Shown here piece by piece: positions 1-27,953 of a stretch of DNA of 27,953 bases; within the stretch, counting starts at the first letter, position 1, and each line of letters begins with the position of its first letter. Both the position numbers and the translations under genes were made by a program. Source of the stretch: a virus. The DNA lies in IMG/VR virus record IMGVR_UViG_3300034789_000697, positions 1 to 27,953 of that record; one strand, 5' to 3'. The notes under the pieces were generated by a model. It ran no database searches. It was not told the origin of the DNA and worked only from the letters and a program-made list of their open reading frames with translations.

Positions 1-87
1 ATTCCTGAGATTGTTCATGGTATCAAACTCAAAACTGGTGAAATAGTTCCTTATCAAACTGAGAAGGACTATCTCAAGGGGTTATAG
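1..87 (+). CDS. C-terminal end of an unidentified protein (partial)
   Basis: An open frame enters from the left edge and gives 28 residues ending in DYLKGL before a TAG stop. The start lies outside the window and the tail carries no motif I can assign. Its last ten bases are also the first ten bases of tRNA-Ala, and its stop codon is the T8-A9-G10 of that tRNA. The gene therefore cannot be changed at its end without altering the tRNA, and one transcript cannot give both an intact mRNA and a processed tRNA. Confidence 0.6.
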   Translation: MPEIVHGIKLKTGEIVPYQTEKDYLKGL

Positions 88-150
88 CTCAGTTGGTAGA
101 GCGCCTGCTTTGCAAGCAGGATGTCAGCGGTTCGAGTCCGCTTAACTCCA
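78..150 (+). tRNA. tRNA-Ala (UGC)
   Basis: A 73-base cloverleaf. Acceptor GGGGTTA pairs with TAACTCC (one G-T pair). The anticodon loop is TTTGCAA on a perfect CCTGC/GCAGG stem, and the T-arm contains GGTTCGAGTCC. The discriminator is A and no CCA is encoded, so a host CCA-adding enzyme would be needed. The U34 anticodon suits the A/T-ending codons of this phage. A late promoter motif overlaps its 3' end. Confidence 0.96.
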
Positions 151-156
151 TAAATA
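149..156 (+). promoter_or_regulatory. T4-type late promoter (CATAAATA)
   Basis: CATAAATA matches the T4 late consensus TATAAATA in seven of eight positions. It starts at the last bases of tRNA-Ala and lies ten bases before the ATG at 166. It probably drives the 166 and 378 genes. The placement resembles that at the 3' end of tRNA-Val near 24542. Confidence 0.6.
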
Positions 157-165
157 TTCAAAAAG

Positions 166-381
166 ATGAATCCCTACATTAAAGAACTCATAGAAGATTT
201 CAATGGGACAAACTATGAGCAGTTTGTGAAATACATTTATATGACTCTTCAAAGGGAAATTGATTCCTGTAGGGGCAAGGAAAAGAATAAATATATAAAG
301 ATAAAAAACGACATGCTCAGATACGTTACCTCAAACCGAGGTAGTGTTTCTCTTGCTCTTAGTAGAAATAGATATCAATGA
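166..381 (+). CDS. Small hypothetical protein (71 aa)
   Basis: A 71-residue soluble, charged protein with a mostly helical look (NPYIKELIEDF, then alternating K/E). No domain was recognised. It follows a late promoter by ten bases and its stop overlaps the start of the next gene as ATGA (378-381), so the two are probably translated together. With no strong ribosome site at 378, this frame may mainly serve to deliver ribosomes to the nucleotidyltransferase gene. Confidence 0.7.
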   Translation: MNPYIKELIEDFNGTNYEQFVKYIYMTLQREIDSCRGKEKNKYIKIKNDMLRYVTSNRGSVSLALSRNRYQ

Positions 382-1649
382 AATCCTTTTTTCAATTTTT
401 AAACGAATCTGCAACTCAGCAGGCACAACGTCTTGGTCTTGAAGGAGATGGTCATGGTGGTTGGTATGACCGTCAGACGGGTGAGTTTGTGGCAAAGACT
501 GAAAAGGGAAGATTAAAGTTTTATAATAAGCGTCAGAAAGTTGGTGGGGATGACCCTAACCAAACTGAATTAGAAAAAAATATATCTGATCCAAACTTCA
601 ATGACCCTGGTTTGCAGCAAGATGTTCCTCCTGAACAGCAGGCAGCACCAGTGCCAGAGGAACAACCACAAGTTGAAATTAGTCCTGATTTGGAAGCAGG
701 ACCACCACCAGTTCCCAAAACTAAAGGAACTTTGACTGTTGCATTTGGTAGATTTAACCCACCTCACGCAGGACATTTGCAGTTGATGGATACTGCAGCT
801 GCAGTTGCTGCTGAAGAAGATAGTGATTATTTAATTGTTCCTTCACGTTCAAATGATCCTAAAAAGAATCCTTTGGATGCTGATACTAAGGTTGCATTTA
901 TGAGAGGTATGTTCCCTCTTCATAGTTCTAGAATTCAGAACGATGTAAATACAAGAACTATCTTTGATGTGCTGAAAAAAGCACATAATGATGGATATAC
1001 TAATGTAAGAATTGTTGGTGGTGCTGATAGAGTAAAGGAGTTTGATAAACTTGCCAATAATTATAATGGTGCTCTCTATCAGTTTGATAATCTTGAGGTG
1101 TTATCTGCTGGTGATAGAGATCCTGATGCTGATGGAGTTGAAGGGATGTCTGCATCTAGATTGAGACTTGCTGCATCAGAAAATGATTTCAGAACTTTTA
1201 AATCTGCAATGCCTGAGGGTATGAGACCAAAAGATGCAAGAGAATTGTTCAATACTGTCCGTGCATCAATGGGTATTAATGAAGAGTGGGGTATCTGGGA
1301 AATGGCACCTAAGTTTGACCAACAAACTCTTCGTGAAAATTATGTCTCTAAGACTATCTTTAAAATTGGTCAGTTAGTTGAAAATATGAATACTGGTCTT
1401 ATTGGTCGTATCATCCGTAGAGGTGCTAATCATCTTATTTGTGTTACTGAAGATAAGATTATGTTTAAGGCATGGATTAAAGATGTTAATGAATCAGTTG
1501 TCAATGGTACGAAAAGGGGTGGTGTACCTGCAAATCAAAGAGAAGTTGGTACAGACTCTCACTTTAGATATGTGCAGTCTATGGTTCCAGGATGCACTAT
1601 GTCTAGCGGAAAGGACTTTATAAATAAATATAAGATAAGGAAATCGTAA
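378..1649 (+). CDS. Nucleotidyltransferase (NMN adenylyltransferase/cytidylyltransferase-like) with capsid-targeting-like N-terminus
   Basis: A 423-residue protein. Residues 1-10 (MKSFFQFLNE) resemble the T4 capsid-targeting sequence, with LNE/S as a candidate prohead-protease site. Residues 24-55 form a glycine/aromatic segment, and 60-115 are a Pro/Gln/Glu linker. Residues about 117-275 are a nucleotidyltransferase domain: FGRFNPPHAGH carries the HxGH nucleotide-binding motif (HAGH 130-133), and MSASRLR (257-263) matches the second ISxxRxR-type motif. The family joins a nucleotide to a phosphate-bearing substrate such as NMN, giving NAD. Residues 325-372 look like a small beta-barrel with a conserved IIRRGANHLI core. 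The substrate cannot be told from sequence; NAD salvage is the favoured guess. The gene is late-expressed and coupled to the 166 gene by ATGA. Confidence 0.85.
   Translation: MKSFFQFLNESATQQAQRLGLEGDGHGGWYDRQTGEFVAKTEKGRLKFYNKRQKVGGDDPNQTELEKNISDPNFNDPGLQQDVPPEQQAAPVPEEQPQVEISPDLEAGPPPVPKTKGTLTVAFGRFNPPHAGHLQLMDTAAAVAAEEDSDYLIVPSRSNDPKKNPLDADTKVAFMRGMFPLHSSRIQNDVNTRTIFDVLKKAHNDGYTNVRIVGGADRVKEFDKLANNYNGALYQFDNLEVLSAGDRDPDADGVEGMSASRLRLAASENDFRTFKSAMPEGMRPKDARELFNTVRASMGINEEWGIWEMAPKFDQQTLRENYVSKTIFKIGQLVENMNTGLIGRIIRRGANHLICVTEDKIMFKAWIKDVNESVVNGTKRGGVPANQREVGTDSHFRYVQSMVPGCTMSSGKDFINKYKIRKS
1619..1626 (+). promoter_or_regulatory. T4-type late promoter (TATAAATA) inside the end of the upstream gene
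   Basis: A perfect TATAAATA lies in the last codons of the nucleotidyltransferase gene, 38 bases before the ATG at 1665. In T4 this octamer is sufficient with gp55 and the sliding clamp. The spacing would give a leader of about 30 bases for the 1665 gene. It could be chance within the AT-rich codons for Phe-Ile-Asn-Lys. Confidence 0.5.
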
Positions 1650-1664
1650 TCGTAAAATCTTCCG

Positions 1665-2930
1665 ATGACTAAAAAGATATTTGAAGAACTTCCAGCACGT
1701 AAGCACTCCCCTGCTGCAGCACCTGTTGCTGCAAAAGGTAGTGATAGAAAAGAAAGTGGTGAGGGAGGTTCTGAGAAGAGAATCCGTCAAGCAGTGTATG
1801 ATATCCGATATCGTGCTAGAAGAGAGGGTATTGACTTGAGAGCAGCATACTCTCAGTATATGCAAAATAGTAATTTGAGTGCTCCCGAGCAAGCAGCAGT
1901 TAGAGCAAAACTGTTTGGCAAAGATGGTGGTGGTGATAAGAAAGAATCTTATACTCCATTAATGACTGACGGTGCAACTACATCAGTCGCTAATGCATTA
2001 TTCAAGGTTTTCGTTGAAGATCAACAAGAACAAGAATTTGTCTATGAAGATGAAGGTAGTGATAGAAAGTATAAGGTAAGAGTTACTGATGAGAAGACTA
2101 GTCGTTCGTATGTAAGATACGCTGACCGTGCAAAGATCAATGCTTTAAGAGCAAAAGGTCTTAAAGTTGAAATGACTGAGCACGGTGAACCTGTAGGTGA
2201 GCGTGGTAAGAAAGGAAAGATGGATCCTGTTGCTAAGAATCCAGCACAGAGAGATGGTGATGTAAACAACGATGGTAAGAAAGATGGTACTGATAAGTAC
2301 ATCTATAACCGTCGTGATGCAATCAATGCAGCAATTGCTAAGAAAAAAGCAATGAAAGAAGAGTTGATTGTTGATGGAACCACTTCAACTGAAGGTCAAA
2401 ACAAAGGCAAGATTACTGGCACTGGTGTAGATAACTATTCTACTGGTGTTGTTAAAGTAATGCCTGAAAATGGTGCTGATATTGATAAAATGAATAAAGT
2501 ACGTAAAGGAATTTACGCACATACTGAAGTTGAAATGTCTATTTCTCAGCGTCGTTTGATGGAAATGATTGCGGAGAAGAAAAAGGCAGATGCTTGTGCT
2601 CACAGTGGTGAAGGTAAAGACTGTGAAGTACATGGTATGAAAGCATGTCCTGATTCTGTTTCTGAAGGAATGGGTGGGGACTGTGGTCCTGAAGAAAAGA
2701 AAAAAGAAGATACTAGAGCAGATAAAACTTACCGTGAAGTTCTTAAGAACAAATTGAGATCAATGGGTAAAAAAGTTCTTGCTGCTACTGGTGATGATGC
2801 AGAAGATTCATACGAAAAGATGGCGACTGCTTCTTTCGTTAAGATGGATAAAATGACTGGTAAGATGGAACCTGTAAGTCTTTATAAGGAAGGTTACAGT
2901 AAAAAAAAGAAAAAAAGTAAAGGAAAGTGA
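1665..2930 (+). CDS. Probable virion-associated protein with Ca-binding-like loop (421 aa)
   Basis: A highly charged, Lys/Glu-rich protein with no enzymatic motif. At residues 199-210 the order D-x-N-x-D-G-x-x-D-x-x-D fits an EF-hand or dockerin-type calcium loop. Residues 310-345 hold five cysteines and two histidines that could bind a metal. The tail is almost pure lysine (KKKKKSKGK), suggesting contact with DNA. The N-terminus MTKKIFEELPAR has an FEEL stretch but does not align well with its CTS-bearing neighbours. Proteins of this character are typical of cyanomyovirus late regions; a structural or internal role is inferred from context and composition. Confidence 0.75.
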   Translation: MTKKIFEELPARKHSPAAAPVAAKGSDRKESGEGGSEKRIRQAVYDIRYRARREGIDLRAAYSQYMQNSNLSAPEQAAVRAKLFGKDGGGDKKESYTPLMTDGATTSVANALFKVFVEDQQEQEFVYEDEGSDRKYKVRVTDEKTSRSYVRYADRAKINALRAKGLKVEMTEHGEPVGERGKKGKMDPVAKNPAQRDGDVNNDGKKDGTDKYIYNRRDAINAAIAKKKAMKEELIVDGTTSTEGQNKGKITGTGVDNYSTGVVKVMPENGADIDKMNKVRKGIYAHTEVEMSISQRRLMEMIAEKKKADACAHSGEGKDCEVHGMKACPDSVSEGMGGDCGPEEKKKEDTRADKTYREVLKNKLRSMGKKVLAATGDDAEDSYEKMATASFVKMDKMTGKMEPVSLYKEGYSKKKKKSKGK

Positions 2931-2935
2931 GGGAT

Positions 2936-3451
2936 ATGAAAACATTTCAACAGTTTGCCGAACAGGCATATTCATCAAAGCAGATTGATGAAGGTCTTCT
3001 TAAACAGCTTGGTGTCAAAGCATTAGAATATGGTACAAGAAATGCACCAAAGGTTATTAGAGCGGTTAAAGGTCTATTCTCAAAAGGTAAACCGAAGCCA
3101 ATTCCTGCCGGTGATATTGGTGCTATGAGACTTCGCCAAGGTCAAGCAACAGATGCTGTGAATAGACTCAATAAGAGTACTGCAGCATCAAAGGCAAATG
3201 ATGCTACTCGCGCTGCAACGAGGGAAAGAACTAGATTGAATAATCTAGATCCTCGTGCTGTTAGTGACGCTAATAAGCGTAGAGAAGCTGCTCAAGTTAT
3301 GCAGAGAAATGTGGAAAAAGGTAGACCATCTTTTGCAGGACCACAACCAGTTGATAGATTAGACTACAGACCTGGTGATCCTATGTTTACAGATGCTCTG
3401 AAGAGATATTATGCTGCTAAGAGGGCAGGAGTAAAGGGACTTCCAAAATAA
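2936..3451 (+). CDS. Small basic late protein with capsid-targeting-like N-terminus (171 aa)
   Basis: I start it at ATG 2936, after GTGAGGG, rather than three codons upstream, because MKTFQQFAEQA then aligns with its paralogs. Residues 1-20 carry the pattern MKTFxxF followed by an IDE/G site, as recognised by T4-type prohead protease. The rest is basic and rich in Arg, Lys and Ala (GLFSKGKPKPIPAG, RAATRERTRLNNL), likely helical and DNA-compatible. No known domain. It follows the 1665 gene by five bases and should be co-transcribed with it. Inferred internal capsid protein. Confidence 0.75.
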   Translation: MKTFQQFAEQAYSSKQIDEGLLKQLGVKALEYGTRNAPKVIRAVKGLFSKGKPKPIPAGDIGAMRLRQGQATDAVNRLNKSTAASKANDATRAATRERTRLNNLDPRAVSDANKRREAAQVMQRNVEKGRPSFAGPQPVDRLDYRPGDPMFTDALKRYYAAKRAGVKGLPK

Positions 3452-3492
3452 AAGATTAAGTCGCTATATAGAGTATTGTATGCTCTAAAGCA

Positions 3493-3699
3493 ATGTTAGC
3501 ATTTCTCCTTCCGCTCGCATCAAAAATCATCAAAGATGCTGTCGCACAGATTCCTGAAAACGAAGAACTCGGTGAGAAGATGGTTGAGATCTGTCTTGTT
3601 ATCCTGGGTAAAGCGGTTAAGCTGACTAAGACAGATATGGATGACCAATTACTGGAAGTTGTCAAGAAGGCAATTGCCACCCGTGAAGGTGAGGAGTGA
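3493..3699 (+). CDS. Small conserved-looking phage protein (68 aa)
   Basis: A 68-residue protein starting MLAFLLPLASKIIKDAV, an amphipathic helix, followed by helices rich in Glu and Lys. It has the look of small membrane-associated phage proteins but lacks a full transmembrane span. There is no clear ribosome site before ATG 3493. Its stop lies inside the stem of a strong terminator, so it closes this late transcription unit. Function unknown; an accessory holin role is possible but not supported by any specific residue. Confidence 0.65.
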   Translation: MLAFLLPLASKIIKDAVAQIPENEELGEKMVEICLVILGKAVKLTKTDMDDQLLEVVKKAIATREGEE

Positions 3700-3712
3700 T
3701 TCCTCACTTTTT
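3689..3712 (+). terminator. Rho-independent terminator fused to the next late promoter
   Basis: Stem GTGAGGA (3689-3695) pairs perfectly with TCCTCAC (3701-3707) around a five-base loop, followed by a run of T. The last T of the tract is the first base of TATAAATA, so termination of one unit and start of the next share sequence. Confidence 0.85.
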
Positions 3713-3719
3713 ATAAATA
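3712..3719 (+). promoter_or_regulatory. T4-type late promoter (TATAAATA)
   Basis: A perfect octamer 29 bases upstream of ATG 3749, directly after the terminator T tract. It should give a short leader containing the ribosome site AAGGAA. Confidence 0.8.
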
Positions 3720-3748
3720 TCTTTATAAAGATTCACAGGTAAGGAAAC

Positions 3749-4042
3749 ATGTCTCTTTGGGGAAATACTGATACTTCTGGTGACGAGCCAAAGTTCACAA
3801 CCCATCACCAAGGTATGGATGCATCCAACTTTGATATTTTTGGTGTAGACGCAACTGAACTTGGTGTAGCAAATGCAGCATCTGGTGATGCTCGTAAGTA
3901 TGCACCTACTCACGAAGGATGGGTTGGTATCACAACTTACATGGATATGCACGGCAATCTCAGAGTTAAGTCTGAAACTGTTGTTGCACTGAACATTGCA
4001 TCTGGTGACCAGTCCGACGACACCATCTTCCCAGACAGCTGA
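3749..4042 (+). CDS. Putative virion structural protein (97 aa)
   Basis: A 97-residue acidic protein beginning MSLWGNTD, with many Gly, Asp, Thr and His residues and no membrane segment. It has its own late promoter and a good ribosome site (AAGGAA five bases before ATG), marking it as a well-expressed late product. That expression pattern and the composition suggest a small decoration or tail-associated protein. I do not recognise a named family. Confidence 0.7.
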   Translation: MSLWGNTDTSGDEPKFTTHHQGMDASNFDIFGVDATELGVANAASGDARKYAPTHEGWVGITTYMDMHGNLRVKSETVVALNIASGDQSDDTIFPDS

Positions 4043-4058
4043 TAACATGGGTTAATAT

Positions 4059-4430
4059 ATGAGATTTGATGAATTGAACGAGAGTAACTATCTACTCTTT
4101 GCTATAAAATTTTATAACAACCCACAATCAGTTACTAGGGATGATTTTGAGTCTGACCTAAAACGGATTCGTTATATTAAAAGACTGTTGAAGAGATATA
4201 AAAATACAGGTGAACTTAAGATTCACCTGATATTGAATCACCTTATTATATTGTTTAACGTCTTTGATGAAGCGGCAGTGCCGTTGTTGTTTTATCACTT
4301 GGAGGAGGAACTCTGGCCATCAATAAAGAGTTTCCTTGTCTTTCTGAAAAGAATACCAGAGTATCCAAAAAGTGATATTACAGGAATTCCTTTAGATTAT
4401 GACTGTCTAAAGCAATTAGAAGAACTTTAA
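4059..4430 (+). CDS. Conserved-looking hypothetical phage protein (123 aa)
   Basis: A helical, charged 123-residue protein (MRFDELNESNYLLFAIKFYN at the start) with Lys/Arg clusters (RIRYIKRLLKRYK). A similar short protein is, as I recall, common just upstream of the primase region in T4-like cyanophages, but no function is known. Its TAA stop overlaps the next ATG (TAATG at 4428-4432), indicating coupled translation. Confidence 0.75.
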   Translation: MRFDELNESNYLLFAIKFYNNPQSVTRDDFESDLKRIRYIKRLLKRYKNTGELKIHLILNHLIILFNVFDEAAVPLLFYHLEEELWPSIKSFLVFLKRIPEYPKSDITGIPLDYDCLKQLEEL

Positions 4431-4639
4431 TGGACATCGATAAAATTATTGACATCATTCGCAACCAAAAGTTGAACGAAATGATGGGTGCTGGTGCCGT
4501 TAGTGGTCCAACAAATAATGTTGGCGATGGTAAGATAGCTGGAACAGTTGAGGCAGGAGATGATCCTCCTGTAAGAAAGAAGAAAAGATATGTTTATGGA
4601 GGAAAAGGATCACGTAAGATGTGGATGAAAAATGGATGA
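4430..4639 (+). CDS. Small basic hypothetical protein (69 aa)
   Basis: The N-terminal 17 residues look like a helix (MDIDKIIDIIRNQKLNEMM). A Gly-rich middle follows, then a strongly basic tail (VRKKKRYVYGGKGSRKMWMKNG). The tail could bind nucleic acid or another virion protein. The start overlaps the previous stop and the end overlaps the next start by eight bases, placing it inside a coupled set of small genes. Function unknown. Confidence 0.7.
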   Translation: MDIDKIIDIIRNQKLNEMMGAGAVSGPTNNVGDGKIAGTVEAGDDPPVRKKKRYVYGGKGSRKMWMKNG

Positions 4640-5018
4640 CGCTGGGGTTAATGCTGCTATACTAGAAAGATTGGAGAGGGTAGTAGAATCCTTACAGGAT
4701 AATTCTGTAAAGATGGGACAACTCCTAGCGGTTCATAATGAGAAATTAGATAAACAAGATAGAATTGATGCTGTACTCTTTGAGAAGGTAGAAAGCGTAC
4801 ACAGAGAAGTTAATCGTAGAGCGGAAGAAATAAAGAAAGGTTGTGAAAGGGATATAAAAAAAATTGACGAGAGACTCAGGATTATGGAGAAGAAGATGTG
4901 GACCATTGCCGGTGCTTTGACAGTCATATCATTTTTTGTTAGTTTGCCAGGTCAAAAATTGATACAAAGTTTCTTGACTCCCGAACCACAGCAGGTTATA
5001 ATAGAGAGACAAAAGTGA
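4632..5018 (+). CDS. Coiled-coil membrane-anchored protein (128 aa)
   Basis: Residues 8-90 form a long charged helix with heptad-like leucines and isoleucines, likely a coiled coil. One transmembrane segment follows at about 93-112 (WTIAGALTVISFFVSLPG), then a short polar tail. This suggests a cytoplasmic coiled coil anchored in the membrane. A second protein of the same design starts at 17464. Such proteins sit in many phage lysis or membrane clusters, but no specific role can be assigned here. Confidence 0.7.
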   Translation: MDDAGVNAAILERLERVVESLQDNSVKMGQLLAVHNEKLDKQDRIDAVLFEKVESVHREVNRRAEEIKKGCERDIKKIDERLRIMEKKMWTIAGALTVISFFVSLPGQKLIQSFLTPEPQQVIIERQK

Positions 5019-5027
5019 TCTGTTGTA

Positions 5028-5999
5028 ATGGATCTGATTGATTCCAAGTACGTTGGATTGATTTCGTCACGCCTACAAAAATTCAAGAAGGTCAAATCTG
5101 ACCTGTACAACTTCCGTTGCCCTATCTGTGGAGACTCACAGAAGAACAAGAACAAGTGTCGTGGGTATATGTATGTTGTGAAGAACAATACCAACTTTAA
5201 GTGTCATAACTGTGGTGCTAGTTTGTCGTTGAATAATTTTATCAAGAAACTTGACACAACTCTGCATAAGCAATATACACTTGAAAAGTTCAAGGAGGGT
5301 CATACTGGACGTAGTTTTGTTGTTGATGAACCAGAGTTTACTTTCAAGAAACCAGTCTTCAAGAAAAAATTAAATCTACCAAAAGCATCAGAAAATCTCA
5401 TTGCGAACGATTACTTAGTAAAAAGAAAACTCAATCCAGAAAAGTTTTATTACACTGACAAATTTAAAGAGTGGTCAAATACACAAAAGCAAACCTTTGA
5501 CTCCACATATAGGGACGAACCGCGTATTATCATACCAATGTACAATACGGGCAAGAATCTTATTGGTTTTCAAGGAAGAAGTCTAACTCCAAACTCTGTT
5601 AAATATATCACTGTGATGTTGGATGATGATTCTCCGAAACTATACGGACTTGAAACCATCAATGAAGAAGAACCGATTTACATTGTTGAAGGACCCTTTG
5701 ACTCCACGTTCGTGGAAAACTCTGTTGCTATGTGTGGGTCCGATGTTGATATTCGGTCGTTTGGTTGGGGCGATCATATTTGGGTTCTTGATAATGAACC
5801 ACGTAACCGAGAAATCGTCAACCGAATCGCCAAACTCATCGATAGAGGAGAGAAGGTAGTAATCTGGAGAAACAACATTGTAGAGAAAGACATCAACGAT
5901 ATGGTCCTTGCTGGACATGACGTTATGTCTATGATAAAATTGAATACATATTCTGGTTTAGAAGCAAAAGTCAAATTTAACAGTTGGAAAAAAGTATGA
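5028..5999 (+). CDS. DNA primase, T4 gp61-like
   Basis: A 323-residue primase that would make RNA primers on the lagging strand together with the gp41-type helicase. An N-terminal zinc ribbon has C31-x2-C34 and C59-x2-C62 (plus C44). Residues about 165-290 form the toprim-like catalytic part: IYIVEGPFD gives the conserved glutamate-glycine, and HIWVLDNEPRNRE the acidic metal-binding strand. The length is close to T4 gp61 (342 aa). Its TGA overlaps the nrdA ATG (ATGA at 5996-5999), linking primer synthesis and dNTP production in one operon. Confidence 0.9.
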   Translation: MDLIDSKYVGLISSRLQKFKKVKSDLYNFRCPICGDSQKNKNKCRGYMYVVKNNTNFKCHNCGASLSLNNFIKKLDTTLHKQYTLEKFKEGHTGRSFVVDEPEFTFKKPVFKKKLNLPKASENLIANDYLVKRKLNPEKFYYTDKFKEWSNTQKQTFDSTYRDEPRIIIPMYNTGKNLIGFQGRSLTPNSVKYITVMLDDDSPKLYGLETINEEEPIYIVEGPFDSTFVENSVAMCGSDVDIRSFGWGDHIWVLDNEPRNREIVNRIAKLIDRGEKVVIWRNNIVEKDINDMVLAGHDVMSMIKLNTYSGLEAKVKFNSWKKV

Positions 6000-8293
6000 G
6001 TAACGGGACAAAAGTAGTCAAGAGAAATGGAAATACTGAACCTCTTGATTTAAATAAACTTCACGTTATGGTGGAGCAAGCATGTAAAGACCTTGCAGGA
6101 GTTTCAGCATCACAGGTTGAAATGCAATCTGGTATTCAGTTTTATGATGGTATCACTACAGCAGAAATTCAAGAAATTCTAATTCGTTCTGCATCAGATT
6201 TGATTGACCTTGACCATCCTAACTATCAGTTCGTAGCAGCGCGTTTGCTGCTGTTTGCGCTCCGTAAGCAACTGTTTGGTCGTATGCATGAGAATCCCTC
6301 TGTTAAGGAGCATATAGAGGCATGTGTAGAGAGGGGAGTTTATGATCCAGAAATCCTGAATCTATACACTGAGGAAGAGTTTACTAAACTCCAGTCATTC
6401 ATTGACCATAGTAGAGATTATTTGTTTACATATGCTGGTCTTCGTCAGGTTGTAGATAAATATCTTGTCCAGGATAGAAGCAGTGGTTCTGTTTATGAGA
6501 CACCTCAGTTCATGTATCTGTTGATTGCTGCTACCATCTTTTCAAAGTATCCCAAAGAAACACGTCTCGATTACGTAAAGAAGTACTATGACGCAATCTC
6601 CAGGCACAAAATCAACATTCCCACACCTATCATGGCGGGAGTGCGAACTCCACTTCGACAATATGCTAGCTGTGTTCTTGTTGATGTTGATGACTCCCTC
6701 GATAGCATCTTTACTTCTGATATGGCTATTGGCAGATACGTTGCACAAAGGGCGGGAATCGGCATCAACGCAGGTCGCATCCGTGGCATCAACGCTAAAA
6801 TCAGAGGCGGAGAAGTACAACACACAGGCGTCGTCCCATTTCTCAAAAAGTTTGAGGCAACTGTCCGATGCTGCACTCAAAACGGCATCAGAGGTGGAAG
6901 CGCGACAGTCCATTTTCCCATTTGGCATCAAGAAATAGAAGACATTATTGTCCTAAAGAATAATAAAGGTACAGAAGACAATCGCGTAAGGAAACTTGAC
7001 TATTCGATTCAAATCTCAAAACTTTTCTACGAAAGATTTATTCGGAACGAAGAAATCTCCCTCTTCAGCCCTCACGATGTTCCAGGTCTGTATGATGCTT
7101 TTGGTACTGATGCGTTTGATGACCTCTATGTGGGTTATGAATCTGATGGATCAATTCCTCGTAAAACGCTTAAAGCGCAAGACCTGTTCCTAGACCTCTT
7201 GAAAGAAAGGGCAGAAACTGGTAGACTGTATATCATGAACATTGATCACTGCAACTCTCACTCTTCTTTTATGGATAAAGTTGAGATGAGCAATCTATGT
7301 CAAGAGATTACTCTCCCCACCAAACCACTCAAGCATATTGACGATGAAAACGGAGAAATTGCTCTCTGCATACTTAGTGCTATCAATATCGGAAAAATTA
7401 GGGATCTTGAGGATCTTGAAATTCTTTGCGATCTTGCTGTTCGCAGTCTTGATGAACTTATTGATTTCCAAAACTATCCCATCAGAGCAGCAGAAATTGC
7501 CACAAAAGCACGCCGTTCACTTGGAATCGGTTACATCGGTTTAGCACATTATCTTGCTAAGAATGGTGTAAACTACAGTGATACCGAGGCATGGAAACTT
7601 GTTCATGACTTAACCGAGGCATTCCAATACTATCTCATTCAGTCCACTGTGAATCTTGCAGAAGAGAAGGGTGCCTGTGAGTATAGCAGCCGAACAAAAT
7701 ACGGTAACGGAATTCTGCCAATCGATACATATAAACATGACGTAGATGAAATAGTTCCGAATGAGCTTCACTATGATTGGGAGAATCTTCGATCGCGGGT
7801 TATTGCCCACGGAGTTAGGAACTCAACATTGTCCGCTCAGATGCCATCGGAAAGCAGTTCCGTTGTGTCAAACGCAACAAATGGAATCGAACCACCTAGA
7901 GGATATTTGTCCATTAAGAAGAGCAAAAAAGGACCACTCAAACAGATTGTTCCTCAGTATGCATCTCTTAAGAACAATTATACGCTCCTCTGGGATATGG
8001 AGTCTAATCGTGGTTACATCAATATTGTTGCTGTTATGCAGAAGTTCTTTGACCAAGCAATCAGCGGCAACTGGAGTTATAACCCAACCCAGTATCCAGA
8101 AAATGAAGTCCCCGTCTCCGTAATGGCGCAGGATCTTCTAACCACCTACAAATATGGTTGGAAGACTTCATACTATCAAAACACATACGACTTCAAGACT
8201 GATGAGGTTGAAGAAACCAAAGAAAGTCTTGACAATCTAATCGCTCAACTAGAACAAGCAGAGGAGGAAGAGTGTGAGTCTTGTAAGATTTAA
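5996..8293 (+). CDS. nrdA: Class Ia ribonucleotide reductase, large subunit
   Basis: A 765-residue NrdA, which reduces ribonucleoside diphosphates to the deoxy form with NrdB. I use ATG 5996 rather than TTG 5984 because the ATGA overlap and family alignment favour it. Residues 5-90 are the ATP-cone regulatory domain. Active-site residues are present: C226 and C458 (redox pair), and N433-L-C435-Q-E437 carrying the thiyl cysteine and its partners. The C-terminal shuttle pair is C760-x2-C763, ending in KI. No intein or intron is visible. Marine picocyanobacterial hosts use a B12-dependent class II enzyme, so this is not a recent copy of the host gene. Confidence 0.97.
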   Translation: MSNGTKVVKRNGNTEPLDLNKLHVMVEQACKDLAGVSASQVEMQSGIQFYDGITTAEIQEILIRSASDLIDLDHPNYQFVAARLLLFALRKQLFGRMHENPSVKEHIEACVERGVYDPEILNLYTEEEFTKLQSFIDHSRDYLFTYAGLRQVVDKYLVQDRSSGSVYETPQFMYLLIAATIFSKYPKETRLDYVKKYYDAISRHKINIPTPIMAGVRTPLRQYASCVLVDVDDSLDSIFTSDMAIGRYVAQRAGIGINAGRIRGINAKIRGGEVQHTGVVPFLKKFEATVRCCTQNGIRGGSATVHFPIWHQEIEDIIVLKNNKGTEDNRVRKLDYSIQISKLFYERFIRNEEISLFSPHDVPGLYDAFGTDAFDDLYVGYESDGSIPRKTLKAQDLFLDLLKERAETGRLYIMNIDHCNSHSSFMDKVEMSNLCQEITLPTKPLKHIDDENGEIALCILSAINIGKIRDLEDLEILCDLAVRSLDELIDFQNYPIRAAEIATKARRSLGIGYIGLAHYLAKNGVNYSDTEAWKLVHDLTEAFQYYLIQSTVNLAEEKGACEYSSRTKYGNGILPIDTYKHDVDEIVPNELHYDWENLRSRVIAHGVRNSTLSAQMPSESSSVVSNATNGIEPPRGYLSIKKSKKGPLKQIVPQYASLKNNYTLLWDMESNRGYINIVAVMQKFFDQAISGNWSYNPTQYPENEVPVSVMAQDLLTTYKYGWKTSYYQNTYDFKTDEVEETKESLDNLIAQLEQAEEEECESCKI

Positions 8294-8327
8294 GACGAAC
8301 AAAGAGGAGAGACCAGTGGTTAACTCC

Positions 8328-9458
8328 ATGACAGTATTCAACTCAGAAGAAGTTGATACCAAAAAACAACCAATGTTTTTTGGTAAACCATTAGGAATTC
8401 AAAGATATGATTCTTACAAGTATCCAATCTTTGACAAACTCACAACACAACAACTAGGATATTTTTGGAGACCTGAGGAGGTCTCCCTACAGAAGGATCG
8501 CAGTGACTATCAGACATTACGCCCAGAGCAAAAGCACATTTTTACCAGCAATCTTAAGTACCAGATCATGTTGGATAGTGTACAAGGGCGCGGTCCTGGG
8601 ATGGCTTTTATCCCTTACTGCTCACTACCTGAGTTAGAGGCGTGCATGGAAGTCTGGGGATTCATGGAAATGATTCACAGTCGTTCATATACTCATATCA
8701 TCAAGAACATTTATCCAGACCCTTCAGATGTGTTTGACCACATTCTGAATGATGATCGTATCGTAGAACGTGCCATGAGCGTGACTCAGGCATATAATGA
8801 TTTTATTAATGCTGCACATTTTTATGATAATTCTACTCAGTGGCAGCAAGCACTAGAACAAGTTCCCTACGCACTCGACGAAAGGTATGAACTCAAGCGC
8901 AAACTCTTCAGAGCAGTTGCAAACGTTAATATTCTTGAAGGTATTCGCTTTTACGTATCATTTGCTTGCAGTTTTGCATTTGGCGAACTCAAACTTATGG
9001 AAGGAAGTGCAAAAATCATCTCTCTGATTGCTCGTGATGAGAATCAGCATCTTGCTATTACTCAGAATATTCTGAAAAAGTGGCGTGAAGGTGATGACCC
9101 TGATATGAAGAAAATCTTCAAGGAAGAGGAGCAATGGTTGATTAACACATTTGAAAACTGTGTTAATCAGGAAAAACTTTGGGCAGAATATCTGTTCAAG
9201 GATGGTTCAATGATTGGTTTAAATGACAAACTGTTACAACAGTATGTTGAATGGATTGCCAATCGTAGAATGAAAGCAATCGGACTTAAACCAACTTATG
9301 ATATACCTGCAAAGAATAATCCACTTCCTTGGACAGAGCACTGGATCTCTTCTAAAGGTCTTCAAGTGGCACCACAAGAAACAGAAGTTGAATCCTACAT
9401 CGTTGGAGGAATCAAGCAAGATGTTAAAGCAGACACTTTCTCAGGATTCAGTCTCTGA
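8328..9458 (+). CDS. nrdB: Class Ia ribonucleotide reductase, small subunit
   Basis: A 376-residue NrdB providing the diiron-tyrosyl radical. All ligands are visible at D83, E114, H117, E204, E238 and H241, with the radical tyrosine at Y121 in IHSRSYTHI. I chose ATG 8328 because MTVFNSEEVDTKKQPMFFG aligns end to end with T4 NrdB. In-frame GTG codons at 8274 (inside nrdA) and 8316 have better ribosome sites and could give N-terminally extended forms. It lies 34 bases after nrdA in the same operon. Confidence 0.96.
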   Translation: MTVFNSEEVDTKKQPMFFGKPLGIQRYDSYKYPIFDKLTTQQLGYFWRPEEVSLQKDRSDYQTLRPEQKHIFTSNLKYQIMLDSVQGRGPGMAFIPYCSLPELEACMEVWGFMEMIHSRSYTHIIKNIYPDPSDVFDHILNDDRIVERAMSVTQAYNDFINAAHFYDNSTQWQQALEQVPYALDERYELKRKLFRAVANVNILEGIRFYVSFACSFAFGELKLMEGSAKIISLIARDENQHLAITQNILKKWREGDDPDMKKIFKEEEQWLINTFENCVNQEKLWAEYLFKDGSMIGLNDKLLQQYVEWIANRRMKAIGLKPTYDIPAKNNPLPWTEHWISSKGLQVAPQETEVESYIVGGIKQDVKADTFSGFSL

Positions 9459-9558
9459 TTCATATGCAGCATACAGAGAGGCGGCGAAATCAGACGCCTT
9501 TCTGTTTGGTGATTATGATGGATATCAAGCATTTGAAGATTTGGATAAGGAGGGGTAA
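9421..9558 (+). CDS. Small acidic protein overlapping the end of nrdB (45 aa)
   Basis: ATG 9421 lies in the +1 frame inside the last 38 bases of nrdB, preceded by GGAGG about twelve bases upstream. It encodes 45 residues ending in a strongly acidic aromatic tail (FLFGDYDGYQAFEDLDKEG). The frame is open much further upstream, but that part is antiparallel to nothing and only shadows nrdB, so the short form is preferred. Its stop lies within the terminator hairpin. Function unknown. Confidence 0.55.
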   Translation: MLKQTLSQDSVSDSYAAYREAAKSDAFLFGDYDGYQAFEDLDKEG

Positions 9559-9573
9559 TTCCCTCCTTTTTTT
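9547..9573 (+). terminator. Rho-independent terminator after nrdB, fused to a late promoter
   Basis: AAGGAGGG (9547-9554) pairs with CCCTCCTT (9561-9568) around GTAATT, followed by T residues to 9573. The final T is also the first base of TATAAATA, the same composite arrangement as at 3689-3719. Confidence 0.9.
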
Positions 9574-9580
9574 ATAAATA
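9573..9580 (+). promoter_or_regulatory. T4-type late promoter (TATAAATA)
   Basis: A perfect octamer immediately after the terminator that closes the primase-nrd unit, 19 bases before ATG 9600. It marks the switch from replication genes to late genes. Confidence 0.85.
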
Positions 9581-9599
9581 CTAAAAAAGTCCGACTAAG

Positions 9600-10397
9600 A
9601 TGAAGACCTATACTCAATTTATTGAAGAATCCCATTCTGCTAGGGAAAATATTCAAGAAGCAATACCTCTGGCACTGATAGGTGCTGCAAAGTTAGCGAG
9701 TATGGGACTGAGTGCATATTCTGCTTATAGTGCAGCACAAAACTTAAAGAAAGGAAAGTATGGTGATGCTGCATTAGACGCTCTGGGAGTGGTTCCTGGA
9801 GGCGTTGCGTTTAAGGGTGCAAGAGCACTCGGTGCTAGTAGAAACCTTGCAAGAGGTGCTTCTGCAACTCAGAGTGTTGCAAGAAACTTTTCTCCAAACG
9901 CCAGAAATCGTGCCATTGAAGGTGGAATCGATATGGCAACTAAGGCAGCACTTGGAACTGGTACTGCATCTGCTTCACAAACAGAACCATCAAAGACTCA
10001 ACCAGCATCATCAACTCAACCATCTCAACCATCTCAACCATCTCAACCAGCACCTAGACCCAAACCTTCAAGTGTTGTTCTGGCACGTAAAGGTGGTGTA
10101 ATGGGTAAGTTGGATAAAGCAACTGGAAAGTGGACTAAGGGTGATTGGACTAAACAGGAATCTGATAGATATAAGAGAGTTGCTGCTCAGAAAGCAGCAC
10201 CTAAACCAGCACCTGTTGTTAAATCTAACAACATAAATCTTCCTTCTGCAGTAACAGCAAAATCCGCTGTAAAAAAATCGGTACCAGTAGGTGATACTGT
10301 AAAGACAAAAGTGAATCCAGATAGTAGTCTTCAAGTAACTCAAAGAAGAAGTAAGGAGGCTACTGAGAAGATTAAGAAGTCTCTTGATATCAATTGA
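9600..10397 (+). CDS. Late protein with capsid-targeting-like N-terminus and glycine-rich hydrophobic region (265 aa)
   Basis: MKTYTQFIEE/S is close to the T4 capsid-targeting sequence recalled as MKTYQEFIAE. A second protease-like site (IQE/A) is at residues 18-20. Residues 21-95 are hydrophobic and Gly/Ala-rich. The stretch DAALDALGVVPGGVAFKGA resembles the linker found before toxin domains in some polymorphic toxins. Residues 120-160 are a Ser-Gln-Pro repeat linker, and the C-terminal half is basic. The early part shares its layout with the next gene (AYSAAQNLKKGKYG versus AYDAGQNVMKGEKG). Inferred to be packaged in the capsid and membrane-active; no enzymatic domain is seen. Confidence 0.75.
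   Translation: MKTYTQFIEESHSARENIQEAIPLALIGAAKLASMGLSAYSAYSAAQNLKKGKYGDAALDALGVVPGGVAFKGARALGASRNLARGASATQSVARNFSPNARNRAIEGGIDMATKAALGTGTASASQTEPSKTQPASSTQPSQPSQPSQPAPRPKPSSVVLARKGGVMGKLDKATGKWTKGDWTKQESDRYKRVAAQKAAPKPAPVVKSNNINLPSAVTAKSAVKKSVPVGDTVKTKVNPDSSLQVTQRRSKEATEKIKKSLDIN
10016..10049 (+). repeat. 9-bp tandem repeat (TCAACCATC), about 3.8 copies
   Basis: An in-frame tandem repeat encoding Ser-Gln-Pro units within the linker of the 9600 protein. Copy number is likely to vary between isolates by slippage. Confidence 0.9.
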
Positions 10398-10404
10398 AGC
10401 ACTT

Positions 10405-10412
10405 TATAAATA
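10405..10412 (+). promoter_or_regulatory. T4-type late promoter (TATAAATA)
   Basis: A perfect octamer in the 34-base gap between the 9600 and 10432 genes, 19 bases before the ATG, the same distance as for the 9600 gene. Confidence 0.8.
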
Positions 10413-10431
10413 TTTAAAAACAAAGTAGATA

Positions 10432-10821
10432 ATGAAATCGTATAAGGACTTTGTTGGAGAGTCTTACTCCGCTAGAGAAAACTTAGATGAGGGACTCGGT
10501 TCTCTTGCCGCCAAACTTATTCGTGGTACTGGAAAATTAGCATGGAAGGGTGCAAAGGCCACTCTTGGAAGTGATCGTGGAAGAAGAATTGTTGGTGGCA
10601 TTGGTGCTTATGATGCGGGTCAGAATGTTATGAAGGGTGAGAAAGGAGAAAGAAATAAAGGACATATGGGTTCTGTAGCGACTGGTGCTGCTGCAGCATT
10701 GATGCCTAGAAGAGGTTTATTCCCTTATGCTGGTGCTGCTGCTTTAGGTCTTCATCTTGGCGATTATGTTTACAGACAAATGCGTCTGAGAGATAAAGAA
10801 AAGCAACTGAAGGGAAATTGA
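10432..10821 (+). CDS. Late protein with capsid-targeting-like N-terminus and glycine-rich helices (129 aa)
   Basis: MKSYKDFVGE/S followed by ARENLDE/G gives two possible prohead-protease sites; residues 9-20 nearly match those of the 9600 protein (ESYSARENLDEG versus ESHSARENIQEA). The mature part has basic helices, then Gly/Ala-rich hydrophobic segments (IVGGIGAYDAG; GAAAALMPRRGLFPYAGAAALGL) and a charged C-terminus. It looks like a truncated sister of the 9600 gene. Probably an internal virion protein able to insert into membranes; this is inferred. Confidence 0.75.
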   Translation: MKSYKDFVGESYSARENLDEGLGSLAAKLIRGTGKLAWKGAKATLGSDRGRRIVGGIGAYDAGQNVMKGEKGERNKGHMGSVATGAAAALMPRRGLFPYAGAAALGLHLGDYVYRQMRLRDKEKQLKGN

Positions 10822-10822
10822 A

Positions 10823-12682
10823 ATGTCTACATTTAAAAGAATTCTATCAGAAAAAACACGTGGAGACTACGGTAGAAAGGGTGGTCAAGGTGGTGTTAAA
10901 GGAACTCGTACCACTCCTTTTGATAAAAGAGAAGCAAAAGCAAAAATAGATAATCCTCAGAAATATCAAACTCCAGCACGAGGTTCTAGGCAGGTAATTC
11001 CATCACCTCAACAAGGTATTGGTTTTGAAACTAATGCTCCTAGTGGAACTGTTCTTGGAGATAAAACACCAGAACAAGCATTTCGTGAAGTAGATACAAA
11101 ACAGAAGAGAAGAGGAACTCAACCATCTTCTTTAAGGACACAACGTCAAGTAAGAGGATTTGGTAAACCAGATCCTGAAGTACAAAAAAAAGTTGCTGAT
11201 GACCTTAGGGGTCGTAAAGGAGCGGATCCTACAGCTAGAAGAGCAGCATCCAATATTCTTAGTGGTGGTAAAGCTCCTGATGCTGCCGATGAATTAATTG
11301 GTGGAGAAACAGCTAAAGAAAAAACAGGTCAAAGATATCGTCAAAGAAGACCAGCAGATGTAAGAGCATCTGGTGTTAAAAGTAGTGCTTATGCAGATTG
11401 GCAAAAACAAGCAGTTCGTACAAGGCAGCAATTAAAAGCATCTGGAACAAAATTCTTTGGTAAACCAACAGGTGTTGATGCACAAGGAAAACCAACTTAT
11501 GTTCCACCAAAGGAAACACCAAAAGGTGAGACTGGAAGAAGAGCACAAAGACAAGCATCTCCACGTTCATATGCATCTGTAAAAGCAGATCTTGAAGCAA
11601 AGACAAAAATAAAAGAATTAAAGGTTAAACCTAAAGCATCCACTAAACCGCCAGTATTAAAACCATCAACTAAAGTATCAGCACCACAACCAACAAGAGG
11701 ATTTTCTACTTTTACTCAAGATGTGATGAGGGGTAAATATACACCTCAACCTCAACAACAACCCAACTTCCGAGCACCAACACCAACTAAACCAACAGTT
11801 TCAAAAGCAAAAGTTACTGGCGGAACTACTAGAGTAACTGATTTATCTCCTACTAAGAGACCTACAGGAACAAAAACTTTTGCACAGTTTGCAACTAGTG
11901 GAAGAACTGCGGCACAAAAACAAGCAACTTTAAAGGCATTAAGAACTTCACCTAAACCTGCTGTACAACCTAAAGTTACTGCCCCACCTAAACCTCAAGC
12001 ACTTACTAAAGCAGCAGTTGCACCTAAAGTAAAAGTACCTAAGATAACTGCTGGTGGAGTTGCTGGTGGTGCTCTCAGTGCTTTAGGTGCTGGATTCGAC
12101 GTTGTACAAGGTCGTGAGGACGCTAAAAAGGCGGGTGCTAGTGACACTAGAGCGTGGTTGAGAGGTGCTGCAAGGGCAGCTGGAGGTCTTGTAGGAGGTG
12201 CTGTAGGTGCTAGTGGCGGTCTTGTCGGTGGCGTTGCTGGTTATTCTGTAGGTTCTGCATTGGCAGATAAGACCTTTACAGCACTTGCTGGTGCTACAGA
12301 CGCACAAAAGAAATGGATGAAACAAGCAAATCTTGCTTCTCAAAGAGGCACTGCTGTAGATAAAGTCAAATATAGAAAAGGCAATCAAGCAGTCATCTAT
12401 GATCCTAGAGTCAAGAAAGAGAGGATTGGAACTTTTGATCCAACGAGTGGAACATTCAAAGCTGGTAATTTGGCAAAATCTAAAGCATATACTGCGAAAA
12501 ATCCATTTGAAAGACTTGGAAGACAATTCTCAAGATCAAATGAAGGTTCTGGACTGTTTGGTTTAAATATTGTAAAAGGTCATGGTCTCGCTGATATGGC
12601 GAAAAAATATTATGCTGATAGAGATGAGAAAGCGCGTATTAAGAGAGTTTCGGACTTCAAGAAATCTGCCTCCGCTAAATAA
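10823..12682 (+). CDS. Large basic repetitive virion-associated protein with glycine zipper (619 aa)
   Basis: It starts one base after the previous stop with a ribosome site (AAGGGAAA). The N-terminus MSTFKRILSE/K is a looser version of the neighbours' targeting pattern with an LSE site. Residues 10-410 are low-complexity, very rich in Lys, Arg, Pro, Gln and Thr, and probably disordered and DNA-binding. Residues about 415-490 are a glycine zipper (GGVAGGALSALGAGFD and AAGGLVGGAVGASGGLVGGVAGYSVG) able to insert in a membrane. The C-terminus has a basic globular segment. The design (disordered basic body plus membrane-inserting helices) suits an ejected protein or tail component. Confidence 0.75.
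   Translation: MSTFKRILSEKTRGDYGRKGGQGGVKGTRTTPFDKREAKAKIDNPQKYQTPARGSRQVIPSPQQGIGFETNAPSGTVLGDKTPEQAFREVDTKQKRRGTQPSSLRTQRQVRGFGKPDPEVQKKVADDLRGRKGADPTARRAASNILSGGKAPDAADELIGGETAKEKTGQRYRQRRPADVRASGVKSSAYADWQKQAVRTRQQLKASGTKFFGKPTGVDAQGKPTYVPPKETPKGETGRRAQRQASPRSYASVKADLEAKTKIKELKVKPKASTKPPVLKPSTKVSAPQPTRGFSTFTQDVMRGKYTPQPQQQPNFRAPTPTKPTVSKAKVTGGTTRVTDLSPTKRPTGTKTFAQFATSGRTAAQKQATLKALRTSPKPAVQPKVTAPPKPQALTKAAVAPKVKVPKITAGGVAGGALSALGAGFDVVQGREDAKKAGASDTRAWLRGAARAAGGLVGGAVGASGGLVGGVAGYSVGSALADKTFTALAGATDAQKKWMKQANLASQRGTAVDKVKYRKGNQAVIYDPRVKKERIGTFDPTSGTFKAGNLAKSKAYTAKNPFERLGRQFSRSNEGSGLFGLNIVKGHGLADMAKKYYADRDEKARIKRVSDFKKSASAK
12675..12681 (+). promoter_or_regulatory. Possible late promoter variant (CTAAATA)
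   Basis: CTAAATA lies at the stop of the 10823 gene, 25 bases before ATG 12707. This variant recurs upstream of other genes here (16277, and on the minus strand at 20997), which supports it as a phage late motif, but it also contains the necessary stop codon and may be chance. Confidence 0.4.
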
Positions 12683-12706
12683 TAAGATAGAATAGAAATA
12701 GTAAAA

Positions 12707-13723
12707 ATGCATATCTATATCTCTCAACATGCCCTTGAAGAGGGTGTGAATGCGATTGTAGAAGAGATGGTTCCTTTCTTATACATGATGTTGAGAGAGG
12801 GTTATGATGTAGAGTCAATCATTCAGTTTCTTGAAAGTGCTGAAGATGAAGACTTTGAATTTATCTACGAGCAGGCAGATTCTGAAATGCTTTCAGAGAG
12901 TGTCGTAGATGAAATGTCTGATGAGGAAGTTCTTTTGTATGAAGAGCAAATTGAACTTATCGTAGAGAATGTTCTCGCAAAGATGTTGAGTAAGATGAGT
13001 CCTGCTGCATTGAAAAAGTTTATAAAAAATAATGCTGCAGCAAGAAGACTTGCAGAAAGATTAGGTCTTCTTAAGAAATCTGCTCCTACTCCAAAACCAC
13101 CCAAATCTACTGCTCCAAAACCAAAGAGTAGTAGAACATCTCAGCAGCAGCAACAGACTGCAAGTCAACCACCCAAACCTACAAAACCAACTAAACCCAC
13201 AAAACCAGGTGGACCAGGTGGACCAGGTGGAATTCTCAAGTCTAAACCAGGAAAATTAACAGCAACTGCTCTTGTTGCTGCTGGTCTTGGTTATGGTTTA
13301 AATCAGGCAGGATTGTTCCCAGGTGCTAACGATCCAAAGATTGGAAATGATGGTCCAGGACAATCTGATTCACCTGCGGAAACAAAACCTGCAGAAACAA
13401 AACCTGCGGAAACAAATACTGATACTGATAATAAAAAACCACCAAAAGAAACAAAACCGTCAAGCAAAGGAACAGGTCGTCCTTGGTGGGTTGCATTAGA
13501 TAAGAAATTATTAACTAAACCATCAACTTTTAGAACTGATGTTGCTTTAAACAGATTTAGAAATCCTAGTGGTGGAATGATGACTCGCATCAACTCTCAT
13601 TATGAATATATGGTGGATTATCTTATCGCTGAAGGTCATGCAGAGACTGTAGAAGAAGCGACTTACGTTATGCAACAAATGGGTGAAGAAGCATCGATGA
13701 AAATTTTAAGTGAAGTCATTTGA
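12707..13723 (+). CDS. Putative virion structural protein with acidic helical head and Pro/Lys linker (338 aa)
   Basis: Residues 1-90 form acidic amphipathic helices (EEGVNAIVEEMVPF; ESAEDEDFEFIYEQ). Residues 115-180 are a Pro/Lys/Thr and Gly-Pro-Gly linker, 190-205 a short hydrophobic helix (ATALVAAGLGYGLNQAG), and 218-255 a second linker with three PAETK units. The C-terminal 40 residues (HYEYMVDYLIAEGHAETVEEATYVM) are a compact helical motif that recurs, as I recall, at the ends of cyanophage late proteins. No enzymatic motif. A virion role is inferred from neighbours and composition. Confidence 0.75.
   Translation: MHIYISQHALEEGVNAIVEEMVPFLYMMLREGYDVESIIQFLESAEDEDFEFIYEQADSEMLSESVVDEMSDEEVLLYEEQIELIVENVLAKMLSKMSPAALKKFIKNNAAARRLAERLGLLKKSAPTPKPPKSTAPKPKSSRTSQQQQQTASQPPKPTKPTKPTKPGGPGGPGGILKSKPGKLTATALVAAGLGYGLNQAGLFPGANDPKIGNDGPGQSDSPAETKPAETKPAETNTDTDNKKPPKETKPSSKGTGRPWWVALDKKLLTKPSTFRTDVALNRFRNPSGGMMTRINSHYEYMVDYLIAEGHAETVEEATYVMQQMGEEASMKILSEVI
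13205..13231 (+). repeat. 9-bp tandem repeat (CCAGGTGGA), 3 copies
   Basis: Three perfect copies encode Pro-Gly-Gly units in the flexible linker of the 12707 protein. Confidence 0.9.
13373..13417 (+). repeat. 15-bp tandem repeat (Pro-Ala-Glu-Thr-Lys), 3 copies
   Basis: Three near-identical 15-base units starting CCTGCGGAAACAAAA differ at only two positions and encode PAETK, PAETK and PAETN in the second linker of the 12707 protein. Confidence 0.9.
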
Positions 13724-13730
13724 AGATTTC

Positions 13731-13757
13731 AAAAAATTATCTAGTAATTGATTTTTT
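13731..13757. terminator. Weak bidirectional terminator between convergent genes
   Basis: A5-6, then AATTA (13735-13739), loop TCTAG, TAATT (13745-13749) and a T6 run. The flanking A and T tracts make it usable in both directions. The five-pair A/T stem is weak. It sits between the plus-strand 12707 gene and the minus-strand 13737 gene. Confidence 0.45.
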
Positions 13758-14081
13758 AACCAAAACAGTTCCTTCCACAACTCTCTCTTTAATTCCTTGT
13801 GGATCTTGAAGTACAACGTCATAAAAATATTTCCCTGCTTTTAACTGTGAAGTATCAGTTGATCCCATTGATACTGTTAATCTTCCATTACTTCTATCTT
13901 GTGTAAAACTTACTGTAAAATCTTTTGTCTTACTAGAAGTTTCATATCTTCTAAGTTGTGCACAAGCATTATAATCTGAAAGATTTTTAAGTGAATTTGA
14001 AATAGAATCCTCCAATATAAAGGTAACAATAAAATCTGTTCCTGTATGAAGAACTAAGTCGTTTACAAATACTTCTGCCAT
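13737..14081 (-). CDS. Beta-rich accessory structural protein, copy A (114 aa)
   Basis: A 114-residue protein with alternating hydrophobic and polar residues typical of beta strands. It contains GRLTVSMGSTDTSQLKAG, then KYFYDVVL, and ends in VVEGTVLVKKSITR. This order (strand, t-x-x-L-x-x-G-x-Y-x-Y-D, then EG-x-V-x-V) recalls the N-terminal domain of baseplate upper proteins or an immunoglobulin-like fold. It aligns along its whole length with the next minus-strand gene, so the two arose by duplication. It has its own late promoter. A tail or capsid decoration role is inferred. Confidence 0.75.
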   Translation of the reverse strand: MAEVFVNDLVLHTGTDFIVTFILEDSISNSLKNLSDYNACAQLRRYETSSKTKDFTVSFTQDRSNGRLTVSMGSTDTSQLKAGKYFYDVVLQDPQGIKERVVEGTVLVKKSITR

Positions 14082-14102
14082 TACTTTTTAATTTCGTAAA
14101 AA

Positions 14103-14110
14103 TATTTATT
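14103..14110 (-). promoter_or_regulatory. Minus-strand late promoter (AATAAATA)
   Basis: On the minus strand AATAAATA lies 21 bases before the start of the 13737 gene and overlaps the stop of the upstream paralog. It provides a separate late start for copy A. Confidence 0.6.
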
Positions 14111-14453
14111 ACGGGCAACCCGTTGTTACACCAGATCTAACTAAAACTTGACCTTCTACTGCGATTAATTTTTCATTATTTGTTTTTGTAATCATTACAT
14201 CATAAAGATATCTTCCAGGTTTTATGCTTGAGGTAATAGTGTCATCCATTGACAATGTTATTTTACCTTCTGTAGAACTTGTAATGCCGACAGTAAAGTT
14301 ATAAGCAGTAGAACTATCTGGATGCTTTCTAACTTGAGATTCTAATGTGAATCCAGTTATATCGGTTGGAGTTCCATTAATCTGAAGAAGTTCAAGATTT
14401 TCGGAAAAATCAACGTGAGTATTAACGGTCAGATTTTTTACATATACTGACAT
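14109..14453 (-). CDS. Beta-rich accessory structural protein, copy B (114 aa)
   Basis: A paralog of the 13737 gene with the same length and the same motifs (GKITLSMDDTITSSIKPG, RYLYDVMI, VEGQVLVRSGVT). Sequence divergence is large, so the duplication is old. It is on the minus strand within a plus-strand region, and a perfect-core late promoter (GATAAATA) precedes it. Residues 30-45 (GTPTDITGFTLESQVRK) look like the D-[IL]-T-G-[FY]-T segment of baseplate upper protein domains. Function is inferred only. Confidence 0.75.
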   Translation of the reverse strand: MSVYVKNLTVNTHVDFSENLELLQINGTPTDITGFTLESQVRKHPDSSTAYNFTVGITSSTEGKITLSMDDTITSSIKPGRYLYDVMITKTNNEKLIAVEGQVLVRSGVTTGCP

Positions 14454-14476
14454 CTTTAGTATAACTCTTTATTGAG

Positions 14477-14484
14477 TATTTATC
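14477..14484 (-). promoter_or_regulatory. Minus-strand late promoter (GATAAATA)
   Basis: The minus-strand octamer GATAAATA lies 23 bases before the start of the 14109 gene. It is seven bases from the -35 of a plus-strand host-type promoter, making a divergent control region. Confidence 0.65.
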
Positions 14485-14490
14485 AAGGGC

Positions 14491-14519
14491 TTGACATAAA
14501 CACTATTGATGAATAGACT
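14491..14519 (+). promoter_or_regulatory. Sigma-70-type (early) promoter
   Basis: A perfect -35 TTGACA (14491-14496), 17-base spacer and -10 TAGACT (14514-14519). The predicted start is near 14526, giving a leader of about 40 bases for the GIY-YIG gene. It would be used by host polymerase early in infection. Confidence 0.75.
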
Positions 14520-14537
14520 AGGTTTGTCAGGGTTAAA

Positions 14538-14545
14538 GATAAATA
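14538..14545 (+). promoter_or_regulatory. T4-type late promoter (GATAAATA)
   Basis: Lies 22 bases before ATG 14568 and just downstream of the early promoter, so the same gene could be transcribed both early and late. Confidence 0.6.
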
Positions 14546-14567
14546 ATAGCTCATAGAATTATATAAT

Positions 14568-15017
14568 ATGAGTTATGAAAACCCATGGGTTTTTAAAGGT
14601 AAAACTTTTTTATCTGAAAATATTAATGACTTCTATGGTTTTGTCTATAGGATTACTAATTTACAATCAGGTAAAAAGTATATCGGTAGAAAATACTTCT
14701 GGTCCTTCAGAAAACCGCCAGGAAAAAAGCGAAAGGTAAAGCAAGAATCAGATTGGCAGAAGTATTATGGTTCTTGTCCTGAATTAAAGGAGGATATAAA
14801 AAAGTATGGCAAAGAGATCTTCAGTAGAGAAATACTGAGTCTTCACGGAACAAAGGGAACTTGTAACTTTGAAGAAACAAAACAATTGTTTCTCAATAAT
14901 GTGTTGTCGGAAGCACTTGACGACGGATCACCAGCATACTATAATAGCAACATTCTAGGACGCTATATGCGAAAAGACTATGGTAACTTTAGAGTCAACT
15001 CTGAGGAAAATTCATGA
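14568..15017 (+). CDS. GIY-YIG family endonuclease
   Basis: A 149-residue protein whose residues 22-45 give the GIY-YIG core: G24-F-V-Y27, then KKYIGRKYFW with Y38-I-G40 and the following catalytic arginine R41. A KRK-rich basic stretch (50-60) may contact DNA. Enzymes of this fold cut DNA; in T4-like phages many are homing endonucleases, while others act in host DNA breakdown or repair. No intron is seen beside it, so a free-standing or housekeeping role is more likely. It has both early and late promoters and overlaps the next gene by 38 bases. Confidence 0.85.
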   Translation: MSYENPWVFKGKTFLSENINDFYGFVYRITNLQSGKKYIGRKYFWSFRKPPGKKRKVKQESDWQKYYGSCPELKEDIKKYGKEIFSREILSLHGTKGTCNFEETKQLFLNNVLSEALDDGSPAYYNSNILGRYMRKDYGNFRVNSEENS

Positions 15018-15198
15018 ATGGTCTATAGACCGTATGCATCAGTTGTCTGAGAATCATCCAGGTTCTGAATTATATGAAAATCTGGAAGATGCACATGCTA
15101 TTCATCAGGAATTTGCTGAGTGGTTAGATCCTAACAAAAAAAATCACGATGTAATTTCACTAGAATACATAGGAGATGAAGATGAAAGAAACATCTAA
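14980..15198 (+). CDS. Small acidic helical protein (72 aa)
   Basis: A 72-residue protein with many Glu, Asp and His (TLRKIHEWSIDRMHQLSENHPGSELYENLEDAHAIHQEF has been split here only for description: helix 5-23, helix 30-47). It overlaps the GIY-YIG gene by 38 bases in another frame and overlaps the next small gene by 17 bases. No domain recognised. The repeated overlaps argue that it is a genuine member of the operon. Confidence 0.65.
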   Translation: MVTLESTLRKIHEWSIDRMHQLSENHPGSELYENLEDAHAIHQEFAEWLDPNKKNHDVISLEYIGDEDERNI

Positions 15199-15298
15199 GA
15201 CTTTTAGACTAAAAATTCTAGATAGAATCAAATACCTTACCAATCATGGTAAGCATCTTGAAGCATTTGCTCTTTACAATAAGTATTTTAAAGTATGA
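15182..15298 (+). CDS. Very small basic protein (38 aa)
   Basis: ATG 15182 has AGGAG seven bases upstream and encodes 38 residues (MKETSKTFRLKILDRIKYL at the start) that look like two basic helices, ending FALYNKYFKV. Its stop overlaps the next start as ATGA (15295-15298). The next gene lacks a good ribosome site of its own and is probably translated by coupling. Function unknown. Confidence 0.65.
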   Translation: MKETSKTFRLKILDRIKYLTNHGKHLEAFALYNKYFKV

Positions 15299-15975
15299 AC
15301 AAAATTATTCTCGCTATGCTAGCAGCAGTTTCTTTAGGAACTCCTGTTTTTGCTGATCCAATCAAAGAAGATGAGTACTTCACTCATCATGCTCAAGGGT
15401 GCATGTTACTTCAAGAATGTACCGATCATGTTCAAGAACTTAAAACAGTTACTGACCTCAATAAACACGAGGAACTGGCTGATATTGATTATGGTATTGT
15501 TGCTGATGAGTTTAACTCTCTCGTCCGATCACTTAATAAGGTCGGAGCTAAAGTTTTTCTAGCAGATATGCGATACTTCCCAGTTGGTCATCGTGGTGTC
15601 TATCATACCGTAAGTAACAACTTCTTTTTGAATGTTGCTCATATGCATCGTCCTGGAGTGATGATGTCAGTAATGCGTCATGAAGGATGGCACGCTGCTC
15701 AGGACTGTATGGCAGGAACTATCAATAATAACTTCATTGCTATTATTAGAAATCAAGAAGATGTCCCAAAGATGTATCAGGCAATCGCAAAGAGTGCTTA
15801 TGCGTCTCAACCACATGCTATTCCTTGGGAGAAAGAAGCATACTGGGCAGGTCACACTGAGGGTATGACTGCTGCAGCACTTGAATCTTGTGCAGCAGGA
15901 ACGATGTGGACTGATTATGAACCTACGCCAATGACCCGTGAATGGTTAGTTGAAAATGGATTCATTGCTAAATAA
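15295..15975 (+). CDS. Secreted zinc metallopeptidase-like protein (226 aa)
   Basis: A signal peptide (KIILAMLAAVSLGTPVFA, likely cut after A20) directs it to the periplasm. MRHEGWHAAQ supplies HExxH zinc ligands H129 and H133 with catalytic E130; a third acidic ligand may be E179 or E181 in PWEKEAYWAGH. Four to five cysteines suggest disulfides. The likely role is hydrolysis of a periplasmic protein or of the cell wall. Phage-encoded Sec-exported peptidases are unusual; it could act on host surface proteins during infection or help lysis. The substrate cannot be predicted. Confidence 0.75.
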   Translation: MNKIILAMLAAVSLGTPVFADPIKEDEYFTHHAQGCMLLQECTDHVQELKTVTDLNKHEELADIDYGIVADEFNSLVRSLNKVGAKVFLADMRYFPVGHRGVYHTVSNNFFLNVAHMHRPGVMMSVMRHEGWHAAQDCMAGTINNNFIAIIRNQEDVPKMYQAIAKSAYASQPHAIPWEKEAYWAGHTEGMTAAALESCAAGTMWTDYEPTPMTREWLVENGFIAK

Positions 15976-15980
15976 TATCA

Positions 15981-15998
15981 TTCGCTGCAGATAGCGAA
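15981..15998. other. Perfect six-pair hairpin after the peptidase gene
   Basis: TTCGCT (15981-15986) pairs with AGCGAA (15993-15998). No T run follows on the plus strand, so it is a poor intrinsic terminator; it may protect the 3' end of the upstream message. Confidence 0.4.
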
Positions 15999-16022
15999 CA
16001 AAAACCACCCAAGACAAATCCT

Positions 16023-16051
16023 TTGAATTAATCCCCTCTAAGTCTTATAAT
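16023..16051 (+). promoter_or_regulatory. Sigma-70-type (early) promoter with inverted repeat across the -10
   Basis: TTGAAT (16023-16028), 17-base spacer and a perfect TATAAT (16046-16051). CCCCT (16033-16037) and AGGGG (16054-16058) form an inverted repeat enclosing the -10, which could be an operator or a hairpin. The predicted start is near 16058, 28 bases before ATG 16086. Confidence 0.75.
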
Positions 16052-16085
16052 GTAGGGGTTTGTTGTTGGAAAACTATTCTTACAT

Positions 16086-16280
16086 ATGACACATTTAACG
16101 AGAGATGTGTTAATCAAGAAAATCGTTGCCGATGAAATGGTCGGTCTCGGTGGAACTGATTACCTCCAAAACTTAAAAAGTGCATATCACAAATGGGAAC
16201 ATCAAGGCAGTGATGTTCTTTGTCAAAGATACAATCAAATAAACGATACAAATATCTCTGTAGAAATTCTTGACCCCTAA
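16086..16280 (+). CDS. Small hypothetical protein under an early promoter (64 aa)
   Basis: A 64-residue soluble protein (MTHLTRDVLIKKIVADEM at the start). It is the first gene after a strong host-type promoter, and a late-type motif overlaps its stop, so it appears to be a single-gene early unit. Small early phage proteins often bind and redirect host enzymes, but no motif identifies a target here. Confidence 0.65.
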   Translation: MTHLTRDVLIKKIVADEMVGLGGTDYLQNLKSAYHKWEHQGSDVLCQRYNQINDTNISVEILDP

Positions 16281-16283
16281 ATA
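16277..16283 (+). promoter_or_regulatory. Possible late promoter variant (CTAAATA)
   Basis: CTAAATA overlaps the stop of the 16086 gene, 21 bases before ATG 16305, which matches the spacing seen for other late genes in this window. Confidence 0.5.
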
Positions 16284-16304
16284 AAGCTGCCTTGTACGCA
16301 ACCA

Positions 16305-16769
16305 ATGCCAGAAGAAGTTAAGAAGGACGAAGTTAAAAAGGAAGAACCGAAAAAGAAGAGTGCTCTTGAAAAACTGAAGGAAAAAGCAGGTGACTCTGAA
16401 GAGCATCTTGCAATTCTTTCAACCTTTGTTCGTTTAGGTATTCTGGTTTGGTCTGGTGGAATTTTAACATTGAACTATGTTACTATTCCTGGTTTCCCAC
16501 AAGGAAAGATTGATCCCACGTTTATAGCTAGCGTTTTTACTGGAGTTTTAGCTACCTTCGGGGTTCAGACTGCTAAGAACAAAAATGGTAACGGTAGTAG
16601 TGCCCCTTCTGGTGGTGTGAGCAAATCCGACCTGGAGAAACTAATCAATGCAGCCGCTCAAACTGCACCTGCTCAAACGATTAGGATTGAACAAGCACCA
16701 CTCCAAATCGGAGGAAATCCACCAGCACCTCAAGGACCAGCAAAATCTGACGACACCTACAAGATGTAA
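16305..16769 (+). CDS. Two-TM membrane protein, holin-like candidate (154 aa)
   Basis: The N-terminus is a dense Lys/Glu helix (EEVKKDEVKKEEPKKKSALEK). Transmembrane segments follow at about 38-58 (LSTFVRLGILVWSGGILTL) and 70-88 (FIASVFTGVLATFGVQTA), with a short turn between them, and the Pro/Ala/Gln tail is cytoplasmic. Two close TM segments with charged ends are typical of holins, but also of other small phage membrane proteins. It has a probable late promoter. A peptidoglycan hydrolase candidate lies 6 kb downstream, not adjacent, so the holin call is tentative. Confidence 0.65.
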   Translation: MPEEVKKDEVKKEEPKKKSALEKLKEKAGDSEEHLAILSTFVRLGILVWSGGILTLNYVTIPGFPQGKIDPTFIASVFTGVLATFGVQTAKNKNGNGSSAPSGGVSKSDLEKLINAAAQTAPAQTIRIEQAPLQIGGNPPAPQGPAKSDDTYKM

Positions 16770-16773
16770 TGTT

Positions 16774-17328
16774 ATGAATATGAAGTGGGCGACATTGACA
16801 GTGGGAGCATTATTTGGATTTGCTCATATTGGAATTCTTGGACATATTCTTACCAAACCACAATATCCTGTAATTAATTTTCCAGATGGTGATTATTCCT
16901 CATTTACGGTTAAATCTGGAAAAGATGGTTATCATATTGAATATAAGGCAAACGATCCTACTGTATTAGAATCAACTAGATCTTTGAATGTTGATAAAGA
17001 TAAACGTGGTTTATTTGGTCCTACTACTGAAATGCGTCGTGAGTTCCGCAATGATCAATACACGATGGACGGGACTCGTAATATAGGAGGTGCTGTAGAC
17101 TCTGAGGGAAAGTCCCTTGCAAAAAGCGAAGAGTGTATCAGGGCGGACGCTGGAGCACGGTCACAAGGTGCAATGGCAGGGACCGCAATTAGTGCTGGTG
17201 TAGTAGTGCCTGCTGTTGCTAGTATTCCTTATATTGGATGGTTAGCATCTGGTTGGGCATTATTGCTAGGACAGAAGGCAGGAGAAACTATTGGATCTGA
17301 AGTTGGTTCTTCATTCAGTGATTGTTAA
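16774..17328 (+). CDS. Membrane protein with N- and C-terminal hydrophobic segments (184 aa)
   Basis: I start it at ATG 16774, five bases after the previous stop; the longer frame back to 16648 only shadows the upstream gene. Residues 6-22 are a membrane anchor or signal (LTVGALFGFAHIGILGHI). A soluble charged middle follows, with Cys. At about 135-175 there is a Gly/Ala-rich hydrophobic hairpin (ISAGVVVPAVASIPYIGWLASG). The last residue is Cys. No named family. It is part of a coupled run of small membrane genes from 16305 to 18384. Confidence 0.7.
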   Translation: MNMKWATLTVGALFGFAHIGILGHILTKPQYPVINFPDGDYSSFTVKSGKDGYHIEYKANDPTVLESTRSLNVDKDKRGLFGPTTEMRREFRNDQYTMDGTRNIGGAVDSEGKSLAKSEECIRADAGARSQGAMAGTAISAGVVVPAVASIPYIGWLASGWALLLGQKAGETIGSEVGSSFSDC

Positions 17329-17534
17329 TGAATTTATTTCTTCGTCCTTTAGAAGATCCTAACGGAGTAACGTGGAGTATTATCTGGTCATTGGTAATAC
17401 TTCTTATTGGCGTTTCTTATTACATATATACAATTATGAAACTGGCTTACCAGGAGTTAGAAGATGCCAAATCAAATTCAGATGAAGGACGCAGAACAGG
17501 ATCAGGAGATAGTACTTCTGAAACATCGCATTGA
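17328..17534 (+). CDS. Small single-TM protein (68 aa)
   Basis: It begins at the ATG of a TAATG overlap with the previous gene. One transmembrane helix lies at about 15-36 (WSIIWSLVILLIGVSYYIY), followed by an acidic Ser-rich tail whose coding sequence overlaps the start of the next gene by 71 bases. Such long nested overlaps are seen in lysis cassettes (spanin pairs), but no lipobox cysteine is present, so a spanin call is not supported. Confidence 0.6.
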   Translation: MNLFLRPLEDPNGVTWSIIWSLVILLIGVSYYIYTIMKLAYQELEDAKSNSDEGRRTGSGDSTSETSH

Positions 17535-17730
17535 AGAGTCTGAACAAAAATCTGAAGAACTTCGTCAAAGAGTTCGTAAACTTGAAAGGTGGGTCTGGGG
17601 TGCTGGTGCTGTTATATCAGCAGTAATTACAATTATCGGATTAGCAATGGCGGCAGACGCCAAGGAGATGAATTATGGGAGCAATGACCCCACCAAGCAG
17701 GAAGTCGTGTTACAACTTTCGTGTAGTTGA
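17464..17730 (+). CDS. Coiled-coil protein with C-terminal TM segment (88 aa)
   Basis: Residues 8-45 form a Glu/Gln/Arg coiled coil (EIVLLKHRIEESEQKSEEL is its start), and a transmembrane helix lies at about 46-66 (WGAGAVISAVITIIGLAMAA). The layout repeats that of the larger 4632 protein. It overlaps the preceding gene by 71 bases and the thermonuclease gene by 56. Function unknown. Confidence 0.65.
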   Translation: MPNQIQMKDAEQDQEIVLLKHRIEESEQKSEELRQRVRKLERWVWGAGAVISAVITIIGLAMAADAKEMNYGSNDPTKQEVVLQLSCS

Positions 17731-18133
17731 AATCAACAGAGTTGTTGATGGAGATACCATTGATGTTACAATTGATTTAGGATTTGATCTTTTTAAAAAA
17801 GAGAGAGTCAGAGTTGCTGGTGTTGATACACCAGAAAAACGTACAAGAGATCTTGAAGAAAAGGAATTAGGTTATGATGCAACAAATTGGATTAAAGAAC
17901 ATCTTGACTCAGCTATTGCTGGAGAAGAAGATCTTGTTATCCGAACTGAGCTTGTGGGTGGAATGGGCAAGTACGGCAGACTCCTTGGATGGTTGTACAT
18001 TGGAGACCAAGAAACTTCCCTTAATGAGCAAATGATTGAAGAAGGTTATGCCTGGGCATATGATGGAGGAACAAAACAGAAAAACTTTGAAGAACTAAGA
18101 GAAATTCGTCGTACCAAAGGTACGTTAATCTAA
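17675..18133 (+). CDS. Staphylococcal nuclease-like (thermonuclease) protein
   Basis: A 152-residue SNase-fold enzyme that would cut DNA or RNA with calcium. The motifs are in place: VVDGDTIDV (metal-binding Asp), KKERVRVAGVDTPE with R46, D51, T52 and E54, and KYGRLLGWLYI with R102, matching the catalytic set D/R/D/T/E/R of the family. The ATG has AAGGAG upstream. There is no signal peptide, so it acts in the cytoplasm or virion, perhaps in host nucleic-acid degradation. Its stop overlaps the next ATG (TAATG). Confidence 0.92.
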   Translation: MGAMTPPSRKSCYNFRVVEINRVVDGDTIDVTIDLGFDLFKKERVRVAGVDTPEKRTRDLEEKELGYDATNWIKEHLDSAIAGEEDLVIRTELVGGMGKYGRLLGWLYIGDQETSLNEQMIEEGYAWAYDGGTKQKNFEELREIRRTKGTLI

Positions 18134-18384
18134 TGCAAAAAGTAATCAATGTACTCGCACTTGCGTCTTTTGCTGTATCTGGTGCCATCGTTGCTGGTGG
18201 TGCTTATGTATATCTTAACAAAGATGCAATGATTGAAAGTGCTAAAGCAGCAGCAACTAAAGCAGCAACCGAAGCAGTTGCAGGAGCACTCCCTGGAATG
18301 TTAGATGCTGCCATGCCTGAGATGCCTGAAGTAACTGGTGGTGCAATTGGTGTGCCTGGTGGTGGTTCTGCTCTTCCTTTCTGA
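18133..18384 (+). CDS. Small membrane protein with Ala-rich helix (83 aa)
   Basis: One N-terminal transmembrane helix (INVLALASFAVSGAIVAGGA), then an Ala/Lys amphipathic helix and a Pro/Gly/Met tail. It is coupled to the thermonuclease gene by TAATG. It could be a membrane-attached accessory protein; no family was recognised. Confidence 0.65.
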   Translation: MQKVINVLALASFAVSGAIVAGGAYVYLNKDAMIESAKAAATKAATEAVAGALPGMLDAAMPEMPEVTGGAIGVPGGGSALPF

Positions 18385-18427
18385 GAACTCTATGAGACCT
18401 GATATATAATGCAGTTATTATATTGAT

Positions 18428-18544
18428 ATGACTGTATCTAAACCTAGAAGAAGAACTAAACCTCAGGGTGATAATAGATTTTTTCTTTATGTAATGTTCT
18501 ATCACTTCTTCGGTGGACTTGCTGGTATTTTTAAAGATGATTGA
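18428..18544 (+). CDS. Very small basic-hydrophobic protein (38 aa)
   Basis: ATG 18428 encodes a basic head (MTVSKPRRRTKPQGDNR) and a hydrophobic aromatic tail (FFLYVMFYHFFGGLAGIF) ending KDD. The stop overlaps the next start as TGATG. A TATAAT at 18405-18410 lies upstream, but no good -35 was found. The strongly two-part composition supports a real membrane-associated peptide. Confidence 0.55.
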   Translation: MTVSKPRRRTKPQGDNRFFLYVMFYHFFGGLAGIFKDD

Positions 18545-19311
18545 TGGCAGAAATCCCTGAAATTAGAGTCCGATCTGTGGATGTTCCACGGGTTCCTGAT
18601 TATTTGATGGCACCACCACAGGCAATTCCAAATTCTGTTCCTGTTACGGTTCAGATAGGATTTCCTGTGGTGGATCTTCCTGGTTGTGTTGAATCACATG
18701 AAACAAAGAATGCTAAAAATAATCAAATTAAGAATGATGATAGGAGGGGAGTTTTAACTTTTTGTGATGGACAAATCCCATCATTCAATCCAATAAATTT
18801 TAATGAGGAAGTAGAGTTACCAACTCCCAAACCATCTATTCCTCCATATAAGGCACCAGAACTTCCTGGAGTACCAGAAATTCCTAAAGATGCCATACCA
18901 AAACCAAAAAAGGAAGAGGTGCCTTGTCCTGGTCCTAATGCACCTAGGATAGGTGATGTAGCACAAAATAAGAAAGAGAAGGTTTCTGGATTTGAATTGC
19001 AGACTGTAAATGGTCAGCAGATATGTGTAACTCTCTACGAACCAATTTCATTTACAGAGCAATATCTACCAGCACCACAAGTTGTAGCAACAACTGCTGG
19101 TATTGCTGCTGTCGCAACTACATCTGCTTTATTAGCAAAACCAGTAGCAGACCTTTTACTTAAGGTAGTAAAACCACTGGTAAAGAAAACAATTAAAAAA
19201 ATTACTGCCAAGTTGGGTAAAAAACAAAAAGTTTTGAGTGTATCTGAGAGGAAAGAAGTTCAGAGAGAACTATCTCAGGCAGTTAGAATTATGAAAAATA
19301 TGAAGAGATAA
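18544..19311 (+). CDS. Proline-rich putative structural protein (255 aa)
   Basis: I start it at ATG 18544 in the TGATG overlap. Residues 1-60 are beta-like, with P-x-P spacing. Residues 85-135 are Pro/Lys/Glu-rich (LPTPKPSIPPYKAPELPGV), 175-205 a hydrophobic Ala/Thr helix pair (VVATTAGIAAVATTSALLAKPVADLL), and the C-terminus is very basic (KKTIKKITAKLGKKQK). The mixture of extended Pro stretches and basic helix is typical of phage structural or internal proteins. Its stop directly abuts that of the minus-strand gene with no space for a terminator. Confidence 0.65.
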   Translation: MAEIPEIRVRSVDVPRVPDYLMAPPQAIPNSVPVTVQIGFPVVDLPGCVESHETKNAKNNQIKNDDRRGVLTFCDGQIPSFNPINFNEEVELPTPKPSIPPYKAPELPGVPEIPKDAIPKPKKEEVPCPGPNAPRIGDVAQNKKEKVSGFELQTVNGQQICVTLYEPISFTEQYLPAPQVVATTAGIAAVATTSALLAKPVADLLLKVVKPLVKKTIKKITAKLGKKQKVLSVSERKEVQRELSQAVRIMKNMKR

Positions 19312-20187
19312 TTATTCGATTGCACCACCAAGGTCTTCTGCTTTCCTTGATGTTCTTGTAGGTTTAGGAATAGTATGAACGTGTGGTTTAATATGATTTA
19401 CGTTCTGAACTACCACGTCTGCACATATTTTATAATAAGGACTTCTTGGATGAAAAGTTATTCCCTCCTTTATCAACTGGCCACAATTTTTGAGCCTGGC
19501 GATCTCAAAATCTAATCTCTTATTGGCTGCTGCCTGTCTCATTAAATCAATGTTTGCCGCGGCCGCTTCTTTACATTGATCTTGTAAAGTCTTATCTAAT
19601 GGTGAACTCCAAGTCATAGAGAAACCAATACTTAAATTATAATTATCCTTCTGTCCAGTTCTTACCGGAACTTTATATAAAATATCGCCAGGATTGTCTG
19701 GTGCGCCATCCCCGATTGCTTCTCCATCATCATCAAAATCTCCGGACAAATCTCTCATATCATAAACATTATCATAGTATTGTCCCTGAAATGGTTTTTG
19801 GGCGGATACTGCTCCTGTTACATACGGCGTAAAGTTCATAGTGGGACCTTGACACTGGATCCCTCCGCCGTAAGTATTAGTGATATATGGGCCTTGTAAA
19901 ACCTGAATTGCCTGATTAGTGACTGAGCCTGAACTATTCGCCACAGGCGCAGCAGTCGCACTTACACCTCCGACTTCCGCACTTGCAGGTAGGGCATTCG
20001 CAATACTTGTTAGACATAAGATTACTGGGAGAAAATACTTGTTGTAGTTGTTATACTTTCTACTTCTGTCGTCCTTTGGATAATCGTCTGGTTGCTTAAT
20101 CCTGGGCCTTGATAGGTTTCCGTGAACTGGAAGGCATTTCCAGGATTTGTTTGTGTAAAGGATGGTTTGCTCGTCACACCTGTCCAT
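19312..20187 (-). CDS. Exported protein of unknown function, start unresolved
   Basis: The only canonical start in the frame is ATG 20185-20187, giving 291 residues, but about 55 residues later there is a clear signal peptide (KYFLPVILCLTSIANALPASA/E). There is no ATG, GTG or TTG between them. The first part overlaps the neighbouring gene by 166 bases, which looks like shadow translation. The real protein therefore may start at a rare codon, arise by -1 frameshift from the upstream gene, or have lost its start. The mature part has GQYYDNVYDMRDLSGDFDDDGE and a conserved-looking NYNLSIGFSMTWSSPLDK, plus several Cys and His-Pro motifs (HIKPHVHTIP). Function unknown. Confidence 0.6.
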   Translation of the reverse strand: MDRCDEQTILYTNKSWKCLPVHGNLSRPRIKQPDDYPKDDRSRKYNNYNKYFLPVILCLTSIANALPASAEVGGVSATAAPVANSSGSVTNQAIQVLQGPYITNTYGGGIQCQGPTMNFTPYVTGAVSAQKPFQGQYYDNVYDMRDLSGDFDDDGEAIGDGAPDNPGDILYKVPVRTGQKDNYNLSIGFSMTWSSPLDKTLQDQCKEAAAANIDLMRQAAANKRLDFEIARLKNCGQLIKEGITFHPRSPYYKICADVVVQNVNHIKPHVHTIPKPTRTSRKAEDLGGAIE

Positions 20188-20459
20188 GTTGAAGTCACTC
20201 CGTCAATAGTTACTGTATTTGTTCCAGTTCCAGGTGAAAGATTTCCTGATGCTGTAACTCCACTTCCTGTAGCAGAATATTGATATCCTGTATTATAATC
20301 CATCGAATTGATGGTTTCAACAACTTTAGATTTGGTCTCAGTTGTGCTGGTCATTGATCCCTGAGTAAAATTTGGGACCACTGGAACTGCATTTGCAGCA
20401 GTCCCTTGCAATACACCAAGAATCAACCCTAAACCGATTGCTTCCTGTAATCTAGTCAT
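20022..20459 (-). CDS. Small exported protein (145 aa)
   Basis: The signal peptide MTRLQEAIGLGLILGVLQGTAANA is likely cut after residue 24. The mature part is Thr/Ser/Gly-rich with short beta-like stretches (GYQYSATGSGVTASGNLSPG; AFQFTETYQGPGLSNQ). The ending is a Thr tract (VESITTTTSIFSQ). It is the middle gene of three secreted proteins and reads into the third one. Composition resembles surface or fibre-like proteins. Confidence 0.7.
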   Translation of the reverse strand: MTRLQEAIGLGLILGVLQGTAANAVPVVPNFTQGSMTSTTETKSKVVETINSMDYNTGYQYSATGSGVTASGNLSPGTGTNTVTIDGVTSTWTGVTSKPSFTQTNPGNAFQFTETYQGPGLSNQTIIQRTTEVESITTTTSIFSQ

Positions 20460-20471
20460 TGTTATTTAACC

Positions 20472-20969
20472 TCAGTCAATAACCGTGATTTCCGAAACGA
20501 ATTGTCCTATTGCCGTAGAACCAGCTCCGCCAGCCGTCACCGTAAGAACATTTGCCGAGGTTACAGTACCAGCAAGATCACCAGTAGTACCAGCAGTATA
20601 AGATGTCTGACCCGTCAGATTACCAACAGTTCCTACAGTAGGAGCACTAGTTGGGATTGCATCAGCCTGGGTATAAGATTGACTGAAGGAGAATGCTGCT
20701 CCAGGAGTATCCTGAGTTGCTGCAATCGTTCCTGGTGAATAAACACCATTAGTGATAGTACCAGCAGAAACTGTGTTTGCAGTTGATCCGTCCGTGGTGT
20801 CAATATTTGTTCCGGAAATACTGAACGATGAACCAATTCTTGATGCGGTAGTTTTTGCAGCATCAACTGAAAGTTGAACACTTGATGCATGTTTGCTAAC
20901 CAAACCACCTGCATTTGCTACAGAAGTGGTCATCAAAACCATACCAAAAGCAAGTAATGCTTTTTTCAT
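20472..20969 (-). CDS. Small exported protein, first of a secreted trio (165 aa)
   Basis: I start it at the minus-strand ATG 20967-20969, which gives a textbook signal peptide MKKALLAFGMVLMTTSVANA/G; the longer frame adds 46 unlikely residues. The mature part is Ser/Thr/Gly/Ala-rich with repeated TAGT and SAG steps, low in charge, and has a phage- or pilin-like surface composition. A minus-strand late motif (ACTAAATA) lies 28 bases upstream. Its location after synthesis would be the periplasm or outer face of the host. Confidence 0.75.
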   Translation of the reverse strand: MKKALLAFGMVLMTTSVANAGGLVSKHASSVQLSVDAAKTTASRIGSSFSISGTNIDTTDGSTANTVSAGTITNGVYSPGTIAATQDTPGAAFSFSQSYTQADAIPTSAPTVGTVGNLTGQTSYTAGTTGDLAGTVTSANVLTVTAGGAGSTAIGQFVSEITVID

Positions 20970-20996
20970 AAATTTGTAGTATAATTCTATGGCTTT

Positions 20997-21004
20997 ATTT
21001 AGTA
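20997..21004 (-). promoter_or_regulatory. Minus-strand late promoter (ACTAAATA)
   Basis: Lies 28 bases before the start of the secreted trio and ends at the base before the plus-strand oxygenase frame. The same CTAAATA core appears at 12675 and 16277. Confidence 0.55.
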
Positions 21005-21571
21005 TTGGGTAAATTGTATCATAACGTACTAGACAAAAATATATTTCCAAGTTTTGTATGCTCATGCATTCCACAGATTGATATGATGTCTGTACTTGAA
21101 GAGGCATATGTTATTGAAAATAGATATCCATCAGAAGAAGTATCTAATGAGGGAGGATATCATTCCCCAACTTTTGTGGGAACTTCTTTTTCTTCATTAT
21201 ATGATGTTGTTAAACAGTTTTCTAACGATGTCCTTCAGCAAAAAAATCTTGGATTGACTGTAGAAAATATTGAATATTGGTGTAATATCAATAAGTGTTA
21301 TAACTATAATGTAATGCATTCTCATGGTCGTGCTGATTTAATTGGCATTTACTACGTTAAAGTTCCTCCACAATCTGGACAATTTGTAGTTTTGAGAAAT
21401 GATGGATCGCAATATTGTAATCTTTACGAAAACCGTAATGACATGTTAGAATATATTACCGAACCTGAAGAAGGTCGGTTGTATATTTTACCTGGACACT
21501 TTTGGCACTATGTAACTGGTAACAACAGTAAAGAAGATAGAATTTCAATCTCATTTAATATCTACACATGA
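21005..21571 (+). CDS. 2OG-Fe(II) oxygenase-like protein
   Basis: A dioxygenase of the small phage 2-oxoglutarate/Fe(II) type (2OG-FeII_Oxy_5-like). HSHGRADLIGIYYVKVP gives the first iron ligand(s) H105/H107. RLYILPGHFWHYV gives the distal histidine H168, and KEDRISISFNI supplies R179, which would bind 2-oxoglutarate, and the terminal SFN strand. No ATG fits: the frame opens with TTG 21005 or TTG 21014, while the first ATG (21083) would remove conserved strands. A weak TATAAT at 20980-20985 may serve it. The substrate is unknown; such phage enzymes are thought to modify proteins or nucleotides. It is coupled to the next gene by ATGA. Confidence 0.8.
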   Translation: MGKLYHNVLDKNIFPSFVCSCIPQIDMMSVLEEAYVIENRYPSEEVSNEGGYHSPTFVGTSFSSLYDVVKQFSNDVLQQKNLGLTVENIEYWCNINKCYNYNVMHSHGRADLIGIYYVKVPPQSGQFVVLRNDGSQYCNLYENRNDMLEYITEPEEGRLYILPGHFWHYVTGNNSKEDRISISFNIYT

Positions 21572-22008
21572 TTAAAAAATTTGCAGAACTTCTTGGTATC
21601 TCTAAAGAACAACCAAAAATGGAAGTAGAAACTCAAACTACACTTCTTCAGAAAAAAGCAGGTACTTATAAAGAAAAGAAAGAAGAAGGGGAAGCATTTA
21701 AACAAGATGCTATCAATTATTACACAGGTGTTCCTGCTCCTGCATATTTGGAGGATGATCCCTGGTTTGGTCCTGCTCCCAATTTAACTGAAAAGCAGCA
21801 AGATTATATGGAGCAAGAAACGCTAATCAAGCAACAGGAAGAACAGGAACGTTCTGAAGATACTTGCGAATCACACGATATTCATGCTAAGATGTACGAG
21901 ATTGCAACTCAGAACTGGACCACCGTAGCGGAAACCCAAGGCGGTTCCGAAAACTTTCAAGAAGGTCCTGGTGGTTGGAATTCTGGAACTGGTTTAGCAC
22001 AGTTTTAA
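21568..22008 (+). CDS. Acidic Glu/Gln-rich protein (146 aa)
   Basis: It starts within ATGA at the end of the oxygenase gene. It is almost wholly hydrophilic (TYKEKKEEGEAFKQD; EKQQDYMEQETLIKQQEEQE), with a Pro/Trp patch (APAYLEDDPWFGPAP) and a Gly-rich C-terminus. No membrane segment or domain was recognised. Coupling suggests a functional link with the oxygenase, perhaps as partner or substrate. Confidence 0.65.
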   Translation: MIKKFAELLGISKEQPKMEVETQTTLLQKKAGTYKEKKEEGEAFKQDAINYYTGVPAPAYLEDDPWFGPAPNLTEKQQDYMEQETLIKQQEEQERSEDTCESHDIHAKMYEIATQNWTTVAETQGGSENFQEGPGGWNSGTGLAQF

Positions 22009-22010
22009 CG

Positions 22011-22039
22011 TTGACAATCTACGCCCTGTAGTGTAGAAT
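22011..22039 (+). promoter_or_regulatory. Sigma-70-type promoter with leaderless geometry
   Basis: A perfect TTGACA (22011-22016), 17-base spacer and TAGAAT (22034-22039). Counting seven bases from the -10 places the transcription start at 22046, exactly the A of the following ATG. The promoter also stands ahead of the tRNA cluster. Confidence 0.8.
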
Positions 22040-22045
22040 ACTTTT

Positions 22046-22435
22046 ATGATTTTAGAAACCATTTTGGCATTAACGCCACTTGATTATGATCATCTTGCTC
22101 GTGCCGTTCAGGTAGAAGCAGCACCCAATACTCGTGATGAGTTTTGTGTTGCTGTTTCAATTTTGAATCGTGTTCGTTCTCCGCATTTTCCAAATACGGT
22201 AGCGGATGTTGTTTATGCGCCTGGACAGTATGAGGGATTCCGCTTTTGGAATCCTGTAGCAAAGAAAAGTGTTGTTGAGCGTCTCAAGAAAAATGAGAAC
22301 TTGCTTGCAGCATACTCGGTGATTGGTGATCGAACTGATTTCAAAGGTCAATCGCAACTCCCATATAGAATTATATCCGAGGATCCAATGTGTGATCCAA
22401 AGGGAAACTTCTTCCATTATCATTGGCAGGGGTGA
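22046..22435 (+). CDS. SleB-type cell-wall hydrolase
   Basis: A 129-residue protein matching the Hydrolase_2/SleB pattern: LARAVQVEA with the catalytic glutamate E24, then CVAVSILNRVRSPHFPNTVADVVYAPGQ. It is expected to cleave peptidoglycan glycan strands. There is no signal peptide, so release would need a holin or delivery in the virion. There is no other start in the frame and no ribosome site, because the promoter is directly upstream. Expression from a host-type promoter is odd for a lysis enzyme; it might instead aid early wall remodelling or be a passenger ahead of the tRNAs. Confidence 0.88.
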   Translation: MILETILALTPLDYDHLARAVQVEAAPNTRDEFCVAVSILNRVRSPHFPNTVADVVYAPGQYEGFRFWNPVAKKSVVERLKKNENLLAAYSVIGDRTDFKGQSQLPYRIISEDPMCDPKGNFFHYHWQG

Positions 22436-22443
22436 CCCTCCTT

Positions 22444-22517
22444 GACTCAATAGCTCAGCTGGATAGAGCAACTGCCTTCTAAGCAGTCGGTCGTAGGTTC
22501 GAATCCTACTTGAGTCG
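22444..22517 (+). tRNA. tRNA-Arg (UCU)
   Basis: A 74-base cloverleaf: acceptor GACTCAA/TTGAGTC, anticodon loop CTTCTAA on ACTGC/GCAGT, T-arm GTAGGTTCGAATCCTAC, discriminator G and no CCA. It starts eight bases after the hydrolase stop, so it is processed from that transcript. It reads AGA, a codon much used in this phage. Confidence 0.95.
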
Positions 22518-22531
22518 TTTGTCTTCTTACT

Positions 22532-22702
22532 ATGGACCCAGTTAAAATATTACTTCTACTATCTGAATTAGAAGGCAGTTCTGCTCATTTGGGCAACTTG
22601 GGTTTTGAAGAGGACAAAGAAGTTCTTAACGAAATGAAGGGTAGGTACTACAAACTATACTTCAAACTCTGTAAAGAACAAGGGAGAAATCCCTACGGAT
22701 AA
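22532..22702 (+). CDS. Small helical protein between tRNA genes (56 aa)
   Basis: ATG 22532 encodes 56 residues (MDPVKILLLLSELEGSSAHL at the start, then KGRYYKLYFKLCKEQGRNPYG). The TAA stop is immediately followed by the first base of tRNA-Asn, so the gene exactly fills the space between two tRNAs. No clear ribosome site. Amphipathic helices and the tight fit support a real gene, but its function is unknown. Confidence 0.6.
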   Translation: MDPVKILLLLSELEGSSAHLGNLGFEEDKEVLNEMKGRYYKLYFKLCKEQGRNPYG

Positions 22703-22774
22703 TCCTCTGTAGCTCAGCGGTAGAGCCGACGACTGTTAATCGTCTGGTCGCAGGTTCGAATCCTGCCGGGGGAG
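22703..22774 (+). tRNA. tRNA-Asn (GUU)
   Basis: A 72-base cloverleaf: acceptor TCCTCTG/CGGGGGA with two G-T pairs, anticodon loop CTGTTAA on GACGA/TCGTC, T-arm GCAGGTTCGAATCCTGC and discriminator G. No CCA is encoded. Confidence 0.95.
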
Positions 22775-22796
22775 TTAGGAACTTGAGACGTTCCAA

Positions 22797-22994
22797 CCAA
22801 GGTGCTCATCGGTTCGGATATACCGAAACCCTGTAGGTGAGGGTAAACCCCCTTGGATATTCACAACGGAAATTGTGTCTTACTCCATTACAAACTGTCA
22901 GAATGTTGGGTTGAGTGCCCCGTCCTCAATCAGGCGCTTGGTTGAGAAACACATTCGGATAAGTGTAATGTATTATATAAGACCATGGAGTAAT
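22797..22994 (+). ncRNA. Structured RNA candidate within the tRNA cluster
   Basis: No ORF fits here, yet pairings are dense. Module 1: CCAAGG 22797-22802 with CCTTGG 22851-22856 encloses CTCATC/GGTGAG (805-810 with 836-841) and GGTTCGG/CCGAAACC (811-817 with 823-830, one bulge). Next comes CACAA/TTGTG (862-866 with 873-877). Module 2: TTACTCCAT 22880-22888 pairs perfectly with ATGGAGTAA 22985-22993 over about 100 bases, enclosing GGTTGAG/CTCAATC (909-915 with 925-931). It resembles in position the stable RNAs C and D of the T4 tRNA region. The manA RNA motif known from marine phages is another candidate; I could not test either. Confidence 0.5.
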
Positions 22995-23001
22995 CCTAAA
23001 C

Positions 23002-23021
23002 TACAGGTTGGTTCACCTGTA
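23002..23021 (+). other. Seven-pair hairpin just upstream of tRNA-Thr
   Basis: TACAGGT (23002-23008) pairs perfectly with ACCTGTA (23015-23021), three bases before tRNA-Thr. With no T run it is likelier a processing or stability element than a terminator. Confidence 0.5.
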
Positions 23022-23023
23022 TT

Positions 23024-23096
23024 GCCTCCGTAGCTCAGCTGGTAGAGCAGGTCTTTTGTAAAGATCAGGTCGCAGGTTCAAGTCCTGTCAGAGGCT
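23024..23096 (+). tRNA. tRNA-Thr (UGU)
   Basis: A 73-base cloverleaf: acceptor GCCTCCG with CAGAGGC contains one C-A mismatch at the sixth pair. Anticodon loop TTTGTAA, T-arm GCAGGTTCAAGTCCTGT, discriminator T. No CCA is encoded. The last base is also the first T of a TTGACA promoter box. Confidence 0.92.
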
Positions 23097-23124
23097 TGAC
23101 AATCTGAAATGATTGTTATATTAT
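23096..23124 (+). promoter_or_regulatory. Sigma-70-type promoter upstream of tRNA-Gly
   Basis: TTGACA (23096-23101), 17-base spacer and TATTAT (23119-23124). The predicted transcript begins near 23131 and starts with a CATCC/GGATG hairpin (23130-23134 with 23142-23146), followed by the perfect palindrome at 23151-23166, before tRNA-Gly. Confidence 0.65.
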
Positions 23125-23172
23125 AGGTTCATCCGTGTGAAGGATGTGTCTGGGGATTAATCCCCACCACCT

Positions 23173-23244
23173 GCGGGTGTAGTTCAGTGGTAGAACGTCA
23201 GCCTTCCAAGCTGAATGTCGTCGGTTCGAACCCGATCTCCCGCT
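23173..23244 (+). tRNA. tRNA-Gly (UCC)
   Basis: A 72-base cloverleaf: acceptor GCGGGTG with CTCCCGC has one T-T mismatch. Anticodon loop CTTCCAA on TCAGC/GCTGA, T-arm GTCGGTTCGAACCCGAT, discriminator T. No CCA is encoded. Confidence 0.93.
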
Positions 23245-23268
23245 TTCTGGTTAACCGTAAAACCAGAA
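23245..23268 (+). terminator. Hairpin closing the tRNA cluster (possible terminator)
   Basis: TTCTGGTT (23245-23252) pairs perfectly with AACCAGAA (23261-23268) directly after tRNA-Gly. Only a short T-rich stretch follows, so termination may be partial. Confidence 0.45.
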
Positions 23269-23279
23269 TTTATACCTAG

Positions 23280-23287
23280 TATAAATA
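23280..23287 (+). promoter_or_regulatory. T4-type late promoter (TATAAATA)
   Basis: A perfect octamer upstream of the porin-like gene. The predicted start near 23293 gives a leader of about 100 bases, the longest in the window. Confidence 0.8.
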
Positions 23288-23291
23288 TTAC

Positions 23292-23369
23292 ACCTTTTGA
23301 AGATTTACAACAAAAGGTAACAACAGGGAGTTGTCGATTCCCTTTCCATCTGCGGGTAATCATTCCGCA
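23292..23369 (+). promoter_or_regulatory. Structured 5' leader with three consecutive hairpins
   Basis: ACCTTTTG/CAAAAGGT (23292-23299 with 23311-23318) sits at the predicted 5' end. AGGGA/TTCCCT (23325-23329 with about 23339-23343) and TGCGG/CCGCA (23351-23355 with 23365-23369) follow. The ribosome site GAGG and ATG 23393 lie after the last hairpin. A 5'-terminal stem of this kind protects ompA mRNA in E. coli from RNase E; the same purpose is inferred here. Confidence 0.55.
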
Positions 23370-23392
23370 AGTAAAAAACGAGGTTTAAACAA

Positions 23393-23758
23393 ATGATCAA
23401 ATCTGTATTCGCAGCAACTGCTGCTCTGTCTATGTCCGCAGGCGCTGCCCTTGCAGGTCCCTACGTCAACGTGGAAACGAATGCCGGTTGGGTAGGCGAC
23501 GATTATTCCGGAGCAACCACAGATCTTCATATTGGCTATGAAGGAGAAGTTGGTGCTGCCGCATACTACGTCCAGGCGGGTCCAGCAGTCGTTTCTGTTG
23601 ATGGTCAAGAGTCCGAAACTCAATTCTCTGGTAAAGCAGGTCTTGGCGTTCCCGTTAGCGATGCTATCGGAGTGTATGGAGAAGTTTCCTTCCTGACTGC
23701 AGACGATAAGGATGATCTGGGTCTTGGCGGTAAGTTGGGTGTTAAGTACAACTTCTGA
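23393..23758 (+). CDS. Porin-like outer-membrane beta-barrel protein (121 aa)
   Basis: The signal peptide MIKSVFAATAALSMSAGAALA is likely cut after A21. The mature part has alternating strands (PYVNVETNAGWVG; TDLHIGYEGEVG; AAYYVQAGPAVVS; SGKAGLGVPVS; GVYGEVSFLTA) and ends KLGVKYNF. The terminal aromatic Phe is the outer-membrane assembly signal. At about 100 mature residues it would be a small barrel of about eight strands. It would act in the host outer membrane, where it could change permeability or block superinfection. It has its own late promoter, structured leader and strong terminator. Confidence 0.8.
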   Translation: MIKSVFAATAALSMSAGAALAGPYVNVETNAGWVGDDYSGATTDLHIGYEGEVGAAAYYVQAGPAVVSVDGQESETQFSGKAGLGVPVSDAIGVYGEVSFLTADDKDDLGLGGKLGVKYNF

Positions 23759-23792
23759 TCCCATTTTTCTAGTTAATAAGGATATCCTAACA

Positions 23793-23816
23793 ACCTCCCT
23801 AAAGGGAGGTTTTTTT
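23793..23816 (+). terminator. Strong rho-independent terminator after the porin-like gene
   Basis: ACCTCCC (23793-23799), loop TAAA, GGGAGGT (23804-23810), then seven T. It makes the porin-like gene a single-gene late unit. Confidence 0.92.
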
Positions 23817-23870
23817 ATGGTTTAATTTGGATTAACCATGTTAAAATAGTAAGGTCATTTGACAAAACCG

Positions 23871-24065
23871 ATGAAAAAGTATTTAAGAGCATTCTTAAAT
23901 CCAATAACTCAGATTAATATAATGATTCTGGGTTTTTTAATACTTGTTCAGGTTATACATACCAGAGCACATCATACTCTAGAGACTGATGTCCATGGGC
24001 ATGTTCATAGAGCACTAAAAGCAAACCCAGAAATGGCACGATCTACCTGCTACGAACTTGACTAA
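23871..24065 (+). CDS. Small single-TM protein (64 aa)
   Basis: I use ATG 23871 rather than the TTG at 23859. A basic head (MKKYLRAFLNP) is followed by one transmembrane helix (INIMILGFLILVQVIH) and a His-rich tail (HHTLETDVHGHVHRALK) that could bind a metal. TAATG links it to the next gene. Function unknown. Confidence 0.65.
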   Translation: MKKYLRAFLNPITQINIMILGFLILVQVIHTRAHHTLETDVHGHVHRALKANPEMARSTCYELD

Positions 24066-24304
24066 TGAAGAAGAAAGTAAAAAAAATGATGGAATGGTTC
24101 TATGATGAATCATATAGAGGAGGACAAAACATTGCAGAATGCAAAAATCTTTATGATCTTGTAGAAAAACTGCAGTGTCGTCTAGAAGATGTGGAAAATG
24201 ATTATCTGCACTTATGTCGTGAAATTGCTATACATCGACGTGAAATTGGTAGATTACAAGGTATACTAGATACGTTAGAATCTCGGTTACCTGATGAAGA
24301 TTAA
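24065..24304 (+). CDS. Coiled-coil hypothetical protein (79 aa)
   Basis: It starts with a basic stretch (MKKKVKKMMEW), followed by a continuous charged helix from residue 25 to 75 (DLVEKLQCRLEDVENDYLHL within it) with heptad-like leucines. Likely a dimeric coiled coil. It overlaps the previous stop (TAATG) and the next start by eleven bases. Confidence 0.65.
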   Translation: MKKKVKKMMEWFYDESYRGGQNIAECKNLYDLVEKLQCRLEDVENDYLHLCREIAIHRREIGRLQGILDTLESRLPDED

Positions 24305-24479
24305 TCTGTGGTATTCAAAGAGTATGTCTCAGTGGCGTTGGACACTTGTGGAAGAGTGGAGAAACGGCGTCACTAAGACCGAACAACACTCTGGACAACA
24401 ACCGATGTTGCGTGATGCAATGGAAGATGTTGCCAAAACTGTAGAGTATATGTTAAAATATGAGGAGAAGGGCGATTAG
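24294..24479 (+). CDS. Small hypothetical protein ending in tRNA-Val (61 aa)
   Basis: A 61-residue protein with several Trp (LWYSKSMSQWRWTLVEEW) in a beta-like N-terminus and a helical C-terminus. Its last two codons and TAG stop are the first ten bases of tRNA-Val; the stop is U8-A9-G10 of the tRNA. An internal ATG at 24324 is an alternative start. It could not be extended or altered at its end without harming the tRNA. Confidence 0.65.
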   Translation: MKINLWYSKSMSQWRWTLVEEWRNGVTKTEQHSGQQPMLRDAMEDVAKTVEYMLKYEEKGD

Positions 24480-24541
24480 CGCAGCGGTAGCGCAGCTGCT
24501 TTACACGCAGTTGGTCATTGGTTCGAATCCGATATTGCCCA
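24470..24541 (+). tRNA. tRNA-Val (UAC)
   Basis: A 72-base cloverleaf: acceptor GGGCGAT with ATTGCCC (one G-T pair), strong D-stem GCGC/GCGC, anticodon loop TTTACAC, T-arm ATTGGTTCGAATCCGAT, discriminator A. No CCA is encoded. It overlaps the upstream CDS by ten bases and is followed at once by TATAAATA. Confidence 0.95.
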
Positions 24542-24549
24542 TATAAATA
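24542..24549 (+). promoter_or_regulatory. T4-type late promoter abutting tRNA-Val
   Basis: A perfect TATAAATA begins at the base after the tRNA discriminator. It would drive the zinc-ribbon gene. Confidence 0.8.
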
Positions 24550-24566
24550 GATGTGGAAAGACTTCT

Positions 24567-24848
24567 GTGAAGGAAGGAACACATTATAAAAACATGGATA
24601 ATGTTAAAATAAGATGCCGCTCCTGTGGTAAGGAGTTAATTGGGCATCCAAGTAGGACTGTTTGTTGTGGTTGCCCAAATATGACAACTATTCGTGGAGA
24701 TAGAATCTCTGCAGTTGACTTAGGTCAAGTTATCATGTTAAACTCTTATACAAGTAAAAAAGAAACCGTTCTTACTCAGCAAGATATTGAGTGGCAAGAA
24801 CAAAGAAGACAACGCAAAGTTCGTAAAATGAATTTTGAAGTTCGTTAG
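24567..24848 (+). CDS. Zinc-ribbon protein (93 aa, or 84 aa from ATG 24594)
   Basis: C-x2-C (IRCRSCGKEL) and C-C-x-C (TVCCGCPNM) form a likely zinc knuckle near the N-terminus. The C-terminal third is a basic helix (EWQEQRRQRKVRKM). Two starts are possible: GTG 24567 with GGAAAG seven bases upstream, or ATG 24594 with a poorly spaced site. It is late-expressed. It may bind nucleic acid, perhaps as a regulator or a virion protein. Confidence 0.7.
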   Translation: MKEGTHYKNMDNVKIRCRSCGKELIGHPSRTVCCGCPNMTTIRGDRISAVDLGQVIMLNSYTSKKETVLTQQDIEWQEQRRQRKVRKMNFEVR

Positions 24849-24885
24849 GAAACTCACACATTAGTGCATGATTAGAAGTACTTAC

Positions 24886-24891
24886 TATAAT
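24886..24891 (+). promoter_or_regulatory. Sigma-70-type -10 element (TATAAT) of the metabolic operon
   Basis: A perfect TATAAT in the only gap (50 bases) before the operon running to zwf. No good -35 is present at 16-18 bases, so it may need an activator. The predicted start at 24898 is one base before ATG 24899. Confidence 0.5.
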
Positions 24892-24898
24892 AGCTAGT

Positions 24899-25081
24899 AT
24901 GTATTTTAAACTAAAACAAATGGACAAAACATCCTATGAAAATTGGGTGAGAGTCAAAGAATCTTTAGAAGAGTCAGGAAGTACGGACAATTTCTATTAT
25001 AGGAGAGCTTGTGCTATAGTATCGGGAGGACCCGATCCAATGGAAAATCTGCCCAATGTCGCACAGGATGGATCAAATTAA
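24899..25081 (+). CDS. Small hypothetical protein (60 aa)
   Basis: A 60-residue soluble protein (MYFKLKQMDKTSYENWVRVK at the start; FYYRRACAIVSGGPDP later) with no known domain. It is the first gene of the run leading to PTOX, gnd and zwf. An internal ATG at 24920 is an alternative start. The -10 element upstream leaves essentially no leader. Confidence 0.6.
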   Translation: MYFKLKQMDKTSYENWVRVKESLEESGSTDNFYYRRACAIVSGGPDPMENLPNVAQDGSN

Positions 25082-25277
25082 ACCAGCTCACTATGTCACT
25101 CGCGAAGAGTGTCAGGAGATGATAGATGCTGCAATAAGACAACATAATCGTAATGCTTCAATTATTTCAATGTGTGTTGGATGGGTTGTTCTTGCACTTT
25201 TTGCTGAGGGTTTACTTCGACTCATCGGCGTGATTGATCCAATTTTTCCCTGGTTAAAAATCACACTACAGTCTTAA
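25068..25277 (+). CDS. Small single-TM protein (69 aa)
   Basis: ATG 25068 is preferred over ATG 25056. A polar head (IKPAHYVTREECQEMIDAAI) precedes a transmembrane segment (IISMCVGWVVLALFAEGLL) and a short tail. It overlaps the previous gene by 14 bases and ends directly before the next ATG. Function unknown; its place ahead of PTOX might mean membrane co-localisation. Confidence 0.6.
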   Translation: MDQIKPAHYVTREECQEMIDAAIRQHNRNASIISMCVGWVVLALFAEGLLRLIGVIDPIFPWLKITLQS

Positions 25278-25400
25278 ATGAACGCTGACGAAAAAAGAGA
25301 GTTCTATAAAGGACTCCGCGAGCGCATCAAACAACTTAGAATAGAACACTTATTTGAAGAACCTTGTCCTTTATATGAGGATACAGATGAAGAAACTTAA
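25278..25400 (+). CDS. Very small charged protein before PTOX (40 aa)
   Basis: ATG 25278 follows the previous TAA at once. It encodes 40 residues: a basic helix (EKREFYKGLRERIKQLRIEH) and an acidic tail (YEDTDEET). It overlaps the PTOX start by 14 bases, so it is likely to couple translation into PTOX. Confidence 0.55.
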   Translation: MNADEKREFYKGLRERIKQLRIEHLFEEPCPLYEDTDEET

Positions 25401-25992
25401 TACGTTTACATTAAATATCACAGTTGCTATCTTAAACTTCCTGTATCAAGGTCGTCACTTTCAGAGATTCTGGGTACTTGAGGAGATAGCACGGGCACCA
25501 TACTTTGCTTTTTTAAGTGTGCTTCACTTACGTGAATCATTAGGTTTGCGTGGACAGTGGCACATTTATTTGATGAAACAGCACTTCGAGCAATCGGTCA
25601 ATGAAACAGAACATCTGGAAATCATGGAATCTAGGGGCGGTAATGCTTATTGGATTGATCGCTTTTTTGCCAGACACCTCGTACTTGTCTATTATTGGAT
25701 CAACGTGGTTTATTATTGGTTATCTCCTCGCGCTGCTTACCATCTCTCCTACGAAATAGAACTTCATGCTATGGAAACCTATGCAAAGTATCTTGCAGAG
25801 ATTGATGGATCTGATATAGATATATGCAGTGTGATGAATGATGAATTGCATCACGCTCAAGAATTGTATGAGGCAATGAATATCATTGATCCTGATCATT
25901 TAACAGTAAGAGAGGAAAATCGCAAACCATTTCCACCGGATATAAGTGATTTAAGTTCAGTAAAATTAGTATCATCAGTAGAACAACAATGA
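25387..25992 (+). CDS. Plastoquinol terminal oxidase (PTOX, alternative oxidase family)
   Basis: A 201-residue diiron oxidase that oxidises plastoquinol with oxygen at the thylakoid membrane. The start at ATG 25387 has GAGGA six bases upstream. Ligands fit the family: E32 or E33 in LEEIARAPYF, E73-x-x-H76 in NETEHLEIM, a glutamate in SYEIELHAMETY, and E153-x-x-H156 in DELHHAQEL. It is shorter than plant PTOX, lacking the transit peptide as expected. In cyanophages it is viewed as an electron safety valve when carbon fixation is shut down. Coupled to gnd by ATGA. Confidence 0.93.
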   Translation: MKKLNTFTLNITVAILNFLYQGRHFQRFWVLEEIARAPYFAFLSVLHLRESLGLRGQWHIYLMKQHFEQSVNETEHLEIMESRGGNAYWIDRFFARHLVLVYYWINVVYYWLSPRAAYHLSYEIELHAMETYAKYLAEIDGSDIDICSVMNDELHHAQELYEAMNIIDPDHLTVREENRKPFPPDISDLSSVKLVSSVEQQ

Positions 25993-27035
25993 AAGTAGGA
26001 ATTATTGGTTTAGGTAGAATGGGTGAGGGTATGTCCCGCCGTATGATGAAAGAAGGTATTGAAGTTTGGGGTTATAGACGAAATTATGAAAAAGCACAAG
26101 AGGCATTTGAAAAGGGATACGTAAGTGGAGTTGCTACCACTTTAGAAAATCTTGTTCAGATAGTTAAAACAGATGGAAAGATGTATACCAGTGGTGGTGA
26201 AGTTCCTGGTATTTTTCAACTTGTTATTCCTGCAGAATTAGTAGAGGACACATTAAATGAGTTACTACCATTACTTGGCAACGGGGATATTATTATTGAT
26301 CATGGCAATAGCAACTTTAAGGATTCTAGACGGAGAGCAGAAAGGCTTGCTAAGTTGGGTATCCAATATCTTGACTGCGGTACTAGTGGTGGAGTTTACG
26401 GTCTGGAGCGTGGATACTGTCTTATGGTTGGTGGTGCAACTGGAGCAGTATCTGTCTGTGCCCCCATTTTCAGGGCACTTGCACCTGGTATTACCGCTGC
26501 AACCCGCACAGACCCCCGCACTAGGGCAACCAGTGCTGAGTATGGTTGGTTACACTGCGGAGGTCCTGGAGCAGGTCATTTCGTAAAAATGGTTCACAAC
26601 GGAGTCGAATATGGAATCATGCAAGCGTATGCAGAAGGGTTTAATATTCTCCATCATGGTAATCTTGGTTCCAAATATGTTAAGGAAGGGGATGCTGAGG
26701 TTGCTCCGATGGAAAATCCAGCAGACTATCAATATGATGTTGATGTTGTTGAAGTTGCTGAGCTCTGGCGTCGTGGTTCTGTTGTTGGTAGCTGGTTACT
26801 TGACCTTACCGCTGATGTATTACGGCATGACCATGACCTTAGCAAGTTCGATGGGGGAGTATCAGACTCTGGTGAGGGTCGTTGGACTCTCCACGCTGCT
26901 GTGGATCTTGGTGTACCCACACCTGTTATCTCTGCCGCACTATTTGAACGGTTTAATTCTCGCAGACTGGGGGAGTTTGGAAACAAAATCTTGAACGGAA
27001 TGCGTTACATGTTCGGAGGTCATCATGTTCGCTAA
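25989..27035 (+). CDS. gnd: 6-phosphogluconate dehydrogenase, decarboxylating (short GndA type)
   Basis: A 348-residue enzyme converting 6-phosphogluconate to ribulose 5-phosphate with reduction of NAD(P). GLGRMGEGMSRRM is the nucleotide-binding loop. IIIDHGNSNFKDS and YLDCGTSGGVYGLERG are substrate-binding motifs. GHFVKMVHNGVEYG holds the catalytic Lys and the HN pair. The cyanobacterial host enzyme is about 470 residues long, so this short form with an insert near residues 170-192 (ITAATRTDPRTRATSAEYG) points to a non-cyanobacterial source. Arg in the Rossmann YRRN region could favour NADP, but cofactor choice is not certain. Overlaps the next gene. Confidence 0.95.
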   Translation: MKVGIIGLGRMGEGMSRRMMKEGIEVWGYRRNYEKAQEAFEKGYVSGVATTLENLVQIVKTDGKMYTSGGEVPGIFQLVIPAELVEDTLNELLPLLGNGDIIIDHGNSNFKDSRRRAERLAKLGIQYLDCGTSGGVYGLERGYCLMVGGATGAVSVCAPIFRALAPGITAATRTDPRTRATSAEYGWLHCGGPGAGHFVKMVHNGVEYGIMQAYAEGFNILHHGNLGSKYVKEGDAEVAPMENPADYQYDVDVVEVAELWRRGSVVGSWLLDLTADVLRHDHDLSKFDGGVSDSGEGRWTLHAAVDLGVPTPVISAALFERFNSRRLGEFGNKILNGMRYMFGGHHVR

Positions 27036-27153
27036 TGTACTTCTTTGGATAGCAGTTCCCTTTGTATGCACAACTGTATTCTTTGGGTTCTTCAAAGGAG
27101 AAAATGTCTATTATGAATCAGATAAGTATGACGGAAATGGAACCGCACACTAG
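27025..27153 (+). CDS. Small single-TM protein between gnd and zwf (42 aa)
   Basis: ATG 27025 has GGAGG five bases upstream, a better site than zwf itself. Residues 4-24 are a transmembrane helix (NVLLWIAVPFVCTTVFFGFF) and the tail is polar (YYESDKYDGNGTAH). It overlaps gnd by eleven bases and zwf by fifty in a different frame. The good ribosome site and clear membrane design argue that it is real. A link to a photosynthetic or PTOX complex is only a guess. Confidence 0.7.
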   Translation: MFANVLLWIAVPFVCTTVFFGFFKGENVYYESDKYDGNGTAH

Positions 27154-27953
27154 TGGAATAGTGATCTTCGGAGCAACGGGAGACCTTTGTAAGAAGAAAC
27201 TAATACCAGCACTTTACAATCTTTGGAAGAAAGATTTACTTCCAGAAAATTTTTTAATTACTGGTTCTGCTAGAAGAGAACCAACACCAGAGCAGTGGAA
27301 ACAAAGTTTGGGTGATTATCCATCCGAATTCTTGTGGCATTTAGATTATGTTTCTACAGATCTTTCAATGCCAAACACTCTGATGCATTTGCCAAATGAT
27401 CTGGAAGACACGACTTATTTCTTATCTGTCCCACCAGAAAGGTATGAAAATGCAATCATCAATCTTAAAGAAGCTGGTTTCTTGGATGACCCTGAGCACT
27501 CCCGAGTGGTTATCGAGAAACCCTTTGGGCACAATTATAAATCTGCTGATCATTTACAGTCAGTGGTGGAGCGACATCTACGCGAAAAGCAAGTCTATCG
27601 CATTGATCATTATCTCGGCAAAGATACTGTTAATAACATCCTTGCCACCCGCTTTAGCAATATTTTATTGGAACCACTTTGGAATAGGCAGTACATAGAA
27701 GAAGTGCAAATCTTTGCAACTGAAAAAATCAGTTGTGATGGTCGATCACAATACTATGAGACTGCTGGTGCAGTTCGTGATATGTTGCAGAACCATATTC
27801 TTCAGGTTCTTGCACTAATCGCTATGGAACCACCTTGCAAAATGGATGCAAGAGAAGTTCGTCGTGAAAAGACAAAAGTTCTTGCTGCTACTCGTTTAGG
27901 GGAGGATACGATCTTTGGACAATACGAACAATACCGCACTGAAGAGGGTGTTG
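27104..27953 (+). CDS. zwf: Glucose-6-phosphate dehydrogenase (3' end cut by window)
   Basis: The first 283 residues of an enzyme normally about 490-510 long; it oxidises glucose 6-phosphate, making NADPH. IVIFGATGDLCKKKLIPALY is the nucleotide-binding motif. VVIEKPFGHN and YRIDHYLGKDTVNNI are the signature, with the catalytic Asp-His pair. The ATG at 27104 follows AGGAG by three bases; ATG 27113 is an alternative. The gene is read in the same operon as PTOX and gnd, so together with gnd it forms the oxidative pentose phosphate branch. The frame is open to the window edge. Confidence 0.94.
   Translation, partial: MSIMNQISMTEMEPHTSGIVIFGATGDLCKKKLIPALYNLWKKDLLPENFLITGSARREPTPEQWKQSLGDYPSEFLWHLDYVSTDLSMPNTLMHLPNDLEDTTYFLSVPPERYENAIINLKEAGFLDDPEHSRVVIEKPFGHNYKSADHLQSVVERHLREKQVYRIDHYLGKDTVNNILATRFSNILLEPLWNRQYIEEVQIFATEKISCDGRSQYYETAGAVRDMLQNHILQVLALIAMEPPCKMDAREVRREKTKVLAATRLGEDTIFGQYEQYRTEEGV

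Follow-up and report, generated by a model that had tools for sequence, protein, structure and literature searches.

What is a nucleotidyltransferase with a capsid-targeting-like N-terminus doing in a cyanophage genome: is it loaded into the head and sent into the cell with the DNA, and which reaction would it carry out there? The question comes from a stretch of 27,953 bases (positions 1 to 27,953 of the IMG/VR virus record IMGVR_UViG_3300034789_000697; here called the window), a fragment of a P-SSM2-like cyanomyovirus that is partly colinear with Prochlorococcus phage P-SSM2 (gp61, nrdA, nrdB). Which proteins cyanophages inject with their DNA is largely unknown. We consider it rather probable that the enzyme is a late-made adenylyltransferase, loaded into the head through a capsid-targeting sequence (CTS) and injected as cargo together with the DNA. 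The presence of orthologues in virions was already known and a role in NAD metabolism had been proposed before; new here are the CTS as a loading signal, its link with proteomics, a second N-terminal module that is shared with other proteins, and the association with DUF6267.

The enzyme gene and its surroundings

The open reading frame is real and runs exactly from 378 to 1649, from an ATG, encoding 423 amino acids; the HAGH and MSASRLR motifs that a sequence-only reading had pointed out are both present. The gene belongs to the cyanophage core cluster T4-GC190 and shares 69.7% identity over 100% of its length with its P-SSM2 orthologue PSSM2_194, and 48.8% with the S-SCSM1 orthologue. The product matches PF01467 (CTP_transf_like) at 1.2e-7, above the curated cut-off, and PHROG 395 ('cytidyltransferase') at 3e-100. 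Its place between gp41/mazG and gp61/nrdA is that of the cyanomyovirus orthologues. Indeed, the T4-GC190 'cytitidyltransferases' of cyanomyoviruses (PSSM2_194, SSM1_190 and S-SCSM1 ORF91, the latter called 'NMNAT') have the same CTS, module, enzyme domain and neighbourhood; we see no difference of kind, and the window enzyme is another member of this group. Just upstream lie a tRNA-Ala gene (78-150), with a counterpart upstream of the S-SCSM1 enzyme gene, and a small ORF for which a PHROG search gave no match; a 67-aa ORF, PSSM2_193, occupies the same place in P-SSM2. Viral-contig searches with the S-CREM2 homologue and with the Pseudomonas homologue returned one locus each.

149-156, plus strand: CATAAATA, a motif resembling a T4-type late promoter, 17 nt upstream of the small ORF and 229 nt upstream of the enzyme gene
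166-381, plus strand: small ORF of 71 aa, overlapping the enzyme's ATG by 4 nt
378-1649, plus strand: the whole enzyme gene, a HIGH-superfamily nucleotidyltransferase and T4-GC190 orthologue

The proposal that the gene is transcribed late receives moderate support from the positions of the motifs CATAAATA and TATAAATA before genes. Exact copies of TATAAATA precede two other CTS genes, those at 9600 and 10432, by 27 nt each and the gene after the enzyme, at 1665, by 46 nt, and most of the late-promoter-like motifs in the window are found just before genes. The more general NATAAATA motif occurs 10 times on the plus strand of the window versus 4.2 expected (maximum of 10 in 200 simulations); in such an AT-rich window this count alone is not clearly above chance, and it is the position before genes that counts. 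On the minus strand, two tandem, similar-looking ORFs of 114 aa each (13737-14081 and 14109-14453) both have NATAAATA about 30 nt upstream.

Probable capsid targeting and detection of orthologues in virions

The internal proteins IPI-III and Alt of phage T4 are packaged in the head, processed by gp21 and injected. The window enzyme carries the same ten-residue N-terminal address, with agreement at the functional positions F/Y4, F7, I/L8 and E10: its start, MKSFFQFLNE followed by S, fits the T4-type pattern M-K-x-[FY]-x-x-F-[LIVM]-x-E, and the T4 IpII start MKTYQEFIAE is annotated as a removed propeptide (-10 to -1). The cargo differs, being a HIGH nucleotidyltransferase here and an ADP-ribosyltransferase or a small inhibitor in T4, and the window enzyme, unlike the T4 internal proteins, has an extra module of about 35 aa after the CTS. 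In the T4 CTS, residues 4 and 7 serve targeting and residues 8 and 10 processing, and Asp at position 10 stops processing but not targeting (PMC9026906).

378-407, plus strand: CTS, MKSFFQFLNE (aa 1-10), with a predicted prohead-protease cut after E10

The capsid-targeting-like start noted earlier holds up as a real feature. Of the window's 524 candidate starts only 3 fit a strict T4-style pattern, and all three belong to true genes. Among 70 distinct proteins of the window clade, K2, F4 and F7 are conserved in 100% and E10 in 93%, and positions 3, 5, 8, 9 and 11 vary. The pattern lies within the first 14 residues in 153 of 164 relatives, the exceptions including an E10D variant and a form one residue shorter (MKFFYQFQES). 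Orthologues from S-PM2, P-HM2, pelagiphage HTVC008M and a Pseudomonas phage have no CTS, which means that packaging does not extend to the whole family. A prohead protease of the gp21 family (Peptidase_S77, PF03420) is encoded in 10/10 related phage records; the window does not extend far enough to include the gene. We found no paper in the open-access literature that names a CTS in the T4-GC190 enzyme.

Orthologues have been found by mass spectrometry in the virions of four phages, namely S-SM1 in 2010 (PMC3037559), S-SCSM1 (PMC9602691), S-SZBM1 (2 peptides, PMC9146016) and S-CREM2 (3 peptides, PMC10665884), with the caveat that peptides were few and that carry-over is a risk to which the authors draw attention. 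The CTS is present in 4/4 of these orthologues, which start with MKKFSAFLNE (S-SM1), MKSFLQFLKE (S-SCSM1), MRFRQFIIE (S-SZBM1) and MKNFSSFLTE (S-CREM2). The S-PM2 orthologue, without a CTS, was reported as not detected in the S-PM2 virion study. The prediction that the protein is packaged in the capsid is therefore well supported, though for orthologues and by findings already published in those four studies; packaging of the window enzyme is very probable.

The link between CTS and detection could be followed across the S-CREM2 proteome. Of its 219 proteins, 4 fit the pattern ^M.{0,4}[FYL]..F[LIVM].E (0.16 expected from shuffling): gp6 (a SAM lyase), gp13, gp14 (an APH-like kinase) and gp154 (the nucleotidyltransferase). 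Each of these was detected by mass spectrometry, and none of the 167 undetected proteins has a CTS; the corresponding Fisher values of 0.003, or 0.0003 without structural proteins, are descriptive only, since the pattern had been relaxed at position 3 post hoc, after the S-CREM2 N-termini were seen. A first, strict pattern ([KRN][ST] at positions 2-3) had given nothing convincing in this phage, and the relaxation is justified by the T4 mutational data, in which positions 4, 7, 8 and 10 matter. S-CREM2 gp15, with a short variant of the CTS, was detected too. For S-SZBM1, with only 30 detected proteins, the link does not reach significance: one of two matching proteins was detected, or one of three if a Tyr variant is counted. 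The same phage has two adjacent small genes, SSZBM1_191 and 192 (122311-123125 of the record), with the T4-like CTSs MKSFKSFLSE and MKTFKQYITE; both are absent from its proteome list and are predicted internal proteins.

Four more proteins of the window start in a CTS-like manner, all of them basic (net +11 to +76), and are candidates for T4-like internal proteins. The ATG of the one at 2936 lies 9 nt inside a GTG-started ORF (2927-3451).

2936-3451, plus strand: basic protein (net +19) with the short CTS variant MKTFQQFAEQ, candidate internal protein
9600-10397, plus strand: CTS protein MKTYTQFIEE (net +23), candidate internal protein
10432-10821, plus strand: CTS protein MKSYKDFVGE (net +11), candidate internal protein
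10823-12682, plus strand: start MSTFKRILSE, 619 aa (net +76), matching a looser CTS pattern only, candidate internal protein

If the CTS rule holds, the first ten residues would permit a scan of every cyanophage genome for injected proteins, and the recurring, cautiously reported 'NMNAT in virions' would be accounted for by a specific loading mechanism.

A second N-terminal module shared with other proteins

Behind the CTS of the enzyme lies a further small unit, for which we found no description in the open-access literature.

420-533, plus strand: second N-terminal module, spanning aa 15-52 (QAQRLGLEGDGHGGWYDRQTGEFVAKTEKGRLKFYNKR) and predicted to form four beta strands

With a pN/pS of 0.15 (aa 19-51), as against 0.26 in the enzyme domain and 0.43 in the linker, this is the most constrained part of the protein; it is modelled with a pLDDT of about 75-82. 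In S-CREM2 gp14 and in the kinases of S-B68 and S-H34, two copies of the module each stand behind a CTS or a similar start, and proteins related to phrog_3561 have it as well: S-CREM2 gp12 and proteins of 977 aa in S-H34, 583 aa in S-B68 (its N-terminus, rather than a PHROG search, puts it in this group) and 961 aa in ACG-2014f. A profile search of 13 records located it in 9, exclusively in proteins of the nucleotidyltransferase, kinase and phrog_3561 types. In the phages with proteomics (S-CREM2, S-SM1 and S-SCSM1), module proteins were in the virion in 4/4 cases. The virion-type kinases of S-CREM2, S-H34 and S-B68 and the phrog_3561 proteins thus resemble the window enzyme in having a CTS, or a start like it, and the second module, but differ from it in their catalytic domains.

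We regard it as an evenly balanced proposition that the CTS and the module of about 35 aa (GxG-W / VAxTxxGxLxF) make up a two-part N-terminal loading and delivery tag of cyanophages, by which exchangeable enzymes (nucleotidyltransferase, APH or Ser/Thr kinase, phrog_3561 proteins of about 900 aa) would be put in the head and sent into the cyanobacterium with the DNA. Such a tag, if true, would define a general system of injected effectors that can be read from sequence alone. S-CREM2 gp12 (7704-10313 of the sequence examined) is called CRISPR-Cas9 in the record and in the paper; it has no Pfam match, matches phrog_3561 (of unknown function), and starts with a CTS-like stretch and the second module.

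The enzyme domain and its possible acceptors

After the second module the protein continues with a linker of variable length among relatives, the catalytic domain and a small C-terminal domain:

534-722, plus strand: Pro/Gln/Glu-rich linker (aa 53-115), predicted mostly disordered (pLDDT mostly 40-60; pN/pS of 0.43 over aa 52-112)
723-1277, plus strand: HIGH-superfamily nucleotidyltransferase domain (aa 116-300; pLDDT about 77-93)
747-776, plus strand: GRFNPPHAGH (aa 124-133), the nucleotide-binding HxGH motif, in which GR-NPP--GH is invariant
861-875, plus strand: KKNPL (aa 162-166), invariant, with putative phosphate-contacting lysines by family resemblance
1149-1166, plus strand: SASRLR (aa 258-263), the ATP-phosphate motif S-x-S-x-x-R, with S258, S260 and R263 invariant
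1320-1493, plus strand: small C-terminal beta domain (aa 315-372), five predicted strands

HxGH and SxSxxR motifs within a Rossmann-like domain place the protein in the HIGH superfamily. Among 30 diverse relatives there is little or no variation in GRFNPP..GH, SR..D.KKNPL, G.DR (GADR here), YNG, S.G.R and S.S..R, although HxGH has Thr for its first His in at least one aligned relative; an inactive relic is therefore unlikely. In the AlphaFold2 model (mean pLDDT 73.9), much of aa 116-300 reaches about 90 and forms a confident core. Among PDB folds, Foldseek places NadD (2e-6), CoaD (7.6e-6) and human NMNAT (1.6e-5) closest to it. The fold, the family matches and the invariant catalytic residues together make an ATP-using, adenylyltransferase-type enzyme likely. 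A cytidylyltransferase (TagD, GCT), as the gene is annotated, was rejected: none is among the top 50 PDB folds, and there is no TagD profile match. By its appearance in the model the C-terminal domain may be KOW/SH3-like. In S-PM2 a separate 91-aa ORF, S-PM2p144 (PHROG 4808; 4059-4334 of the sequence examined), matches this domain, so that its label 'Ribonucleotide reductase alpha subunit' (NrdB) is wrong.

Likeness to an NMN adenylyltransferase, as originally suggested, stands at the level of fold and superfamily but not for NMN as the substrate. TIGR00482 (NaMN/NMN adenylyltransferase) matches 29 of the 30 relatives, NadR 27 and CoaD (TIGR01510) 12, and the HIGH fold and the HxGH and SxSxxR motifs are those of NadD, NadM and NadR, the nearest profile matches. 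The window enzyme differs from these in its own scores, which are far below the curated cut-offs (25 of 341 bits for TIGR01526, 19 of 112 bits for TIGR00482), in its N- and C-terminal additions, and in having no Nudix or kinase domain. Against PDB sequences phmmer gave no match for the enzyme, and a profile search gave only the NadM-Nudix protein 2qjo, below threshold. NMN or NaMN, with NAD made or restored, is tentatively the likeliest single acceptor.

The association with DUF6267 points elsewhere. All 12 of the complete or long related records encode this domain. Its gene lies immediately upstream of the enzyme gene in about 70 loci of the S-SZBM1 type and next to it in S-SM1 and P-HM2; three proteins of 930-955 aa from genome-collection contigs are fusions of DUF6267 with the HIGH nucleotidyltransferase. 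Its invariants (K50-x-D52-G53, Q-G-D122, E366-G367 and K378--R382) read like the motifs of covalent nucleotidyltransferases of the KxDG, ligase-like type. A proven ligase fold was rejected, as this is a reading of motifs and a Foldseek search of the PDB with the DUF6267 model gave nothing significant (best E 0.23; DNA-ligase adenylation domain at E 1.8).

According to the explanation that we prefer, the enzyme would be made late and its first ten residues, acting as a T4-type CTS, would bring it into the prohead core. A gp21-type prohead protease would cut after E10 and leave the module of about 35 aa, the flexible linker and the intact nucleotidyltransferase domain in the filled head. The enzyme would then enter the cell with the injected DNA and there, as infection begins, use ATP to adenylylate a small phosphorylated acceptor.

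Several alternatives have to be weighed against this. That the protein is an abundant product of the infected cell that merely co-purifies with virions would suit the low peptide numbers and the authors' own caveat, but detection in four phages with a CTS in every case, selection on exactly the CTS positions and the absence of NrdA, NrdB and DNA polymerase from the S-CREM2 list make it highly improbable. An enzyme of the CoaD type (phosphopantetheine), or one specific for another acceptor, seems quite unlikely: CoaD structures rank 4-7 by fold with a target TM-score of up to 0.72 versus about 0.60 for NadD, the KK motif lies in the same region by eye, and some jumbo phage homologues are annotated as such, but the NMN/NaMN families match more members with better E-values, and no other CoA-pathway gene was noted. 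An NMN adenylyltransferase that rebuilds NAD at entry against NAD-depleting defence is unlikely and remains speculation. The likeness in fold and profile agrees with it, delivery at entry would suit it, and phage NAD rebuilding is known from NARP1 (PMC12774641). The context, however, does not support this part of the original proposal: NAMPT (PF04095) is found in 0/9 complete or long relatives of the window, itself a partial genome, whereas NadM phages always carry NadV (PMC9503650), so that these relatives have no phage NAD-salvage pair, and linkage points to DUF6267 instead. In addition, the enzyme lacks a Nudix or kinase partner domain, its gene is core in cyanophages whereas one specific to defence should have a patchy distribution, and the few copies in a virion would hardly restore the NAD of a cell without a supply of NMN. 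A candidate pathway partner, the 'NAD synthetase' PSSM2_218 (T4-GC213; 38569-39006 of the P-SSM2 sequence examined), was rejected: its N-terminus resembles window positions 14568-15017, a SegE GIY-YIG endonuclease (PF19835, 7e-56), and the annotation, which looks wrong, is no evidence for phage NAD metabolism.

Since DUF6267 adjoins or is fused to the enzyme in many relatives and has ligase-like motifs, chemistry at nucleic-acid ends is a live rival. The packaged enzyme and DUF6267 would then serve nucleic-acid or other chemistry rather than NAD supply, with the HIGH domain preparing or modifying an adenylated end or intermediate and the C-terminal beta domain perhaps binding nucleic acid. We judge this somewhat unlikely, with the recurrent linkage, the three fusions and the invariants on one side and, on the other, the lack of a significant Foldseek match, the distance of about 100 kb between the two genes in P-SSM2, the nearest named relative of the window, and the absence of DUF6267 from the S-SZBM1 virion list. 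With NAD supply and a DUF6267 partner alike, the reaction in the first minutes of infection would be of general interest, because the gene belongs to the core set of an abundant marine virus group. In three relatives near the pelagiphage type, a single polypeptide joins a Pol-beta-like nucleotidyltransferase (NTP_transf_2) to the HIGH domain and DUF5824.

Follow-up and report, generated by a model that had tools for sequence, protein, structure and literature searches.

A covarying structured RNA without an Rfam match in the tRNA arrays of cyanophages

The spacer between tRNA-Asn and tRNA-Thr in a 27,953-base virus record with cyanophage genes (the window, meaning the whole stretch of DNA analysed) encodes a non-coding RNA of about 196 nt with conserved limits at 22776-22971, and compensatory changes across its homologs indicate that its fold is real. 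From these homologs we could establish the fold, the limits, the modularity and, at the sensitivity used, a phage-only distribution of this RNA, which is a new family among the structured phage RNAs of tRNA arrays. We predict, with a probability of about 0.6, that it is a stable, tRNA-processed RNA of the phage that acts in trans, similar to T4 RNAs C and D or to GOLLD and ROOL; the main rival is a function in cis that serves the tRNA array. The window also encodes a ribonucleotide reductase, a 6-phosphogluconate-dehydrogenase-like protein and a member of a cyanophage outer-membrane-protein-like family, and in the phage collection the reductase is nearest to that of S-SKS1 (86.7%).

The sequence-only reading of this DNA had described the spacer as free of open reading frames, which is correct (249 nt with no listed ORF of at least 60 amino acids), and had argued from a nine-pair stem joining 22880-22888 to 22985-22993 that long-range complementarity exceeds chance. 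The stem does exist, and no other Watson-Crick stem in the spacer is longer, but a perfect stem of at least nine pairs also arose in 26 of 200 dinucleotide shuffles of the spacer, so the argument from chance does not hold. Single-sequence folding energies were unremarkable against shuffles as well, with z values of -1.43 for the whole spacer, -0.99 for the three-stem module and -1.62 for 22866-23000. As neither the stem nor the energy goes beyond chance, homologs were needed to decide, and in these the nine-pair stem is not conserved. Its 3' partner is missing in homologs in which the next tRNA follows 1-4 nt past the 3' domain, and among five copies that keep the downstream module two are like the window at this stem (L095, L180), one retains six pairs (L031) and two have it broken (L176, L225). 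The 3' strand of the stem belongs to a separate module that is also found after manA RNAs.

For the RNA type present in the window (class A) we aligned 65 distinct copies of 144-199 nt and scored a structure of 55 pairs on them, drawn partly from a mutual-information scan of the same sequences. Paired cells amount to 92.6%, and 24 of the 55 pairs changed on both sides compared to 5-10 in slid controls. The covariation score was 0.241 versus 0.118 in shuffles (0/500 as high), with slid partners reaching at most 0.058, while one of five covariation measures, the number of further pair types, did not exceed the shuffles (463/500 as high). In the mutual-information scan the Watson-Crick partners of P3, P4 and P5 rank top. 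Thus, the comparison for compensatory changes that had been proposed earlier came out positive, and covariation across homologs is what decides in favour of a structured non-coding RNA in the tRNA cluster. The three-stem module noted before at 22797-22856 corresponds to P2/P3/P3a of the covarying fold (Table 1); the originally proposed extent of 22797-22994 omits the 5' hairpin. The optional hairpin P7 reads CCCAAUC/GAUUGGG in L002 in alignment A1. A candidate pseudoknot may form between GG of the P4 loop and CC at 22848-22849, although its best pair (76-102) forms in only 36 of the 65 sequences (GC:25, AU:11) and is unpaired in 29, which include the window's own subgroup. A coding function was rejected, with stops in all three frames in 45/65 homologs, one stop-free frame in the other 20/65 and lengths that leave every possible remainder on division by three. 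The ORFs annotated across this RNA (Syn1_196, SSM2_176, AEZ65634) overlap tRNA or RNA and are apparently artefacts.

Table 1: Features of the RNA and its neighbourhood in the window.
Feature	Position	Strand	Evidence or remark
tRNA-Asn(GTT)	22703..22774	+	ARAGORN; end 3 nt upstream of P1; distance rule across homologs
Whole RNA, class A	22776..22971	+	model R1, 169 bits, sole match in window; 65-sequence alignment
P1, hairpin GGAAC/GUUCC with invariant UUGAGA loop	22778..22794	+	97.8% of cells paired; GC/CG and AU/GC exchanges
P2, encloses P3 and P3a	22797-22802/22851-22856	+	covarying fold
P3	22805-22810/22836-22841	+	5/6 pairs changed on both sides; mutual-information pairs 34-68 and 33-69 in the P2/P3/P3a module
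P3a	22811-22817/22823-22830	+	both-side changes in 4/7 pairs
P4, hairpin	22862-22866/22873-22877, outer pair 22859-22880	+	5/6 pairs changed on both sides; 100% of cells paired
Linker, part of conserved UACUCC	22881..22885	+	near-invariant in alignments A1 and A2; junction of class A/class B 5' domains
3' domain	22886..22970	+	four 3' domains identical between class A and class B
P5	22886-22891/22965-22970	+	both-side changes in 4/6 pairs
P5b, near-invariant	22894-22899/22958-22964	+	
P5c	22902-22905/22952-22955	+	pair 133-193 UA:32, AU:30
P6	22908-22912/22916-22920	+	
P7, optional hairpin CUCAAUC/GGUUGAG	22925..22946	+	alignment A1; in some homologs, not most rows
Separate 3' module	22982..23021	+	exact hairpin core also after manA RNAs, class C RNAs and bare tRNA-Arg
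tRNA-Thr(TGT)	23024..23096	+	ARAGORN; downstream neighbour of the RNA

Homologs are confined to phages in everything that we searched. BLASTN with the spacer gave 41 phage records, of which 33 are cyanophage-named and 32 contain the RNA; the 33rd, S-CREM2, matches with the terminal hairpin alone, and the other eight records show short matches in Gordonia, Listeria and Campylobacter phages and an ssRNA phage. A core-pattern scan of IMG/VR returned at least 119 stretches and places the RNA at more than 100 sites; among the matches listed, 132 pattern places divide into 87 of class A, 31 of class B (see below) and 14 unclassified, the latter being four chance matches and ten truncated or variant copies. 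Model R1 detected a single copy in 12 of 13 cyanophage records tested (none in S-CREM2) and in 26 of 42 IMG/VR records. Carriers are spread across Kyanoviridae, Aurunvirus and Llyrvirus. No exact pattern match was found in 84,980 bacterial and archaeal species genomes, a search that would miss diverged copies, and none in plasmids. The distribution is patchy: 32 records have the RNA, compared to at least 437 records named as cyanophages that have a similar NrdA, so that it is dispensable for most cyanophages. One copy (L209, near 11491) combines a class A 5' domain with a shortened 3' end and is probably decaying.

Flanking tRNAs or a promoter-like element set the limits of the RNA. In 73 of the 89 class A copies with at least 90 nt of upstream sequence, P1 is preceded at a distance of 1-3 nt by the end of a tRNA, and the remaining 16, some of them near-identical relatives, carry a sigma70-like TTGnnn-N17-TATAAT-like element, always 10 nt upstream of P1 (in L229 this placement was made by eye, as the regular expression chose another offset). 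For class B a tRNA lies within 4-5 nt upstream in 27 of 29 copies and the other two (L105, L122) follow an apparent tRNA relic. Downstream, a tRNA starts 1-4 nt past the RNA in 76/86 class A and 28/28 class B copies. As the types of the neighbouring tRNAs vary (eight upstream and nine downstream for class A), the RNA is a unit that is not tied to one tRNA. In S-N03 and MA10 (L002, L003) we noticed a tRNA-Val-like sequence 3' of the RNA that ARAGORN does not call.

According to the reading that we prefer, the RNA would be transcribed together with the tRNAs, its 5' end would be freed by 3' maturation of the upstream tRNA or made directly from an own promoter, and its 3' end would be released by the RNase P cut at the downstream tRNA, giving a stable product of about 145-200 nt. 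Most likely, in our view, this product would act in trans during infection: its 3' domain (ACUGUCAG...GGAUAAGU), which hardly varies, would bind a component of the host, e.g. a protein or the ribosome, and its 5' domain would tune specificity. The same packing could also be expected for a cis-acting element of the tRNA operon, serving as processing aid, protection of the polycistronic tRNA transcript or antiterminator without a separate function in trans: the RNA is always co-directional with the tRNAs and packed against them, it comes first after the promoter-like site in the 16 class A copies mentioned above, and unrelated RNAs (manA and class C, see below) occupy the same slot. We nevertheless consider it rather unlikely, since the RNA is absent from most cyanophages, conservation of its loops and of P5b would exceed the needs of a spacer hairpin, and it sits in the middle of the arrays with on average 1.9 tRNAs upstream and 2.1 downstream (n = 68), which rules out a leader or antiterminator position as a general rule. 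A riboswitch-like cis-regulatory element of a downstream protein gene, corresponding to the types that Rfam assigns to manA (Cis-reg) and wcaG, is very improbable because tRNAs and not ORFs come next in the class A and B copies counted above. An exception is found in S-TIM5 and S-TIM54 (L010, L007), where petE directly follows the RNA and a local cis effect is therefore possible.

Comparison with known RNAs supports the earlier suggestion that the RNA might be something new, as it matches no Rfam family. At gathering thresholds Rfam recognises only tRNAs in the window, and of the weak matches remaining at E values up to 10 in 22519-23400 none falls inside 22776-23022; tRNA, tmRNA, RNase P RNA and group I introns gave no match to the RNA with ARAGORN and the Rfam models. 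Among the closest analogues is manA (RF01745), which has a similar length, likewise occurs in cyanophage tRNA arrays and in several IMG/VR copies shares the 3' module of the window, but differs in sequence and fold. The manA-type identity considered before fails by covariance model, although manA RNAs fill the same kind of slot: the RF01745 model (at least 55.2 bits) found nothing in the window, in 12 class A/B phages or in 26 class A/B contigs, while 4/4 manA phages and ten manA contigs matched as controls, and conversely model R1 did not match these ten contigs or four phages. The manA RNA has been described from potential 5' UTRs of metabolic or photosynthesis genes (PMC2864571), a location that does not apply here, as 104 of 114 class A/B copies are followed by a tRNA within 1-4 nt. 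The cyanophage RNA wcaG (RF01761) is present elsewhere in some carrier phages, and its model matched neither the window nor the homologous sites. GOLLD and ROOL are likewise structured phage RNAs often near tRNA islands but are much larger than class A homologs (about 660 to more than 800 nt) and form nanocages; their models gave no match at E values up to 10, and with homologs of 144-199 nt the RNA stays far below 660 nt.

T4 RNAs C and D are stable RNAs of unknown function encoded in the tRNA cluster of phage T4. Like them, the RNA is encoded among the tRNA genes of a phage and has no ORF, and no T4 record is among the 41 BLASTN matches of the spacer. In the open PubMed Central literature, at the level of titles and abstract beginnings, we recognised no description of the RNA. 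The accessible portions of the S-CREM2 (PMC10665884) and S-SCSM1 (PMC9602691) papers mention no RNAs other than CFrI, wcaG, PhotoRC-II, glnA or manA. For the S-CREM1 paper (PMC9964418) they are manA, wcaG, glnA and abiF.

Class B combines a different 5' part, consisting of three hairpins of which two have complementary loops, with the 3' domain common to class A. Four 3' domains occur unchanged in class A and class B, so the 5' domains have been exchanged. The loop-loop pairing of class B (UAACCA/UGGUUA) is conserved and shows no covariation. Both classes also bear on the idea of an antisense or base-pairing sRNA that would use the open segments (UUGAGA loop and UACUCC linker) on phage or host mRNAs. 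The linker could pair with the Shine-Dalgarno sequence GGAG, it is near-invariant and outside of helices in class A together with the P1 loop, and class B repeats a UGAG loop and CUCC; however, helices and internal loops account for most of the conservation, which would be unlike typical base-pairing sRNAs and makes this idea quite improbable to us. In L017, near 10300, the 5' half of a tRNA-Leu apparently runs straight into a class B RNA, with the join at GTAGACGGTGC looking like the result of a deletion, and in L105 and L122 a promoter-like site is followed by an apparent tRNA 3' half and then by the class B RNA.

A further structured RNA between cyanophage tRNAs, which we call class C and which is unlisted in Rfam, was observed in L014 (1362-1490), L240-L248, L134, L137-L139, L148, L149, L160 and L163. 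It has 27 predicted pairs, 11 of them with changes on both sides, and one copy gave a weak fragment match in Rfam at E values up to 1 as the only similarity. Together, classes A/B and class C add two families beyond Rfam 15. Like class C, manA also sits between tRNAs; in S-CREM1 (L239:702-916) tRNA-Leu lies 2 nt before its start and tRNA-Asn directly at its end, and its context there, in L236-L238 and in L136 and L155 is that of an RNA belonging to the tRNA array and not that of a 5' UTR. Its presence in the same kind of slot calls the cis-regulatory label of manA into question. Phage tRNA arrays repeatedly yield structured RNAs of unknown function, as already seen with T4 RNAs C and D, GOLLD and ROOL.

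The separate 3' module appears as a mobile unit of two hairpins, one of GNRA/UUCG type and the other CAGGUUGGUUCACCUG, observed after manA, class A, class C and a bare tRNA-Arg. In the window its hairpins are GGA-GUAA-UCC (22987-22996) and UACAGGU-UGGUUC-ACCUGUA (23002-23021), and further occurrences are in L136, L151, L155, L171, L014, L146 and L152, the last with two tandem copies. The hairpin core is present in 52 IMG/VR stretches, some of which are chance matches in coding sequence, and manA matches directly precede the module in L136, L141, L143, L151, L155 and L171 (IMG/VR). Pairing of its loop UUGGUU with an upstream CCAACC would be possible in the window and in class C and is absent in some manA copies, as judged by eye.

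We compared 68 records, 26 from phages and 42 IMG/VR contigs, of which 38 have class A/B, 16 class C and 14 manA; none of them, each picked by one class and the contigs being fragments, contains two of the classes together. For frequencies of 32 (A/B), 17 (C) and 5 (manA) among at least 437 records about two overlaps are expected by chance, so that mutual exclusion is not proven and these counts are suggestive only. We tentatively propose, as a possibility with the odds against it, that a single-copy slot in the cyanophage tRNA array holds any one of the structurally unrelated class A, B, C and manA RNAs for the same host-directed job, e.g. decoying or inhibiting a factor of the host that attacks tRNAs or translation. 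If this were true, manA would be misfiled as a cis-regulatory element, and the shared 3' module and the swaps of 5' domains would represent cassette exchange under selection by host defence. Class A/B, class C and manA all occur in cultured phage-host pairs, which makes their function testable in Synechococcus; Syn1, S-SM2 and S-PRM1 are among the carriers of class A, and Sf-CH5 and S-SKS1 among those of class B.

Directly 3' of tRNA-Thr, in 23096-23172, the window contains a promoter-like TTGACA-N17-TATTAT and then a hairpin-rich stretch before tRNA-Gly, and in L106 and L224 tRNA-Thr likewise precedes a similar stretch.
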